Source: Sporichthya polymorpha DSM 43042 (GTDB lineage: Bacteria; Actinomycetota; Actinomycetes; Sporichthyales; Sporichthyaceae). From it: a stretch of DNA of 64,000 bases. The position numbers and the translations under genes were made by a program. The notes below the pieces were generated by a model that saw only the letters and a list, made by a program, of their open reading frames with translations, made no database searches and was not told where the DNA came from. Location: contig NZ_KB913029.1 of assembly GCF_000384115.1 (NCBI RefSeq), forward strand, positions 902,907 to 966,906, in the 5' to 3' direction. This document shows positions 1 through 64,000 of this stretch, piece after piece; the first letter of the stretch is position 1, and every line of letters begins with the position of its first letter.

Positions 1-1469
1 CGGGAGAAGTACGCCGACGTGTACCGGCCGGCGTCGTCCCACACCGTCCGGCACAGCGTCGGGAACGGCGCGGTGAGGACGAGGTTGCCCTTCGTGCCCG
101 GCGGCACGGGCTCGCCGGCGTCGTCGAGGATCGCGAACTCGTGCCCCGGCACCGCGGTGCCGAGCGACCCGGCCTTGATCGGTTCGACGCCGTACACGGG
201 GTAGGCCCACGTCGACCCCGTCTCGGTCTGGCCGTACGCGTTGACGACGGGGGCGTCGAAGGTCGTCGTCGTCCAGGTGAAGGTGTCGACATCGAGGGGC
301 TCGCCCTGCATGGTGATCAGCTTCAGGCTCAACGGGTGCTCGGCCGCGAGACCGTCCCCGAACTTGCGCAGCATGCGCCACAACGTCGGCGCGGCGAGGA
401 CCTTGGTGACGCGGTGGCGCTCGCAGATCTCGTAGAACCGCGCGGGCGTCGGGGTGTCGAGCGCGCCCTCGTAACAGGCGATCGTCATCCCGCACGCGAG
501 CCCGCCGACGACGGCCTGGATGGGGAACGTCAGCCAGCCGACGTCGGCGGCGACCCAGTACACGTCCCCGGGTTCGTACCCGACCTGCCAGTGCGCGTTC
601 GCCCACGTGCCGAGCAGAAAGCCGCCGACGGAGTGCACGACGCCCTTCGGTCGCGACTCCGTGCCCGAGGTGAAGATCAGGAACGAGGGCGCGTTGGGGT
701 CGAGCGGCAGCGGGGCGAGCCCGCCCTGCCCGTTCGCGACGACCTCGGCGTACGCGATCTCGTTCTCCTCCAGCGGGCCGGCGCTGCCCGCCGCGAGGTC
801 GCCGGTCCGGTCGACGACGACGGTCGCGAGCAGCGTCGGAATCCGCGGCCGCGCGGCCCGCAACGTCTGCAACAGCGGGATCGGCTTGCCGCGCCGGTAG
901 ACCGCGTCCGCGACGATCACGACCTTCGCCCGCGCGGTCAGCAACCGCGACGCGACCGCCTCCTCACCGAACCCGGAGAACAGCACCGTGTAGATCGCGC
1001 CGAGGCGGTTGCAGGCGTGGATCGCGGTGAACGCCTCGACGAGGTTCGGCAGGTAGATGCCGACGACGTCACCCTCCTGGACGCCGAGCTGCGCGAGCCC
1101 CGCGGCCAGAGCTGACACCTCGTTACGAAGCTCGGCGTAGGTGAGGCTGCGGGTGTCGCCCGGCTCGCCCTCCCACACGATCGCGACGCGGTCGGCGGTC
1201 GCCGGGTCCTCGGCCCAGCGGTCGACACAGTTGTCCGCGACGTTGATCCGGCCGCCGGAGAAGTAGCGGAAGTCCCCGAGCTCACCGCTCCGCACCGTGC
1301 TCCAGGGCTCCAGCCACCGCTGCTGCGCCGCGACCCACTCCCAGTACTCGTCGGTGCCGAGGTCGCGGAGCTCCGCGAGCTGGGTGACGCGCTCCGGCAC
1401 CGTCCAGTCCGGCCGCAGCGGGACGAGCGGCGAGGAGAGCAGGTGGTCGAGGGTCTCGCTGTCGGACAT
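1..1469 (-). CDS. AMP-forming acyl-CoA synthetase (acetyl/propionyl-CoA synthetase-like), 3' end cut by window edge
   Basis: Reading leftward from the ATG at 1469, the frame stays open to base 1, giving about 489 residues with no stop, so the C-terminus lies outside the window. The protein has the adenylate-forming ligase layout: an ACS-type N-terminal segment, a phosphate-binding loop of the form TSGTESRPKG, and an NAYGQTETG motif. It should activate a carboxylic acid to its CoA thioester through an acyl-AMP. A GGGAGG Shine-Dalgarno site lies 7-12 bases before the ATG. It is the third gene of an operon behind an acyl-CoA dehydrogenase and a carboxyltransferase, 27 bases after the latter. That context suggests activation of a branched or short-chain acid; the exact substrate is not readable. 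Confidence 0.85.
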   Translation of the reverse strand, partial: MSDSETLDHLLSSPLVPLRPDWTVPERVTQLAELRDLGTDEYWEWVAAQQRWLEPWSTVRSGELGDFRYFSGGRINVADNCVDRWAEDPATADRVAIVWEGEPGDTRSLTYAELRNEVSALAAGLAQLGVQEGDVVGIYLPNLVEAFTAIHACNRLGAIYTVLFSGFGEEAVASRLLTARAKVVIVADAVYRRGKPIPLLQTLRAARPRIPTLLATVVVDRTGDLAAGSAGPLEENEIAYAEVVANGQGGLAPLPLDPNAPSFLIFTSGTESRPKGVVHSVGGFLLGTWANAHWQVGYEPGDVYWVAADVGWLTFPIQAVVGGLACGMTIACYEGALDTPTPARFYEICERHRVTKVLAAPTLWRMLRKFGDGLAAEHPLSLKLITMQGEPLDVDTFTWTTTTFDAPVVNAYGQTETGSTWAYPVYGVEPIKAGSLGTAVPGHEFAILDDAGEPVPPGTKGNLVLTAPFPTLCRTVWDDAGRYTSAYFS

Positions 1470-1496
1470 CGTCGTCCTCCCGAGAGGTTGGGAACG

Positions 1497-3038
1497 TCAG
1501 ACCGGGCTGATCAGGTGGTGTCGTCGGCCGCTGCGCCGGGTCCAGCCCTCGGCGTCGGCGAGGCGGGCGACGAGCTCGGCCCGCAGCGCCGCCGGCGGAA
1601 CGACGGCGTCCACGACGAGCTCGCCGGCGAGGCGGAGCAGGTTGAGGTCGCGCTCCTGCTCGGCGGTGCGCGCGGCGACGAAGGCGGCCCGCTCGTCCGG
1701 GTCGGCAATGGCGGCGATCTTGTTCGCGTACACCGCGTTGGTGGACGCCTCCGGCGACATCGGGCCGATCGTCGCCGTCGGCAGCGCGAGGGTGGCGCGC
1801 GGTGAGAACCCCGGGGCGCACATCGCGTAGTTCCCGGCGGCGTAGGACTTGCGCAGCACCACGGAGATCTTCGGGACGTCCGCGCTCGACATCGCGGCGA
1901 TCAGCTTCGCGCCGTGGCGGATGATCCCGGCCCGCTCCACCGCCGCGCCCACCATGAAGCCGGGCACGTCGTGCAGGAACAGCAGCGGGACGTTGTAGGC
2001 GTCACACATCGAGATGAAGCGCGTCGCCTTGTCCGCGGAGTCGACGAAGATCGCGCCGCTGCGGACGCTCGGCTGGTTCGCGACGAGCCCGACGACCCGG
2101 CCGTCGAGCCGCGCGAGGCCGACGACCATCTCCTGCGCCCACCGCGCCTTGATCTCGAAGAACGACCCGGCGTCGACCACGCCCTCGATCACGTCGCGGA
2201 CGTCGTAGGGGGTGTTCGGGTCCGCGGGGACGACGCCGTCGTGCAACGCGCGTTCGGGCGGGACGCCGGGGACGGACGCGGGCGGAGATCGGTAGTCGTC
2301 GGGCAGGTACGACAACAGCAGGCGCGCGGCGGCGATCGCCTCCCAGTCCGAGCCGAATCGCTCGTCGGCGCAGCCGGAGACCGACGTGTGCATCTCGGCG
2401 CCGCCCATCTCCTCCAGGCTCGTGATCTCGCCGGTCACCTTCTCCGCGACGCGGGGGCTCGCGAGGTACATCGACGCGTTGCCCTCGACCATCCCGACCC
2501 AGTCGCAGAACGCGGGCATGTAGGCGCCGCCCGCGGCCGACGGCCCGAGCAGCACGCAGATCTGCGGCACCCGGCCGGACAGCGTGACCTGCTGGTGGAA
2601 GATCGCCGACGCCCCGCGGGGGCCGGGGAAGAAGCCCAGCTGGTCGGTCAGCCGGCCGCCCGCGGCGTCGACGAGGTAGACGACCGGCAGCAGGTCGCGG
2701 TCGGCGCGCTCCAGGATGCGGATCTGCTTCTCGCACGTTCGCGCGCCCCACGAGCCGGCCTTGACCGTGAAGTCCGAGGCGATCACCGCGACGCGGCGCC
2801 CGTCGATCCGGCCGACGCCGGTGACGACGCCGTCGGCCGGGAGGACCTTCGCCGGATCAGGATCGCCCGCGCTCGCCAGCAGGCCGTCCTCGACGAAGCT
2901 GTCGGGGTCGAGCAGGAGCGCGAGCCGTTCGCGGACCGGCAACTTGTCCGGCCACCGCGCCGCGTGCTCGTCGGCCGAGACGTTCCCCCGCCGCGCGTGC
3001 TCCTGCGCGGCGAGGACGTCCGCCGTCCCCGGGCTCAA
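1497..3038 (-). CDS. Acyl-CoA carboxylase carboxyltransferase (beta) subunit
   Basis: A 513-residue carboxyltransferase of the biotin-dependent acyl-CoA carboxylase family (methylcrotonyl/propionyl/geranyl type). It transfers CO2 from carboxybiotin to an acyl-CoA. The two crotonase-like halves are visible. The C-terminal half contains FLHDVPGFMVG and a stretch around KSYAAGNYAMC, typical of the acyl-CoA binding core. I place the start at a TTG that overlaps the stop of the upstream dehydrogenase (TTGA) and has AAGGGG about 8 bases before it; the frame stays open further upstream but reads as shadow there. Length fits the family (about 510-540). No biotin carboxylase subunit lies next to it, so its partner must be elsewhere. 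Pairing with an isovaleryl-type dehydrogenase suggests leucine or terpenoid-like branched acid catabolism (inference). Confidence 0.85.
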   Translation of the reverse strand: MSPGTADVLAAQEHARRGNVSADEHAARWPDKLPVRERLALLLDPDSFVEDGLLASAGDPDPAKVLPADGVVTGVGRIDGRRVAVIASDFTVKAGSWGARTCEKQIRILERADRDLLPVVYLVDAAGGRLTDQLGFFPGPRGASAIFHQQVTLSGRVPQICVLLGPSAAGGAYMPAFCDWVGMVEGNASMYLASPRVAEKVTGEITSLEEMGGAEMHTSVSGCADERFGSDWEAIAAARLLLSYLPDDYRSPPASVPGVPPERALHDGVVPADPNTPYDVRDVIEGVVDAGSFFEIKARWAQEMVVGLARLDGRVVGLVANQPSVRSGAIFVDSADKATRFISMCDAYNVPLLFLHDVPGFMVGAAVERAGIIRHGAKLIAAMSSADVPKISVVLRKSYAAGNYAMCAPGFSPRATLALPTATIGPMSPEASTNAVYANKIAAIADPDERAAFVAARTAEQERDLNLLRLAGELVVDAVVPPAALRAELVARLADAEGWTRRSGRRHHLISPV

Positions 3039-4189
3039 GGCACGAGCCCCTTGGTGAGGATCTCGAGCTGGATCTCGTCGGTGCCGCCGCCGATCCGCAG
3101 GATGCGCGCGTCGCGGTAGTGCATCGCGACCGGGGTCTCCTCGACGAACCCGGCGCCGCCGAAGAGTTGCACGGCGTCGTCGACGATCCGGTTGGCCGCG
3201 ACGGCCGCCAGGTACTTCGCCTGAGCCACGGTCTTGAGCGCGTCCGGGTGCCCGGCGTCGAGGCGGGCCGCGGACTGATGGGTCATCAGACGCGCGGCGT
3301 CGAGCTCGATCTCCATCGTCGCGAGGCGGTGGCGGACGGTCTGCAGCCCGATCAGCGGGGCGCCGAACGCCTCGCGGTCGCGGACGTAGTTGCGCGCGAG
3401 ATCGAGACACTCCGCCGCGTGTCCGAGACCCATCCCGGCGAGCGCGACCCGCTCGAGCTGGAAGCCCTCCATGATCTGCTGGAACCCGCGGCCCTCGGTG
3501 CCGAGCACCGCGTCGGCGGCGACCGGCACGTCGTCGAGGATCACCTCACGGGTGTCCGAGGAGTGCCAGCCCATCTTCGTCAGCGGGTTGCCGAACGAGA
3601 GCCCGGGAGCATCGGCCTTGACCAGGAACAGCGTCACGCCGCCGTGCCGGTCGGAGCTGGTCCGCGCGCCGACGATCAGCACGTCCGCGAGCGCCGCGTT
3701 GGTGATGAACATCTTGCGGCCGTTGAGGACCCAGCCGGCTGCCCCGTCCGACAGTTCGGTTCGCCGCGCCGTCGACGTCATGCCCGCGACGTCGGAGCCG
3801 GCCTGCGGTTCGGTGACCGCGATCGCGGCGATCGCCTCGCCGTCGCAGAGGGCGCGGACCCACCGTTGCTGCTGCGCCGCGGTGCCGTGCCGGACCAGGT
3901 GCGGCCCGGCCATGTAGGCGCTGACGAGCGCGGTGACCGCCAGACCACCGCTGGCGCGGGCCAACTCCTCGGACAGGATCGCGACCGCGAGCGAGTCCGT
4001 GCCCGAGCCACCGAGCTCCTCCGGCGTCGTCAGGCCGAGGAGGCCGGCCGCGCCGAAGCGCTTCATCAGTTCACGCGGGAACGTCCTGCTCGTCTCGGCC
4101 TCGACGACCAGCGGACGGACCTCCCGGTCGACGAACGACCGACAGGTCGCACGGAAGGCCACGTGCTCGGCGCTCAGTTCCCAGCTCAT
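3035..4189 (-). CDS. Acyl-CoA dehydrogenase (isovaleryl-CoA dehydrogenase-like)
   Basis: This 384-residue flavoprotein has the full acyl-CoA dehydrogenase fold. TEPQAGSD (about residues 126-133) is the FAD/substrate signature, and the C-terminus carries GGGTDEIQ. The usual catalytic Glu before the GT of that motif is Gly, as in isovaleryl-CoA and long-chain dehydrogenases. In those enzymes the base sits on helix G, and Glu246 in FQLERVAL is at the equivalent place. It should oxidise a branched acyl-CoA and pass electrons to ETF. It is the first gene of the operon, and its stop overlaps the TTG start of the carboxyltransferase. A palindromic operator and a divergent TetR gene lie upstream. Confidence 0.9.
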   Translation of the reverse strand: MSWELSAEHVAFRATCRSFVDREVRPLVVEAETSRTFPRELMKRFGAAGLLGLTTPEELGGSGTDSLAVAILSEELARASGGLAVTALVSAYMAGPHLVRHGTAAQQQRWVRALCDGEAIAAIAVTEPQAGSDVAGMTSTARRTELSDGAAGWVLNGRKMFITNAALADVLIVGARTSSDRHGGVTLFLVKADAPGLSFGNPLTKMGWHSSDTREVILDDVPVAADAVLGTEGRGFQQIMEGFQLERVALAGMGLGHAAECLDLARNYVRDREAFGAPLIGLQTVRHRLATMEIELDAARLMTHQSAARLDAGHPDALKTVAQAKYLAAVAANRIVDDAVQLFGGAGFVEETPVAMHYRDARILRIGGGTDEIQLEILTKGLVP

Positions 4190-4208
4190 CCGGTTGCTCC
4201 CCGGGTTC

Positions 4209-4228
4209 TCGACCGACTGGTCGGTCGA
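4209..4228. promoter_or_regulatory. TetR-type operator in divergent promoter region
   Basis: A perfect 20-base inverted repeat, TCGACCGAC-TG-GTCGGTCGA, lies 20 bases upstream of the dehydrogenase start and 16 bases upstream of the TetR start. Position, symmetry and the ACCGAC/GTCGGT half-sites fit autoregulation and control of the divergent operon by the adjacent TetR protein (inference). Confidence 0.7.
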
Positions 4229-4244
4229 CGGTACCCTGTTGTTC

Positions 4245-4865
4245 GTGACGACAACAAGCCCGACCCGGGCGGACGCCCAGCGCGTCCGGGTGGTGTCGAC
4301 CGCGGCCGAGATCTTCAGCCGTCAGGGCTTCCGCGCCACCTCCATGAACGAGATCGCCGCGGCCGTCGGGCTCTCGAAGCCCACGCTGTACCACTACTTC
4401 CGCAGCAAGGAGGAGCTACTCGTCCGGATCTACTCCGAGGTCCTGGCCGAGAGCGTCGAGGAGGCCCGCGCCCTCGTCGCCGCCGCCCCTTCTCCCCTGG
4501 AGGCAATCCGCGCGCTGATCACCGCGCGCGTCGTCTACACCTGCGAGAAACAGCAGCTGCTCAAGGTCTGCTTCGAGGAGGAGCACGAGCTCCCCGCCGA
4601 CCTCGCCGACGAACTGCTGGCCCGGCGCAAGGAGTTCGAGGACCTGTTCCTCGACGCCGTCACCGCTCACCTCGCTGCCCACCGCGCGACCCACCCGGAC
4701 GCGCCGGCCGGCCCCCTGGAGGAGATGGCGCCGCGCGTGTACGTGAACACCTGCCTGGGCGCGATCAACTGGTGCTACAAGTGGTACCGCCCGTCCGGCC
4801 CGGCCACGCCCGCCGAACTCGGCCGCCAGATCGCGGCGACCCTCACGGCCCCCCTGGAGCGTTGA
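4245..4865 (+). CDS. TetR/AcrR family transcriptional regulator
   Basis: A 206-residue TetR regulator. The N-terminal helix-turn-helix (about residues 20-60) contains MNEIAAAVGLSKPTLYHYF followed by RSKEELL, the standard TetR DNA-binding signature. The remaining alpha-helical part is a ligand-binding domain resembling the FadR/PsrA-like acyl-CoA responders. I chose the GTG at 4245 because the helix-turn-helix begins soon after it and the operator lies just before it; the open frame extends upstream only as antisense of the dehydrogenase. It is expected to repress the divergent acyl-CoA catabolic operon until a CoA thioester binds. The ligand is not identifiable. Confidence 0.88.
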   Translation: MTTTSPTRADAQRVRVVSTAAEIFSRQGFRATSMNEIAAAVGLSKPTLYHYFRSKEELLVRIYSEVLAESVEEARALVAAAPSPLEAIRALITARVVYTCEKQQLLKVCFEEEHELPADLADELLARRKEFEDLFLDAVTAHLAAHRATHPDAPAGPLEEMAPRVYVNTCLGAINWCYKWYRPSGPATPAELGRQIAATLTAPLER

Positions 4866-4916
4866 CAAAGGGTGACACCCCTTGTCGACGGTTTACAAAG
4901 GGTGTCACCCCTTGTC
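4864..4916. terminator. Bidirectional hairpin built from two copies of a GGGTGWCACCC palindrome
   Basis: Two near-identical 26-base units begin at 4865 and 4895, each containing AAAGGGTG[A/T]CACCCCTT. Together they form a hairpin with 22-base arms (4864-4885 and 4895-4916, two mismatches) and a 9-base loop. It follows the TetR stop directly and precedes the stop of the convergent membrane protein gene, so it probably terminates both. There is no U-tract. The same core recurs at 32777-32826 and 45958-45974. Confidence 0.65.
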
Positions 4917-4938
4917 GACGAAGGGGGTGGGGCGGGGC

Positions 4939-6186
4939 TCAGCGCTCGAAGGCGAGAAGGCTCGCGAGGGAGGGGAGCTTGACCTCGGCCTGCTTGAGGG
5001 CGCCGACGAGGCCGAGGGTGCAGCCGACGGCGAGGGCGGCGAGGGCGTAGGAGGCGTCGACCGGGGTCAGGGCGACGGCGGCGCCGACGATCCAGCAGAC
5101 CTGGAACCCGACGGCGTAGCGGACGACGACGCGGCGGCGGCCGGCCGGGCAGGTGAGCTGCTGGGTGAGGCCGTCGAAGGCGACCTTGCCGGCGGCCCAG
5201 GCGAACGCGGAGCTGAGCGCGACCGCGAAGGACCACACCGCGCGGCCGTCCCACGCCGCGGAGGCGGCGGTGAAGGCGAGCACGGCGAGCAGGGTCGGGG
5301 GCAGCGCCCACATCGGCATGAACGGACGGGCGGCGCCGGCGGTGAACGTACCGAGCGCGCCGCCGATCACGGCCGCGGCGACCAGCGCGGAGAACAGCGC
5401 CGGGTTGTCCTTGGCCGAGAAGGCGAGCAGGAAGGTCAGGAAACCGGTCGCGAACCGGATGACGGCCAGCGCGACGCCGGCCGCCACGGTGCGGGACGGC
5501 AGGCGGGCGGCGTCCCCGTCGATCACGAGGTCGCGGTCGACGGCGTCGATCGCACGCTCGCCCGGGACCCGCGGCAGGACCACGAGCGCGGAGAGCGCAT
5601 AGGCGCCGACGGCGACGAACAGGGCGCCCGAGGAGGCGCCGGTCAGCGCGACGACCGCGGTGGCGATGCCGGCGCCGATCGCGCTGGCGATGTTCACCGT
5701 CGCGGACAGCCAGGTGTTGGCCCAGACCAGCGAGCGGTCGGACGGCAGGATCTCCGGAACGTACGCGGTGCGGGCGATGCCGTGCACCCGCGACGTCACC
5801 AGCAGCGCGAGCGCCAGCGGGTACAGCGCCGCGGTCTCCACGCCCCCGATCAACGCGGCGGCCAGGCCGACCCGGATCGCCGAGGCGAGGAACAGCGTGT
5901 GCCGGAGTTGCTTTGCGTGCCGGGCGAGCAGCCCGTCGACGACCGGCGTGAGCAGTGCCACGGGCAGCATCGCCAGCGCCAGGTACAGCACGACCTGCTG
6001 GCGCGCGGCGTCACTCGGAGCCGTGAAGAAGATGGTGTTCGCGAGCGCGATCGCCACCATCACGTCGCCCGCGGCGTGCATTGCGACCGCCGCGGTCAGA
6101 CGCGAAAAAGGGCGGACGATCCTACGGTTCTCCCGTGCGGACGCAGCGTCAGACACGCCGTCCACAGCCGCCCCCGTATTGCTCAT
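4939..6186 (-). CDS. MFS-like multi-spanning membrane protein
   Basis: A 415-residue protein made almost entirely of hydrophobic helices (about 10-12 spans), with short charged loops resembling a major facilitator transporter of the unassigned actinobacterial type. I chose the ATG at 6186 (MSNTGAAVDG) because upstream residues look like non-coding translation. No strong Shine-Dalgarno site precedes it, so it may be leaderless or weakly initiated. It stands alone on the minus strand, ends against the convergent TetR gene across the hairpin, and has no neighbour that suggests a substrate. Confidence 0.7.
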   Translation of the reverse strand: MSNTGAAVDGVSDAASARENRRIVRPFSRLTAAVAMHAAGDVMVAIALANTIFFTAPSDAARQQVVLYLALAMLPVALLTPVVDGLLARHAKQLRHTLFLASAIRVGLAAALIGGVETAALYPLALALLVTSRVHGIARTAYVPEILPSDRSLVWANTWLSATVNIASAIGAGIATAVVALTGASSGALFVAVGAYALSALVVLPRVPGERAIDAVDRDLVIDGDAARLPSRTVAAGVALAVIRFATGFLTFLLAFSAKDNPALFSALVAAAVIGGALGTFTAGAARPFMPMWALPPTLLAVLAFTAASAAWDGRAVWSFAVALSSAFAWAAGKVAFDGLTQQLTCPAGRRRVVVRYAVGFQVCWIVGAAVALTPVDASYALAALAVGCTLGLVGALKQAEVKLPSLASLLAFER

Positions 6187-6409
6187 GTCAGTTGGGTACC
6201 ACACGGGATCGCTCTTACGCGGTCGTGTGACCAACCTGTAGGTGAACGCTGGGGGCATCTCGCTTGGACGCGCGCAACGGTCTGTCCGTTCCTGGGCGAA
6301 TTGATCCCCGTTGCCCACGTCGGCCGTCTCCCTCCCGTCGGCGTAGTCCCCCGACTACCAGAGTTATCGGCCGGGATGTGCGGCACCTGTGGGCCCGGTG
6401 GGTATTCGC

Positions 6410-6667
6410 TCAGGCGCGGCGCAGCACCCGGTCGGGACCGACCTCCAGAGCGCCCGCGGGTTCGTCCGCGGCGTCGGGATTCCAGGCGGTCGCGACCGTC
6501 CACACGACCGCGACGAACGGCACGGCCAGCAGCGCGCCGAGGATCCCGGCGAGCGCGGTCCCGGCCGTGAGGCTGAGCAGGACGAGCACCTGCAACGCCC
6601 GACCGGCCACCCGGCCCAGCACGTCCTGCTGAGGCGGCGGAGTGAGCCGAATGCGCCGCGCGGTCAC
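6410..6667 (-). pseudogene. C-terminal remnant of an AI-2E family (UPF0118) transporter
   Basis: This 85-residue frame contains GRALQVLVLLSLTAG, then ALAGILGALLAVPFVAVVW, which is the typical last membrane region of AI-2E family transporters (normally about 350 residues with 7-8 spans). The upstream spans are missing, and only about 20 residues of unrelated basic sequence precede the match. It starts 20 bases after the response regulator stop. I read it as a decayed gene end; a small membrane protein that is still expressed is possible. The 223 bases between it and the MFS start (6187-6409) hold no gene I can support. Confidence 0.5.
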
Positions 6668-6687
6668 CCGTTCGCACTACCCGGTTC

Positions 6688-7347
6688 TCAGGGTTCGATC
6701 AGCCCGGCCCGGATCGCGTAGCGGGTGAGCTCGGTGCGGTCACGCATCCCGAGCTTGGAGAGAACGTTGGCCCGGTGCCGCTCGACGGTCTTGACGCTGA
6801 TCGTCAGCGCCTCGGCGATCTCCTTGTTGGAGTGGCCCTCGGCGATCAGCTTCACGACCTCGTCCTCGCGCGGGGTGAGCGCGCCGCCCGGGAGGGGCTC
6901 GCCGCGCCGGTTCCGGTCGAGCACGTCGCGGACGAGGACGCTGAGCGCCCCGGCGTAGACGAACGGCTCACCCCGCATCGCCGCGCGGCAGGCGGAGATC
7001 AGGTCCTGGTCCGCGACGGACTTGAGCACGTAGCCCGAGGCGCCGACCTTGAGCGCCTCGAAGAAGTACTGCTCGCTGTCGTACATCGAGAGCAGCAGGA
7101 TCCGCATCGCCGGGAAGCGCCGGTGCAGCTCGCGCGCGGCCTGGAGCCCGGTCATCCGGGGCATGGCGACGTCGAGCACGGCGAGGTCGATCTCGTGCTC
7201 CTTCACCGCGGCGACCGCTTCGGCCCCGTCCCCCGCCTCGGCGACGACCGCGAGGTCGGGCTCGGCGTCGAGGATCAGCCGCACACCGCGTCGGACGAGG
7301 ACGTGGTCGTCCGCGAGCAGGATCCGCACCGCTGTTTCTGGCGCCAC
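6688..7347 (-). CDS. NarL/FixJ-family response regulator
   Basis: A 219-residue two-domain regulator. The receiver domain has the acidic pair (LLADDH), the phospho-acceptor Asp in LAVLDVAMPRM and the conserved Lys in GYVLKSV. The C-terminal LuxR-type helix-turn-helix contains LTPREDEVVKLIAEGHSNKE and SVKTVERHRANVLSKLG. I chose the GTG at 7347 because it lies one base after the kinase stop (TGACGTG) and the receiver fold begins 8 residues later. It is the cognate partner of the upstream kinase and the last intact gene of the siderophore-transport run, so iron or envelope signals are plausible inputs. Confidence 0.92.
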   Translation of the reverse strand: MAPETAVRILLADDHVLVRRGVRLILDAEPDLAVVAEAGDGAEAVAAVKEHEIDLAVLDVAMPRMTGLQAARELHRRFPAMRILLLSMYDSEQYFFEALKVGASGYVLKSVADQDLISACRAAMRGEPFVYAGALSVLVRDVLDRNRRGEPLPGGALTPREDEVVKLIAEGHSNKEIAEALTISVKTVERHRANVLSKLGMRDRTELTRYAIRAGLIEP

Positions 7348-7348
7348 G

Positions 7349-8356
7349 TCAGCTGACCCCCGCCCGCGGTCGGAGGGGGACGAGCATGCGGACCTCGGTG
7401 CCACCGCCGGAGCGGGATCCGACGCGCAGGTCGGCTCCGATCAGCAGCGCCCGCTCGCGCATGCCGCGGATGCCGGCGCCGTCCTCGGCCCCGCGCAGCC
7501 CGTGGCCGTCGTCGGCGACGCGCAGCACGACCGCCTCGCCCTGCCGGGACAGGGACAGCTCGACGCGGTTCGCGCCGGAGTGCCGGGCGGCGTTGGTCAG
7601 TCCCTCCTGCGCGACGCGGTAGACGACGAGCTCGGCCTGCGGGTCGAGCGCGGGCAGGCCCGGGGCGAACCCGCGCCGGACGGGCAGGCCGGTGTTCTCG
7701 GTGAACTCCGACGCGAGCGCGGCGAGGGCGGAGAGCAGCCCGAGGTCGTCGAGGACGCCGGGGCGCAACCGTCGCGCGACGCGGCGGACCTCGTCGAGGC
7801 TCGCCCGCGCGGACTCCTGGATCAGCTCGAGCTCCTCGGACAACTGCGGCGGCGCCTGGTCGGCGACCCGCTTGAGCCCGAGCAGCACGACGGTCAGGGA
7901 CTGCCCGATCTCGTCGTGGAGCTCGCGCGCGATCCGGGCGCGCTCGGCCTCGGTCGCGGCCAAGGCGGCGGCCGCGCTCGCGCTGCGCTCGGCCTCCAGC
8001 CGGTCGAGCATGGCGTTGTAGCTCGCGACCAGCGCGGCGACTCCACCGGTGCCGGCGTCCGCCGGCGAGACACGCTGCCCCGGGCGGAGCAGGTCGACAC
8101 TGCTCATCTGGCGGCTGAGCCGGTCGAGCGGGGCGAGCCGGTTGTGCAGCAGCAGCCCGTTGGTGACGAGCATGACGGTCAGCCCGACGGCGAGGACGAT
8201 CGCCTCGGAGAGCACGACCCGCGTCGACACCGTGGCCGGCGACAACGCCAGGGCGACGGTGCCGACCACGAAGACCGCTCCGTTGATCGCGATGACCCAC
8301 CAGAACAGGGGCAGGTCGAAGGACTTCCCGGAGCTCCTCGTCGGCAGCAGCTTCAC
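7349..8356 (-). CDS. DesK/NarX-type sensor histidine kinase
   Basis: A 335-residue membrane kinase. Two N-terminal membrane spans (about residues 20-75) are followed by a HAMP-like linker, a HisKA_3 domain with the phospho-accepting His in ARELHDEIGQSL, and an HATPase_c domain ending in ADDGHGLRGAEDGAGIRGM. The periplasmic loop is short, suggesting sensing within the membrane or from a partner protein. The gene starts 10 bases after the second ABC half transporter and is followed at once by its regulator. The tight spacing puts this two-component system in the same transcript as the transporter. Confidence 0.9.
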   Translation of the reverse strand: MKLLPTRSSGKSFDLPLFWWVIAINGAVFVVGTVALALSPATVSTRVVLSEAIVLAVGLTVMLVTNGLLLHNRLAPLDRLSRQMSSVDLLRPGQRVSPADAGTGGVAALVASYNAMLDRLEAERSASAAAALAATEAERARIARELHDEIGQSLTVVLLGLKRVADQAPPQLSEELELIQESARASLDEVRRVARRLRPGVLDDLGLLSALAALASEFTENTGLPVRRGFAPGLPALDPQAELVVYRVAQEGLTNAARHSGANRVELSLSRQGEAVVLRVADDGHGLRGAEDGAGIRGMRERALLIGADLRVGSRSGGGTEVRMLVPLRPRAGVS

Positions 8357-8366
8357 GCGTCCATCC

Positions 8367-10115
8367 TCACGCCGTCAGCGTCGCCCACAGCCGCGCGTAG
8401 GCGCCACCCGCCCCGGCGAGGACGGCCGGGGTTCCGCGCTCGACGACGCGACCGTCGCGCAGCACGACGGCGGCGTCGCACCGGTCGGCGGTGTGCGGCC
8501 GGTGCGCGACGACGATCACGACGCGGTCGGCCGACAGCCGGGCCATCGCCTCCCCGACCGCCGCGTCGAGCCCGGCGTCGAGCACGCTGGTGGCCTCGTC
8601 CAGAACGAGCACCGCGGGGTCCGCCATCGCGACCCGCAGCAGCGCGACGAGTTGCCGCTCCCCCGTCGACAGCCGCGACCCGGCCGGGCCGACGTCGGTG
8701 CGCACGCCGTCGGGCAGGGAGTCGATCCAGCCCCGGACGCCGAGGCGGTCGGCGGCGGCCTCGACCACGGCGTCGTCGACCTCGGGCGTCGCGATGCGTG
8801 CGTTGTCGGCGACGGTGCCCGAGAGCAGGAACGTCTCCTGCGGCAGCAGCATCAGCCGCTGCCGGCGGGCCCGCGACGACGCCGCGGCGAGGTCGACGCC
8901 GCCGAGCGAGACGGTGCCGGCCGTCGGGGTCAGCAACCCCGCGGCCAGGCGGCCGAGCGTCGACTTGCCCGAGCCGGTCTCGCCCACGACCGCCAGGTGC
9001 TCGCCCGGCCCGACGCGCAGGTCGACGTCGACGAGCGCCGGCTCGCGCTCCGCGCCCGGGTACCGGTAGCCGACGCCACGCAGTTCGAGCTCGCCGCGGG
9101 CGGGCAGGTCGACGCCGGTGTCGTCGCCGGCGGGCACGGCGCGGTCGGCCAGTTCGGCGACGCGGACGAAGGCGGCCCGGGCCGAGAGGACCTCGTCGAG
9201 CCGGCCGATCGCCTGGCTCAGCGGGCCGTAGACCCCGGTGAGGGCGAGGATCGCGGCGGCCGCGGTGCCGACGCTGACCCGGCCGTCGGTGACGAGCAGG
9301 CCCGCGCCGACGACGACCGCGGCGGTGCCCGCGGACTGGACGACGATCAGCGTCGAGTAGAACCAGTTGCGCAGCGCGGCCGCGGCGAGCTCCGCACGGA
9401 CCAGGTCCGCCCCGGCGGTGCGCACCGTCTCGAGCCGCCGCTCGCCCGCGCGCAGGGCCGCGATCGTCGCTGCGCCCTCGACGGTCTCGGTGACGACCCC
9501 GAGCGCGCGGCCGTTGCTCGCGTACAGCGCCGGGTAGACCACGGCGCTGCGGCGCAGGAGCCACCGCCCGGCGAGGACCGCGGGCGGGAGCGCGAGCATC
9601 GCGATCAGCATCAGCTGCGGGGCGAGGATCCCGACCGCGACGAGACCGCCGACGACGAGGACGAGGTCGCGCACGAAATCCGGGATCAGGTTCTCCACCG
9701 CGGAGGTGAGCGACTCGATGTCGCTGGTCGCCCGGGCCTGGACGTCACCGCGGGGCGCGGTGACGTGGTCGGCGAGGTCGCGCGCGAGGACGCCCGCGAG
9801 CACGCTGCACCGCATCCGGTGCAGGACGCGCTGCGCCAGCGTCGTCATCAGGTACGTGCGCAGACCGCCGACGAGACCGGTGAGCAGCAACAGCCCCAGC
9901 GCGAGCCCGACGGCGAGCCGCAGCGCCCCGGCGTCGCGCGCGAGCATGCCGGAGTCGAAGGCGTAGCGGACGACGCTCGGGCCGGCGGCGACGAGCGCGG
10001 CCGAGACGACGACCGTCGCCAGCGCACCGCCGAGCCGCCACCGCTGCGCGCGCAGCTCCGCGGCGACCGTGCGGCCCAGCGCCGTCCGACCTCCGCCGGC
10101 ACCCGGGCGCCTCAC
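8367..10115 (-). CDS. ABC exporter-fold half transporter, canonical ATP site (IrtB/YbtQ-like by context)
   Basis: A 582-residue fusion of a six-span membrane domain (about residues 1-310) and an ATPase domain. The nucleotide site is intact: Walker A GETGSGKST, signature LSTGERQ, Walker B LVLDEATS with the catalytic Glu, and an H-loop in VIVVAHRPH. It overlaps the preceding ABC gene by 4 bases and is expected to pair with it. Exporter-fold pairs next to a siderophore-binding lipoprotein resemble IrtAB and YbtPQ, which import ferric siderophores despite their fold. A siderophore exporter is the alternative. Confidence 0.85.
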   Translation of the reverse strand: MRRPGAGGGRTALGRTVAAELRAQRWRLGGALATVVVSAALVAAGPSVVRYAFDSGMLARDAGALRLAVGLALGLLLLTGLVGGLRTYLMTTLAQRVLHRMRCSVLAGVLARDLADHVTAPRGDVQARATSDIESLTSAVENLIPDFVRDLVLVVGGLVAVGILAPQLMLIAMLALPPAVLAGRWLLRRSAVVYPALYASNGRALGVVTETVEGAATIAALRAGERRLETVRTAGADLVRAELAAAALRNWFYSTLIVVQSAGTAAVVVGAGLLVTDGRVSVGTAAAAILALTGVYGPLSQAIGRLDEVLSARAAFVRVAELADRAVPAGDDTGVDLPARGELELRGVGYRYPGAEREPALVDVDLRVGPGEHLAVVGETGSGKSTLGRLAAGLLTPTAGTVSLGGVDLAAASSRARRQRLMLLPQETFLLSGTVADNARIATPEVDDAVVEAAADRLGVRGWIDSLPDGVRTDVGPAGSRLSTGERQLVALLRVAMADPAVLVLDEATSVLDAGLDAAVGEAMARLSADRVVIVVAHRPHTADRCDAAVVLRDGRVVERGTPAVLAGAGGAYARLWATLTA

Positions 10116-11767
10116 GGGGTCACCGCCGCGCCGTGCCAGACCGGGGCGTCGAGGGCGAGGACGTCGGGGAATCGCCCACGCAGCAGGGGATTCGCGGACA
10201 CCACGACGAGGACGCCGGATCGCCAGGCCTCGCTCAGCCCGCCGAGCAGGGCGTGCTCTCGGACCGGCTCCAGGCCCCCCGTCGCGCCGTCGAGGATCAG
10301 GACGGCGGGGCGGGCGAGCACCGCACGGGCGAGCGCGATCCGCTGCCGTTCGCCTCCGGACAGCGAGACCCCGCGGTCGGCAAGGACGGTGTCGAGCCCG
10401 TCCGGCAGCGCGGCGAGCAGGTCGTCGGCGCGGGCGAGCCGGAGGGCGGTGAGCAGGTCGGCGTCGGGAGCGGCGGGGGCGCCGAGGCGCAGGTTCTCCG
10501 CGAGGGTCGCGGCGAGCAGGAACGGCTCGGGGCCGAGCCGCAGCACCGTGCGGCGGCGCTCGTCCGGGCTCAGGTCGCGCAGCGGCCGGTCCCCCAGGCG
10601 CACCTCGCCGCGGGTCGGCTCGCGGTCTCCGGCGAGCAGCTCGGTCAGCGTCGTCTTGCCCGACCCCACCGGCCCGACGACCAGCGTCGGGCGGCCGGGG
10701 GCGAAGTGATGGTCGAGCCCGTCGAGGATCGGCAGCACCCGCTCGGGGTGACGCACCATCAGATCAACGGCGACCAGGCCGTCCCCGAGGGGCGGGGTAG
10801 GACCGACCGCGTCCTCGGGCTCGCCGGGGTCGCCGAGTTCGGCGAGACGACCGCCGGAGACGACGGCCGAGCGCAAGGCGACGATGCCGTAGCCGACCGA
10901 GCCCATCGGCTCGACCAGCACCACGGCGAGGCCGATCGCCGCGACGACCTCCCCGACGCCGAGCCCGCCGTCGACGACGCGCTCACCGCCGACCCACAGC
11001 AGCGCGATCACCGTGATGCCGGAACAGACCTCGAGCACCGGGGTGAAGAACAACCACCACCGGCCGGCACGGGTGTAGCGGTCGCGCACCGCCTCCGAGC
11101 GCCGCTCGATGCCGCGGAGCACGCCGTCGTCGGCGCCCGCGCCGCGAATCGCGACGAAGCCGGAGAGCACCGCGTGGGCGTCGGCGACGTACGCGGCCAG
11201 CGCGGACGAGGTCTGCTCCGAGTGCCGCTTCCACGCCACCGAGCCCCACCACATCGCCGACACCGCGACGACGGCGGCCAGCACCGCGACCAGCGCGAGG
11301 ACCGGGTCGATCACGACGAGCGCGGTGAGGACGACCGGGATGATCGCCGCCTGCGCGACGATCCACGACACGGACCCGGCCGCGGTCGCGACGGCCTCCA
11401 TGTCCGCGGTCGAGCGGGCCACGACCTCCGACGCGGGCCAGCGGTCCCGGTGCGGACCGTCGGCACGCAACGCAGTCGCGGAGATCCGGTCCCACAGCAC
11501 GACGGTCGTCCGGGCCTGGGCGGTGGTCTCGCACCAGTGGCGGGCGGCGTCGGCCGCCGCGGTCACGACGCCGACGCCGAACAGCGCGGCCGCGCCCCAC
11601 CACACGGCGACGGTGTCGCCGTCGACGATGGCGCGGTCCACGACGACGCCGAGCAGGATCGGAACGGCCGCGACGGCGATCTGCCACGCCAGCCCGGCGG
11701 CCACGCCGCCGGCCAGCGGGCCCGGTTGGCTGCGCAGGACCTCGCGCAGCACCGGGTGCCGGCTCAC
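10112..11767 (-). CDS. ABC exporter-fold half transporter, degenerate ATP site (IrtA/YbtP-like by context)
   Basis: A 551-residue membrane-plus-ATPase protein. Walker A is GPVGSGKTT and the signature LSGGERQR is good. Walker B reads LILDGATGGLEP, so the catalytic Glu is Gly, and the H-loop position in VVVSANPLL has Asn for His. This is the degenerate partner of an asymmetric heterodimer; the next gene supplies the canonical site. The start is a GTG 16 bases after the binding-protein stop. No siderophore-interacting reductase domain like that of mycobacterial IrtA is present. Confidence 0.85.
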   Translation of the reverse strand: MSRHPVLREVLRSQPGPLAGGVAAGLAWQIAVAAVPILLGVVVDRAIVDGDTVAVWWGAAALFGVGVVTAAADAARHWCETTAQARTTVVLWDRISATALRADGPHRDRWPASEVVARSTADMEAVATAAGSVSWIVAQAAIIPVVLTALVVIDPVLALVAVLAAVVAVSAMWWGSVAWKRHSEQTSSALAAYVADAHAVLSGFVAIRGAGADDGVLRGIERRSEAVRDRYTRAGRWWLFFTPVLEVCSGITVIALLWVGGERVVDGGLGVGEVVAAIGLAVVLVEPMGSVGYGIVALRSAVVSGGRLAELGDPGEPEDAVGPTPPLGDGLVAVDLMVRHPERVLPILDGLDHHFAPGRPTLVVGPVGSGKTTLTELLAGDREPTRGEVRLGDRPLRDLSPDERRRTVLRLGPEPFLLAATLAENLRLGAPAAPDADLLTALRLARADDLLAALPDGLDTVLADRGVSLSGGERQRIALARAVLARPAVLILDGATGGLEPVREHALLGGLSEAWRSGVLVVVSANPLLRGRFPDVLALDAPVWHGAAVTP

Positions 11768-11783
11768 GGGGTCTCCGCGACGC

Positions 11784-12809
11784 TCACGCGGTGCCGGCGC
11801 GGTCGACCACCTCGCGCTCGATGTCGTCCAGGATCCGGTGCAGCTGCGGCAGGTCGCCGCCGTTCCAGGCGCTGACGAAGTGGGCGTTGCCGGAGCTGAC
11901 GACCTCGAGCCGCTCCCACAGCGGGGACTTCAGCGTCGTCAGGTTGTCGACGACGACGTCGTCGTCGGTGTTGATCAGCAGGATGTCGGCCTCGTCGAGG
12001 ACCGAGAGGTTCTCCTCGCTGAGCTCGAGGTAGCCGTCGACGGTCGCGGCCGGGAAGTCGGGCCTCGCGAAACCGAGCGCGGTGAAGATCGCGTTGGGGG
12101 TCTGATCGATGCGCACGCCGATGAACCCGGCCGAGTCGAAACGGACGACGGCGAGCTTGCGCGTGTTCACCCCGGCGTCGGCGGCCTTCTGGCGCAGGAC
12201 GTTGATGCGGCCCTCGTAGCGGCGGATCTCCGCCTCGGCCTGCTGCTCGCGGCCGATCGCCGCGGCGATACCGCGCACCGTCTTCTTCACGTCCTCGTCG
12301 GTGCCGGAGTCGTAGTACTCGGCGTACGCGTAGGTCGGCAGGGCCGCGCGGTACCGGTCGACGTTCTCCTTGTTGTACTCCGCGCCGACGGCGAGGATCA
12401 GCTGCGGCGCCATCGCGAGGACCTCCTCGAGGTCCACGGTCCAGCCGTCGTCGGCGACGACGTTGGTCATCGAGCCCGCATCCGGCGAGATGTAGTCGGC
12501 GCTGATCCCCTCGGGCAGCGCGGTCGCGACCGGCGTGACGCCCAGCGACATCAGGTGCCCGTACGTGCTCACCGAGTCCGCGACGACCTTCGTCGGGGCG
12601 ACCGGAATCTCCGTCGGCCCGAAGGCGTCGTCGACCGTCCGCGTGCTCGGGGCACTCGGGCCGGGCGTTCGCGACTTCAGCAACGTGTCCTCGTCGTCGG
12701 AGCAACCGGCGAGCAGCGCGGCGCCGAGACCGCCGACGCCGAACAGGAAGTGACGCCGCGTCGAGTCGTCGACGACGTGCGAGGGGTGCTCCAGCAACAG
12801 GGCGGGCAT
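11784..12809 (-). CDS. Iron-siderophore ABC transporter substrate-binding lipoprotein
   Basis: A 341-residue FecB/FhuD-type binding protein. The N-terminus has a twin-arginine pattern (STRRHFLFGVGG) followed by the lipobox LLAGC, so it is probably exported folded through Tat and then lipidated. The mature part has the class III binding-protein layout: a VVADSVSTYGHLMSLG-type first lobe, a long linking helix around residues 180-220, and a DILLINTDD stretch in the second lobe. A GGAGG Shine-Dalgarno site precedes the ATG. It is the first gene of the transporter run and lies just behind an iron box, so iron repression is expected. Confidence 0.9.
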   Translation of the reverse strand: MPALLLEHPSHVVDDSTRRHFLFGVGGLGAALLAGCSDDEDTLLKSRTPGPSAPSTRTVDDAFGPTEIPVAPTKVVADSVSTYGHLMSLGVTPVATALPEGISADYISPDAGSMTNVVADDGWTVDLEEVLAMAPQLILAVGAEYNKENVDRYRAALPTYAYAEYYDSGTDEDVKKTVRGIAAAIGREQQAEAEIRRYEGRINVLRQKAADAGVNTRKLAVVRFDSAGFIGVRIDQTPNAIFTALGFARPDFPAATVDGYLELSEENLSVLDEADILLINTDDDVVVDNLTTLKSPLWERLEVVSSGNAHFVSAWNGGDLPQLHRILDDIEREVVDRAGTA

Positions 12810-12834
12810 GGACGGAACCTCCGAAGTCGGGTGG

Positions 12835-12853
12835 GGTGAGGCAGACCTTACTT
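12835..12853 (-). promoter_or_regulatory. Putative DtxR/IdeR/DmdR iron box
   Basis: On the minus strand this reads AAGTAAGGTCTGCCTCACC. Aligned to the actinobacterial iron box TTAGGTTAGGCTCACC, the core matches at 12 of 16 positions. It lies about 25 bases upstream of the siderophore-binding lipoprotein start, where it would overlap the promoter. The family and position make iron-dependent repression likely; it has not been tested. Confidence 0.6.
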
Positions 12854-12869
12854 CGGGGTGGGGCGGCCG

Positions 12870-14918
12870 CTAAAGCGTCGGCGCCGCCGCCTGGACGACG
12901 AGCACCGCGAGGTCGTCGCGGGGGGCGCCGGAGGCGCCGAAGTGCCGGCAGGCGGTCTCGACGACGCCGGCGAGCTCGGACGCGGTCGCAGCGTGGGCGG
13001 CGCGCAGGGTCGTCAGCAGGTTGTCCTCGCCGAAGAACTCCCCCGCCTCGCCGCGGCGCTCGGTGACGCCGTCGGTGTAGAGGACGAGCGACTCCCCCGG
13101 TGCGAGCTGGACCTCGTCGTCCGAGACGTCGATGTCGGACAGGACGCCGAGCAGCGACCCGCTGGTGCCCACGAACCGCACGCGGCCGCCGCCGACGGGG
13201 TCCGCGGCGACGTGGACGGGCGGCGGGTGACCGGCGCTGGAGAACCGCACCGCGATGCCGTCGCCGCGGCGGCGGACCGTGCCGAGAACGACCGTGCAGA
13301 GCCGTCCGCGGTCACCGAGGCCGAGCAGGGTCTCGTTGAGGCGCGACAGCGCGATCTGCGGGCTCGCGCCGTCGCGGACCAGCATCCGCAGCACCTCGCG
13401 GGCGATGCCGGTGATCGCGGCGGCCTCGGCGCCCTTGCCGCACACGTCGCCGATCGCGATGCCGCAGCCGCCCCCGGGCAGCGGGAAGACGTCGTAGAAG
13501 TCGCCGCCGACCTCGGTGCCCTCGCCGCCCGCGGAGTAGCGCGCGCCGAACTCGCACCCGGTCACCTCGGGCAGGTCGCGGGGCAGGAGCCAGGACTGCA
13601 GGCCCTCCGCGATCGCGGTCTGCTCCTCGTAGAGCCGGGCGTTGTCGAGGGCGAGGGCCGCGGTGCGGGAGAGGTCCGCGAGCAGTGCCAGGTCGTCGAC
13701 GACGAAGGTCCGGCCGACGTCACCGCCGACGAGGATCAGCCCGAGGAGGCGGCCCCGCGCGGTCAGCGGGAGGACGAAGCACTCGCCGCCGACGCGCGGG
13801 TCGATCCCGCAGATCTCCGAGAGGCTCTTCGGGGCGGGCGGCTGCGCGAGCACGCCCTGGCGCATCTGGGTCTCCAGCCAGGCGCGGGTCTGCGGGCCGG
13901 CGAGGTGGGCGCGCATCGACTCGACCAGCGACTCGTCGGCGTGCGCGACGGCCTCGAGCGCCGGGGTCCGGCCGAACAGCGTCCACACCGCGGCCCAGGT
14001 GGCGAGGCGGGGCACGGTGAGCCGCGCGGCGAGGGTCGCGGTGAGCTTCACGTCCAGCGTCCCCGCGAACATCTCGCCGGCCTCGGCGAGCAGGGTCAGC
14101 GAGCCGCGGGTGCGCCGGGCCACGACCTTCGCGTGCTCGTCGCGCAGGATCACCCCGACCCGCTCCGCCACCAGACGCACCAGCGCGAAGTCGTCGGCGT
14201 CGCCCGGCAGGCGTCCGAGGACGAGCGCGCCGAGCACAGCGCCGTCGGCGCCGGGGAACGGCACGGTCGGCCAGTCGTCGGCCAGGCCGCGACAGACGGC
14301 CTCCGGGTCGGGGCCGGGAGCGTCGTCGTAGGCGACGAACACCGACCAGTCCGGGTCGGCCGGGCCGCGCGCGACCACCCAGCCGTGTTCGAGGTGCAGA
14401 CCCTCGACGACGCGGGCGAGCAGCTCGGAGACCAGGCGCTCCGGCCCGAGCCGCTGCTCCAGGTCCGGGGCGAGGCCGAGCAGGAACGCGAGGTCGCGGC
14501 GGGCCGGGGCGCCGGAGGCCGGGCGCGGTGGCGCGCCCTCCGGGCCGGGCTTGCCGAGCTCGAACCAGACCGTCTTGCCCGCCGGGCTGTTCCGCGTCCC
14601 CCACGCCGAGGAGAGCGCGTCGACGAGCCAGATGCCGCGCCCGCCCTCCCGGTCGTCACCCGGCGTCGCGCCCATCAGCACGCGGCCGTCCCCGCGGTCG
14701 GAGACCTCGACGCGCAGCCGGTCGTCGTCGACCTCGACCTGCAGGTCCACTGCGGTCCCGCCGTGCACGAGCGCGTTCGTGACGAGCTCGGTCGTGAGCA
14801 GCAGCGCCTCGTCGAGGAGATGGTCGAGGCCGGCGTCGGTCACGGCGCTGTGGACGATCTGGCGCGCCGCGGCCGGAGACCGGTCCTCCGGGGCGAGCGT
14901 CGCGGAGACCGCCGTCAC
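12870..14918 (-). CDS. Anti-sigma-type ATPase + GAF + SpoIIE (PP2C) phosphatase
   Basis: A 682-residue signalling protein. An RsbW-like HATPase_c domain occupies about residues 10-130 (ELVTNALVHGG N-box, GRGIWLVD). GAF-like sensory segments follow (about 150-430). A C-terminal SpoIIE/PP2C phosphatase (about 450-682) has EVGGDFYDVFP, GDVCGKGAEAA and SPGESLVLYTDGVTE-type motifs. Such proteins switch anti-anti-sigma factors between phosphorylated and free states and so release stress sigma factors. I chose the GTG at 14918, which overlaps the receiver gene stop (GTGA). It is the last gene of a three-gene relay behind a SigB-type promoter. No separate STAS partner is in the window. Confidence 0.88.
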   Translation of the reverse strand: MTAVSATLAPEDRSPAAARQIVHSAVTDAGLDHLLDEALLLTTELVTNALVHGGTAVDLQVEVDDDRLRVEVSDRGDGRVLMGATPGDDREGGRGIWLVDALSSAWGTRNSPAGKTVWFELGKPGPEGAPPRPASGAPARRDLAFLLGLAPDLEQRLGPERLVSELLARVVEGLHLEHGWVVARGPADPDWSVFVAYDDAPGPDPEAVCRGLADDWPTVPFPGADGAVLGALVLGRLPGDADDFALVRLVAERVGVILRDEHAKVVARRTRGSLTLLAEAGEMFAGTLDVKLTATLAARLTVPRLATWAAVWTLFGRTPALEAVAHADESLVESMRAHLAGPQTRAWLETQMRQGVLAQPPAPKSLSEICGIDPRVGGECFVLPLTARGRLLGLILVGGDVGRTFVVDDLALLADLSRTAALALDNARLYEEQTAIAEGLQSWLLPRDLPEVTGCEFGARYSAGGEGTEVGGDFYDVFPLPGGGCGIAIGDVCGKGAEAAAITGIAREVLRMLVRDGASPQIALSRLNETLLGLGDRGRLCTVVLGTVRRRGDGIAVRFSSAGHPPPVHVAADPVGGGRVRFVGTSGSLLGVLSDIDVSDDEVQLAPGESLVLYTDGVTERRGEAGEFFGEDNLLTTLRAAHAATASELAGVVETACRHFGASGAPRDDLAVLVVQAAAPTL

Positions 14919-15537
14919 GCAGGCACCTGGGGCGTCGGCAACGCCGCCACCAGCGCATCGACCGCCACCAGGGCGTTCCGGGCGGCGGCGACGGCCTTGT
15001 CCTCCCCCGTCGCCTCGGCCGCCGAGAGCGCGGCACGGGCGGCGTCGAGGGCGGCGCGGGTCAGTTGCGGGAGCGACCCCGATCCGAGCACCGCCTCCGC
15101 GGCGGCCAGGCGCTCGGCCTGGGCGGCGAGTTCCTTGCGCCGCTGGTACAGCTCGATGAACACCCCGACCTTGGCGCGGAGCACCCACGGGTCGAACGGC
15201 TTGAACAGGTAGTCGACGGCGCCGGCCGCGTAGCCGCGGAACGCCTGGTGGCGCTCGCCGTCGATCGCCGTGAGGAAGACGATCGGGATGTTCTGCGTCC
15301 GCTCGCGGGCCTTGATCTGCGCGGCGGTCTCGAAGCCGTCCATGCCCGGCATCTGGACGTCGAGCAGGATCAGCGCGATCTCCTTGCGCAGCAACTGCTT
15401 CAGCGCCTCGGAGCCGGAGTTCGCGCGCACCAGCTCGTGCCCGAGCCCGGAGAGGATCGCCTCGAGCGCGAGCAGGTTCTCCGGCCGGTCGTCGACCAGC
15501 AGGATCGAGACTCCGGAGTCCGCCGGTGGGTGCCCCG

Positions 15538-15541
<4 letters not shown>
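14915..15541 (-). CDS. Single receiver-domain response regulator with helical tail
   Basis: A 208-residue protein whose receiver domain (about residues 10-130) shows LLVDDRPENL, phospho-acceptor LILLDVQMPGMDG and the Lys in LFKPFDPW. The remaining 70 residues are an Ala-rich helical tail with no DNA-binding motif. The GTG at 15541 overlaps the kinase stop (GTGA), and the gene's own stop overlaps the phosphatase start, so all three are translationally coupled. It probably carries phosphate or allosteric signals from the poly-HAMP kinase to the phosphatase. Confidence 0.87.
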
Positions 15542-20403
<4,862 letters not shown>

Positions 20404-20466
20404 GGCAGTCTCCCTCCGCCGGGCACCGGCCCCGGCTTCTGGACTACCTCACCACGAACACAGCCG

Positions 20467-20492
20467 CCCCGCCGCCCGTGCGGGCGGCGGGG
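20467..20492. repeat. 26-bp GC palindrome in the kinase leader
   Basis: CCCCGCCGCCCG, a TG centre, and its exact complement form a 12-bp perfect stem. It lies between the predicted SigB-type promoter and the kinase start, so it would sit in the 5' untranslated RNA and could attenuate transcription or block ribosomes (inference). A direct repeat GACGACACGTG lies between it and the promoter. Confidence 0.55.
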
Positions 20493-20561
20493 TTCTGCAT
20501 GGTGAGACCGGCAGGACGACACGTGCTGTCGGCAGACGACACGTGAGCGTCGGCGCGACGC

Positions 20562-20586
20562 TTACCCCGCGCGGAAGTGGGTAAAC
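20562..20586 (-). promoter_or_regulatory. SigB/SigF-type promoter for the poly-HAMP relay
   Basis: On the minus strand the sequence is GTTT, 15 bases, GGGTAA, matching the actinobacterial general-stress consensus GTTT-N14-16-GGGTA(T/A). The expected start of transcription lies about 145 bases upstream of the kinase ATG. A stress-sigma promoter for an operon that ends in an RsbW/SpoIIE-type protein fits a feedback loop. Confidence 0.6.
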
Positions 20587-20615
20587 CCGTTCCTTTTGGG
20601 GTTCACCCGATCGGA

Positions 20616-21668
20616 TCAGCGCCGGTGGCCGCCGGCGGCGGAAACCTGCTGGTCAGCGCCGTCGTCGGCGTCTGCCGCGTCGTCCGAGGGATTCTCGGAA
20701 TCGAGAACGGCCTGGCCGTCCTCGGTCGTGACGGTCGAGTCGATGTCCTGGGCCTCGACCATCTGGCGCGAGGCGGCCATGTCCTCGAGCACGCGGTGGT
20801 CCGCCTCGGTCCCGGGGGCGTCGATCAGGGCGCGCGGCCAGTAGTGCCGCTTGAGGACGACGTTGACCTGCGCGCCGAGCAGCGTGAGCTGGGACTGCAG
20901 GTAGAACCACCACAGGATCGTGATGACGGTGGCGAACGTCCCGTAGGTCTCGGAGGCGCTGGAGAGGTGCCGGGTGATGATCACCGAGGACAGGATCCCG
21001 AGCAGCCAGAAGCAGAAGCCGGCGAAGACCGCGCCCGGGACGACGTCACGCGTGGTGATCTGGCGGTCGGTGAGCAGGCGGAACGCCAGGACGAACAGGC
21101 CGATGTCGACGACGATCGCGGCGGCGTACCCGAGGATCCGGCCGAGCGGGCCGAGGTCGATCGCGGGGTCGTTGCCGGAGACGAAGCCGAGCAGGAACGT
21201 GCTGCCGACCAGGCCGACGCCGATCGTGCCCATCGTCAGCAGGCTGCGCTTGAGGGCCTCGACGAGCTTGGGGCGCTCGACCTGGGGGACCTCCCAGACC
21301 GCGTTGAACGCGTCCTGGGTGATGCGGACGACCGCGGAGCCGCTCCACAGGGCGGCGAGCAGACCGACGATCAGCGCGAGCGCGTTGCCGTTCAGGCCGC
21401 CGACCGAGGACGGGTCCAGCAGCGGGAGATAACCCGAGATCTGCTCCAGAACCCGTTTCTTGTCCTGTTCGGGCAGCACGTAGCCGAGCACGGTGATGGT
21501 GGCCAGCATCAGCGGGAAGATCGAGAAGAAGGCCCAGAAGGCCATCATCGAGGCCAGGTTCGAGGACTTGTCCTCACCGAACTTCTTCACGGTCGCGATC
21601 GGGATCGCGAGCGCGGGCTTCTGCTGCTGCGCCTCGTCGAGGCGGCTCAGGCGGCCTTTGAGTCCCAT
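20616..21668 (-). CDS. YihY/BrkB-family membrane protein
   Basis: A 350-residue inner membrane protein of the YihY/virulence-factor BrkB family. Six hydrophobic segments lie between about residues 35 and 270, with family motifs such as [15 protein letters not shown] near the first span and [18 protein letters not shown] near the last. The C-terminal 60 residues are acidic and unstructured. The ATG at 21668 ([12 protein letters not shown]) is the first sensible start; upstream translation is non-coding. The family was once called RNase BN, but that activity is not supported. It is transcribed away from the HAD gene. Confidence 0.88.
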
Positions 21669-21768
21669 GCGGACAGACTGCCCGTCCCGTCTGGGGCAAT
21701 GCACGGGGCCGACCCGCAGACGAGGGGCGTGTGCGAGGCGTCCGCCACAGTCCGGGAGGATCGGGCGT

Positions 21769-22407
21769 GTGCGTGGCCTGATCGTGGACTGGGGCGGAGT
21801 GCTGACCTCCGGGGTGTTCGACGCCTTCGATGCGTTCTGCGCGGCCGAGGGCCTGCCGCCGGGACGCATTGCGGACGCCTTCCGCACCGAGCCGGCCGCG
21901 CGCGAGCTGCTGGTGGAGTTCGAGTGCGGGCGGATCTCCCCCGCCGAGTTCGAGGCCGGACTCGCCGCGCACCACGGCGTGGACCCGGAGAACCTGCTCG
22001 ACCGGCTGTTCGTCGGCGGCGCGGACTCGGTCGACGTCTCCATGCACGACGCGGTCGAGGCGCTGCACGACGCGGGCGTGCGCACCGCGGTGCTGTCGAA
22101 CGCGTGGGGCACGGATCGCTACGACCGCTCGCGGTGGGACGCGATCTTCGACGCGGTCGTCCTGTCCTGCGAGCACGGCGTGCGCAAGCCGGACCCGGCG
22201 ATCTACCCGATCGCGCTCGACGCGCTCGGGCTGCCGGCCGCGGAGTGCGTCTTCGTCGACGATCTCGGCGGCAACCTCAAGCCGGCCCGCGCGCTCGGGA
22301 TGACGACGATCCGGCACACCGACGCCGCGTCGACGATCGAGCAGCTGGAACGAATTTTCGGAATCGCCATCGTCGGCGATCGTACTGTCAAGGAAGGGCA
22401 ACGATGA
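21769..22407 (+). CDS. HAD-family hydrolase (epoxide-hydrolase N-domain-like phosphatase)
   Basis: A 212-residue HAD subfamily IA protein. Motif I is VDWGGVLTS, so the second Asp of DxD is Gly, as in the group related to the N-terminal phosphatase domain of epoxide hydrolase. Motif II is AVLSNAWG, motif III the Lys in [10 protein letters not shown], and motif [11 protein letters not shown]. The GTG at 21769 follows GGGAGGA at a good distance. The stop overlaps the next ATG (ATGA), so it is translationally coupled to the racemase-like gene. The substrate is not known. Confidence 0.85.
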
Positions 22408-23498
22408 GCGGACCTCTCACCGGGCTGCGGGTGCTGGAACTCGGCGGGATCGGACCCGGTCCGCACGCCGCGATGATGCTGGCGGACCTCGGCGCGGACG
22501 TCGTGCGCGTGGACCGCCCCTCGGGTGGCCTCAAGGTCGCGCCGGGCGCGCGGGACTGGATGCTGCGCAACCGTCGCCGCGTCGACGCGGACATGAAGAC
22601 CGACGAGGGCATGGCGACGATGAAGGCACTGCTCGACGCCGCCGACGTCGTCATCGAGGGCTTCCGGCCCGGCGTCGCCGAGCGCCTGGGCATCGGCCCG
22701 GCCGACGCGCACCGGACCAACCCGGGGCTGATCTACGCCCGCATGACCGGCTGGGGCCAGGACGGCCCGTGGGCCAAGGTCGCCGGCCACGACATCAACT
22801 ACATCAGCGTCACCGGGATGCTGAAGGCCATTTCGAAGGGCGACAGCGGGCCCGTCCCGCCGTTGAACATGGTCGGCGACTTCGGTGGCGGCTCGATGTT
22901 CCTGGTGTTCGGCATCCTCGCCGCGCTCTACGAGCGGGAGAAGTCGGGGCAGGGCCAGGTCGTCGACGCGGGCATCGTCGACGGCACCATGACGCTGGCT
23001 CAGATGGTCTGGGGCCTGATGGCCGGCGGTGCCTGGAGCGACGCGCCCGCGGCGAATTTGCTCGACACCGGGTGCCCGTTCTACGACACCTACCGGTGCT
23101 CCGACGGCGAGTGGATGGCCGTGGGGTCGCTCGAGCCGCAGTTCTACGCCGAGCTGCTTCGGGGACTCGGCCTCGACGGCGAGGACCTCCCGAAGCAGGG
23201 CGACCGCTCCGGCTGGCCGACCCTGCGGGCGCGGTTCACGGAGGTCTTCGCCTCCCGGACCCGCGACGAGTGGGCGAAGGTGTTCGAGGGCACCGACGCG
23301 TGCGTGACCCCCGTCCTGTCGTGGGCCGAGGCCGCCGAGCACCCCCACATCACCGGCCGCGGGTCGCTGATCGAGGTCGACGGTGTCACCCAGGCCGCCC
23401 CCTCGCCCCGGTTCTCCCGCTCCGCCCCCGCCACCCCGACCGCTCCCCCGGACTCCTCCGTCTCCCTCGACGAGGTCCTCACCAGCTGGAAGCGCTGA
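22404..23498 (+). CDS. CaiB/BaiF CoA-transferase family protein, alpha-methylacyl-CoA racemase-like
   Basis: A 364-residue member of the family III CoA-transferase/racemase group. Length and motifs ([20 protein letters not shown] at the start, AGHDINYI near residue 126, [11 protein letters not shown] near 155) match alpha-methylacyl-CoA racemase, where His and Asp of these motifs are the acid/base pair. It would interconvert (R)- and (S)-2-methylacyl-CoA before beta-oxidation. AAGGAAGG precedes the ATG, which overlaps the HAD gene stop. A strong hairpin follows the stop. Confidence 0.88.
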
Positions 23499-23504
23499 CG
23501 CACT

Positions 23505-23548
23505 GGAGATGTCATCTCCACCGCATCGGGGGTGGAGATGACATCTCC
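23505..23548. terminator. Hairpin from two GGAGATGWCATCTCC palindromes
   Basis: Two copies of GGAGATG[T/A]CATCTCC form a perfect 18-bp stem (23505-23522 with 23531-23548) and an 8-base loop. It starts 7 bases after the racemase stop and is probably its terminator. The same 15-base palindrome occurs inside fliO at 50801-50815. Confidence 0.65.
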
Positions 23549-23575
23549 TGGCTCGGGCCGGGTAGTGCTGCGCGC

Positions 23576-23932
23576 ATGGACGCGACGACGGACCACACCT
23601 CCCCGCACCGGCCCCGCTCCCTGGTGAAGCGCCTGGTGCGGACCATGCGCCGCCACACCGAGGCGCCCGCGGCCGACCGCGCGAACGCGGTGCGGATCGA
23701 CGACGTCGCCCCGGACTGGACCCCGCCCGTGCAGCCCGAGGTCGACGGCCCGCAGACCTGGGCGGACCTCGACGCAGCGCGGGTGCCGAAGGCCCGCCAT
23801 TCCGGCAGCGACCCCGTTCAGCTCCCCGAGAGCCGCGCCGAGGCCGGCGGCCCGCCGGTCTACGCCGACCCGCAGATGGTCAACCCGGCCGCCGCGGAGA
23901 AGATGCGGCCGCTCTTCCGGCCCGGCCGGTAA
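23576..23932 (+). CDS. Hypothetical protein
   Basis: A 118-residue polar protein that I do not recognise. It begins MDATTDHTSPHRPRS, then a basic helix (LVKRLVRTMRRHTE, about residues 17-30), and is Pro/Asp-rich afterwards with no membrane segment or signal peptide. Codon use is like that of its neighbours, supporting a real gene. There is no clear Shine-Dalgarno site. It lies between the racemase hairpin and the alpha/beta hydrolase gene, in the same direction. Confidence 0.55.
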   Translation: MDATTDHTSPHRPRSLVKRLVRTMRRHTEAPAADRANAVRIDDVAPDWTPPVQPEVDGPQTWADLDAARVPKARHSGSDPVQLPESRAEAGGPPVYADPQMVNPAAAEKMRPLFRPGR

Positions 23933-23943
23933 GGAACGCCACA

Positions 23944-23957
23944 GTACGAATTCGTAC
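23944..23957. promoter_or_regulatory. Palindromic operator-like site
   Basis: GTACGAATTCGTAC is a perfect 14-base palindrome 43 bases upstream of the alpha/beta hydrolase ATG, in a short gap that is otherwise featureless. A dimeric regulator site is plausible; its regulator is unknown. Confidence 0.35.
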
Positions 23958-24000
23958 CGCGCCGCGCCGTCCCCGGGCCGGACGTGGTGTTATGTGAACC

Positions 24001-24876
24001 ATGAATAGTCCGGAGCGCATCGACCTGCCCGGGGCGGGGCTCCGGCTGGCCGCGGACGCCGCGGGGCCGGAGGACGGACCGCCTGTCCTGCTGCTGCACG
24101 GCGGTGGCCAGAGTCGGCGGTCCTGGGGCCGCGCGCTCGAGGCGCTCGCCGAGGCCGGGGCCCGCGCCGTCGCCGCGGATCTGCGCGGCCACGGGGACAG
24201 CGACTGGGCGCCGGACGCCACGCAGTACCGCCCGGAGCACTTCGCGGCCGACGTCGTTCGCGCCGTCGAGGCCGTCTCGGAACGCAGCGGGGGTCGGCCG
24301 GTGCTCGTCGTGGGCGCCAGCATGGGCGGCGTGGCCGCGATGGTCGCCGCGCCGCAGCTTCACGATCGGTTGACCGGGCTCGTCCTCGTCGACGTCGTCG
24401 CCAACATCCGGATGGACGGCGCGCGCCGCGTCCTGGACTTCATGAAGAGCGCCCCCGACGGGTTCGCGACGCTGGAGGAGGCGGCCGATGCCGTCGCCGC
24501 CTACCTGCCGCACCGGCCGCGCCCGTCGGACCACGAGGGCCTCAAGCGCAACCTGCGGCAGCGTCCCGACGGCCGCTGGGTCTGGCACTGGGACCCCCGC
24601 CTGGTCACCGAGGACGCGCTCGACCGCGTCGAGGACGTCCACAACGGGCAGCTCGACGACTCGGCCGCGGCGATCCGCGTCCCAACGCTGCTCGTGCGCG
24701 GGCTGCTGTCCGACATCGTCGACGAGGACGGCGTCGCGCACCTGAAGGGCCTGGTCCCGCAGCTGGAGGTCGTCGACATCGCCGATGCCGCCCACACCGC
24801 GGCGACCGACGACAACGACGCGTTCGTCACCGCTGTCCTGGAGTTCACCGGCCGCGTCGCGGCGGGCGTCCGCTAG
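24001..24876 (+). CDS. Alpha/beta-fold hydrolase
   Basis: A 291-residue alpha/beta hydrolase. LLLHGGGQSRRSW supplies the oxyanion region, GASMGG the nucleophile Ser (about residue 103), and the catalytic His lies in ADAAHTAATDD near residue 265. The order resembles small-molecule esterases and peroxidase-like hydrolases of actinobacteria. There is no signal peptide, so it is cytoplasmic. Its 3' end overlaps the convergent GntR gene by 4 bases. The substrate is not predictable. Confidence 0.88.
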   Translation: MNSPERIDLPGAGLRLAADAAGPEDGPPVLLLHGGGQSRRSWGRALEALAEAGARAVAADLRGHGDSDWAPDATQYRPEHFAADVVRAVEAVSERSGGRPVLVVGASMGGVAAMVAAPQLHDRLTGLVLVDVVANIRMDGARRVLDFMKSAPDGFATLEEAADAVAAYLPHRPRPSDHEGLKRNLRQRPDGRWVWHWDPRLVTEDALDRVEDVHNGQLDDSAAAIRVPTLLVRGLLSDIVDEDGVAHLKGLVPQLEVVDIADAAHTAATDDNDAFVTAVLEFTGRVAAGVR

Positions 24877-25649
24877 GCGCGCATCCCCGCGACGTCGACG
24901 CGGTAGCCGGCGTTGCCCGGCCACTCCGCGGAGAGGCTGAAGCGGTCGCCGCGGATGAGGCTCTCGCGGAACTCCAGGGGCCGACCGTCGAGGCAGCCGA
25001 TGCGCGTGACGGCGAGGACGGCGACGTCGGCCTTGATGCCGAGCAGGCGCCGGGTCGGGGCGTCGGCGACGAGGGCGGTGATGCTCTCGCGGCCGCCGTT
25101 GAGGCGGATGCCGGTCAGGCGGGCCATCTCGCCGTAGAGGCTGGTGTGCTCGAACGTGCCGCCGAGCAGCGGTTCGCCGATCTCGCGCGGGAGCCAGCTG
25201 CGGTCGAGGGCGAGCGGTTCGCCGTCGGCGAGGCGGAGGCGTTCGAGGAACACGAGGTCGGACTCGGGCCCGACCCCGAGGGTCTGCGCGACGTCGGTGT
25301 TCTGACGCAACTCGAGGACGCGCACCTTGCTGCGCTGCTCGACGCCGGTGGCCTCCACCGAGCGGAACAGCGAGTACAGCGCGCCGAGCGGCTGTTCGAT
25401 CGCCGCGTGCCGGACGGAGCTGCCGCGGCCCCGCGTCGAGTCGACGACGCCGGAGGCCCGCATGCGCCGCAGCGCCTCGCGGACGGTGTGCCGGCTGACG
25501 CCGTACTGCTCGGCGAGCTCGTGCTCGCCGGGGAAGGCGCTGTCGAACGCCCCGTCAGCCAGGCGGCGGTGCAGGTCCTCCTCGAGCTGCGCCCACAGCG
25601 GGCGGGAGGAGGCGCGGTCCAGCTCGCGCGGCGCCGCGGGGCTGGACAC
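24873..25649 (-). CDS. GntR-family (HutC/UTRA) transcriptional regulator
   Basis: A 258-residue regulator. The winged helix at about residues 20-85 contains ELAEQYGVSRHTVREALRRM. The C-terminal UTRA domain (about 100-255) has FLERLRLADGEPLALDRSWL, typical of the effector fold. A GTG at 25658 is also in frame, but the GGAGG site lies only one base before it and about 10 bases before the GTG at 25649, so I prefer the latter. The effector and targets are unknown; the neighbouring hydrolase is convergent, not divergent. Confidence 0.88.
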   Translation of the reverse strand: MSSPAAPRELDRASSRPLWAQLEEDLHRRLADGAFDSAFPGEHELAEQYGVSRHTVREALRRMRASGVVDSTRGRGSSVRHAAIEQPLGALYSLFRSVEATGVEQRSKVRVLELRQNTDVAQTLGVGPESDLVFLERLRLADGEPLALDRSWLPREIGEPLLGGTFEHTSLYGEMARLTGIRLNGGRESITALVADAPTRRLLGIKADVAVLAVTRIGCLDGRPLEFRESLIRGDRFSLSAEWPGNAGYRVDVAGMRA

Positions 25650-25754
25650 GACTGGCACACCTCCGCGGCGGGGACCGGAACGCCCCAGCGTACTGCGCGG
25701 GCGGTTCCGGGGCGCCGGGTTCAGGCGGCGTCAGACCCCGTCGTCACCGGTCGG

Positions 25755-26618
25755 TCAGAAGTGGTTGCAGACGTACGCGTCGCCGCTGCGGTAGCCGCGG
25801 TCGAACCACGCGGACCGCTCGTTCGCGGTGCCGTGGTGCAGTTTCGAGGAGGTCTCGGTGTCCCCGAGGGCCCGGAGCGCGCGGCGGGCGTCGGCGACGT
25901 CCTTCGCGTTCAGGGAGCCGTTGCCGACGGCGGCGCGAACCCAGATCCCGGCGAGGCAGTCGGCCTGCAGTTCCTGCTTGCTGACCTTGGGGTCGGCGAT
26001 GCCGATCGTGTGCTGGATGTGGTGGCCGAACTCGTGGGCGACGATCGCCGCGACGCCGCCTTTGTTGTAGCGGGCGTAGATCGCGCCGTGCATCCAGCCC
26101 GACGCCAGGTACACCGTCTTGTCGCCGCGGCAGTAGAACGCGGGGTAGGCCTTCTTGGAGTCGGCTGGGTTCGCGACCGCGCGGCCGCACTTCGACATCG
26201 CCGACTTCCCGGGCGCCGCGACGACGAGCCGCGGCCCGCTGTAGCGCACGCCCGCACGGGAGAGCGCCGAGACCCACCAGTTGTCGATCGTGTTGATGAT
26301 CCCGCGCTGGTAGCCGGCGTACTCGGCGAGGCTGATCCCGGCGGTGGCCGGCTTCGCGGGAGCAGTCTGGACGCCGGGCTTGTTCGTCGTGGGCGCGGCT
26401 GCCTTCGCGGGCTGCGCGGCCGCCGCCTCCGGGGCCGCCGCGGCGGCGGGCGCGGGTGCCTGCTGCTGCGCGGTGGCCGCGTCGGACTCCGCGATCGCAG
26501 CCGAGTGCATCTCCTTCTCGGACCGGAACTGGCCCTCCGCCGCGAGCACCACCCCGCCGACGAGGCCCAGCACGGCCACGGGCACGGCGATCGCCGTCAC
26601 CACACCCGGAATCCGCAT
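25755..26618 (-). CDS. Membrane-anchored neutral zinc metallopeptidase (YpfJ-like)
   Basis: A 287-residue protein with one N-terminal hydrophobic segment (about residues 5-27), an Ala/Pro-rich linker (about 45-90) and a zinc peptidase domain. HEFGHH supplies the HExxH zinc ligands and ELQADCLAG the third ligand. Four Cys in the domain probably form disulfides outside the membrane. It matches the neutral zinc metallopeptidase (Zn_peptidase) family. The gene stands alone; a degenerate copy of the long hairpin and the stop of a secreted-protein gene lie upstream. Confidence 0.87.
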   Translation of the reverse strand: MRIPGVVTAIAVPVAVLGLVGGVVLAAEGQFRSEKEMHSAAIAESDAATAQQQAPAPAAAAAPEAAAAQPAKAAAPTTNKPGVQTAPAKPATAGISLAEYAGYQRGIINTIDNWWVSALSRAGVRYSGPRLVVAAPGKSAMSKCGRAVANPADSKKAYPAFYCRGDKTVYLASGWMHGAIYARYNKGGVAAIVAHEFGHHIQHTIGIADPKVSKQELQADCLAGIWVRAAVGNGSLNAKDVADARRALRALGDTETSSKLHHGTANERSAWFDRGYRSGDAYVCNHF

Positions 26619-26742
26619 GCCGAGCCCCCTTCCCGCCTCGAGCTGATTCTCCGCGAGCGGGACCCCGAAACCGACCGAGGTTGTCCGGGTTTGACCGCGT
26701 CCTTACTCCCGGACGCCCAGCGGGACCCGCCCTTGCAAGATC

Positions 26743-26792
26743 GTTACGTCCGAACATGTGGTCGCAATAGCAGCCACATCCTCGGACGTCCG
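26743..26792. terminator. Long hairpin, copy 1 of 2
   Basis: The right arm GCAGCCACATCCTCGGACG (and four more bases) is identical to that at 27441-27463, and the AATA loop is conserved. The left arm matches at 16 of 23 positions. It begins 6 bases after the stop of the secreted-protein gene on the minus strand, so it can act as its terminator. The rest of the 180-base gap holds no gene. Confidence 0.6.
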
Positions 26793-26798
26793 CCCTCC

Positions 26799-27377
26799 CT
26801 ACGAGGGGTAGCCGGGAATCGGGACGGGTGTCGCGCGGGAACGCATCGATGCGGGCAGGCCCGCCCCCACGACGTCGCTCACGCCGCCGACGACGGACAG
26901 ACGCGAGGACCTGGCGGCGGGATCGGTCGCGGTCGGGTCAGGCCCGAGCTGAGCTTCGAACGGCCGGCCCAGGACGTTCGCCCGGACGTCGCACACCAGC
27001 AGAGACCGGCTCCCGCCCCGCAGCTCCCCGCACCACGGGGTCACGTCCGTCGCGCCGATCTCACGCAAGCCGTCAGCAAGTGCACCGGCTGTCGCGGGAA
27101 TGTCCGCTTCGCCGCGCCAGCAGAGAAAGTGCGTCGTCGCCAACGTTCCGGGGTTGCACTCCGTGACCCCGGCCGGGGGAGCCAGGCGAGCGAGTTGATC
27201 GACCGCGGGCTGCTCACGGTCGAACGCGCGCTTCGCGGCGTGGAGGGCCTCGCGGTCCGGGATCGTCATCACGGCGTCGACCGCGAACGGGTGGACGTCC
27301 GGCGCCGCGTGAGCAATCCCGCCGCCGGCAATGACGGCGACGAGGGCAGCGAGGAACGGCCACCGGGGAGACTGCAC
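26799..27377 (-). CDS. Small secreted hypothetical protein
   Basis: A 192-residue protein with a Sec signal peptide (FLAALVAVIAGGGIAHA then AP, cleavage near residue 24). The mature part has four Cys (in VTECNPG, FLCWRG, PWCGEL, LVCDVR), likely two disulfides, and no domain that I recognise. The start is a GTG without a clear Shine-Dalgarno site; the frame stays open far upstream only as shadow of the molybdoenzyme gene. It is bracketed by two copies of the same long hairpin in the same orientation. Confidence 0.6.
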   Translation of the reverse strand: MQSPRWPFLAALVAVIAGGGIAHAAPDVHPFAVDAVMTIPDREALHAAKRAFDREQPAVDQLARLAPPAGVTECNPGTLATTHFLCWRGEADIPATAGALADGLREIGATDVTPWCGELRGGSRSLLVCDVRANVLGRPFEAQLGPDPTATDPAARSSRLSVVGGVSDVVGAGLPASMRSRATPVPIPGYPS

Positions 27378-27413
27378 CGAGGAGTATCGGCGCCCGCCTC
27401 GGCCCGCTTGATC

Positions 27414-27463
27414 CGGACGTCCGACGATGTGGTTGCAATAGCAGCCACATCCTCGGACGTCCG
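27414..27463. terminator. Long hairpin, copy 2 of 2
   Basis: Arms of 23 bases (27414-27436 and 27441-27463) pair with two mismatches around an AATA loop. Each arm also starts with the palindrome CGGACGTCCG. The hairpin begins at the base next to the molybdoenzyme stop codon on the minus strand, so it is probably its terminator. It shares about 30 bases with the hairpin at 26743-26792. Confidence 0.65.
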
Positions 27464-30292
27464 CTATGTCTCGACGCGGAAGGCGCGGCGGCGGGGCTTG
27501 ACCGGGCGCATCAGGAACTCGGGGCGGCGCTGGCCGCCGGGGCCGAGGGTGGCTCGGGTCTTGGCGAGCCACTCGCGGTACATCTCCATCGAGCGCGCGG
27601 TGTCGACGTAGACGTCGCCGTACTGGTCGGTCGCCTCGGCGGGGGTCATCCGGACCCTCTGGAGCCAGCACTGCTGCCCGGACCACGGGTCGGCCTGGAC
27701 GGCGAAGGCGAGGTTCTGGTGGACGCCGGGGTCGGTCCACCAGATGCGCTCGGAGTCGGGGTCCTCGGACTTGAAGGGCTGGATTCCGCCGCGGTAGCGG
27801 AGGAAGAAGCTGTCCGGGCCGTCGGGGTGAGAGATGTCGACCAGGCCCTGGGCCCACCGCGAGCCCTCGGTCTCGTGCAGGCGCCAGCGGCCCATGTGGT
27901 GGCTCAACGCGCAGACACCGGGGCGGATCGCCTCGGTCACCCACACCCGCGGGACGAAGTAGCCGATCGACGTCCGCAGCCGGACCAGGTCGCCGGTCTT
28001 CACGCCGTGCCGGGCCGCGTCGACGGAGTTCAGCCAGAGCGGATGGCTGTTCGAGATCTCGTTCAAGTACTTCGCGTTGCCGGAGCGGGTGTGGATCAGC
28101 GTCGGCAGCCGGAACGTCGGGACGAGGACGAGGTCGCCGGCGGCGAGGTCGATCTGATCCGCCGCCACGTGGGAGCGGATGTAGCCGGGCGTCGCGTGCT
28201 CGGGCCAGCCCCAGTCGCGCATCGTCTCGGAGTAGAGCTCCAGCTTCCGGCTCGGCGAGAGCCACCCGGCGGTGACGGTGCCGTCCTCGTGCTGGACCCC
28301 GACCGCGCCGGCCTCGCCGATCAGCGGCGGAACTGAGTCTTCGTTCGTCGGCTTGCGGAGCACGCCCCGCTCGTCGGGGACGGCATTCTCGAGCTCGGCC
28401 TCGGTCAGCGGCCGCTCGTCCTGCCGGTAGAGCTGGTCCGCGACCTCGACGACGCCGTAGCGGCGCATGTACTCCAGCGGGGTCAGGCCCTCCTTCTCGG
28501 CCTTCTCCGGCAGGCTCGGGACGCGGTTCTCGAAGATCCACCGGTAGTACTCGTCGACGGTGACCTTCTCGCCCGGGCGGTACTTGGACTCGAAGTGCTG
28601 CCGGATCCCCATCGACCCGTCGGGGTCGATGCGCCACGACAGCTCGAACCAGAGCTCGTTCTCCTCCCACACCTCGCCCGGGTTGGCGTCACGGGTGTCG
28701 GCGTAGGGCATCCCGAGCTTCTCCATCGCGACGCGCTTCACCGGCTGGCGGAAGCCGAGCCACCGGCTCGAGTGCGTCTCGTAGGAGTGGGTGTCGTGCC
28801 GCTCGGGTGCGTGGCCCATCGGGAGGATGTAGTCCGCGAACTCGGCGGTCTCCGACCACGTCGGCGTCAGCGCGACGTGGCAGCGGACGGTGCTCTCGTC
28901 CGTCAGCGCCTTCATCCACGTGAACCCGTCGGGGTAGGTCCAGATCGGGTTGAAGACACGAGAGAAGTAGACGTCCATGACACCGCGGCCCTCGGCGAGG
29001 AAGTGCGGCAGCAGGATCGACATCTCGTTGCAGGCCAGCGGGTACTCCGGCGGCCAGTGCAGCTCGTTCCAGTGGTCGTGCGCCGGGACGTCGGGTCCGT
29101 GCGGGATGAACTTGTTCCAGCCGTTGGGCGCGGTGCCGCCGATGGTGCCGATGGACCCGGTGAGCGCGAGGACGAACCACAGCGCTCGGCTGACCGCCCA
29201 GCCGCCGTAGTTGCCGGCCGCGGCGCTGCGCCAGATGTGCGCGGAGAGCCGGTGGTCGCTGTCGGCGACGATCTCCGCGATCGCCCGGATCTTCTCCGCC
29301 GGGAGCTGGGACTCCGCCGCCGCGAACTCGAAGGTGTACTCGGTGTAGTCCGCCTCGAGGCAGTCGAGGAACTCCTCGAAGGTGGACTTCTCCGGGTGCA
29401 GGTTCTGCAGGTAGACGTCCCAGTTGAACCAGCGCCGCAGGTAGCCCTCGTCGATCTGACGGGTCCTCAGCAGGTGGCTGGCGATCGCGAGCAGGATCGC
29501 CGCCTCGCTGCCGGGCCACGGGGCGAGCCAGACGTCGGCGTGGGAGGCCGTGTTCGACATCCGCGGGTCGACGACGATCAGCTTCGCCCCGGCCTGCTTG
29601 CCCTCCATGATCCGCTGGGCGTGCGGGTTGAAGTAGTGCCCGGTCTCCAGGTGACTGGAGAACAGCAGGATCACCTTGGCGTTGGCGTGGTCGGGGCTCG
29701 GCCGGTCGTAGCCGCCCCAGAGGGTCTGGCCCAGACGCGCCCCGGACGAGCAGACCTGCGTGTGCGAGTTGTGCCCGTCGACGCCCCAGGCCTGCAGCAC
29801 CCGCTCGGCGAAGCCGTCCTCGCCGGGCCGCCCGACGTGGTACGCGACCTCCTCGTGGCGGCCCTCGTGGATCGCCTTTCGAATCCGGCCCGCGATGTCG
29901 TCGAGGGCTTCGTCCCAGCTCACCTGCTGCCACTGGCCCCCGCCCCGCTCGCCCACGCGCTTGAGCGGGTGCAGGATCCGCTCGGGGTCGTTGACCTGGT
30001 TGACCGTCGCCGGGCCCTTGGCGCAGTTGCGGCCCCGTGAGCCCGGGTGCGCCGGGTTGCCCTCGAGCTTCTTGATCGAGAGGTCGCTCTTGTCGACGTA
30101 GGCGAGCAGACCGCACGCGGACTCGCAGTTGAAGCAGGTCGTCGGGATCAGCATGTACTCCCGCGGGACCTTCCGCGGGTGGGCCTTCGCGTCGTACTCG
30201 ACGTGGGAGTCCCAGTTCTCGACCGGCGGGAAGTTCCGCAGGTGCTCGTGGGTCCGGTGGCCGGGCAGCTCGCGCGGGAGTTCCGTCGTCAT
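27464..30292 (-). CDS. Molybdopterin oxidoreductase catalytic subunit (SoeA/PsrA/PhsA-like)
   Basis: A 942-residue member of the DMSO reductase superfamily. Cys53, Cys56, Cys60 and Cys90 form the N-terminal [4Fe-4S] site (CFNCESAC and RNCAKG). Cys181 in TQVCSSG is a candidate molybdenum ligand. The C-terminal molybdopterin-binding domain follows (about residues 790-910). There is no twin-arginine signal, so the enzyme should face the cytoplasm, like the sulfite dehydrogenase SoeABC and unlike periplasmic thiosulfate or polysulfide reductases. The ATG overlaps the stop of the ferredoxin/NrfD gene. With the nearby persulfide dioxygenase, sulfite oxidation is a reasonable but unproven role. Confidence 0.85.
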   Translation of the reverse strand: MTTELPRELPGHRTHEHLRNFPPVENWDSHVEYDAKAHPRKVPREYMLIPTTCFNCESACGLLAYVDKSDLSIKKLEGNPAHPGSRGRNCAKGPATVNQVNDPERILHPLKRVGERGGGQWQQVSWDEALDDIAGRIRKAIHEGRHEEVAYHVGRPGEDGFAERVLQAWGVDGHNSHTQVCSSGARLGQTLWGGYDRPSPDHANAKVILLFSSHLETGHYFNPHAQRIMEGKQAGAKLIVVDPRMSNTASHADVWLAPWPGSEAAILLAIASHLLRTRQIDEGYLRRWFNWDVYLQNLHPEKSTFEEFLDCLEADYTEYTFEFAAAESQLPAEKIRAIAEIVADSDHRLSAHIWRSAAAGNYGGWAVSRALWFVLALTGSIGTIGGTAPNGWNKFIPHGPDVPAHDHWNELHWPPEYPLACNEMSILLPHFLAEGRGVMDVYFSRVFNPIWTYPDGFTWMKALTDESTVRCHVALTPTWSETAEFADYILPMGHAPERHDTHSYETHSSRWLGFRQPVKRVAMEKLGMPYADTRDANPGEVWEENELWFELSWRIDPDGSMGIRQHFESKYRPGEKVTVDEYYRWIFENRVPSLPEKAEKEGLTPLEYMRRYGVVEVADQLYRQDERPLTEAELENAVPDERGVLRKPTNEDSVPPLIGEAGAVGVQHEDGTVTAGWLSPSRKLELYSETMRDWGWPEHATPGYIRSHVAADQIDLAAGDLVLVPTFRLPTLIHTRSGNAKYLNEISNSHPLWLNSVDAARHGVKTGDLVRLRTSIGYFVPRVWVTEAIRPGVCALSHHMGRWRLHETEGSRWAQGLVDISHPDGPDSFFLRYRGGIQPFKSEDPDSERIWWTDPGVHQNLAFAVQADPWSGQQCWLQRVRMTPAEATDQYGDVYVDTARSMEMYREWLAKTRATLGPGGQRRPEFLMRPVKPRRRAFRVET

Positions 30293-31956
30293 GACAGCGG
30301 CACGTCCTGTCCCGCGCGGACGAACACCGACTCGTACATCAGCAGGGCGACCTGGACGCCGATACCCGCCCAGATGGCCGCCTCCATGTTGTCGCCACTC
30401 CAGGCGAACGCGCCGCACGCCGCGGCAACCAACGCGAGCACCAGGGACCCGTGGAACAGGAATCGGTACGGCCCGCGGGTCGCCAGACGGGCCGCGGCCG
30501 TCGCCTGCTTCGTCTCGTGCTTGCTGTAGAACTCCACGATCGCGAACGCGATGTGCACCACGGTCGCCACGACGAGGCAACCGAGGATGACGTTCTCGAA
30601 GCCGGCGTTACCCACCCGCTGCTCTGGGCCGATGATGAGGAAATCGCTGACCGGATCAGGCTCTTCTGCCAACAACGGGCTGGCAAGATTCCCCGATCCG
30701 TCGTCCTTGGACCGGAACGGCGTGCTCGGATCAGCGCCGTACTTGCCGTAGACGACCGCGAGCGTTCCCGCTCCCACCATGACGGCTTGGACGATCAGGT
30801 GGGGGAACAACAGCTTCGACTGCCACAGGTCGCGACCCTCGGCCTGGGCGAACAGGAACGCGGTGTACCCGGCGAGCAGAACCGCCGCCGGGATCGCCAG
30901 GTAGGTGACCGCGTCGACGAGGTCGAACTGCCACGCGCTCAGGTCGTAGCTGTCGGTGCTCTCGGCCGAGATACCCAGGAGAAGCCATATCCCGGCGACC
31001 CCGGCGAAAGCGGCGAGGGCCAGTGAGCCCTTGAACAACCACGACGTCCAGTTGCCCTTGGTGAAGATGTACCAGAACCGCTCGGGGCGCTTGAGGTCCC
31101 AGACCAGCAGGACACCCGTGGCGGTGACGCCACCCAGGGCAATCAGCGGCGCCCAGACCGTTTGGTACCGGCCGAGGTCCTTGCCCAGCACCATCGCGAG
31201 CGCGATCACCAACAGCACGCCGGCGGCGACACCCTTCGTCCAGAGGTAGGTGGTGACGCGCCAGCCCCACGGCCGGGGGTGGGCGGTGTTGAGGGTCGTC
31301 TTCGCGTTGTCCGCGGAGGGCGGGAGGTGGGAGGACACCATCGCGCGCTGCTTGTCGGGCAGGGAGTAGATGTAGGCCTCGTCGGTCGGGGCCTGGAGCG
31401 GGTCGAGGACCGGGATCGTCGCGCCGATGTAGAAGACGTTCGGACCGGTCTTCTGCTCGGGAGCGCGGACGCGGGTCTCGTTGCTCGCGATCAGCTGCGA
31501 GATGCCGGAGTTCTCGTCCTCGAGGTCGCCGACCCAGATCGAGTGCGTCGGGCACACGACGACGCAGGCGGGCTCGAGGCCCTCGTCGACCCGGTGAGCG
31601 CAGAAGTTGCACTTCGCCGCGGTGGAGGTGTTCTCGTCGATGTAGAGCGCGTCGTACGGGCACGCCTGCAGGCAGGACTTGCAGCCGATGCAGCTGTCGC
31701 CGTCGAAGTCGACGATGCCGTCCTTGCGGGTGAACAGCGCGTGCGTCGGGCAGATCTTCACGCACGGCGCATCGGTGCAGTGGTTGCACCGCATGACGCC
31801 GAAGTCGCGGGTGTTGTCCGGGAACGTGCCGGAGTCGACGTACTTGACCCACGTGCGGAACTGGCCGACCGGGATCTCGTGCTCGGTCTTGCAGGCGACC
31901 GTGCAGGCGTGGCAGCCGATGCAGGTGCGCTGATCGATGGCGAAGCCGTAGCGCAT
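30289..31956 (-). CDS. Ferredoxin-NrfD/PsrC fusion (electron transfer + membrane anchor subunit)
   Basis: A 555-residue fusion. Residues 1-190 are a four-cluster ferredoxin of the DmsB/PsrB kind (CIGCHACTVAC, CNHC..CVKIC, CIGCKSCLQAC and a CNFC..CVVVC set). Residues 240-550 hold about eight membrane spans of the NrfD/PsrC type, which exchange electrons with the quinone pool. These are usually two separate subunits (SoeB and SoeC, or PsrB and PsrC). The ATG at 31956 is the first Met of the ferredoxin fold. It is the promoter-proximal gene, coupled to the molybdoenzyme by ATGA. Confidence 0.9.
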   Translation of the reverse strand: MRYGFAIDQRTCIGCHACTVACKTEHEIPVGQFRTWVKYVDSGTFPDNTRDFGVMRCNHCTDAPCVKICPTHALFTRKDGIVDFDGDSCIGCKSCLQACPYDALYIDENTSTAAKCNFCAHRVDEGLEPACVVVCPTHSIWVGDLEDENSGISQLIASNETRVRAPEQKTGPNVFYIGATIPVLDPLQAPTDEAYIYSLPDKQRAMVSSHLPPSADNAKTTLNTAHPRPWGWRVTTYLWTKGVAAGVLLVIALAMVLGKDLGRYQTVWAPLIALGGVTATGVLLVWDLKRPERFWYIFTKGNWTSWLFKGSLALAAFAGVAGIWLLLGISAESTDSYDLSAWQFDLVDAVTYLAIPAAVLLAGYTAFLFAQAEGRDLWQSKLLFPHLIVQAVMVGAGTLAVVYGKYGADPSTPFRSKDDGSGNLASPLLAEEPDPVSDFLIIGPEQRVGNAGFENVILGCLVVATVVHIAFAIVEFYSKHETKQATAAARLATRGPYRFLFHGSLVLALVAAACGAFAWSGDNMEAAIWAGIGVQVALLMYESVFVRAGQDVPLS

Positions 31957-31987
31957 GGCGGGATTCCCGGGGGCAGCGGACGCAGAT

Positions 31988-32003
31988 TTGTACGTACAAT
32001 ATC
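31988..32003. promoter_or_regulatory. Operator-like site TTGTACGTACAATATC (copy A)
   Basis: The palindrome TTGTACGTACAA followed by TATC lies in the divergent gap between the ferredoxin/NrfD gene and the first DUF202 gene. A near-identical 16-mer lies in the next divergent gap at 34263-34278. Symmetry and TNGT..ACNA half-sites resemble FadR-type GntR operators. TACAAT could also be a -10 element. Confidence 0.6.
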
Positions 32004-32067
32004 CCGGCGCGGCTCGCGGCGCGACCGAACGCGCAGCGTGGCACGCTGACCGGCGGAAGGAGGTCGC

Positions 32068-32424
32068 ATGGACCCCCGCGACTCCGAACCGGAGGAGTAC
32101 GACCTCGACTACCGGTTCACCCTCGCGAACGAGCGGACCTACCTGGCCTGGCTGCGGACCGCGCTGGGCCTGCTGGCGGGCGCCGTCGCCCTCGTGCACC
32201 TCGTCCCCGCCGGCGGCGAGGACGCCGACGACGCCGAACGCGGGATCGGCTTTGCCCTGGCGCTGCTCGGCATCGCGGTGGTGATCGCGAGCATGCGGCG
32301 CTGGCACACGGTGCAGCGGGCGATGCAGCGGCACGAGAACCTGCCGGCCTCCCGGGCCCCGGTGTACCTGGGCCTGGCGGTGGTCGGGATCGGGATCGCC
32401 GTCGTCGTGCTCCTCGCGCGCTGA
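32068..32424 (+). CDS. DUF202 membrane protein
   Basis: A 118-residue YidH/DUF202 protein. The family signature FTLANERTYLAWLRTALG (about residues 17-34) precedes three membrane spans (about 35-50, 62-78, 98-116). Function is unknown in the family. GGAGG lies shortly before the ATG. It overlaps the second DUF202 gene by one base, and pairs of this kind are common. It diverges from the ferredoxin/NrfD gene across the TTGTACGTACAA site. Confidence 0.85.
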   Translation: MDPRDSEPEEYDLDYRFTLANERTYLAWLRTALGLLAGAVALVHLVPAGGEDADDAERGIGFALALLGIAVVIASMRRWHTVQRAMQRHENLPASRAPVYLGLAVVGIGIAVVVLLAR

Positions 32425-32762
32425 TGCGCCTGACTCCGGTGCACGGCCCACGCGGACGGCTCCCCGGCCTGCCCGCGCAGCGGACGATGCTGGCCTGGGA
32501 CCGGACCGCGCTCGCCCTGATCGCTCACGGCGCGTTCGTTCTGGTCCGCAACCCGACCGACGGCAGCCCCGCCCGCATCGTCAGCGCCGCGCTCTCCCTC
32601 GCGCTCGCGCTGCTGGTCGCCGCCCTCGGCCGCCTCCGCGCCCGCGAGATCGGCGACAGCGACCGGACCCGCTACGCCCGCGTCCCCACCGGCCCGCTGA
32701 TGATCCTCACCGCCGGGGTCCTGCTCCTCGGCGTCGCCGACGTCGTCGCGATCCTCCACTGA
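32424..32762 (+). CDS. DUF202 membrane protein, second paralogue
   Basis: A 112-residue protein with the shorter DUF202 signature (LPAQRTMLAWDRTALALI, about residues 17-34) and three membrane spans. It starts in the last base of the preceding DUF202 gene (TGATG) and is translationally coupled to it. The two may form a heteromeric membrane complex (inference). A strong bidirectional hairpin follows. Confidence 0.85.
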   Translation: MRLTPVHGPRGRLPGLPAQRTMLAWDRTALALIAHGAFVLVRNPTDGSPARIVSAALSLALALLVAALGRLRAREIGDSDRTRYARVPTGPLMILTAGVLLLGVADVVAILH

Positions 32763-32776
32763 CGCCGCCTGTGGAA

Positions 32777-32826
32777 AAGAAAGGGTGACACCCCTTACTG
32801 CGGAGTAGGGGGTGTCACCCTTTCTT
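32777..32826. terminator. Bidirectional hairpin with GGGTGWCACCC cores
   Basis: Arms of 23 bases (32777-32799 and 32804-32826, one mismatch) with a GCGG loop lie between the convergent DUF202 and rhodanese-fusion genes. Read on either strand it ends in TTTCTT, a short T-run. Its AAAGGGTG[A/T]CACCC core is shared with 4864-4916 and 45958-45974. Confidence 0.75.
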
Positions 32827-32834
32827 GACAGCGA

Positions 32835-34226
32835 CTACGCGGCGGAGGACTCGGCGGCCCAGGCGGAGTAGCCGCCGAGGAGGTCGGAGACGTCGGGGAA
32901 GCCGTTGGCCTCGAGGAGGCTCGCGGCGGCGATGGAGCGGTAGCCGCCGGCGCAGTGGACGAGGACCGGGCGGGTACGGTCGAGCTGGTCGAGGGTCGTC
33001 CGCAGCCGGGTGACGCAGAGGTTGACCGCGCCGGGAAGAGCGCCGCCCTTGTGCTCGCCGGGGCCGCGGACGTCGACGACCTGCAGGTCCGGGTTCGCCG
33101 CGATGGCCGCAGCGGCCTGATGCACCGTCAGCCGTGACGAGGAGACGACGAGCTCGGGGTTGTTCGTCAGCTCCTCGAGGTCGGTCAGCTGACACGCGAC
33201 GAGGTCGATGCCGACGCGGGCGAGGCGCATCCGCGCCTCGGCGCACTGCTCGGGCGAGCCGACGAGAATCACCGGCTGGTCGGCGGCGATCAGGGCCGCG
33301 GCGTACTCGGCGAACCGGCCCGACAGCCCGACGTTGATCGCGCCCCGCAGGTGGGAGGCGGCGAAGGCCTGGTCGTCGCGGACGTCGAGCAGCAGGTAGC
33401 CCAGACGCTGCTGGTGGCTGATCGCGGTGGCCGCGTCGACCTCCTGCACCGGGAGCTCCGGGTCGAACGGGAGGTGTCCGGCCTTGTTCACCGCGACCTC
33501 GTCGACGAAGTACACCGGCGGCGCCCCGAGCCCGTCGGTGACGACCGAGACGAACTCGTCCTCGCTCATCGGCGCGAGCGCGTAGTTGCCGCGGCGCTGG
33601 TCGCCCAGGGTCGAGACGGTGTCGGTCGAGAGCGCCTTGCCGCACGCGCTGCCGGCGCCGTGGCCGGGGTAAACGAGCACCTCGTCGGGCAGCGGCAGCA
33701 GCTTCGTGTGCAGCGAGCGGTAGAGCATCCGCGCCATCTCGTCCGCGGTGCGGCCCGCCGAGCCGAGCAGGTCGGGCCGGCCGACGTCGCCGAGGAAGAG
33801 CGTGTCGCCGGTGAGGATCGCGTGCGGCGCGGGGTCGCTCCCCCGCTCGTACACGGCGAGCGTGATCGACTCGGGCGTGTGCCCCGGGGTGGCGAGCACC
33901 TCGAGGACGACGCCGGTCTCCGGGTCGCCGAGCGGGATGCGCTCGCCGTCGGCGAGGCGGCGGATCGGAAACTCGACCGGCGAGAGCTCGCCCATCGCGA
34001 TCTCGGCCCCGGTCCGCTCCGAGAGCTCGGTGTGCCCCGGGATGAAGTCGGCGTGGACGTGGGTGAGCAGGACCAGCTCGATCGTCAGGTCCTGCGCCTT
34101 CGCGTCCTGCAGGTACTGCTCGACGTCGCGGCGGGGGTCGACGACCACCGCCCGGCGGCTGACCGGGTCCGCCACCAGGTAGGACGCCTGCGACAGGCAC
34201 TGCAGGTAGTACTGGTTCAGGATCAT
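32835..34226 (-). CDS. Persulfide dioxygenase (ETHE1-like)-rhodanese fusion
   Basis: A 463-residue protein. Residues 1-250 are a metallo-beta-lactamase fold of the ETHE1 group (HVHADFIPGH around 56-65, TPGHTPES, TGDTLFLGDVGRPDL), an iron-dependent dioxygenase that oxidises persulfides to sulfite. Two rhodanese domains follow. The first lacks an active Cys at the expected loop (VGSPEQCAEA). The second has VLVHCAGGYRS with the catalytic Cys. GGGAG lies about 10 bases before the ATG at 34226. It diverges from a methyltransferase gene across copy B of the shared operator. Confidence 0.88.
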   Translation of the reverse strand: MILNQYYLQCLSQASYLVADPVSRRAVVVDPRRDVEQYLQDAKAQDLTIELVLLTHVHADFIPGHTELSERTGAEIAMGELSPVEFPIRRLADGERIPLGDPETGVVLEVLATPGHTPESITLAVYERGSDPAPHAILTGDTLFLGDVGRPDLLGSAGRTADEMARMLYRSLHTKLLPLPDEVLVYPGHGAGSACGKALSTDTVSTLGDQRRGNYALAPMSEDEFVSVVTDGLGAPPVYFVDEVAVNKAGHLPFDPELPVQEVDAATAISHQQRLGYLLLDVRDDQAFAASHLRGAINVGLSGRFAEYAAALIAADQPVILVGSPEQCAEARMRLARVGIDLVACQLTDLEELTNNPELVVSSSRLTVHQAAAAIAANPDLQVVDVRGPGEHKGGALPGAVNLCVTRLRTTLDQLDRTRPVLVHCAGGYRSIAAASLLEANGFPDVSDLLGGYSAWAAESSAA

Positions 34227-34262
34227 GGCGATCTCCCACTGCATCGGTCCCACCGGAACCAA

Positions 34263-34278
34263 TTGTCCGTACAATATC
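34263..34278. promoter_or_regulatory. Operator-like site TTGTCCGTACAATATC (copy B)
   Basis: This 16-mer differs at one base from copy A at 31988-32003 and likewise lies in a divergent promoter gap, between the persulfide dioxygenase-rhodanese gene and a methyltransferase gene. The shared site suggests that one regulator controls both units. Confidence 0.6.
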
Positions 34279-34293
34279 TTCCGGAGCGGATCG

Positions 34294-34908
34294 ATGCCAG
34301 GGACCACGGAGCACTGGGACGCCGCCTACGCAGCCGAGGGCGAGCGGGGCGTCAGTTGGTACGCGCCGACGGCGGCGCCGGTCCTCGAACTTCTCGACCG
34401 CTTGGACGTGCCCACCTCAGCCCGCGTTCTCGACGCCGGTGGCGGAGCGTCGCCGCTGGTCGACGGGCTCGTCGCCCGCGGCCACCGGGACGTGACGGTG
34501 CTCGACCTCTCGGCGACAGCGCTCGCTCTCGCCCGTGACCGGCTCGGGTCCCGGTCGGCGAACGTGGAATGGATCGTCGCGGACGTGCGCACCTGGCGGC
34601 CGCGATCGCCCTTCGAACTCTGGCACGACCGCGCGGTGCTGCACTTCCTGGTCTCCTCCGATGACCGGGCGGCGTACCTGGAGACGCTCGCGAGCGCGAC
34701 CCGGCGGGAGTCACTCGTCGTCCTCTCGACGTTCGCGCCCGACGGCCCGGACCGGTGCTCGGGCCTGCCCGTGGTCCGGTACTCAGCAGCGGACCTCGCG
34801 GCTCTCCTCGGCGCGGACTTCGAGCTGCTGGAGGACGACCGCGAGCAACACATCACCCCTTGGGGCACCGCCCAGGCGTTCGTCCGGGCGGCCTTTCGGC
34901 GCCGGTGA
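34294..34908 (+). CDS. Class I SAM-dependent methyltransferase
   Basis: A 204-residue methyltransferase. The SAM-binding motif I is RVLDAGGGASPLVDGL (about residues 44-59), with the acidic end of strand 2 in VTVLDLS. The start HWDAAYAAEG and the overall size resemble actinobacterial methyltransferases of the thiol or thiopurine-like group, but the substrate cannot be read. GGAG lies 8 bases before the ATG at 34294. It is convergent with the DosR-like gene with a 2-base gap and no hairpin. A role in thiol or sulfide methylation would fit the neighbours (inference). Confidence 0.8.
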   Translation: MPGTTEHWDAAYAAEGERGVSWYAPTAAPVLELLDRLDVPTSARVLDAGGGASPLVDGLVARGHRDVTVLDLSATALALARDRLGSRSANVEWIVADVRTWRPRSPFELWHDRAVLHFLVSSDDRAAYLETLASATRRESLVVLSTFAPDGPDRCSGLPVVRYSAADLAALLGADFELLEDDREQHITPWGTAQAFVRAAFRRR

Positions 34909-34910
34909 GC

Positions 34911-35579
34911 TCAGGCGTTCGGCTTGCGCAGCTCCGCGCCGTAGACCGCGGCCTGGGTCCGGCGCTCCATGCCAAGCTTGGCGAGCAGGGCCGAGACGTA
35001 GTTCTTCACGGTCTTCTCGGCGAGGAACAGGCGCTCGCCGATCTGGCGGTTGGTGAGGCCGTCGGCGATCAGGCCGAGAATCTCCCGCTCCCGCTCGGAG
35101 AGCGACGCCATGCGCGGGTCGGCCGGGGTGCCGTCGCGCAGGCGGGCGAGCAGGCGCTCGGTCACGGACGGGTCGAGCAGCGACTTGCCCTCCGCGACCT
35201 GGCGGATCGCGTCGAGCAGGCTCGTCCCGCGGATCTCCTTGAGCAGGTAGCCCGCGGCGCCGGCCATGACGGCGGCGAAGATCGCGTCGTTGTCGTCGTA
35301 GCTGGTGAGGATCAGGCACCGCACCTCGGGCATCGCCGAGCGGATGTCGCGGCAGACGTCGATGCCGCTGCCGTCGGGCAGCCGGGCGTCGAGGACGGCG
35401 ACCTGCGGCTTGAGCGCCGGGATCCGCGCCAGCGCCTGCGCGGCCGTGCCGGCGTCGCCGATGACCGTGATGTCGGGGGCGGAGTTCAGCAGATCCGCCA
35501 CTCCGCGCCGCACGATCTCGTGGTCGTCGAGGAGGAAGACGGTGATCGGTTCGCCGGTGCCGTCGCCGGTGGTGTCCAT
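34911..35579 (-). CDS. DevR/DosR-like NarL-family response regulator
   Basis: A 222-residue regulator with a receiver (FLLDDHEIVRRG, phospho-acceptor in VAVLDARLPDGSG, Lys in GYLLKEI) and a LuxR-type output domain. The recognition helix region AEKTVKNYVSALLAKLGMER is nearly the sequence of mycobacterial DosR, so hypoxia or redox control is likely. No histidine kinase is adjacent. A DosR-box-like sequence lies 76-90 bases upstream of its start, which would allow autoregulation. Confidence 0.9.
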   Translation of the reverse strand: MDTTGDGTGEPITVFLLDDHEIVRRGVADLLNSAPDITVIGDAGTAAQALARIPALKPQVAVLDARLPDGSGIDVCRDIRSAMPEVRCLILTSYDDNDAIFAAVMAGAAGYLLKEIRGTSLLDAIRQVAEGKSLLDPSVTERLLARLRDGTPADPRMASLSEREREILGLIADGLTNRQIGERLFLAEKTVKNYVSALLAKLGMERRTQAAVYGAELRKPNA

Positions 35580-35654
35580 GTCCTGCCTGCTTCCCGTTCG
35601 GCTGAGCGTCCCCCGTGAGCCGAGCCTTCCGAGACGTATCGGTGCCCGGGCCCG

Positions 35655-35669
35655 CGGACTTGAGGCCTT
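35655..35669. promoter_or_regulatory. Possible DosR box
   Basis: CGGACTTGAGGCCTT matches the DosR consensus GGGACTTNNGGCCCT except at two positions. It lies upstream of the DosR-like gene, in a 474-base divergent gap (35580-36053) that otherwise holds a long hairpin and the flgB promoter but no gene. Confidence 0.35.
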
Positions 35670-35729
35670 CGGTAGACGTTATCGGTGGACGTCACAAATG
35701 GTCGTGACACACCGCCAGATGACGGACGC

Positions 35730-35770
35730 CGTGAGGGCCCGGATCGACCGCAACGATCCGAGCCCTCACG
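35730..35770. repeat. Long palindrome in a divergent gap
   Basis: Arms CGTGAGGGCCCGGATCG (35730-35746) and its near-complement (35754-35770) pair over 17 bases with one mismatch around a 7-base loop. The flanking genes diverge, so a terminator role is not needed on either side. It belongs to the same class of isolated palindromes seen across the window. Confidence 0.6.
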
Positions 35771-35935
35771 TCACCCCGAGAACCTCACCCGCCAGAGTGA
35801 GTGCAGCGACCGGGAGTTGGGCGGCCGCCTGAAAGCATGAAACCGAACGCGACGGCGGTCACCCAGGGTCGAAGGTCCTTTCCTTCCGGCACGGCGGTCC
35901 CGGCAACAATCCGTGACGAGAGCCGGCTCAGACTC

Positions 35936-35963
35936 CTCAACTCCCCGTCCGCCCGGCCGACAA
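35936..35963 (+). promoter_or_regulatory. Sigma-28-like promoter of the flgB operon
   Basis: CTCAA, 15 bases, GCCGACAA, ending 90 bases before the flgB start. The same CTCAR-N15-GCCGA arrangement precedes flbD, fliM, flhA and cheA. The -10 resembles the FliA/WhiG element GCCGATAA; the -35 differs from the classical TAAA. Confidence 0.65.
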
Positions 35964-36053
35964 GAACCGGCGAGCCAGGACGGCCACCCCCTCAAGCGCC
36001 ACGGACCGGCGCTGCCCCACCAGCAGTTTCGATCTTTCGCATCGGAGCGGTCC

Positions 36054-36434
36054 GTGTTCGACGCCATCGGCCTCACATCCGGCCCCACATCGGGCAGCAT
36101 CGCGATGTACGCGATCACCAGCGCCCTGGACGGTCTTGCCGCCCGCCAGCGCGCGATCGCGGACAACGTCGCGAACATCAACACGCCCGGCTTCCTCGCC
36201 GGCAAGGTGCAGTTCGAGGACGCGCTCGCGAGCGCCGTCGCCACCGGCGACACCTCCGGCGGTCCGACCTGGTCGATCGCCCGCTCGCTCGAGCCGACCC
36301 GCACCGACGGCAACAACGTCAACCTCGACCGGGAGACGCTGCTCAACGTCGACACCGGTCTGCGCTACTCGCTGATGCTGCGGGCCGCGGACCACGAGTT
36401 CGGCGTCCTGCGCGCCTCGATGCGGGCGGTGTGA
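36054..36434 (+). CDS. flgB: Flagellar proximal rod protein FlgB
   Basis: A 126-residue rod protein. The N-terminal flagellar rod signature is LDGLAARQRAIADNVANINTPGF (about residues 25-47). The GTG at 36054 has GGAG 7 bases upstream; an in-frame ATG further up would add about 47 residues of poor coding quality. FlgB joins FlgC and FliE to form the proximal rod on the MS ring. It is the first gene of a run of twelve that reaches flgE. Confidence 0.9.
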   Translation: MFDAIGLTSGPTSGSIAMYAITSALDGLAARQRAIADNVANINTPGFLAGKVQFEDALASAVATGDTSGGPTWSIARSLEPTRTDGNNVNLDRETLLNVDTGLRYSLMLRAADHEFGVLRASMRAV

Positions 36435-36436
36435 CG

Positions 36437-36841
36437 ATGAGCCTGTTCTCCGTCTTCGGCATCGCCGGCTCCGGCGTCACCGTCCACCGCAAGTGGCTCG
36501 ACGCGGTCGCCGACAATCTCGCCAACGTCAACACCGTCCGGTCGACGAACGAGGAGGCGTTCCGCGCGCGCTACGTGCTCGCGCAGGCCGTCGACTACGG
36601 CAACGGGACCGGCGGGGTCGCGGTCGCCGGCACCGCGCTCGGCAACGCCGAGGGCCGCATCGTGTACGACCCGCAGCACCCGCTGGCGGACGAGAACGGC
36701 AACGTCCGACTGCCGGACATCGACCTCGCCGCGCAGATGACGCAGCTGATCGTCGCCCAGCGCGGCTACCAGGCCTCGCTCGCGGTCGTGGACCGCGCAC
36801 GTGACGCCTACTCGGCCGCGATTCAGGTCGGACGCGCATGA
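36437..36841 (+). CDS. flgC: Flagellar proximal rod protein FlgC
   Basis: A 134-residue rod protein with the N-terminal motif WLDAVADNLANVNTVRST and the C-terminal helix DLAAQMTQLIVAQRGYQASL, both characteristic of FlgC. It lies two bases after flgB, and its stop overlaps the fliE ATG (ATGA). It is exported through the flagellar type III apparatus and assembles in the rod. Confidence 0.92.
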   Translation: MSLFSVFGIAGSGVTVHRKWLDAVADNLANVNTVRSTNEEAFRARYVLAQAVDYGNGTGGVAVAGTALGNAEGRIVYDPQHPLADENGNVRLPDIDLAAQMTQLIVAQRGYQASLAVVDRARDAYSAAIQVGRA

Positions 36842-37146
36842 GCATCTCGCCCGTCGGCTTCACGCCGATCGCCCCGATCACCCCGCCGGTCGCGACCGGC
36901 GCGACGACCGCCGCGGCGCCGTCCGGGGACTCGTTCGCGACCGCGCTCGGCAACGGCCTCGAGGCCCTCGCCGGCACCCAGGCCAAGGCCGAGGGGCTCG
37001 CGGTCCAGGCCGCGACCGGTCAACTGACCGATGTCCACCAGTACACGATCGCCGCCACCCAGGCCCAGCTCGCGACCGAGCTGACCGTGGCCGTCCGGAA
37101 CAAGGCGGTCGAGGCGTTCAACGAGATCCTGCGGATGCCGCTGTGA
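36838..37146 (+). CDS. fliE: MS-ring/rod adaptor FliE
   Basis: A 102-residue FliE. The C-terminal half holds the typical helices QLTDVHQYTIAATQAQLATE and VRNKAVEAFNEILRMPL, ending in the conserved MPL-like tail. The Pro/Ala-rich N-terminus is low-complexity. FliE links the MS ring to the rod. It overlaps flgC by 4 bases and lies 49 bases before fliF. Confidence 0.9.
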   Translation: MSISPVGFTPIAPITPPVATGATTAAAPSGDSFATALGNGLEALAGTQAKAEGLAVQAATGQLTDVHQYTIAATQAQLATELTVAVRNKAVEAFNEILRMPL

Positions 37147-37195
37147 CCGCGCGCTCTTCGGCGAGTGTCACGGCGAAAGTGACGGAGACCCACTG

Positions 37196-38800
37196 ATGCC
37201 ACCCGTCGTCTCCGGCCTGCTCGGCAAGGGCGGCCGGATGTTCTCCTCGTTCACCGTCGGCCAGAAGGTCGTCTCGGTGGTCGGGGTTCTCGGGCTGCTG
37301 TTCGGCGCCTACTTCTTCATGTCGTGGGCGACCAAGCCGACCTACGCACCCCTGTTCACCAACGTCGCGCCGGCGGACGCGTCCGCGATCGTCGACCAGC
37401 TCAACGCGGCGGGGACGCCGTACCAGCTGGCGAACGGCGGCACGACGATCCTCGTCCCGCAGGCGCAGGTGTACGACACCCGCATCGCGATGAGCGGCAA
37501 GGGCATCGCCCCGAGCTCGAGCAGCAGCGGGTGGGGCATCCTCGACAAGCAGGGCATCACGACCTCGAAGTTCCAGCAGGACGTCGGCTACCGGCGCGCG
37601 CTGGAGGGCGAGCTCGCCCGCACCGTCCAGGGCATCGAGGGCGTCAACACCGCGGTCGTGCACCTGGCGCTGCCGGAGAAGACGGTCTTCACCAAGCAGG
37701 CCGACACCGCCAAGGCGTCCGTGCTCGTCGACACTGCGCCCGGGACGTCGTTGACGTCGGGTCAGGTCCAGTCGATCGTCAACCTGGTCTCCTCCGCGGT
37801 GGAGAACCTCAAGCCCGACCAGGTGACCGTCGCCGACTCGACCGGCAAGACTCTCTCGGCGTCGGCGGAGTCGTCGGCCGGCACCGCGGCGGACAACCGC
37901 GCGCAGCAGACCCGCGAGTACGAGACCCGCGTCGCGTCCGACCTGCAGGCGATGATCGACCGCGTCGTCGGTCCCGGCCACTCCGAGGTCCGGCTCTCCG
38001 CCGACCTGGACTTCGACGCGACGAAGACCACCAGCGAGACCTTCACCGACCCCGGCACCAAGCCCTCGGCCACGTCGACCACGACCGAGAAGTTCACCGG
38101 CAACGGTGCGGCGGTCGGCGGCGTCCTCGGGCCGGACAACCAGGCGGTGCCGAACAACGGCGCGGGCGGGACCGGCAACTACGAGAAGACGACCGGGACG
38201 CAGAACAACCCGCTGAACCGCGTCGTCGAGGAGCGGACCTCCGCCCCCGGCGCCGTGCGCAAGCTCAACGTCGCGGTCCTGCTCGACGCCAAGACGGCGA
38301 CCGCGGTGAACACCGCGCAGATCGAGGCGCTGGTGTCCTCCGCGGTCGGCCTGAACGCCGAGCGCGGCGACACCGTCGTCGTCGACGCCCTGCCGTTCGA
38401 CGAGACCGCGGCCACCGCGGCCGCCGAGGAGCTCGCCGCCGCGAAGAAGGCCGAGGCCGCCGCCGAGCGCAACGCGATGATCTTCACCGGGGCCAAGTAC
38501 CTCGGCGGGGCGCTGCTCCTGCTGATGCTGTTCCTCTGGGGCCGGCGCAAGATGGCCCGGATGTCGCGGGTCGCCGAGGACCGCCGCGAGATCGAGGCCC
38601 TGCAGCGCGCCCTGGCCGCCCAGCAGTCGGAGACGTCGGAACTGGCCGCGATCCCGGGCGGGGTCGCCACCGGCGCCTACGGCGAGCTCGCCGCGTCGCC
38701 CGCCGCCGAGGCCCGGAACGACGTCGGCGACCTCGTGAAGTCCCAGCCCGACGAGGTCGCGCAGCTGCTGCGCGGCTGGCTCGCGGACCGGCGGTCCTAG
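37196..38800 (+). CDS. fliF: Flagellar MS-ring protein FliF
   Basis: A 534-residue MS-ring protein. The first membrane span is at about residues 26-46, followed by the ring-building motifs (YAPLFTNVAPADASAIVDQL; LEGELARTVQGIEGVNTAVV). A second span lies near 438-456. The cytoplasmic C-terminus ends in a helix that binds FliG. The low-complexity segment at about 285-345 is longer than needed but usual in actinobacteria. GGAG lies 8 bases before the ATG. The fliG ATG follows the stop directly. Confidence 0.94.
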   Translation: MPPVVSGLLGKGGRMFSSFTVGQKVVSVVGVLGLLFGAYFFMSWATKPTYAPLFTNVAPADASAIVDQLNAAGTPYQLANGGTTILVPQAQVYDTRIAMSGKGIAPSSSSSGWGILDKQGITTSKFQQDVGYRRALEGELARTVQGIEGVNTAVVHLALPEKTVFTKQADTAKASVLVDTAPGTSLTSGQVQSIVNLVSSAVENLKPDQVTVADSTGKTLSASAESSAGTAADNRAQQTREYETRVASDLQAMIDRVVGPGHSEVRLSADLDFDATKTTSETFTDPGTKPSATSTTTEKFTGNGAAVGGVLGPDNQAVPNNGAGGTGNYEKTTGTQNNPLNRVVEERTSAPGAVRKLNVAVLLDAKTATAVNTAQIEALVSSAVGLNAERGDTVVVDALPFDETAATAAAEELAAAKKAEAAAERNAMIFTGAKYLGGALLLLMLFLWGRRKMARMSRVAEDRREIEALQRALAAQQSETSELAAIPGGVATGAYGELAASPAAEARNDVGDLVKSQPDEVAQLLRGWLADRRS

Positions 38801-39814
38801 ATGAGCGAGCTGGCCACGCTGTCCGGCGTGACGAAGGCGGCCATCCTGCTGATGCAGGTGCCGCGGGACGACTCCGCGCGGATTCTGGCGCAGATGCGGG
38901 ACACCGAGGTCGAGGCCGTGACGGCCGAGATCGTGCGCCTGCAGCACGTGGACTCCGAGCTCGCGGACAAGGTCATCACCGAGTTCCGCGAGATGGCGGC
39001 CGCGCGGCACGTCGTGCTGGAAGGTGGTGTCCGCTACGCACGCGACCTGCTCGCGGGCGCGCTCGGCGAGGAGAAGGCGGACGAGGTCATCGGCCGGATC
39101 TCCGCGTCGATGAAGGAGATCCCCTTCGAGTTCCTCCGCCGCGCGGACCCGCGGCAGATCCTGTCCTACCTCTCGGACGAGCACCCGCAGACGATCGCGC
39201 TCGTCCTGGCGCACATGAGCGCCGACCAGGCCTCCCTGGTGCTGGGCGGGCTCGCGCCGGAGCTGCAGGCCGACGTGGCGCACCGCATCGCGGTCATGGA
39301 CCGGACGTCGCCGGAGATCATCACCTCGGTCGAGGCGTCGTTGAAGCGGCGCCTGCTCTCGGTGCTCGCGACCAGCGAGTTCTCCGAGGTCGGCGGCATC
39401 TCGCCGCTGGTGGACATCATCAGCCGCGCGGACCGCTCGACGGAGAAGCTGATCCTCGAAGGTCTGGAGGGGCGCGACCCCGACCTCGCGGACGAGATCC
39501 GCAGCCACATGTTCATGTTCAAGGACATCGTCGGCCTGGACGACCGGAGCGTTCAGCTGGTCCTCCGTCAGATCGACACCAGCACGCTCGCCACCGCGCT
39601 CAAGGGCGTCAGCGAGGACGTCAAGGAGAAGATCCTGAAGAACATCTCCGAACGGGCCGCCGAGAACCTCCTCGAGGAGATCGACCTGCTCGGTCCGGTG
39701 CGCCTGCGCACCGTGGAGGAGGCCCAGGCCTCGATCGTCCAGAGCATCCGTTCCCTCGAGGAGTCCGGCGAGCTCGTGATGCGACGGGAGTCCGACGATG
39801 ACTTCGTCTCCTGA
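38801..39814 (+). CDS. fliG: Flagellar motor switch protein FliG
   Basis: A 337-residue switch protein with the three FliG domains. The N-terminal domain begins LSGVTKAAILLMQVP; the middle domain contains YLSDEHPQTIALVLAHM (EHPQT being the FliM-binding loop); the C-terminal torque domain contains FKDIVGLDDRSVQLVLRQID with the charged residues that face MotA. It starts at the base after the fliF stop and overlaps fliH by 17 bases. Confidence 0.95.
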   Translation: MSELATLSGVTKAAILLMQVPRDDSARILAQMRDTEVEAVTAEIVRLQHVDSELADKVITEFREMAAARHVVLEGGVRYARDLLAGALGEEKADEVIGRISASMKEIPFEFLRRADPRQILSYLSDEHPQTIALVLAHMSADQASLVLGGLAPELQADVAHRIAVMDRTSPEIITSVEASLKRRLLSVLATSEFSEVGGISPLVDIISRADRSTEKLILEGLEGRDPDLADEIRSHMFMFKDIVGLDDRSVQLVLRQIDTSTLATALKGVSEDVKEKILKNISERAAENLLEEIDLLGPVRLRTVEEAQASIVQSIRSLEESGELVMRRESDDDFVS

Positions 39815-40469
39815 GCTTCCCTCCCGCCTGATGCGCGGGACCGCGGCGGCCGACCTGCCCGCGGCACCGCTGGAGGGACTGCTCGACCCCCTGCAACGCA
39901 CGGCGCTCGAGGAGCTGTCCGCGGAGACGCGGGCCGCGGCGCGGGCCGAGGGCTACGCCGTCGGGTGGGCCCAGGGCCGGCGGGCCGCGGACGAGGCCGC
40001 CCGCGAGGAGTCCGCGCGGTTCGCCACCGAGCGTGCCGTGGCCGCCGAGCGGTCCGACCTCGAACTGCTGAACGCGCTGCGGGCGCTGACGGCGGCCGCT
40101 GACTCTCTCGAGGCTCGGGCCGTCGTGCCCGCGCAGGAGCTGACGGACGCGATCGTGCGCGGCGCCGTCGAGCTCGCGGAGAGCCTGCTCGGCCGGGAGC
40201 TGACGCTCGCGACCGACCCCGGTCTCGACGCGATCCGGCGAGCGCTGGTGCTGCTTCCGCAGAACCGGTCGGTCACCGCGCGACTGCATCCTGACGATGC
40301 GTCAGCGACACGCGCCGCGCTGGCCTCGGCCGACCTCGGTCGTGAGGTGCTCGTCGTCGCCGACCCGAACGTCGAGCGTGGCGGGGCGGTCGTCGACTGC
40401 GACGCCACCCGTGTCGACGCCCAGCTCGGACCGGCCCTGGAGCGCGTTCGGGCGGTGCTGGGGCTGTGA
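39798..40469 (+). CDS. fliH: Flagellar export ATPase regulator FliH
   Basis: A 223-residue FliH-like protein. The N-terminal part is a long Ala/Glu-rich helix (about residues 35-95) as in FliH coiled coils. The C-terminal domain (about 110-223) contains DAIVRGAVELAESLLGREL and VVADPNVERGGAVVDCDATR, typical of the FliH/HrpE fold. It binds FliI and delivers it to the export gate. It overlaps both fliG and fliI. Confidence 0.85.
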   Translation: MTSSPELPSRLMRGTAAADLPAAPLEGLLDPLQRTALEELSAETRAAARAEGYAVGWAQGRRAADEAAREESARFATERAVAAERSDLELLNALRALTAAADSLEARAVVPAQELTDAIVRGAVELAESLLGRELTLATDPGLDAIRRALVLLPQNRSVTARLHPDDASATRAALASADLGREVLVVADPNVERGGAVVDCDATRVDAQLGPALERVRAVLGL

Positions 40470-41779
40470 CGACCATGTTCGCTGCTGACGTCCTCGCCGC
40501 CGCGCGCCCGCGTGCGACCGGTCTGGTGACGGGTGTCGTCGGGCTGGTCGTCGACGTCGTCGGCGTCGAGGCCGCGGTCGGTGAGCTCGTGATGCTGGGG
40601 CCGGACGAGATCCCGGCGGAGGTCGTGGCGGTGCGCCCGGCGACCGCCGAGGGCAGCCGCCTCGCGTGCATGCCGCTGGGCTCGACGAACGGCATCCGCG
40701 CCGGACACCCCGCGCGGGGCACCGGCTCCGCGCTGACCGTCGGCGTCGGGGAGGCGCTGCGCGGTCGCGTGCTCGACGGCCTCGGCTCGCCGATCGACGG
40801 TCGGCCGCTGCCGGCCGGGCTCGAGCGCGTCCCCGTCGAGGCCGACGCCCCGCACCCGCTGCGGCGCGGCCGGGTGAACGAACCGCTGTCGGTCGGCGTC
40901 CGCGCCCTCGACACGCTGGTGCCCGTCGGCCGTGGTCAGCGCATCGGCATCTTCGCCGGGTCCGGCGTCGGTAAGTCCTCGCTGCTGTCGATGATCACGC
41001 GCGGCACCGAGGCGGCGGTGACCGTCGTGTGCCTGGTCGGCGAGCGTGGCCGTGAGGTCCGCGAGTTCCTGGAGAACGACCTGGGGCCCGAGGGCCTCGC
41101 GCGCGCCGTCGTGGTCGTCGCGACCTCGGACGCGCCGCCGATGGTGCGTCTGCGCGCGCCGTTCGTCGCGACGCGGATCGCCGAGCACCTGCGCGACTCC
41201 GGCCAGGACGTCCTGCTGCTGATGGACTCGCTGACCCGCCTGGCCTACGCCCAGCGCGAGGTCGGGCTCTCCGCCGGCGAGCCGCCGGCCACCCGCGGGT
41301 ACCCGCCGTCGGTGTTCGCGCTGCTGCCGCGGCTGCTGGAGCGGGCGGGCCCGGGCGAGACCGGGTCGATCACCGGCATCTACACCGTCCTCGTCGACGG
41401 TGACGACCACAACGAGCCGGTCTCGGACGCAGCGCGGTCGATCCTCGACGGGCACGTCACCCTGACCCGGCGCCTCGCGACCGCCGGGCACTTCCCCAGC
41501 ATCGACGTGCTGGAGTCGGTGTCCCGCGTCTCCGGCGCGGTGACGACGCCGGAGCAGCGCGCGCTCGCGACCGAACTGCGCCGGCTGATGGCCGCGCACC
41601 GCGACGCCCGCGACCTGATCGAGATCGGCGCCTACGTGGCCGGGACGAACCCGGTCGTCGACCGGGCGCGCGAGCTCGCCCCGGCGATCGACGCGTTCCT
41701 GCGCCAGGACCTGCACGGGCAGACCTCCGCCACCGAGGCGTGGACCGCGCTGTCCGCGCTGCTCGGGGGTGCGGCATGA
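40466..41779 (+). CDS. fliI: Flagellum-specific export ATPase FliI
   Basis: A 437-residue F1-like ATPase. Walker A is GSGVGKSS (residues 165-172), and Walker B lies in VLLLMDSLTRLAYAQREVGL. The type III ATPase signature PPSVFALLPRLLERAG is also present. It unfolds and feeds export substrates. The GTG at 40466 overlaps the fliH stop; an ATG 9 bases later is a possible alternative. Its stop overlaps the fliJ ATG. Confidence 0.95.
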   Translation: MTTMFAADVLAAARPRATGLVTGVVGLVVDVVGVEAAVGELVMLGPDEIPAEVVAVRPATAEGSRLACMPLGSTNGIRAGHPARGTGSALTVGVGEALRGRVLDGLGSPIDGRPLPAGLERVPVEADAPHPLRRGRVNEPLSVGVRALDTLVPVGRGQRIGIFAGSGVGKSSLLSMITRGTEAAVTVVCLVGERGREVREFLENDLGPEGLARAVVVVATSDAPPMVRLRAPFVATRIAEHLRDSGQDVLLLMDSLTRLAYAQREVGLSAGEPPATRGYPPSVFALLPRLLERAGPGETGSITGIYTVLVDGDDHNEPVSDAARSILDGHVTLTRRLATAGHFPSIDVLESVSRVSGAVTTPEQRALATELRRLMAAHRDARDLIEIGAYVAGTNPVVDRARELAPAIDAFLRQDLHGQTSATEAWTALSALLGGAA

Positions 41780-42204
41780 GATTCCTGCTCGGCACCGTGC
41801 TCAAGGTGCGCAAGCTGCGCGAGGACATCGCGAAGGCCGAGGCCGCCGCGGCCCAGGCCGCGTCCCACCGCGCCGCGACCGACTTCGCCCGCCGCGAGGC
41901 GGCGCTCGCCGGCCGACCCGAGCCCGGCACGGCCGAGGCGTCGCAATGGCTCGCGGCCCGCGCGGCGTTGCTGACGATGGCTTCCGACGTCGCGGTCGCC
42001 CGCGAGGTCGCGGTCGCCCGGGACGCGGACGCCGCTGCGGCCATGGCCCGCTTCGCCACCACCCGGCGTGAGCGCGAGGGTGTCGAGGATCTGGCGCAGC
42101 GTCAGAAGGAGGCGGAGCTGCGCGAACGCGAGGCCGCGGAGCAGCGGGAGGCCGACGACCGTGCCGGCGCCCGTCTCTTCGCCGCCCGGGAGGACCAGCC
42201 ATGA
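41776..42204 (+). CDS. fliJ: Flagellar export chaperone-like protein FliJ
   Basis: A 142-residue protein that is almost entirely charged helix with Ala/Arg/Glu heptads. It starts RFLLGTVLKVRKLREDIAKA, the usual beginning of FliJ (F, L and V spaced before a long coiled coil). FliJ is the central stalk of the FliI ring. Assignment rests on position, size and coiled-coil composition because FliJ sequences are poorly conserved. ATGA overlaps couple it to fliI and the next gene. Confidence 0.82.
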   Translation: MRFLLGTVLKVRKLREDIAKAEAAAAQAASHRAATDFARREAALAGRPEPGTAEASQWLAARAALLTMASDVAVAREVAVARDADAAAAMARFATTRREREGVEDLAQRQKEAELREREAAEQREADDRAGARLFAAREDQP

Positions 42205-42908
42205 GCATCGCCGACGTGCAGGCCCGCATGGCGGCCATCACCGCGCAGTTCGTCTCGCCGCTGCAGACCGTCGCGTCGGCGTCGGCGTCGGCGTCGACGT
42301 CGACGGCGTCGGGCTCGACCGCGACCACCTTTGCCGCCGCGCTCGCCGAGGCGACCAACTCGACCGGGGCAACCGGCGCGGGTTCGGGGGCGGGTTCCAA
42401 GGCGACCGGCACGGCCGCCGAGCTCATCGCCGACGCGAAGCGCTACCTCGGCGTCCCCTACGTCTGGGGCGGCACCAACCCCGCCAAGGGACTGGACTGC
42501 TCCGGCCTGACCCAGCTGGTCTACGGCCACGTCGGCATCGACCTGCCCCGCGTCAGCTACCAGCAGGCGAAGGAGGGCACCGCCGTGAACGGGCTCGCCA
42601 ATGCCAAGCCCGGCGACCTGCTCGCCTTCGACTCCCCCGTCGACCACGTGGCGATCTACCTCGGCGACAACAAGATGATCCACGCCCCCCGGCCCGGAAA
42701 GGTCGTCGAGATCTCCGACGTCTACGAGACCCCGACCCACATCCGCCGCCTGCTCCCCGAGACCGCTCCGGTCAGCAACGCCCTGCCGGGTGGGCTGCCG
42801 AGCGGAGTGGCGAACGCCCTGGCGACCGCGCTGCCGGGCGGGACGGCGAACTCACTGCTGGCCCAGTACCCGGCCCTGGCCGCCGCGCTCGGAGGGAGTG
42901 CGTCATGA
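42201..42908 (+). CDS. NlpC/P60-family peptidoglycan hydrolase in flagellar operon
   Basis: A 235-residue protein. After an Ala/Ser/Thr-rich linker (about residues 25-70), an NlpC/P60 domain (about 72-180) shows the catalytic Cys in GLDCSGLTQLVY, His in VDHVAIYLG and a third polar residue in MIHAPRPG. It should cut the peptide stems of peptidoglycan. There is no signal peptide, so it is probably exported by the flagellar apparatus; its N-terminus (SIADVQARMAAITAQF) could carry that signal. It occupies the functional place of the rod muramidase FlgJ. The C-terminus is hydrophobic and Ala-rich. Confidence 0.85.
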   Translation: MSIADVQARMAAITAQFVSPLQTVASASASASTSTASGSTATTFAAALAEATNSTGATGAGSGAGSKATGTAAELIADAKRYLGVPYVWGGTNPAKGLDCSGLTQLVYGHVGIDLPRVSYQQAKEGTAVNGLANAKPGDLLAFDSPVDHVAIYLGDNKMIHAPRPGKVVEISDVYETPTHIRRLLPETAPVSNALPGGLPSGVANALATALPGGTANSLLAQYPALAAALGGSAS

Positions 42909-44143
42909 CGACCCCCACGATCGGTTCGCTCCCGGTGCCCGTCCCCGCGACGGCCCCGACCGGCCGCGCGGCCACGGACTCGGGGTCGGACGCGGACGCC
43001 GGTACCGGCTCCGGCTCGGGCGAGCAGTTCGCGGGGATGGTCGCCGACCTCGTCGCGGCTCTCCTCGGCACCCCGGCCCCCGCGGCGTCCGACCTCTCCG
43101 GCGAGGCGCGCCCATCCGTCGCCTCGGATGGGCGCGGCACGCCGGAGAAGTCGGCCCTCGCGGCGGGGGTCGTCGCCCCGTCCCCGCTCCCGGGCGCGGC
43201 CCCCACCCCGGGCGGCGCGGACCCGGCCTCGGCAGCGACTCCGGCGACCGGCTCTGTCGCGGCGGCGTGCGCGACACCGGCCGCCGCCACGGGCACCGCC
43301 GATTCCGCCGCGACGGGCCCGGCCGGTCTCGACTTCTCCGGCGAGGCGCGCCCATCGACCGCCTCGGATGGGCGCGGCACGCAGGAGAAGACGGCCACCC
43401 CGGGCGGGGCCGACGTCTCGGAGGTCTCGGAGGCCCCGGCTCCCGCGCCCAAGTCGCCGGACAAGGCCGCCCCGTTCGAGGGACGCGCCGACCCCGCTGG
43501 CAGCTCATCCGGCCAGGACCCCCACAACCCCAACTTCTCCGGCGCGGGGCGGCCATCCCCCGCCGGGGAAGGGCGCGGCGCGCCGGAGAAGTCGGACGGG
43601 GTCACCCCGGCCGGCGCGGCTCCGGGCGCTGCGCCCACGTCGGCGACCTCGACCGTGGGTCCCGCGGCCGCGGCGTCGTCCGCGACTCCCGCGACTCCGA
43701 CGCCCGCACCCCTGGCGGCGCAGCTCGCCGCCCCGATCACCGCGGTGCACCAGGGCGGGGCGGAGGGGACGCACGTCCTGTCCGTCGAGGTCACGCCCGA
43801 GGAGCTCGGCCCGGTCCGGGTGGAGCTCGAACTCCGGGACGGGACGGTCGAGCTCCGGCTCGCCGGCCAGAGCGAGGCCGCCCGCGACGCCCTGCGCGCG
43901 GCCCTGCCCGACCTGCGGCGCGCGCTCGAAGCGGCCGGCATCGGCACGGGCACCTTCTCGCTCGGCGGGGACGGCGGCTCGCCGCAGCCCGGCCCGGGCG
44001 ACCCCCAGAACGGGCACGCCCGTCCCGCCTGGGCGGGCGGGGACGGGCGTGTCCCGCACGGCACCACGCAGAACACAAACGCCGGAGCACCCACCGGCGC
44101 CGGCACCCCGGCACCCGCCGGCTCGCTCGACCTGCAGCTGTAG
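42905..44143 (+). CDS. fliK: Hook-length control protein FliK
   Basis: A 412-residue FliK. The first 260 residues are disordered and Ala/Pro/Gly-rich. The C-terminal substrate-switch domain (about residues 270-355) contains HVLSVEVTPEELGPVRVELE and LRAALPDLRRALEAAGI, the FliK_C signature. Three copies of a 52-base palindromic element encode FSGEARPS..SDGRG.PEK-like peptides at about residues 65-83, 145-163 and 212-230, all in the disordered part. A fourth, weaker one lies near residue 375. FliK measures hook length and triggers the specificity switch; added linker length may affect that ruler (inference). Confidence 0.85.
   Translation: MTTPTIGSLPVPVPATAPTGRAATDSGSDADAGTGSGSGEQFAGMVADLVAALLGTPAPAASDLSGEARPSVASDGRGTPEKSALAAGVVAPSPLPGAAPTPGGADPASAATPATGSVAAACATPAAATGTADSAATGPAGLDFSGEARPSTASDGRGTQEKTATPGGADVSEVSEAPAPAPKSPDKAAPFEGRADPAGSSSGQDPHNPNFSGAGRPSPAGEGRGAPEKSDGVTPAGAAPGAAPTSATSTVGPAAAASSATPATPTPAPLAAQLAAPITAVHQGGAEGTHVLSVEVTPEELGPVRVELELRDGTVELRLAGQSEAARDALRAALPDLRRALEAAGIGTGTFSLGGDGGSPQPGPGDPQNGHARPAWAGGDGRVPHGTTQNTNAGAPTGAGTPAPAGSLDLQL
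43096..43147. repeat. In-frame palindromic element in fliK, copy 1
   Basis: A 52-base hairpin: CTCCGGCG, AGG, CGCGCCCATCCG, a 6-base loop, then the exact complements CGGATGGGCGCG and CGCCGGAG separated by GCA. The coding strand gives SGEARPS.ASDGRGTPEK. The opposite strand in the matching frame gives SGVPRPSEATDGRASPE. Confidence 0.85.
43336..43387. repeat. In-frame palindromic element in fliK, copy 2
   Basis: Same 52-base length and the same reading phase as copy 1 (start offset from the fliK ATG is 2 modulo 3 in both). The outer arms carry two changes. The encoded peptide is FSGEARPSTASDGRGTQEK; the opposite strand gives FSCVPRPSEAVDGRASPEK. Confidence 0.85.
43537..43588. repeat. In-frame palindromic element in fliK, copy 3
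   Basis: Again 52 bases and the same phase, but more diverged in the inner arms. The outer stem extends to ACTTCTCCGGCGCG. The encoded peptide is FSGAGRPSPAGEGRGAPEK; the opposite strand gives FSGAPRPSPAGDGRPAPEK. Confidence 0.8.
44011..44056. repeat. Imperfect palindrome near the fliK 3' end, possible diverged copy
   Basis: CGGGCACGCCCGTCCCGCC pairs with the following GGCGGGGACGGGCGTG-containing stretch except for single-base bulges. The peptide GHARPAWAGGDGRVPHG loosely follows the GEARPS..SDGRGTP pattern of copies 1-3. Homology to them is uncertain. Confidence 0.4.
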
Positions 44144-44155
44144 TCAGGAGAAACG

Positions 44156-44590
44156 TTGACCGTCCTACCCCCCACCCCGATCTCGTCGCTCTTCGAGCCG
44201 AAGCCGGCGGCGACCAGCACGCCGGGCAACACGCTCGGCAAGGACGCGTTCCTCAAGCTGCTCGTCGCGCAGCTGAAGTACCAGGACCCGACCGCGCCGA
44301 CCGACTCGGCGCAGTTCATGGCGCAGACCGCGCAGTTCACGCAGGTCGAGAAGCTGGAGGAGATCGCCGCGGCGGTCACCCAGTCGCTCACCGCGCAGAG
44401 CGTGTTCGGTGTGAGCGCGATGGTCGGACGGACCGTCAGTTGGCTCAATGCCGACGGGACCGAACTCTCGGGCGTCGTTCACGCCGCCTCGTTCACCGCC
44501 GCCGGCCCCTACCTGACGGTGGCGGACGGCACGCAGGTCGCCATGGGCGACATCACCTCGGTGCGGGCGACTCCCGCGAACCCCCAGTAA
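44156..44590 (+). CDS. flgD: Flagellar hook capping/assembly protein FlgD
   Basis: A 144-residue FlgD. The N-terminal signature LGKDAFLKLLVAQLKYQDP (about residues 27-45) and QFMAQTAQFTQVEKL are diagnostic. The C-terminal beta part is short, so this is a minimal FlgD. The start is a TTG with AGGAG 6 bases upstream, 13 bases after the fliK stop. FlgD caps the growing hook. Confidence 0.9.
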   Translation: MTVLPPTPISSLFEPKPAATSTPGNTLGKDAFLKLLVAQLKYQDPTAPTDSAQFMAQTAQFTQVEKLEEIAAAVTQSLTAQSVFGVSAMVGRTVSWLNADGTELSGVVHAASFTAAGPYLTVADGTQVAMGDITSVRATPANPQ

Positions 44591-44603
44591 CAGGAGACTC
44601 TTC

Positions 44604-45791
44604 ATGCTTCGCTCGCTCTTCGCCGGCATCTCCGGTCTGCGCTCGCACCAGACGATGATGGACGTCACCGGCAACAACATCGCCAACGTGAACACGACGG
44701 GCTTCAAGTCGAGCACGACGGTCTTCCAGGACACGCTCTCGCAGCTGCTCAAGGGCGCGGGTGCGCCGGTCGGCGGCAACGGCGGCACGAACCCGGCGCA
44801 GGTCGGCCTGGGCACGCGCCTGGCCGCGATCACGACGAACTTCGCGCAGGGCTCGGCGCAGTCCACCGGCCGCTCGACGGACCTGATGATCCAGGGCGAC
44901 GGCTTCTTCGTCGTCCGCAACGGCGGCGAGAACCTCTACACCCGCGCGGGTGCGTTCTCCTTCGACACCGACGGCCGCCTGACCACGCCCGAGGGCGCAG
45001 TCGTGCAGGGCTGGTCCGCGAACAACGGGCTGATCGACACCAACGCCCCGGTCGGCGACATCCAGCTGCCGGTCGGCGCGGTCCTGCCGCCGGTCGCGAC
45101 GAGCACCGCGACGCTGGCCGGCAACCTGCCGTCCGACGCGGCCCTCGGCACCGTCGTCCGCACGTCGATCAAGATCTACGACGCGGCCGGCACCCCGACC
45201 GACATGGACGTCACCGCGACGCTCGCCGCGGGCGGCGTCTGGAACCTGACGTCCAGCGTCGGCACGCTCTCCCCCGCGACGCTGTCGTTCACCGGCGCCG
45301 GCGCGACCCCGTCCGCCACGTCGCTCACCTTCACCGCCACCGGCGGGCAGGTCGTCACGGTCGACACCAGCACGATCACCGGCTTCGCCGGGCAGAACAG
45401 CCTCGCCGCGACCGGCCAGAACGGCTCGGCGATGGGCACCCTGCAGGCGTTCACGATGTCGCCGGACGGGACGCTCATCGGCGTCTTCTCCAACGGCCTC
45501 AAGAGCCCGCTGGCGCAGGTCGCGCTCGCGAACTTCAACAACCCGCCGGGGCTGGAGAAGGTCGGCGGGTCGATGTACCGCACGACGGTCAACTCGGGCA
45601 CCGAGCAACTCGGCACCGCCGGGACCGCCGGCCGCGGCCTGCTCTCCTCCGGCCAGCTCGAGATGAGCAACGTCGACCTCGCGGCCGAGTTCACCAACCT
45701 GATCGTCGCCCAGCGCGGCTTCCAGGCGAACTCCCGCGTCATCACCACCAGCGACCAGATCCTCGAGGACCTGGTCAACCTCAAGCGCTGA
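44604..45791 (+). CDS. flgE: Flagellar hook protein FlgE
   Basis: A 395-residue hook protein. The N-terminal rod/hook motif is MMDVTGNNIANVNTTGFKSS (about residues 17-36). A FlgE middle domain contains GFFVVRNGGENLYTRAG-like sequence. The C-terminus FTNLIVAQRGFQANSRVITT is the conserved flagellar basal-body helix. AGGAG precedes the ATG. It closes the first flagellar transcription unit; complex palindromes follow. No flgF or flgG is seen beside it. Confidence 0.94.
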   Translation: MLRSLFAGISGLRSHQTMMDVTGNNIANVNTTGFKSSTTVFQDTLSQLLKGAGAPVGGNGGTNPAQVGLGTRLAAITTNFAQGSAQSTGRSTDLMIQGDGFFVVRNGGENLYTRAGAFSFDTDGRLTTPEGAVVQGWSANNGLIDTNAPVGDIQLPVGAVLPPVATSTATLAGNLPSDAALGTVVRTSIKIYDAAGTPTDMDVTATLAAGGVWNLTSSVGTLSPATLSFTGAGATPSATSLTFTATGGQVVTVDTSTITGFAGQNSLAATGQNGSAMGTLQAFTMSPDGTLIGVFSNGLKSPLAQVALANFNNPPGLEKVGGSMYRTTVNSGTEQLGTAGTAGRGLLSSGQLEMSNVDLAAEFTNLIVAQRGFQANSRVITTSDQILEDLVNLKR

Positions 45792-45796
45792 TCCCG

Positions 45797-45871
45797 CGGG
45801 ATGACGTCCCGCAGGGGGCCCGCGTCAGCCCGGAGGAGGGCTGACAGGCACCGCTGCGGGACGTCATCCCG
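45797..45871. repeat. Nested cruciform-like palindrome after flgE
   Basis: CGGGATGACGTCCCGCAG (45797-45814) pairs perfectly over 18 bases with 45854-45871. The 39 bases between contain a second hairpin, GTCAGCCC...GGGCTGAC (45824-45831 and 45838-45845). It begins 5 bases after the flgE stop and probably ends that transcript. Confidence 0.65.
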
Positions 45872-45884
45872 GAGCAGCAGGGCG

Positions 45885-45912
45885 CTCAGAACGGGCGCTC
45901 CGCTGCCGAACT
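45885..45912 (+). promoter_or_regulatory. Sigma-28-like promoter of flbD-motAB-fliL
   Basis: CTCAG, 15 bases, GCCGAACT, 92 bases upstream of the flbD ATG and just after the flgE palindrome. It matches the four other CTCAR-N15-GCCGA sites. Confidence 0.55.
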
Positions 45913-45957
45913 GACCGATGACGGGCCGACGGATCGGCCCCGACAACCGAATCGAAT

Positions 45958-45974
45958 AAGGGGTGTCACCCCTT
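45958..45974. repeat. Single AAGGGGTGTCACCCCTT palindrome in the flbD leader
   Basis: A 17-base palindrome (8-1-8) 30 bases upstream of the flbD ATG. The same core forms paired hairpins at 4864-4916 and 32777-32826. Here it occurs once and would lie in the 5' leader of the flbD transcript. Confidence 0.55.
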
Positions 45975-46004
45975 GTTGTCCTCAGGCCCAAGGATGGTGC
46001 CGCA

Positions 46005-46307
46005 ATGATCGTCGTGACCCGCCTCGGCGGACCCACGTTCGCCGTGAACCCCGATCTCATCGAACGGGCCGAGGCCAGCCCGGACACGGTCGTGACGCTG
46101 GTCGACGGCACGAAGTACGTCATCGCCGAGTCGCTCGACGAGCTGGTCGAGCGGATCCGGACGTACCGGGCGTCGGTGATCGCCGCCGCCGCGCTCGCCG
46201 AGCACGTCCTGCGTGAGGCCTCGCCCGCGCAGACGCCCGCGCCGGCACCGACGCGCACACGCTCCTCCGACGGGACCGTCGTCGCGCTGCCCCACCGGGA
46301 CCGTTGA
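46005..46307 (+). CDS. flbD: Flagellar protein FlbD/SwrD
   Basis: A 100-residue FlbD-family protein. It begins IVVTRLGGPTFAVNPDLIER and continues VVTLVDGTKYVIAESLDELV, the whole FlbD/SwrD domain (about residues 1-60). The last 40 residues are a low-complexity tail. In Bacillus, SwrD raises motor power, and the gene sits beside the stator genes, as here. The ATG at 46005 is preferred over an upstream in-frame start. The stop overlaps the motA ATG. Confidence 0.9.
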   Translation: MIVVTRLGGPTFAVNPDLIERAEASPDTVVTLVDGTKYVIAESLDELVERIRTYRASVIAAAALAEHVLREASPAQTPAPAPTRTRSSDGTVVALPHRDR

Positions 46308-47074
46308 TGGATCCGGCAACCCTGGCCGGGCTCGGCCTGGCCTTCGGCGCGATCTTCCTCGCCGCGATCCTCGAGGGCGCGGACCCGATGTCGGTGTTCC
46401 TGCTGCCCCCGATCCTGCTCGTCTTCGGTGGCACCTTCGGTGCGGGCCTGGCCGGCTCCACGATGAAGGACTTCCTGGGCACGATGAAGAGCCTGCCCAA
46501 GTACCTCACCGCGAAGGTGACGCCGCCGGACGAGACCGTCGCAACGCTCGTCGACCTCGCCGGCACCGCCCGCAAGGAGGGCCTGCTGGCGCTCGGCGAC
46601 AAGGTGCGGCACGTCGAGGACCCCTTTCTCAAGAAGGGCCTGGAGAACGCGATCGACGGCACCGACCCGGACGAGCTCGCCGAGATCCTCGAGGCCGAGA
46701 TCCGCGCGTTCAAGAAGGACGCGAAGGTCAGCTCGAAGCTGTTCACCGACTTCGGCGGCTACGCGCCGACGATCGGCATCATCGGCACCGTCCTGTCGCT
46801 GGTCCACGTGCTCGGCATGCTGTCCGAGCCGGACAAGCTCGGCGGCTCGATCGCGGTCGCGTTCCTCGCGACGCTGTGGGGCGTCCTGTCGGCCAACGTG
46901 ATCTGGCTGCCGATCGCGAAGCGCATCGACCGCATCGTCGAGTTGGAGGCCGCGCGCATGGAGCTCGCGGTCGAGGGCATCCTCGCGATCCAGTCCGGCT
47001 CGAACCCGCGCCTGGTCGCGCAGAAGCTGAAGGCCCTCCTGCCGCCGGGGGCACTGGTCGACAAGGCGGCCTGA
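46307..47074 (+). CDS. motA: Flagellar stator protein MotA
   Basis: A 255-residue MotA with four membrane spans (about residues 2-25, 30-50, 145-170, 177-200). The third-span motif FGGYAPTIGIIGTVLSLVHVL holds the conserved Pro that couples ion flow to torque. The cytoplasmic loop carries charged residues that contact FliG. It starts on the last base of flbD (TGATG). With MotB it forms the ion-conducting stator. Confidence 0.93.
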   Translation: MDPATLAGLGLAFGAIFLAAILEGADPMSVFLLPPILLVFGGTFGAGLAGSTMKDFLGTMKSLPKYLTAKVTPPDETVATLVDLAGTARKEGLLALGDKVRHVEDPFLKKGLENAIDGTDPDELAEILEAEIRAFKKDAKVSSKLFTDFGGYAPTIGIIGTVLSLVHVLGMLSEPDKLGGSIAVAFLATLWGVLSANVIWLPIAKRIDRIVELEAARMELAVEGILAIQSGSNPRLVAQKLKALLPPGALVDKAA

Positions 47075-47075
47075 G

Positions 47076-48017
47076 ATGTCGCACGCCAAGGTCCGCCGGC
47101 GCGCCCGGCACGAGGAGCACGAGGAGCACGAGAACCACGAGCGTTGGCTCGTGTCCTACGCGGACATGATCACCGTGCTCATGGCGCTGTTCATCGTGCT
47201 GTTCGCGATGTCGACCATCGACGAGACCAAGTTCTGGGAGCTGCGCGCGAGTCTCGCGTCCAGCTTCGGGCACGAGCTCGCGGCCGTGCAGGCCGGCCGG
47301 AGCCCCGTCCCCGGCGATTCCGCCCCGGAGGGCCCGCTCTCCTCCGGGCCGATTATGCCGGGCAGCACGGACGTGAAGAACCAGATCGACCAGGCGATCA
47401 AGGTCGCCCGTTCCAAGGAGGCGATGGCACAGGCGCAGGCCACGCGGGCGCAGGTCGAGAAGGAGGTCGAGGCGCTGGAGAAGATCCGCAAGGCGATCGC
47501 CAAGGCCCTGCAGGGGACGTCGGCGGCGAAATCCGTCCGGTTCCGCTACGACGAGCGCGGCCTGGTCGTCTCGGTTATCACCGACGCGGTCATGTTCGCC
47601 CCCGACCGCGCCGAGCTCACCGAGACCGGGCGCGAGATCGTCCACGCCTTCGGCCCGGTGCTGCGCTCCGCCCCGAACGACCTGCTGATCGAGGGCCACA
47701 CCAACACCGTCCCCGTGAGCCCGAAGTTCTACCCGTCGGAGTGGGAGCTCTCCAGCGCCCGCGCCTCGGCGGTCGTGCGTCGGATGGTCGAGGCCGAGGG
47801 CATCGCCCCGAACCGGCTCTCCGCGACCGGCTGGGCCGACCAACGGCCGCTGATCCCCGGCACCTCCGCGGAGGCCAACCGCGTCAACCGCCGGGTCGAG
47901 ATCGTCGTCGGTTCGACCCTCGCCCCCACGGACCGCTCCCTGCTCGGCACCGTCGCCGCCCAGCAGGTCCCGGAACTGAGTAGCTCAGCGACATCGGCAG
48001 CGAAGGAGCAGACATGA
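47076..48017 (+). CDS. motB: Flagellar stator protein MotB
   Basis: A 313-residue MotB. A His/Glu-rich N-terminus (HEEHEEHENHERW) leads to one membrane span with WLVSYADMITVLMALFIVL; Asp30 is the ion-binding residue. A plug/linker region follows. The C-terminal OmpA-like domain (LIEGHTNTVPV, NRLSATGWADQRPL, NRRVEIVV) binds peptidoglycan. It lies one base after motA, and its stop overlaps the fliL ATG. Confidence 0.93.
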   Translation: MSHAKVRRRARHEEHEEHENHERWLVSYADMITVLMALFIVLFAMSTIDETKFWELRASLASSFGHELAAVQAGRSPVPGDSAPEGPLSSGPIMPGSTDVKNQIDQAIKVARSKEAMAQAQATRAQVEKEVEALEKIRKAIAKALQGTSAAKSVRFRYDERGLVVSVITDAVMFAPDRAELTETGREIVHAFGPVLRSAPNDLLIEGHTNTVPVSPKFYPSEWELSSARASAVVRRMVEAEGIAPNRLSATGWADQRPLIPGTSAEANRVNRRVEIVVGSTLAPTDRSLLGTVAAQQVPELSSSATSAAKEQT

Positions 48018-48541
48018 CCACCCCCACGATTCCTCGCCCGGGCAAGGCCGAGGACGGCGCCACGGACGGCGCCGGAGACCTTGCCGGCAAGAAGGGGAAG
48101 GCGGCCAAGGACGGCGCCAAGCCCGGCAAGAAGAAGAAGCTGATTCTCGTCGCCGTCGTCCTCGTGGCGCTCGCCGCGGCCTACTTCCTGGTGCTCAAGC
48201 CGAAGCCGGCGGCATCCGGCGAGCCGGAGCCCGGCATGGTCGTCCGCCTCGACCCGCTGACGCTCAACCTCGACGGCGGGCACTACCTCAAGCTCTCGAT
48301 GGCGCTGCAGTTCACGGCGGCCGCCTCCGCCGGCGGGGGCGGGCACGGCGGCGGGGCCGAGGAGCCCGACGGCTCCCAGGCCCTCGACATCGCGATCGCC
48401 CAGCTCTCCAACCGCAAGATCGCCGAGCTCAACACCGCCGCCGCCCGCTCGGCCGCCAAGACCAAGCTCCTGGAGGCGATCGCCGAGGCCTACCACCACG
48501 ACGTGATGGACCTGTACTTCACGGAGTTCGTGATGCAGTAG
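48014..48541 (+). CDS. fliL: Flagellar basal-body-associated protein FliL
   Basis: A 175-residue FliL. A basic cytoplasmic N-terminus (residues 1-42, rich in Gly/Lys) is followed by one membrane span ([19 protein letters not shown]). The periplasmic domain (about 70-175) begins [20 protein letters not shown] and ends [12 protein letters not shown], the standard FliL ending. It supports stator function. A GC-rich hairpin follows the stop at once, and the long palindrome comes 35 bases later. Confidence 0.9.
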
Positions 48542-48576
48542 CCGGCGGCGCCGCAGGCGCCGGCCCCCCCACATCA

Positions 48577-48640
48577 CCACGAAAGCGCAGATCGGTACGC
48601 AAATCGGACCGATCTGGCGTACGGATCTGCGCTTTCGTGG
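48577..48640. repeat. Long 24-bp-arm palindrome between fliL and fliM
   Basis: CCACGAAAGCGCAGATCGGT and four more bases (48577-48600) pair with 48617-48640 with a single mismatch. The 16-base loop contains its own small palindrome ATCGGACCGAT. It separates two transcription units: a stator-unit terminator upstream and the fliM promoter 6 bases downstream. Confidence 0.7.
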
Positions 48641-48646
48641 GTTTCA

Positions 48647-48674
48647 CTCAGGCCTCCCCGTCCGCTGCCGAACA
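48647..48674 (+). promoter_or_regulatory. Sigma-28-like promoter of the fliM operon
   Basis: CTCAG, 15 bases, GCCGAACA. The expected transcription start is about 7 bases after the -10, at or next to the GTG at 48682. This implies a leaderless mRNA and helps choose the fliM start. Confidence 0.5.
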
Positions 48675-48681
48675 GAGCACC

Positions 48682-49635
48682 GTGGCAGACGGGCAGTTCG
48701 GTGTGACGACCCTCGGGCGAAACCGCCGTGGGTCGCGGACGGAGCCGCGGGCGTACGACTTCCGACGGTCGACGAAGCTCTCGCGCAAGCACGTCCGGTC
48801 GCTGGAGATCGTGTTCGAGACGTTCGCCCGGCAGTGGGGGACGCTCATGACGTCCAGCCTGCGCACGGTCACGACCGTCCACGTCGCGTCGATCGAGGAA
48901 CTCACCTACGACGAGTACGTCTCGCGGCTGAGCAACCCGACGATGGTGAACGTCCTGTCGGTGGAGCCGCTGGCCGGCGCCGGGATCCTCGAGCTGTCGA
49001 TGACGAGCGCGATGGTCTCGGTCGACCGCCTCCTCGGCGGCCCGGGCACCGGCGAGCAGCCGCAGCGCCCGCTGACCGACATCGAGGTCGGGCTGCTGCG
49101 CACGATCGTGACGCGCGTCCTCGGCGAGCTCCGCTACGCGTTCGAACCGATCGCCCGGATGGAACCGGACGTCACGGCCGTCGAGTACAACCCGCAGTTC
49201 GTCCAGGCCGCCGCCGCGGCGGACGTCCTGATCGTCGCCGGCTTCGACCTGCGCATCGGCGAGACCGAGGCGCCCGCGACGCTGTGTCTGCCGTTCGCGA
49301 GCCTGTTCCCCCTCCTCGAGGTGGCGATCGGTGCGAACGCGGACCCGCAGCGTGCGGTCACGCCGACGCCGGCCCCGGTGCGCGTCGAGGAGCGGATCTC
49401 GGCGGTCCCGATCGAGGTCTCGGTCGGCTTCGCGCCCACCACCTTCACCCCGCGCACGCTGGTCTCGCTCGCCGTCGGGGACGTCCTGCGGCTGAACCAC
49501 CGCGCCGCCGCTCCCCTCGTCGTCACGGCCGCGGACGTCACGTTCGCGCACGCCGTCCCCGGTACCCGCGGTCAGGCCCTCGCCTGCCGCATCGTGGACA
49601 CCCCGCCCGAGCCCGCCCCCGGGAGCACTTCGTGA
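48682..49635 (+). CDS. fliM: Flagellar motor switch protein FliM
   Basis: A 317-residue Fli[21 protein letters not shown] and [11 protein letters not shown] open the middle CheC-like domain, and the C-terminal SpoA domain (about residues 245-310) is FliN-like. The EIDALL-type N-terminal helix that binds CheY-P in most FliM proteins is absent; only about 30 unrelated residues precede the middle domain. A GTG at 48637 would add 15 residues without restoring it, and it lies in the palindrome. I prefer 48682 because a promoter precedes it exactly. GTGA links it to fliN. Confidence 0.88.
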
Positions 49636-50465
49636 CCGCACCCTCCGTCCTGCCGAGCGTCGTCCCCGCTGTCGCCGCCGCGCTGAGCTCCACGCTGCCG
49701 CTGGCGGCCCCCGCCACCGTCGGCGAGGCCGCCCCGGCCGGGCAGCCCCCGGCCGAGATCTTCGGTCTGCTCCCGCCCGGCGCGAGCACGGTCGTCGTCG
49801 CTCCGCTCGAGCCCGAGCGCGGCCTCGTCGCCGTCGTCGTCGGCTCCACGCTGACCGAGGCGCTCGCCGCCAGCCCGCTGGGCGAGCTCGACGTGGCCGC
49901 CGCGGTCCAGCCGGCGCTCGACGCCGCGGCGACGGCCGCCGGTGCGTCCGCCGGCCCGGCGCGCGCGGTCGACCTCGACTCCGCCGTCGCCGAACTGTTC
50001 TCGCTCCCCGACGCCTGGCTCGTCCCGCTCAACGACCCGGACGGCTGGGTGTGCGCGACGGCGATCGTCGTCGCCGCCCCGGAGACATTCGTGGCTGAGG
50101 CCCCGTCAGCTCCCGCCGCCGCCCAGAACGTGACCGAGCCGACGGGCACCGCGATCCCGCGCCAGAGCGTCCCCGCGCGTTCGGCCGTCGGGATCGCCGC
50201 CGGCGCCGGCCTTGACCTGCTGCGCGACGTCGTCATGGAGGTGACGGTCGAACTCGGCCGCACGCGCATGACGATCTCCGAGCTGCTCTCGCTCTCCCCC
50301 GGCGCGGTCGTCGAGCTCGACCGGGCCGCCGGCAGCCCCGCCGACCTGCTGGTCAACGGCACGCTGCTGGCCCGCGGCGAGGTCGTCGTCGTCGACGAGG
50401 ACTTCGGCATCCGCATCACCGAGATCGTCGGCCCGGCCGTGCCCGACGCGGCCCGGACGGTCTGA
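49632..50465 (+). CDS. fliN: Flagellar motor switch protein FliN (long form)
   Basis: A 277-residue protein. The C-terminal SpoA domain (about residues 190-270) has [20 protein letters not shown] and [20 protein letters not shown], diagnostic of FliN. The N-terminal 160 residues are alpha/beta with an [21 protein letters not shown] stretch, probably a degenerate CheC/CheX-like domain as in FliY. I see no intact CheC phosphatase motif. It overlaps the fliM stop (GTGA). Confidence 0.9.
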
Positions 50466-50476
50466 GGGTCCCTGGC

Positions 50477-50989
50477 GTGACTGACAACTTTGCGCTGCTG
50501 CTGCGGGTCGGGTTCTCGTTCACCCTGGTCCTCGGCCTGATGTGGGTCGCCGCCCGGGTGCTGAAGAACCGCACCTCCGGCCGGCCGACCGACACGGTCG
50601 AGGTGCTCGCGCGCACCCAGCTCGGTCGCGGTTCCTCCGTCGCGGTCCTCCGCGTCGGGGACCGGGCGCTCGTCCTCGGCGTCACCGAGAAGAGCGTCGT
50701 CCAGCTGGGCGAGGAGATCCGCGACCTCTCCGCGCTCCGCGGCCGCACCGTGGCCGAGGTCCTCCCGGCCGAGATCCCCGCCGACCTCCCCGCCGCCGTT
50801 GGAGATGACATCTCCAACGTGCGCGCCCTGTTCAGTGGAGAGAACATCTCCACCGGTTCCCGTTCCGCTGCCCCGTCCGCACCCCAGGCCATGGCCGGCC
50901 AGGGTGCGTTGGCGGGCTCGATTCTCTCGCCCGCCACCTGGCGGATGGGCATGGATGCCCTGCGGGAACGGACCGTCCGGAGGGGATGA
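50477..50989 (+). CDS. fliO: Flagellar export component FliO
   Basis: A 170-residue FliO. One membrane span lies near the N-terminus (FSFTLVLGLMWVAARVL, about residues 13-29), followed by the small FliO domain VEVLARTQLGRGSSVAVLRV...LVLGVTEKSV. The last 65 residues are unstructured and contain two palindromic stretches coding GDDISN and GENIST. FliO helps assemble the FliP ring. A GTG start lies 11 bases after fliN, and ATGA overlaps fliP. Confidence 0.85.
   Translation: MTDNFALLLRVGFSFTLVLGLMWVAARVLKNRTSGRPTDTVEVLARTQLGRGSSVAVLRVGDRALVLGVTEKSVVQLGEEIRDLSALRGRTVAEVLPAEIPADLPAAVGDDISNVRALFSGENISTGSRSAAPSAPQAMAGQGALAGSILSPATWRMGMDALRERTVRRG
50798..50853. repeat. Paired GGAGATGACATCTCC-type palindromes inside fliO
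   Basis: A perfect 10-1-10 palindrome centred at 50808 contains GGAGATGACATCTCC. A second related palindrome, GTGGAGAGAACATCTCCAC, lies at 50835-50853. The same 15-base core makes the intergenic hairpin at 23505-23548. Confidence 0.75.
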
Positions 50990-51843
50990 GCCGCGTCCTC
51001 GGGCGCGCGGTCGCGGGGCTCCTGCTCGGCCTGACTGCGCTGTTCGCTCTCCTGTTCGCGAGCGCCGGCTCCGCCGCTGCTGCTCCCGTGCCGATCCCCG
51101 GGCCGGGCGTCGTCACCATCACGGCGCCGACGGCTCCGGCCGCTCCCACTGCGCCCAATCCGGGCGGAGGCGGGGCCGACGGTGCCGTCACCGTCGACCT
51201 CGGCGGGCTGACGGACAAGCCGAGCACGTCGATCACGGTCATCATCGCGATCACGCTGCTGTCGGTCGCGCCGGCGCTGCTGCTGATGATGACGAGCTTC
51301 ACCAAGATCGTCGTGGTGCTCTCGCTGACCCGTAACGCCCTGGGCCTGCAAGGGATCCCGCCGAACCAGGTCCTCGCCGGCCTGGCGCTGTTCCTGTCGC
51401 TGTTCGTCATGGGGCCGGTGCTCTCGCAGGTCAACGACACCGGCATTCAGCCCTACCTGAACGGGACGAAGTCCCAGACGCAGGCGTTCAACGACGGCGT
51501 GCAGCCGCTGCGCGAGTTCATGCTCAACCACACCCGCACCGACGAGCTCGCGATGCTGTCGCAGGTCGCCGACCGGGAGCTGCCGGCCACGCGCGAGGAC
51601 GTCGAGCTGACGACGCTGATCCCGGCCTTCGTGCTCTCGGAGTTGAAGAGCGCGTTCATCATCGGCTTCGTCATCTTCGTGCCGTTCCTCATCATCGACC
51701 TCGTCGTCAGCGCGGCGCTGATGTCGATGGGCATGATGATGCTACCGCCGGTGATGATCTCGCTGCCGTTCAAGATCCTGCTGTTCGTCCTCGTCGACGG
51801 CTGGGCGCTGATCATCACCGCCCTCGTCCAGAGCTACGGTTGA
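50986..51843 (+). CDS. fliP: Flagellar export gate protein FliP
   Basis: A 285-residue FliP. A cleavable signal peptide (LLLGLTALFALLFASAGSAAAA, about residues 12-33) and a Pro/Gly linker precede the conserved core: LLMMTSFTKIVVVLSLTRNAL, LALFLSLFVMGPVLS, and the C-terminal FIIGFVIFVPFLIIDLVVS and MMMLPPVMISLPFKILLFVL. Five FliP subunits form the export gate with FliQ and FliR. Confidence 0.95.
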   Translation: MSRVLGRAVAGLLLGLTALFALLFASAGSAAAAPVPIPGPGVVTITAPTAPAAPTAPNPGGGGADGAVTVDLGGLTDKPSTSITVIIAITLLSVAPALLLMMTSFTKIVVVLSLTRNALGLQGIPPNQVLAGLALFLSLFVMGPVLSQVNDTGIQPYLNGTKSQTQAFNDGVQPLREFMLNHTRTDELAMLSQVADRELPATREDVELTTLIPAFVLSELKSAFIIGFVIFVPFLIIDLVVSAALMSMGMMMLPPVMISLPFKILLFVLVDGWALIITALVQSYG

Positions 51844-51856
51844 CGAGGGAGATCTG

Positions 51857-52147
51857 ATGGTCAATCACGCCCTGACCGACACCCAGGTCATGTCGATCGG
51901 TCTCCAGTCGATGATCGTGGCGACCAAGCTGTGCGCACCGATCCTGGTGACCGCGCTGGTGATCGGCTTCGCGATCTCGCTCTTCCAGTCGGTGACGATG
52001 ATCCAGGAGGTCACGCTCTCCTTCGTCCCGAAGCTGATCGGGGTCGGCGTCGCGTTGCTGATCAGCGGCAACTGGATGCTCTCGACGATGATCACCTTTA
52101 CCGAGCAGCTCTTCGAGCAGATCCCGCAGCTGCTCGCGTCGGGGTAG
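51857..52147 (+). CDS. fliQ: Flagellar export gate protein FliQ
   Basis: A 96-residue FliQ, close to the family length of about 90. Two membrane helices carry the conserved APILVTALVIGFAISLFQSV and QEVTLSFVPKLIGVG. GAGGGAG lies just before the ATG, 13 bases after fliP. FliQ packs around the FliP/FliR pore. Confidence 0.95.
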   Translation: MVNHALTDTQVMSIGLQSMIVATKLCAPILVTALVIGFAISLFQSVTMIQEVTLSFVPKLIGVGVALLISGNWMLSTMITFTEQLFEQIPQLLASG

Positions 52148-52151
52148 CGCC

Positions 52152-52925
52152 GTGGGCGTCGAGTTCGCGATGCCGACCCTGCTCGGGCTGCTGCTCGGCT
52201 CGGTGCGATCGGCGGCGTGGCTGCTGGTCAGCCCGCCGTTCGCGACGCGCACGATCCCGGGCACCGTCAAGGCGATGCTCGCGGTTGCGCTCGCGCTTCC
52301 GGTCGCGTCGCAGATCGGCCCGAAGGTGCCCGAGCTCTCGACGGGCGGGCTGATCAGCGCGATCGTCCTGCAGGTCGTCACCGGCGCGGCGCTGGGCTTC
52401 GTGACGTACCTGCTGTTCGCGGCGATTCAGGCCGCCGGCGACCTGATCGACCTGTTCGGCGGCTTCACGCTCGCGAGCGCCTACGACCCGATGTCGATGT
52501 CGCAGAGCTCGATCTTCGGCCGGTTCCACCAGCTCCTCGGGCTGACGCTGCTGTTCGTCACCGACGCGCACCTGCTGATCGTGTCGGGTTTCCTGCGCTC
52601 CTACGACGCCATCCCGGTGACCGAGGGGGTGGCGCTCGATGCGACCGCCGACACCCTCCTCAAGGGAATGACGCAGTTCTTCCTCGCGGCGCTGGAGATC
52701 GCGGGGCCGATGATCATCGTCCTGTTCCTGGCGGACGTCGCGCTCGGTCTGCTCACCCGTGTCTCGCCGCAGCTGAACGCCTTCACGCTCGGCTTCCCGC
52801 TCAAGATCTTCCTCACGCTCGCCCTGATCGGGTTCACGTTCCCGCTGCTGCCGGGCGCGATCGACGGCCTGTCCGACGCGGCCGCCGACGCGACGCTCTC
52901 CTTGTTCGGAGGTGAGACCGAATGA
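52152..52925 (+). CDS. fliR: Flagellar export gate protein FliR
   Basis: A 257-residue FliR with about six hydrophobic segments. VRSAAWLLVSPPFATRTIPG near the N-terminus and IQAAGDLIDLFGGFTLASAYDPM in the middle are typical. The C-terminal NAFTLGFPLKIFLTLALIGF is also conserved. A GTG start lies 4 bases after the fliQ stop. It overlaps flhB by 4 bases. Confidence 0.94.
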   Translation: MGVEFAMPTLLGLLLGSVRSAAWLLVSPPFATRTIPGTVKAMLAVALALPVASQIGPKVPELSTGGLISAIVLQVVTGAALGFVTYLLFAAIQAAGDLIDLFGGFTLASAYDPMSMSQSSIFGRFHQLLGLTLLFVTDAHLLIVSGFLRSYDAIPVTEGVALDATADTLLKGMTQFFLAALEIAGPMIIVLFLADVALGLLTRVSPQLNAFTLGFPLKIFLTLALIGFTFPLLPGAIDGLSDAAADATLSLFGGETE

Positions 52926-54022
52926 GTGGGGGCGGCGACGCCGACAAGACCGAGAAACCGACACCGAAGAAGCTGCGCGAGGCCCGCAAGGAGGGCCAGA
53001 TCCCGCGCTCGCAGGACATCGGCGCCTGGGCCGGCGTGCTCGCCGCGTGTTACCTGCTGCAGTTCACGATCCACCTCGCGAGTCCGCGCCTGCGCACGCT
53101 GTTCCACCGCACCGGCGAGCTCATCGCGGAACCGACGGAGGAGGCCGCGCTTGCGCTCTTCGTCGACGGGTTCCGCGACATGGCGATCATCCTCGCGCCC
53201 CTGATGCTGGGGCTGACGGTCGTCACCTTCGCCGCGTCCGCGGCGCAGGGTGGCATCCACCTCGCGACCAAGCACGCGAAGCCGCAGTTCAAGCGTATGA
53301 ACCCGATCTCGGGCTTCAAGCGGATCGCCGGCCCCCAGGCCGGGTGGGAGGCGACGAAGACCGTCCTCAAGACCACGATCGCCGCGCTCATCGCCTACCG
53401 CGCGGTGAAGGGCACCTCGGTGCTGCTGACCTCCGGCGGGATGCCGCTGTCCGCCCAGCTCGACATCGTCTCGGGGACGATGTTCGACCTGATGCGGGAC
53501 GTCGCGATCGCGGGCCTGCTGATGGGCGTCGCGGACTACGGCTACCAGCGACGGCGCGTCGGCAAGCAACTGAAGATGTCGATGCACGAGGTCAAGCAGG
53601 AGCACAAGCAGACCGAGGGCGACCCCCAGCTCAAGGGCGCGATCCGCTCGAAGCAGATGGCGATGAGCCGCAACCGCATGATGAGCAAGATCGCCCAGGC
53701 CGACGTCGTGCTGGTCAACCCGACCCACGTCGCGGTCGCGCTGCAGTACGTCCCCGACCGCGGTGCGCCCCGCGTCGTCGCGAAGGGCGCCGGCCACGTC
53801 GCGGCCCGGATCCGCGACGAGGCGACCAAGCACCGCGTCCCGATGGTCTCCGACGTCCCTCTCGCCCGCGCGCTCTACCAGGCCTGCGACCTCGACCAGG
53901 AAATTCCCGGCGAGATGTTCGCCGCCGTCGCCGCCGTCCTCGCGTTCGTCCTCTCCCTGAAGGCCCGCGGCTCCGCCGCCGGGACGCACAAGCTGCCGCA
54001 GGTTCTGGGCCGGTCGGCGTGA
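52922..54022 (+). CDS. flhB: Flagellar export switch protein FlhB
   Basis: A 366-residue FlhB. The start KTEKPTPKKLREARKEGQIP is the family signature. Four membrane spans follow (about residues 32-210). The cytoplasmic domain contains NPTH at residues 266-269, the autocleavage site that switches export specificity together with FliK. The stop ends the fliM unit; 105 bases with no strong signal precede the DUF1272 gene. Confidence 0.95.
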   Translation: MSGGGDADKTEKPTPKKLREARKEGQIPRSQDIGAWAGVLAACYLLQFTIHLASPRLRTLFHRTGELIAEPTEEAALALFVDGFRDMAIILAPLMLGLTVVTFAASAAQGGIHLATKHAKPQFKRMNPISGFKRIAGPQAGWEATKTVLKTTIAALIAYRAVKGTSVLLTSGGMPLSAQLDIVSGTMFDLMRDVAIAGLLMGVADYGYQRRRVGKQLKMSMHEVKQEHKQTEGDPQLKGAIRSKQMAMSRNRMMSKIAQADVVLVNPTHVAVALQYVPDRGAPRVVAKGAGHVAARIRDEATKHRVPMVSDVPLARALYQACDLDQEIPGEMFAAVAAVLAFVLSLKARGSAAGTHKLPQVLGRSA

Positions 54023-54127
54023 ACGAGACATGCCGAATGAAAGAGCAGTGACGCACGGGAACCCCACGAGCCCCAACCGTCGCAATTGGCATGCCAGGTT
54101 CACGCTCGGGCAGGCAGGATCGAGCCC

Positions 54128-54439
54128 GTGGCTCTCGAACTGCGTCCCAACTGCGAGTACTGCGACATCGACCTACCGCCGGACTCCCTCGACGCCCGGA
54201 TCTGCACCTACGAGTGCACGTTCTGTTCGTCGTGCGTCGAGAACGAACTGCACAACGTCTGCCCGAACTGCGGCGGGGGCTTCGAGCAGCGGCCGATCCG
54301 CCCCGCGCGGGAGTGGCGGCCGGGTCTCTCCCTCGCCCAGCGGCCGGCGTCGACCGAGCGCCGCTCGCTCTCCTACGACAAGACCGAGATCGCCGCGTTC
54401 AGCGCGCGGATTCGGGACATTCCGCCCGCCGAGCGCTGA
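54128..54439 (+). CDS. DUF1272-family small zinc-binding-like protein
   Basis: A 103-residue protein whose first 60 residues match DUF1272: LRPNCEYCDIDLPPDS, ICTYECTFCSSCVE and VCPNCGGGF. The paired Cys (CxxC four times) should bind zinc. The rest is basic and disordered. Its function is unknown; it is not a known flagellar part. The GTG at 54128 has AGGA upstream. It lies between flhB and flhA, in the same direction. Confidence 0.85.
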   Translation: MALELRPNCEYCDIDLPPDSLDARICTYECTFCSSCVENELHNVCPNCGGGFEQRPIRPAREWRPGLSLAQRPASTERRSLSYDKTEIAAFSARIRDIPPAER

Positions 54440-54452
54440 CCGCGGAGTCCGG

Positions 54453-54480
54453 CTCAGGTCCGCGCACCGGGCGCCGATAA
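54453..54480 (+). promoter_or_regulatory. Sigma-28-like promoter of flhA
   Basis: CTCAG, 15 bases, GCCGATAA. The -10 is identical to the WhiG/FliA consensus. It lies 94 bases upstream of the flhA start and just after the DUF1272 stop. Confidence 0.7.
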
Positions 54481-54573
54481 GAACAGCGCCAGGAGGGCAC
54501 CGCGTACCACCCGCCACGGATTCGGCGTTCGTCGTCTCGCCCGAGACGCGTCCGATTCGCGGAGGTTGATGAC

Positions 54574-56682
54574 GTGTCGAGCCCCCCGGCTCTCCCGGGT
54601 CCGGCGGCCAGCGGACGTAACGGGAAGTCCGGCACGGTGCCGGCGGGACGCCGACTGGCAACGGTCGGCATTCCCGTCGGCATCGTGTCGATCGTCATCA
54701 TGCTGGTCGTGCCGCTGCCGGCCGTCCTGCTCGACGTCCTCATCGCGTCGAACATCGCCGTCAGCCTGCTGATCCTGCTCGTCGCGATGCAGGTGCAGCG
54801 GCCTCTCGACTTCGCCGTGTTCCCGTCGCTGATCCTGGTCGCGACGCTGTTCCGGCTCTCCCTGAACGTCTCCTCGACGCGTCTGGTCCTCGACGACGGC
54901 TACGCCGGCAAGGTGATCGACGCCTTCGGTCACTTCGTGATCAGCGGCAACCTCGTCATCGGTCTGGTCATCTTCCTGATCCTCGTCGTGATCCAGTTCC
55001 TGGTCATCACGAACGGCGCCGGCCGCGTCGCGGAGGTCGGCGCTCGCTTCACCCTCGACGCGATGCCCGGCAAGCAGATGGCGATCGACGCCGACCTCAA
55101 CGCCGGCCTGATCGACGAGGACACCGCGCGCAAGCGGCGCGAGGAGGTCGCCGCCGAGGCGGACTTCTACGGCGCGATGGACGGCGCCAGCAAGTTCGTC
55201 AAGGGCGACGCGATCGCCGGCATCATCATCATCCTGATCAACCTGCTCGGCGGGTTCGCCATCGGCGTCATGCAGAACGGCATGTCGATGGGCGAGGCGA
55301 TCGAGAAGTACAGCCTGCTGACCATCGGCGACGGCCTGGTGACGCAGATCCCGGCGCTGCTGCTCTCGGTCGCGACCGGTCTGATCGTCACGCGCTCGAC
55401 GACCCGCGGCGGCATGGGCGACGACATCGTGGCCCAGTTCGGCGCGCAGAAGCACTCGATGCGCCTCGGCGGCGGGTTCGTCCTCGCGCTCTGCCTGATC
55501 CCGGGTCTGCCGAAGCTGCCGTTCGTGCTCGTCGGCGGCGCGCTGCTGATCGCGGCGCAGCGGGTCCCGGACGCGATGGACCCCCGGCCCGAGCCGGAGG
55601 AGGTCGCCCCGCCGGTCAACCCGGACTCCCCCGAGCAGCTCGCCGAGGCGATGCGCATCGACCCGATCGAGCTCGAGCTCGCGGCCGATCTGCTCGACCT
55701 CGTCGACGCCGGGGTCGGCGGCGACCTGCTCGAGCGCGTGCGCGCGTTGCGGCGCAAGGTCGCGATCGAGTTCGGGCTCGTCCTCCCGCGGGTGCGGACG
55801 CGCGACAACCTCGACCTGCCGATGTCGACGTACGCGGTCAAGCTCAACGGGGTCGAGGTCGCGCGCGGCGAGGCCCCGCCCGGGTGCGTGCTCGCGATCG
55901 GCGACGGTCTGTCCGGCCTGCCCGGCCGCGCGACGACCGAGCCGGTCTTCGGCCTGCCGGCGACCTGGGTCCCGATGGAGATGCGCGCCCACGCGGAGGT
56001 CGCGGGCGCGACGGTCGTCGACCGCGCGTCGGTGCTGACGACGCACCTCGCGGAGGTGGTGCGAGAGCACGCGTCCGAGCTGCTCGGCCGCGAGGACGTC
56101 CGCGCCTTGCTCGACCTGACCAAGCGCACGCACCCCAGCGTGGTCGAGGAACTGACGCCGGCTCTGATGTCGGTGGGCGAGGTGCAGCGGGTGCTGCAGG
56201 CCCTGCTCGCCGAGCAGGTGCCGATCCGTGACCTGGTCCGGATCTTCGAGGCGCTGTCGCTGCGTGCGAAGGCTTCCCCGGACCTCGACGGACTAGTCGC
56301 CGCGGTGCGCACCGTCCTCGGGCCCGCGATCTGCGCAACCCATCTGGTCGACGGGCGGCTGCCGGTGCTGACGTTCGACCCGCTGCTGGAGCAATCACTG
56401 CTCGAGACCGTCCGGCAGTCCGAGGCCGGCTGGTACCTGATGCTCGACGGCGCCCGGGTCGAGGCCATCGTCTCCGACGCCGTCCGCGTGACCGAGGCGG
56501 CCGAGCGGACCGGCCGCACCCCCGTCCTCGTCTGCTCGCCCCAGCTGCGCGCCGCCGTGCGCCGGCTGATCGCGCCGTCCCTGCCGCGTCTCGCGGTGCT
56601 GTCCTACAACGAGGTCCCCGCCGGCCTCACGATCGATGCGTTGGGAGTGGTGACCGGTGCCGCGGTTGCTGTTGGAGGGTAA
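54574..56682 (+). CDS. flhA: Flagellar export gate protein FlhA
   Basis: A 702-residue FlhA. Eight membrane spans fill about residues 28-330, including the FHIPEP-type core (VFPSLILVATLFRLSLNVSS; GARFTLDAMPGKQMAIDADL; RRREEVAAEADFYGAMDGAS-like). The cytoplasmic ring domain (about 340-700) forms the nonameric docking platform for chaperone-substrate complexes. A GTG start lies behind GGAGG. Its 3' end overlaps the FlhF-like gene by 26 bases. Confidence 0.96.
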   Translation: MSSPPALPGPAASGRNGKSGTVPAGRRLATVGIPVGIVSIVIMLVVPLPAVLLDVLIASNIAVSLLILLVAMQVQRPLDFAVFPSLILVATLFRLSLNVSSTRLVLDDGYAGKVIDAFGHFVISGNLVIGLVIFLILVVIQFLVITNGAGRVAEVGARFTLDAMPGKQMAIDADLNAGLIDEDTARKRREEVAAEADFYGAMDGASKFVKGDAIAGIIIILINLLGGFAIGVMQNGMSMGEAIEKYSLLTIGDGLVTQIPALLLSVATGLIVTRSTTRGGMGDDIVAQFGAQKHSMRLGGGFVLALCLIPGLPKLPFVLVGGALLIAAQRVPDAMDPRPEPEEVAPPVNPDSPEQLAEAMRIDPIELELAADLLDLVDAGVGGDLLERVRALRRKVAIEFGLVLPRVRTRDNLDLPMSTYAVKLNGVEVARGEAPPGCVLAIGDGLSGLPGRATTEPVFGLPATWVPMEMRAHAEVAGATVVDRASVLTTHLAEVVREHASELLGREDVRALLDLTKRTHPSVVEELTPALMSVGEVQRVLQALLAEQVPIRDLVRIFEALSLRAKASPDLDGLVAAVRTVLGPAICATHLVDGRLPVLTFDPLLEQSLLETVRQSEAGWYLMLDGARVEAIVSDAVRVTEAAERTGRTPVLVCSPQLRAAVRRLIAPSLPRLAVLSYNEVPAGLTIDALGVVTGAAVAVGG

Positions 56683-57490
56683 GTCCATCACCGAGCTGCT
56701 CGCCCAGGTTCGGGCCGAGCACGGCGACGACGTCACCATCGTCGCCGCCGAGAAGGTTCGGTCCGGCGGGGTCGCGGGCTTCTTCGCCCGGGAGTCCTAC
56801 GCCCTCACCGTCGAGGTCCCCGGCCCCGGCGCTCCCGCCCCGGCGGCCCCCGGCGCCCCCAGCACTCCGCTCATGCATGAGCAGGGTGTCGATGGGACCG
56901 GGACAAATCGGGCGCAGTTCGACCGTCTGCTCATGCATGAGCAGACGGCGGCCACCTCCGCGCCGGCGACTCCCGCGGTGGCGGCGCAGCAGCCGGGGAC
57001 GCTGCTTGACCTGGCGGCGGCGATCGACGCCGCGGAGGCGGCGGAGCAGGGGGTGGTCCTCGGGACCGCGCCGATGCACGCGACCGTCCAGCGCCCGACG
57101 CTCTCGACCGCGAGCCCGGAGTTCCAGTCGATCCTCTCCCGGCTCACCGCTCTCGACGCCCCGGCTCCGGCTGCGGCTGCTGAGCCCGCGCCGGCCGCCC
57201 CGGTCGACCCGTACACGAAGCTGCGCGAGGCTCTCACCGAGATCGCCCCGCACCTCGACCTGTCCGCCGCGGTTCCGTTGGTCCTCGTCATCCCGCCGGC
57301 CGCGCTCGCGGCCCCAACCGCGGCCGCGTCAGTCACGGCAACTCCGGTCACGGCCGCGTCGGTCCCGGAGGCCGCGACCCCGACCCCGACGGTCCCCCGT
57401 CAGGGGCGGCACCGCCGGTCGGCTCAAGCGGCGGAGAGCACCGCGTCGATGACGGCGGGGAGCTCGGTCTCCGACCCCTTCTCGACGTAA
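56657..57490 (+). CDS. FlhF N-domain-like protein lacking the GTPase domain
   Basis: A 277-residue protein. The first 55 residues (LLEGKSITELLAQVRAEHGD, then EKVRSGGVAGFFARESYALT) resemble the N-terminal B domain of FlhF. The signal-recognition-particle-type GTPase domain of FlhF (about 300 residues with G1-G5 motifs) is absent. The rest is Ala/Pro-rich, with one more ordered block near residues 180-225. It contains two palindromes coding LMHEQ. The GTG start lies inside flhA. The end overlaps the convergent receiver gene by 67 bases. Confidence 0.65.
   Translation: MPRLLLEGKSITELLAQVRAEHGDDVTIVAAEKVRSGGVAGFFARESYALTVEVPGPGAPAPAAPGAPSTPLMHEQGVDGTGTNRAQFDRLLMHEQTAATSAPATPAVAAQQPGTLLDLAAAIDAAEAAEQGVVLGTAPMHATVQRPTLSTASPEFQSILSRLTALDAPAPAAAAEPAPAAPVDPYTKLREALTEIAPHLDLSAAVPLVLVIPPAALAAPTAAASVTATPVTAASVPEAATPTPTVPRQGRHRRSAQAAESTASMTAGSSVSDPFST
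56869..56948. repeat. Two GCTCATGCATGAGC palindromes inside the FlhF-like gene
   Basis: GCTCATGCATGAGC occurs at 56869-56882 and again at 56929-56942. The second copy sits in a perfect 26-base palindrome (56923-56948). Both are in frame and encode LMHEQ; the exact palindrome encodes RLLMHEQT on either strand. Confidence 0.8.
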
Positions 57491-57873
57491 CCGCGGGCGC
57501 CGGCGGCGAGGGCCTCGGCGCCGAGCTCGACCACGGCGGAGCCGGACATCACGATGACCCGGGTCCGCGGCGCGACGGCGAGCAGCAGCGGCAGGGCCTC
57601 GAGCCCGCCGAGGCCGGGCATCGCGAGATCGAGCAGGACGACGTCGGGCTGCAGGAGCTCGGCCAGGCCGATGGCCTCGTTGCCGTCGCACGCGCCGACG
57701 ACCAGGTCGAACCGTCCGGTCCGCTCCAGCGCCGCGGTGACGAGCTTGCGCTGGAACGCGCTGTCGTCGGCGATCAGAACCTGCAACCGGCACCACGTCG
57801 CGAGGGCAACGGGTGGGTCCAGGTGAGCCACGGCCTCCGCCGCGTCGGCACCGGTCTCGATCTGCGTGAGCAT
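57424..57873 (-). CDS. CheY-like single-domain response regulator
   Basis: A 149-residue protein. After about 28 residues, a complete receiver domain shows LIADDSAFQRKLV, the phospho-acceptor in VVLLDLAMPGLGGLE, a Ser in VIVMSGSA and the Lys in GYVEKGS. There is no output domain. GGGAGG lies 8 bases before the ATG at 57873; another ATG at 57879 is too close to it. It may be the CheY of the nearby CheA, but its opposite orientation and the lack of a CheY-binding helix in FliM leave that open. The 130-base gap to the DUF222 gene holds only a small hairpin (57944-57960). Confidence 0.82.
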   Translation of the reverse strand: MLTQIETGADAAEAVAHLDPPVALATWCRLQVLIADDSAFQRKLVTAALERTGRFDLVVGACDGNEAIGLAELLQPDVVLLDLAMPGLGGLEALPLLLAVAPRTRVIVMSGSAVVELGAEALAAGARGYVEKGSETELPAVIDAVLSAA

Positions 57874-58003
57874 GTGCATCCGCCTCCCGAATCGACCCCA
57901 CGACAGCTTCGGACGGTGCACTGATTTAGTGAACAGGCCGAGAGTCCCGGCCGACGGGACCTAGTACCTACGGCGCATCCGGGCACGGTGGAAGGGGGCG
58001 CGC

Positions 58004-59455
58004 TCACTCGCGCGGCGGTGTGTCCGGCGTAGCTCGTGGTGGGTCGGGGTCCTCGGGTGGAACCTTGAGGCCGTTGCGGATGAGTTGCCAGTGGGCGTTG
58101 CGTCTTGGCTTCTGTTCGGAATCAACCCACTTCGGGGGGATCATTTCTGGGTGGCCGTCGGCGGCCATCCGCACGCCCCAGCCCTTCCCTTGCAACGCGG
58201 TCAGTGGTTGCGGTGGGTCTCTGCGCGGTGATGATCGGATCAGATAATGCTCGTGGGAGCAGACCAGGGCCATCTTGTCCACGTCGGTCGGGCCCTCGTC
58301 GCGGTCCCACCACTCAATATGGTGGGCCTCGCACCACGCGGCGGGACGGGTACAACCCTCGCCGATGCAGCCGATGTCCCGGGCGACCAGCGCCGCCCAC
58401 TGGGCCGGGGTGGCGGTGCGGACCTCGCGGCCCATCGCCAACGGCACCCCGAGAGTGTTGGCGACGATCGGGGTGATCCCCGCGTCGCACGCGATCCGCT
58501 GCACGGTCGTGATGTCCAGGTCCTCACCGGTCGCGGTCCTCGCGAACGGGTGCCCGGTGTCGCCGGCCATGGTCTCCACGGTCGCGGTCACGTGCAGGTG
58601 CGGGCGCACCCCGTGGGACGGGGGCAGGTCCCCGAAGCGCAGGAACTGGCGGAACACGTCCCCGAGCGCGTCGTGGCGCCGCTGCGGCGCCGACCGCTCG
58701 TCCCGGACGCCGTTCACCGCGGGTCGGGGCGCGGCCAGGGGGTCGAGGGCGGCCTTCACGAGGGCGGCGACTTCGTCGGTCAATTCACCGCGGATGCGGT
58801 GCAGCCCGTTGCCCAGGTCGGTGATCGTCAGCGATCGCTTCCGCTGCGCGCGGGCCGCGCGCTTGGACTCCGTCGGCGCGTCCCCGGTGGGGTCGTCCGG
58901 GTCCGGTGCCGGGGGTTTGCCGTCCTCGTCGATGACCTCTTCGATGTGCTTGCCCAGGCGCAGGATCGCCCCGGGGTCCGCCCCGTGGGACTTGGCCAGC
59001 AGGAACGTCTCCGCCTTCGCGAGCTCCGAGGCGGAGCCGACCGGTTCGATCTTGCGCAGGCTCCGCGCGACCGCCCGGGCCTGGTCCCGGTTGAGCTTGC
59101 CGTCGGCGAGAGCTTCGACGGTGGCGGTGCCCTTGCGGGACAGGATGTCGGCGTCCTTGACGCGCTGCCGCGCCTCGACCGGGTGCAGGTTCAGCTTCTG
59201 GCCCAGCCAGACCGCGGTCGAGATCTTCCCGTCCTGCAGAGACAGCCCGCGGACATCGGCCTCCCGCACCGCCCGCACCCCGACAGCCGCGACGGCGGAG
59301 TCCAACTCGGACTGCGCCCGCACCATCAGCTCCAGATCAGCGTCGGTGAGCGTCCAGACCTCGTCCGCGGTGAGCATCGCCGCCACCTTGCGGACGTCCT
59401 CCACCGCACCGGCGATCGTCGCCAGTGCCGGCTGCATCCCCACCCCTGCGGACAT
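58004..59455 (-). CDS. DUF222/13E12-repeat HNH endonuclease-like protein
   Basis: A 483-residue member of the actinobacterial 13E12 repeat family. DUF222 spans about residues 30-330 (LNLHPVEARQRVKDAD; DGKLNRDQARAVARSLR). A C-terminal HNH motif (about 365-420) includes CTRPAAWCEAHHIEWWDRDEG and CSHEHYLI, with zinc-type Cys and His ligands. Family members are often multicopy and DNA-damage inducible in mycobacteria. A LexA box precedes the start, in line with that. Its role is unknown; mobility or DNA repair has been proposed for the group. Confidence 0.88.
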   Translation of the reverse strand: MSAGVGMQPALATIAGAVEDVRKVAAMLTADEVWTLTDADLELMVRAQSELDSAVAAVGVRAVREADVRGLSLQDGKISTAVWLGQKLNLHPVEARQRVKDADILSRKGTATVEALADGKLNRDQARAVARSLRKIEPVGSASELAKAETFLLAKSHGADPGAILRLGKHIEEVIDEDGKPPAPDPDDPTGDAPTESKRAARAQRKRSLTITDLGNGLHRIRGELTDEVAALVKAALDPLAAPRPAVNGVRDERSAPQRRHDALGDVFRQFLRFGDLPPSHGVRPHLHVTATVETMAGDTGHPFARTATGEDLDITTVQRIACDAGITPIVANTLGVPLAMGREVRTATPAQWAALVARDIGCIGEGCTRPAAWCEAHHIEWWDRDEGPTDVDKMALVCSHEHYLIRSSPRRDPPQPLTALQGKGWGVRMAADGHPEMIPPKWVDSEQKPRRNAHWQLIRNGLKVPPEDPDPPRATPDTPPRE

Positions 59456-59475
59456 ACCACGATTCTACCCGTGTT

Positions 59476-59489
59476 CGAACACATGTTCT
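59476..59489 (-). promoter_or_regulatory. LexA (SOS) box upstream of the DUF222/HNH gene
   Basis: CGAACACATGTTCT fits the Gram-positive/mycobacterial SOS box CGAACRNRYGTTCG at 13 of 14 positions. It lies 21-34 bases upstream of the start, next to a TAGAAT -10-like element on the minus strand (59462-59467). It predicts DNA-damage induction. Confidence 0.6.
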
Positions 59490-59566
59490 CGTGCTGTCAA
59501 GACCTCATTAGCCCCTACTGTCACTATTTTCTGACGTAGCGTCAGCTCATCACTCGTTCGACGAGC

Positions 59567-60658
59567 TCAGCCGGCGGCGAGGTGATCGTTGAGGTTCTCG
59601 ACGACGACGCGGATCGCACGGACGGCGTCGTCCATGCAGTCGAGGGTCCGCTGGACGGACGCGTCGGGGGCGGAGCCGTCGAGAGCGGTGCGGAGCATCA
59701 GCCCGGAGGCGAACAGCGACTGCAGGACGTCGTCGTGGACGGTGAGCACGGCGCGCTGGGAGTCCTCGAGGCTGCCGATGCGCTGCTTCGCAGACCGCAG
59801 CGAGGCGTAGCTCCCACGAACCTCGCCGACGAGCCGGTTGTTCAGCGCGACCAGGTCGCGGCGCGCTTGCTCACGCTGATGGTCGAGCAGCCGTAGCGAC
59901 GACGCGATCCGGAGCAGCAGCGCGGACACGGCCACCACGAGCAGCGTGACGAAGAAGGCCTCGGTGACGCGCTCGTCCTCCCAGAAGAGCCGTTCACCCT
60001 GCAGGTGCAGGAATGTAAGGGCAGGCATGCCCAACACGACGGGCGGCAGCGCGCGGCGCAGCATCGCGGCGCCCGCGTCCGTCCCGGACCAGACCCACGG
60101 CAGCCAGCCCGTCGGCGTCCGCGCCAGCACGGCAAACGTCAGCAGGACGACCGCGACGGCGGCGGGCACGCTCATCGATGCGTGCGAGAAGTGCGTCAGC
60201 GAGTGGGTGCCGTAGGTGTAGCCGACGAGCACGAGTCCGCCGATGCTCCCGGCCCCGATCGCCGTCAGTTGGCGAAAGCACGACCGACGCTCGGTCGCCG
60301 CGGCCAGGACGAGCAGCAGGACGCATACCGCGGTCGCCAGCGGCATGTGACCGGACGCGTCGAGCGCCAGGCCCGGCGTCCCCAGGTACTCGGCCGTGCA
60401 GATCGCGGAGGGCGCGGCGGCTCCGGCCAGGGCGAGCGCGCGTGGCGTCCGCGCGGGTGCGACCAGCCCCAGGCCCACCAGGGCCAGCGCACCCGCCGAC
60501 CCGGGCTTCATGTCCCCGCCTCGCGGGACGGGTGTGTGGAGCACCTCGACACCGATCGCCCAGCCGAGCAGGCCGATCAGGCCGAGCAACCCCGCGACGG
60601 CGGCGGCCGCGACGGCCCAACCGCCCAGGCTCCCCCGCGCTGCGATGCGCTCGATCAT
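59567..60658 (-). CDS. Membrane histidine-kinase-like protein lacking the ATPase domain
   Basis: A 363-residue protein. About eight membrane spans fill residues 10-255, then a coiled coil leads to a HisKA_3-like dimerisation segment with LTVHDDVLQSLFASGLML. The chain ends about 55 residues later (VVVENLNDHLAAG), exactly where the HATPase_c domain should begin. The next 110 bases do not encode one. I chose the ATG at 60658 because GGGGGAG precedes it. It may be a truncated kinase or a phosphotransfer/sensor partner. It diverges from cheA. Confidence 0.7.
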   Translation of the reverse strand: MIERIAARGSLGGWAVAAAAVAGLLGLIGLLGWAIGVEVLHTPVPRGGDMKPGSAGALALVGLGLVAPARTPRALALAGAAAPSAICTAEYLGTPGLALDASGHMPLATAVCVLLLVLAAATERRSCFRQLTAIGAGSIGGLVLVGYTYGTHSLTHFSHASMSVPAAVAVVLLTFAVLARTPTGWLPWVWSGTDAGAAMLRRALPPVVLGMPALTFLHLQGERLFWEDERVTEAFFVTLLVVAVSALLLRIASSLRLLDHQREQARRDLVALNNRLVGEVRGSYASLRSAKQRIGSLEDSQRAVLTVHDDVLQSLFASGLMLRTALDGSAPDASVQRTLDCMDDAVRAIRVVVENLNDHLAAG

Positions 60659-60779
60659 GTTCTCCCCCGTCGGCTCCCGGTGGGCCGAGGCCGACCCGTG
60701 ATGCGTACACCAACGATGTCGGTTCTGCCGGATTCGACCTGATGCGACCAACGAACCGAACCTCCGGGACCTAAGTCAC

Positions 60780-60807
60780 CTCAAGCGCTCTCCCGCCCTG
60801 CCGATCA
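60780..60807 (+). promoter_or_regulatory. Sigma-28-like promoter of cheA
   Basis: CTCAA, 15 bases, GCCGATCA, 54 bases upstream of the cheA GTG. It matches the CTCAR-N15-GCCGA pattern found at four flagellar gene starts and ties the chemotaxis genes to the same regulon. The rest of the 202-base divergent gap holds nothing else that I recognise. Confidence 0.65.
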
Positions 60808-60860
60808 GAGCGGGACAGGCACCCCAGGGACGGGGTGCAGACGCCCCACAGGAGTGCAGC

Positions 60861-63089
60861 GTGAGTGATCGGCCGGTGTTCGCCGACGGGTTGGACGACA
60901 TCGCGCAGGAGTTCCTGATCGAGAGCTACGAGAACCTCGACGAACTCGACCGCGCGTTGGTCGCGCTGGAGCGCGAGCCCGACTCGCAGCCCCTGCTCGC
61001 GTCCGTCTTCCGCACGATTCACACGATCAAGGGCACGAGCGGCTTCCTCGCGTTCAACCGCCTCGAGGCCGTGACCCACGTGGGCGAGAACGTCCTGTCC
61101 AAGCTCCGCGACGGCGAACTCGCGCTCACCCCCCAGATCACGACGGTCCTGCTGCAGATGGTCGACACCGTCCGCGCGCTGCTCGCCAGCATCGAGACCA
61201 CCGGCGTCGAGGGTGACATCGACGTCGAGGCCGTCTCCGCCGCCCTGGCCGGCTGCCTCGAGCCCGCCCCGCTCGTCCCCGCGCCCCGCGACGAGGTCGA
61301 GCCGGCCCCTGCCCCCGTCGCCGAGGCCGCCCCGGACCCCGCTCCCGAACCCGAGCCCGCTCCCGAGCCGGTGCTGTCGTTCGAGACCGCCGCTCTCGGG
61401 AACGCGCCGATGGACACCGCCGACCACGACGAGGAGCACGCCCGTCGCAGCGTCGCGGACTCCAGCATCCGGGTCGACGTGGGTCTGCTCGACCAGCTGA
61501 TGCGCATGGTCGGGGAGCTCGTGCTGACGCGGAACCAGGTCGTCCAGTACGTCGGCGAGACCCAGCACACCGAGCTCCAGCGCGCGAGCCAGCGGCTGAA
61601 CCTGATCGCGACCGAGCTGCAGGAAGGCGTCATGAAGACGCGCATGCAGCCGATCGACCAGGTCTGGTCCCGGCTCCCCCGCGTCGTCCGCGACCTCGGC
61701 GCGCAGTGCGGCAAGTCCGTCCGCCTCGTCATGGAGGGGCGGGAGACCGAGCTCGACCGGACCCTGCTCGAAGCGGTCAAGGACCCGCTGACGCACCTGG
61801 TCCGCAACGCGATCGACCACGGCCTGGAGGCCCCCGAGGTACGCACCGCGGCCGGCAAGCCCGCCGAGGGTACGTTGAGCCTGCGGGCGTACCACGAGGG
61901 CGGCCAGGTCGTGGTCGAGGTCGGCGACGACGGTCGCGGCATCGACCCCGCCAAGGTGGCGGCCAAGGCGATCGAGAACGGCCTGGTCTCCCGCGACCAG
62001 CTCTCGCGGATGAGCGAGCGCGAGATCGCGGACCTCGTCTTCCGGCCGGGCTTCTCCACCGCCGCGGCCGTGTCGAACATCTCCGGTCGCGGAGTCGGGA
62101 TGGACGTCGTCCGCACGAACATCGAGAAGATCGGCGGCACCGTCGACCTCGCGTCCGAGATCGGCGTCGGCACCACGGTGCGCGTCCGCATCCCGCTGAC
62201 GCTCGCGATCATCCCCGCGCTGGTCGTCGGCCAGGCCGGCGACACCTACGCGATCCCGCAGGCGAACCTGCTCGAGCTGGTGCGCCTGGAGGGCGAGGCC
62301 GCGACCTCCGGCATCGAGCACGTCGCCGGTGCCCCGGTCTACCGGCTGCGCGGGACGCTGCTGCCGCTCGTCTACCTCGACGAGCAGCTCGGCCTGCCGG
62401 CCCCGGCGGAACGCGAGGCGCTGAACATCGTCGTCCTCGCCGCGGACAACACGCACTTCGGCCTCGTGGTCGAGGAGATTCGCGACACCCAGGAGATCGT
62501 GGTCCGCCCGCTGTCCCGCCAGATCAAGCACGTCGAGGCCTTCGCGGGCGCGACGATCACCGGCGACGGCAAGGTCGCGCTGATCCTCGACGTCGCCGGC
62601 ATCGCGCAGCGTGCGACGCACCAGACGGTGGCCGCCACCGCCGCCCGTATGACCGAGACCGAACGCGGCCGCACCACCGAGACGACCCGCCTGCTGATCT
62701 GCCAGGTCGGCGCCGACCGCCGCCTCGCGCTGCCGATGACCGACGTCGCGCGGCTGGAGGAGTTCGGCGTCGACCAGGTCGAGAAGGCCGGCAACGCCGA
62801 CGTCGTGCAGTACCGCGGCGACCTGCTCCGCCTGGTCCACGTCGGGCCGCTGCTCGGGATGGGCTCGGCGAAGTCCGACGCGGAGACGTACTCGGTCGTC
62901 GTCCACCGGCACGAGAACGACGCGGCCGTGGGTCTCGTCGTCGACAGCATCCTCGACGTGATCGAGGAGGAGGTCGTCCTCTCCGCCGTCGGCGCCCGCC
63001 GCGGCCTGGCCGGTTCCGCGGTCCTGCAGTCGCGGGTCACCGACATCGTCGACGTCCCGGCGCTCGTCGCCGCGACCCAGGAGAACTGA
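60861..63089 (+). CDS. cheA: Chemotaxis histidine kinase CheA (with two CheW-like domains)
   Basis: A 742-residue CheA. The Hpt domain has the phospho-accepting His54 in IHTIKGTSGFL. A Pro/Glu-rich linker (about residues 135-190) replaces a clear P2 CheY-binding domain. The dimerisation helix pair follows (QLMRMVGELVLTRNQ). The ATPase domain shows HLVRNAIDHGLEAPE, GDDGRGIDP and GRGVGMDVV. A CheW-like P5 domain (about 450-590) is followed by a second CheW-like domain (about 610-742; LLICQVGADRRLALPMTDVA), one more than usual. AGGAG precedes the GTG. Confidence 0.94.
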   Translation: MSDRPVFADGLDDIAQEFLIESYENLDELDRALVALEREPDSQPLLASVFRTIHTIKGTSGFLAFNRLEAVTHVGENVLSKLRDGELALTPQITTVLLQMVDTVRALLASIETTGVEGDIDVEAVSAALAGCLEPAPLVPAPRDEVEPAPAPVAEAAPDPAPEPEPAPEPVLSFETAALGNAPMDTADHDEEHARRSVADSSIRVDVGLLDQLMRMVGELVLTRNQVVQYVGETQHTELQRASQRLNLIATELQEGVMKTRMQPIDQVWSRLPRVVRDLGAQCGKSVRLVMEGRETELDRTLLEAVKDPLTHLVRNAIDHGLEAPEVRTAAGKPAEGTLSLRAYHEGGQVVVEVGDDGRGIDPAKVAAKAIENGLVSRDQLSRMSEREIADLVFRPGFSTAAAVSNISGRGVGMDVVRTNIEKIGGTVDLASEIGVGTTVRVRIPLTLAIIPALVVGQAGDTYAIPQANLLELVRLEGEAATSGIEHVAGAPVYRLRGTLLPLVYLDEQLGLPAPAEREALNIVVLAADNTHFGLVVEEIRDTQEIVVRPLSRQIKHVEAFAGATITGDGKVALILDVAGIAQRATHQTVAATAARMTETERGRTTETTRLLICQVGADRRLALPMTDVARLEEFGVDQVEKAGNADVVQYRGDLLRLVHVGPLLGMGSAKSDAETYSVVVHRHENDAAVGLVVDSILDVIEEEVVLSAVGARRGLAGSAVLQSRVTDIVDVPALVAATQEN

Positions 63090-63091
63090 CC

Positions 63092-63544
63092 ATGAATCAG
63101 CCCCGTCAGCTCTGCACCTTCACCGTCGACGACCTCTACCTGGGCGTGGACGTCATGGAGGTGCAGGAGGTCATCCGCTACCAGGAGATGACCGCCGTGC
63201 CGCTCGCGCCCGAGGTCGTGCGCGGCTTGATCAACCTGCGCGGCCAGATCGTCACCGCCCTCGACCTGCGCCGGATGCTCGACCTCCCGCCGCTGGAGGG
63301 CGACGAGCTGCCGACCAACGTCGTCATCCGCGACGGTGCCGACGAGGCGGTCAGCCTGCTCGTCGACCAGATCGGCGACGTCGTCGACACCGACCCAGCC
63401 GACTTCGAGCCGCCCCCGCCGACCCTGTCCGGCCCCGCCCGCGACCTCGTGCTCGGCGCCTACAAACTCCCGCACGCGCTGCTCCTCGTGCTGGACACCG
63501 AACGCGTTCAGAACTCCCAGCGACCCGCCGCGGCGCGGGTCTGA
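63092..63544 (+). CDS. cheW: Chemotaxis coupling protein CheW
   Basis: A 150-residue CheW. LCTFTVDDLYLGVDVMEVQE opens the first beta barrel; LINLRGQIVTALDLRRMLDL is the receptor/kinase coupling core. It starts two bases after the cheA stop, with CAGGAG inside the cheA end as ribosome site. It bridges CheA to chemoreceptors; the next gene is a candidate receptor. Confidence 0.94.
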   Translation: MNQPRQLCTFTVDDLYLGVDVMEVQEVIRYQEMTAVPLAPEVVRGLINLRGQIVTALDLRRMLDLPPLEGDELPTNVVIRDGADEAVSLLVDQIGDVVDTDPADFEPPPPTLSGPARDLVLGAYKLPHALLLVLDTERVQNSQRPAAARV

Positions 63545-63592
63545 CCCTCCCTCATACCCCACCGCATTCGCCCGCCCTCCCGAGGAGAATCG

Positions 63593-64000
63593 ATGTCCAG
63601 CACCACCGCGAACAACCGGGCCCAGTCCGTGCCGGCTCCTGCCCGCGGCGGCCGCCCGGCTTCCGCCAAGGCCAAAGCCGCGAGCGCCGAGCTCGACCTC
63701 GCCTCGCTCCGCTCGGTGATCGACAACGTCCCGTCGCGCGTCATGCTCTGCGACCGCGACCTGGTCGTCCGCTACGTCAACAAGGCTTCGATGGAGGGGC
63801 TGAAGGAGCTCGAGGAGTTCCTCCCGATCTCGGCCGACGAGATCCTCGGCGCGAACATCGACATCTTCCACAAGAACCCGGCGTTCCAGCGCGGCATCCT
63901 CGCCTCGCCGGAGAATCTCCCGCGCAAGAACTACATCCAGGTCGGACCCCAGACCCTCGACCTCGCGGTGCAGCCGATCTTCGACGACAACGGCGTCTAC
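63593..64000 (+). CDS. PAS-containing chemoreceptor-like protein, 3' end cut by window edge
   Basis: The open frame runs from the ATG at 63593 (GAGGAG 6 bases upstream) to the window end, 136 codons. After a basic/Ala-rich start, a PAS domain begins near residue 40: LRSVIDNVPSRVMLCDRDLV, YVNKASMEGLKELEEFL, then IFHKNP. This is the usual soluble PAS head of actinobacterial methyl-accepting chemotaxis proteins. The signalling domain would lie beyond the window. Position after cheA-cheW supports the call. Confidence 0.75.
   Translation, partial: MSSTTANNRAQSVPAPARGGRPASAKAKAASAELDLASLRSVIDNVPSRVMLCDRDLVVRYVNKASMEGLKELEEFLPISADEILGANIDIFHKNPAFQRGILASPENLPRKNYIQVGPQTLDLAVQPIFDDNGVY

Follow-up and report, generated by a model that had tools for sequence, protein, structure and literature searches.

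The fliK locus

The window, which is the whole 64,000-nucleotide stretch analysed here (G000:C1:902907-966906), comes from a 5.50-Mb single-contig genome designated G000. The flagellar hook-length control gene fliK lies on the plus strand at window positions 42905..44143 and encodes a protein of 412 aa, with an NlpC/P60 gene on one side and flgD/flgE on the other. FlgE of G000 shares approximately 60-67% identity with FlgE of a Pseudonocardiales MAG, Motilibacter, and Cellulomonas. The C-terminal Flg_hook domain of FliK (Pfam PF02120, residues 287-359, E=1.1e-15), encoded at 43763..43981 on the plus strand, is free of repeated elements, and three palindromes were found within the low-complexity N-terminal half of the protein. 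Antisense to fliK, an open frame of 558 codons occupies window positions 42772-44448 on the minus strand; it is most likely artefactual, owing to the high G+C content.

The three palindromes occupy 43090..43153 (copy 1), 43330..43393 (copy 2), and 43531..43594 (copy 3), all on the plus strand, and are read in FliK as SDLSGEARPSVASDGRGTPEKS, LDFSGEARPSTASDGRGTQEKT, and PNFSGAGRPSPAGEGRGAPEKS, respectively. Each is a 64-nt imperfect palindrome comprising a 27-bp stem and a 10-nt loop, and each was matched in the nhmmer/covariance model family searches. Of the 27 possible pairs, 24, 23, and 22 are formed in copies 1, 2, and 3, while the mean pairing of 64-mers across fliK is 11/27, and the three copies are the gene's three best palindrome centres. 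RNA folding gave z values of -8.4, -4.9, and -4.5, and for each copy none of 200 shuffles was as stable. The number of chance matches to the core palindrome pattern expected in the window is 0.

An earlier sequence-only reading had described three 52-nt palindromes starting at 43096, 43336, and 43537; the places were correct, and the length represents the inner 52 of the 64 nt. Its layout of an 8-bp stem, 3-nt internal loop, 12-bp stem, and 6-nt loop is exact in copy 1, whereas the folds of copies 2 and 3 deviate from it somewhat. The single codon phase that it assigned to all three copies was borne out within the fliK reading frame. It had also noted nearly the same peptide on the opposite strand, which is real but automatic for any palindrome, since its two strands read alike at equal offsets.

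A dispersed family found in one actinomycete family

Searching G000 with copy 1 at the DNA level gave 75 strand matches, many with E < 1e-5; most had a partner match on the opposite strand, as a palindrome predicts. A covariance model built from 28 copies gave 82 strand matches, corresponding to 41 copies, and the fliK copies matched the family model with E values of about 1e-13 to 1e-16. When strand matches were halved in the same way, around 16 copies were counted in G001, 14 in G002, 4 in G003, and 67 in G004. The search of the genome and its relatives that the sequence-only reading had suggested thus located the family in G000 and four relatives.

In a class-wide search of 297 genomes, performed with stricter filters that also drop G003, the matches were confined to genomes of the same family, bar one weak match, and no convincing copy was found in the other approximately 290 class genomes sampled. 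The weak match, in G287, was not a palindrome and was dismissed as a chance match in coding-like sequence. Matches to the element in 80 flagellar loci of other actinomycetes were at chance level at most. An exact-pattern scan of genome contigs, which possibly left out genomes close to that of the window, returned 0 matches, and Rfam returned nothing but sub-threshold chance matches to microRNAs. Integron attC sites were also considered and rejected by inspection, as the copies have no conserved RYYYAAC/GTTRRRY boxes and their terminal positions vary and covary.

Position relative to genes

Genes were called with a simple codon model, and in-gene copies were then checked by reading every frame through each copy. 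Most copies are intergenic, mainly 3' of stop codons, and many start less than 20 nt from the stop. By the codon-model calls, the copies outside the window are intergenic, save for one in a CoA-transferase gene that was found by frame reading. Entry into genes, which the sequence-only reading had proposed, is therefore the exception, with 4 of the 41 copies in G000 located within genes. Convergent gene pairs flank 13 of 25 intergenic regions with an element and 20 of 172 regions without (Fisher p=1e-5, on the simple codon-model calls). The 15 nt 3' of the hairpin have a mean T fraction of 0.088, compared with 0.141 overall, so that there is no U-tract. At several sites filled in G000, G001, a more distant relative than G002, carries an unrelated long hairpin instead, so hairpins are generally at home there, and some element sites adjoin another strong hairpin.

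Conservation of the fold

The length and pairing of the element are conserved between genera, while the sequence of the stem changes. In an alignment of 35 copies, 22 of the 27 pairs have changes on both sides, and 146 double-changed cells were counted, where shuffles gave 59 and slid controls 13-43. The near-constant parts of the element are its ends, CTTCT/AGAAG, and the loop-closing TC/GA, and the outermost pair is C-G in 33 of 35 sequences. Two subfamilies were recognized in G004, CACTTCTGCTGCCTGTCCCACCTATC-N10-GATAGG... and CATCTTCTGCGTGTGTCCGCGCCCTTC-N10-GAAGGG..., and G003 holds further subfamilies; the units of both genomes are all approximately 64 nt long, with 27-nt arms and a 10-nt loop. 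Since pairing is kept while the stem sequence changes, and the ends and loop closure are nearly constant, the alignments suggest that selection or copying depends on the hairpin.

In-frame copies in other proteins

In-frame copies in further unrelated genes, as the sequence-only reading had anticipated, were found in dusB and in a CoA-transferase III gene. In G004, which belongs to a sister genus, the tRNA-dihydrouridine synthase gene dusB contains an in-frame copy that reads RSLCRDAATDS-IFCGCPRPSEGSEGRGHAQKMG-VSGGSAAPGLYVNEM and is missing from 13 orthologues and from E. coli DusB (6ei9). The linker at this position has 34 aa in G004 versus 13 aa of unrelated sequence in the sister species G003, the G004 gene being 63 nt longer there, and twelve further aligned orthologues have little or no linker. 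Relative to E. coli DusB 6ei9, the G004 protein has about 33 more residues at the element position. In the AlphaFold2 model of G004 DusB, residues 47-71, located between helix 31-47 and strand 76-78, are the sole internal segment with pLDDT <50.

In G000 and G002, a copy lies in a variable linker of a protein that we take to be CoA-transferase III-like, an identity based on sequence motifs, and it is read in a frame other than that of fliK. The same linker in G003 and G004 contains a different palindrome, GTTGCGTC...GACGCAAC in G004. In G003, the C-terminal tail of an RlmN-like protein is formed by a copy. Rare in-frame capture is therefore real and recurrent.

The sequence-only reading had proposed that the element can enter genes in either orientation without breaking the frame. 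The indifference to orientation is a property of any palindrome, and because 64 is not divisible by three, a whole unit shifts the frame on insertion; the copies that survive in genes must have altered the length by a net 3n. Most frames through a copy can be read, 84% of those through the copies being stop-free, versus about 72% for random sequence of equal base composition.

Gain, loss, and arrays

The genome G002 is approximately 92% identical to G000 and syntenic with it. Each of its 14 family matches, those in fliK included, has a family counterpart at the corresponding G000 site, and none is a G002-only copy; at several sites filled in G000, by contrast, G002 retains the flanks but lacks the element. 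The cleanest difference is at 2992351-2992414 of G000, where exactly 64 bp are present or absent with no target duplication, and further presence/absence sites with preserved flanks are located at 2293393, 2067361, 3661804, 4374195, and 579353. Some of the differences are losses, with fragments of a copy retained by G002 at 5446676 and possibly also at 2293393. The site at 3725734 is apparently common to G000 and G001. For the copies at 1805331 and 2284513 and some array members, the interspecies alignment is ambiguous.

Arrays with a period near 75 nt occur at 579, 614, 2067, 2284, 4019, 4643, and 4645 kb, and the tandem copy number differs between G000 and G002 (4 vs 1) at both 614589 and 4018999. 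Copies turn over at these sites; no transposition event was observed, and active transposition is our inference. Together with the 41 copies in G000, these comparisons support the claim that the palindromes form a dispersed family, polymorphic for presence/absence and amplified locally. At L179:7368-8740, two elements of G000 enclose a gene of approximately 1.2 kb that is absent from G002 (L192), which has a fragment of one element beside another hairpin at this place.

Age of the fliK copies

The fliK orthologue of G002 contains all three copies at matching positions, with the frame preserved and every gap a whole number of codons. Decay has cost its copies 1 and 2 part of their pairing, while copy 3 is identical. 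Special conservation of copy 3, which lies in approximately 100 identical bases, was considered and rejected because such runs are common (70 runs of at least 100 identical bases in 148 kb of syntenic alignment between G000 and G002). As the fliK copies are present in both genomes, the insertions predate the G000/G002 split, and they now evolve as coding DNA. A match to FlgE was not found in G001, G003, or G004, and there is hence no empty fliK site for comparison. The sequence-only reading had set its mobile element against the case in which all fliK orthologues share the three copies with ordinary divergence and the element occurs nowhere else; the element proved to be widespread elsewhere, but in the sole comparable orthologue all three copies are indeed present and have diverged to an ordinary degree.

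Comparison with known systems

The element shares with REP sequences a small, dispersed, mainly extragenic palindrome that lies 3' of genes, forms pairs and clusters, and has a variable stem sequence. REPs lie behind or between convergent or co-directional genes, with some inside ORFs, and have stems of 5-13 bp in units of 20-40 bp (PMC3733652). The element, with 64 nt, a 27-bp stem, and a 10-nt loop, exceeds these size limits. It also lacks the GTAG tag, its ends being C(A/G/C)(A/T)C, with CGTC at 14 of 70 ends. The Y1/RAYT transposase (PF01797) was detected in 0 of the 5 genomes (G000-G004), while control genomes were matched; REPs with CGTC are likewise without an associated transposase (PMC3733652). 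Actinobacteria are not among the phyla named for REPs in that paper.

Rickettsial palindromic elements (RPEs) are approximately 150 bp long, and nearly half of them lie within ORFs (PMC10969869); they are also described in PMC3733652. Like RPEs, which are in-frame palindromes in unrelated protein genes that add a short translated segment, the element occurs in unrelated genes, with dusB as the clear case. Compared by description, it differs from RPEs both in size (64 nt versus approximately 100-150 bp) and in its intragenic share of 4/41. MITEs such as ERIC, Correia, and RUP are short, non-autonomous, palindromic, and dispersed, and the element resembles them in these respects. No target-site duplication was found at the single clean site, 2992351-2992414, the other sites being too diverged for this comparison. 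A survey that covered Y1_Tnp identified no cognate insertion sequence, and no other enzyme was linked to the element. Intrinsic terminators are similar in being G+C-rich hairpins behind genes, but the element lacks a U-tract and forms one family of sequence and length instead of gene-specific hairpins. A full-text literature search found no actinobacterial equivalent, which is not proof of absence. In the best reading, the family is REP-like and occasionally RPE-like, but departs from REPs in stem length, tag, and RAYT transposase, and from RPEs in size and intragenic share.

Origin and spread

Three accounts of the fliK palindromes that dispense with repeated mobile insertion were weighed. 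If they were ordinary low-complexity FliK coding sequence that pairs by chance, with no mobile origin, the repetitive and poorly conserved linkers of FliK and the drift of copies 1 and 2 in G002 would be expected; the strength of the matches to the family model, the 38 further full-length copies, nearly all extragenic, and folding well beyond that of shuffles make this hardly credible, and the genome-wide family refutes it. Segmental duplication inside fliK from one in-frame copy, which would require a single insertion only, would account for the common codon phase and for the 91% identity between copies 1 and 2. We nevertheless consider it improbable. Random phase-matched fliK segments resemble one another at least as much as the 60-nt flanks of the copies do, the identity of copy 3 to copies 1 and 2 (83%) does not exceed its identity to intergenic copies (84%), and the shared phase has a chance probability of 1 in 9 and may reflect frame selection. 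Since copies 1 and 2 are so alike within flanks of background similarity and copy 3 resembles them no more than it does intergenic copies, the sequence comparison favours separate copies of the element.

A further account holds that the units are mainly RNA elements of the 3' end, either terminators or mRNA-protecting structures, which were spread by selection, the fliK copies being stray and non-mobile. The placement of copies behind stop codons, many within 20 nt, the enrichment between convergent genes, the pairing preserved through double changes across genera, and the quite different long hairpins at several G001 sites all agree with it. It fits poorly with the missing U-tract (T 0.088 vs 0.141) and with the sites that already have another strong hairpin alongside, and terminators need neither exact ends, a fixed length of 64 nt, and arrays, nor in-frame copies in dusB and the CoA-transferase gene. 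On balance, we regard this account as unlikely.

The three fliK palindromes are probably captured copies of a REP-like, non-autonomous 64-nt palindrome family of this actinomycete family, and we hold this reading with good confidence. The element would be a non-autonomous hairpin copied by an enzyme other than RAYT, whose identity we propose with low confidence: a recombination enzyme, encoded either by the host or by another element, may recognize the hairpin, with its CTTCT/AGAAG ends and TC/GA closure, and copy the unit, probably as single-stranded DNA. Insertions behind genes would be tolerated, where the RNA hairpin may protect the 3' end of the mRNA or help termination, while insertions in genes would survive only with a net length change of 3n and in a flexible linker. 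Translation of a captured copy would then add approximately 21 disordered residues, and its sequence would drift like any other coding DNA, as fliK of G002 illustrates.

More tentatively, several unrelated palindrome families (the 64-nt family and one of approximately 50 nt, GTTGCGTC...GACGCAAC) may have been spread by a non-RAYT enzyme and repeatedly entered the same permissive linkers in-frame, the CoA-transferase linker with its different palindromes in two genera being an example. If this broader proposal, which we rate as possible, were true, mobile hairpins would regularly supply new protein segments, as an RPE-type system in an actinomycete lineage. In-gene palindromes are known mainly from Rickettsia, from a few other REP-rich bacteria, and from the REP repeats of other phyla. 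In a high-GC actinomycete, a structure-conserved family with differences between sister species at preserved flanks and in-frame copies in the housekeeping enzyme DusB would extend coding palindromes to another phylum, and the element would offer a tractable case for studying the spread of hairpins where the usual transposase is missing and the tolerance of proteins for them.

Other hairpin families

A second dispersed hairpin family of approximately 48 nt, AGAAAGGGTGACACCCCTTACTGCGCAGTAAGGGGTGTCACCCTTTCT, was observed at window positions 4864-4916 and 32778-32825, with further copies at L160:17083, L164:6001, L166:1441 and 12192, L171:17906, and L174:2958; every copy was called intergenic in the 409 kb of G000 examined. 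The palindromes of a third family measure 48-50 nt, have ends of the type GTTGCGTC...GACGCAAC or AACGTC...GACGTT, and occur at window positions 27415-27462 and at L165:6594, L171:5598, L172:12323, L173:3757 and 4848, and L272:1477 (G004). This family supplies the in-frame palindrome of the CoA-transferase linker in G003 and G004, and its copy at L173:4848 forms the C-terminal tail of a protein in G000. Hairpins of AGATGTCATCTCCA units are located at window positions 23503-23550 and at L167:16518-16564, with tandem repeats at L167. Finally, 3' of flgE, window positions 45785-45883 contain an inverted repeat with the motif CTGCGGGACGTCATCCCG, which is also found at L160:8213-8265, and a similar motif near 579 kb is tandemly duplicated in G002.
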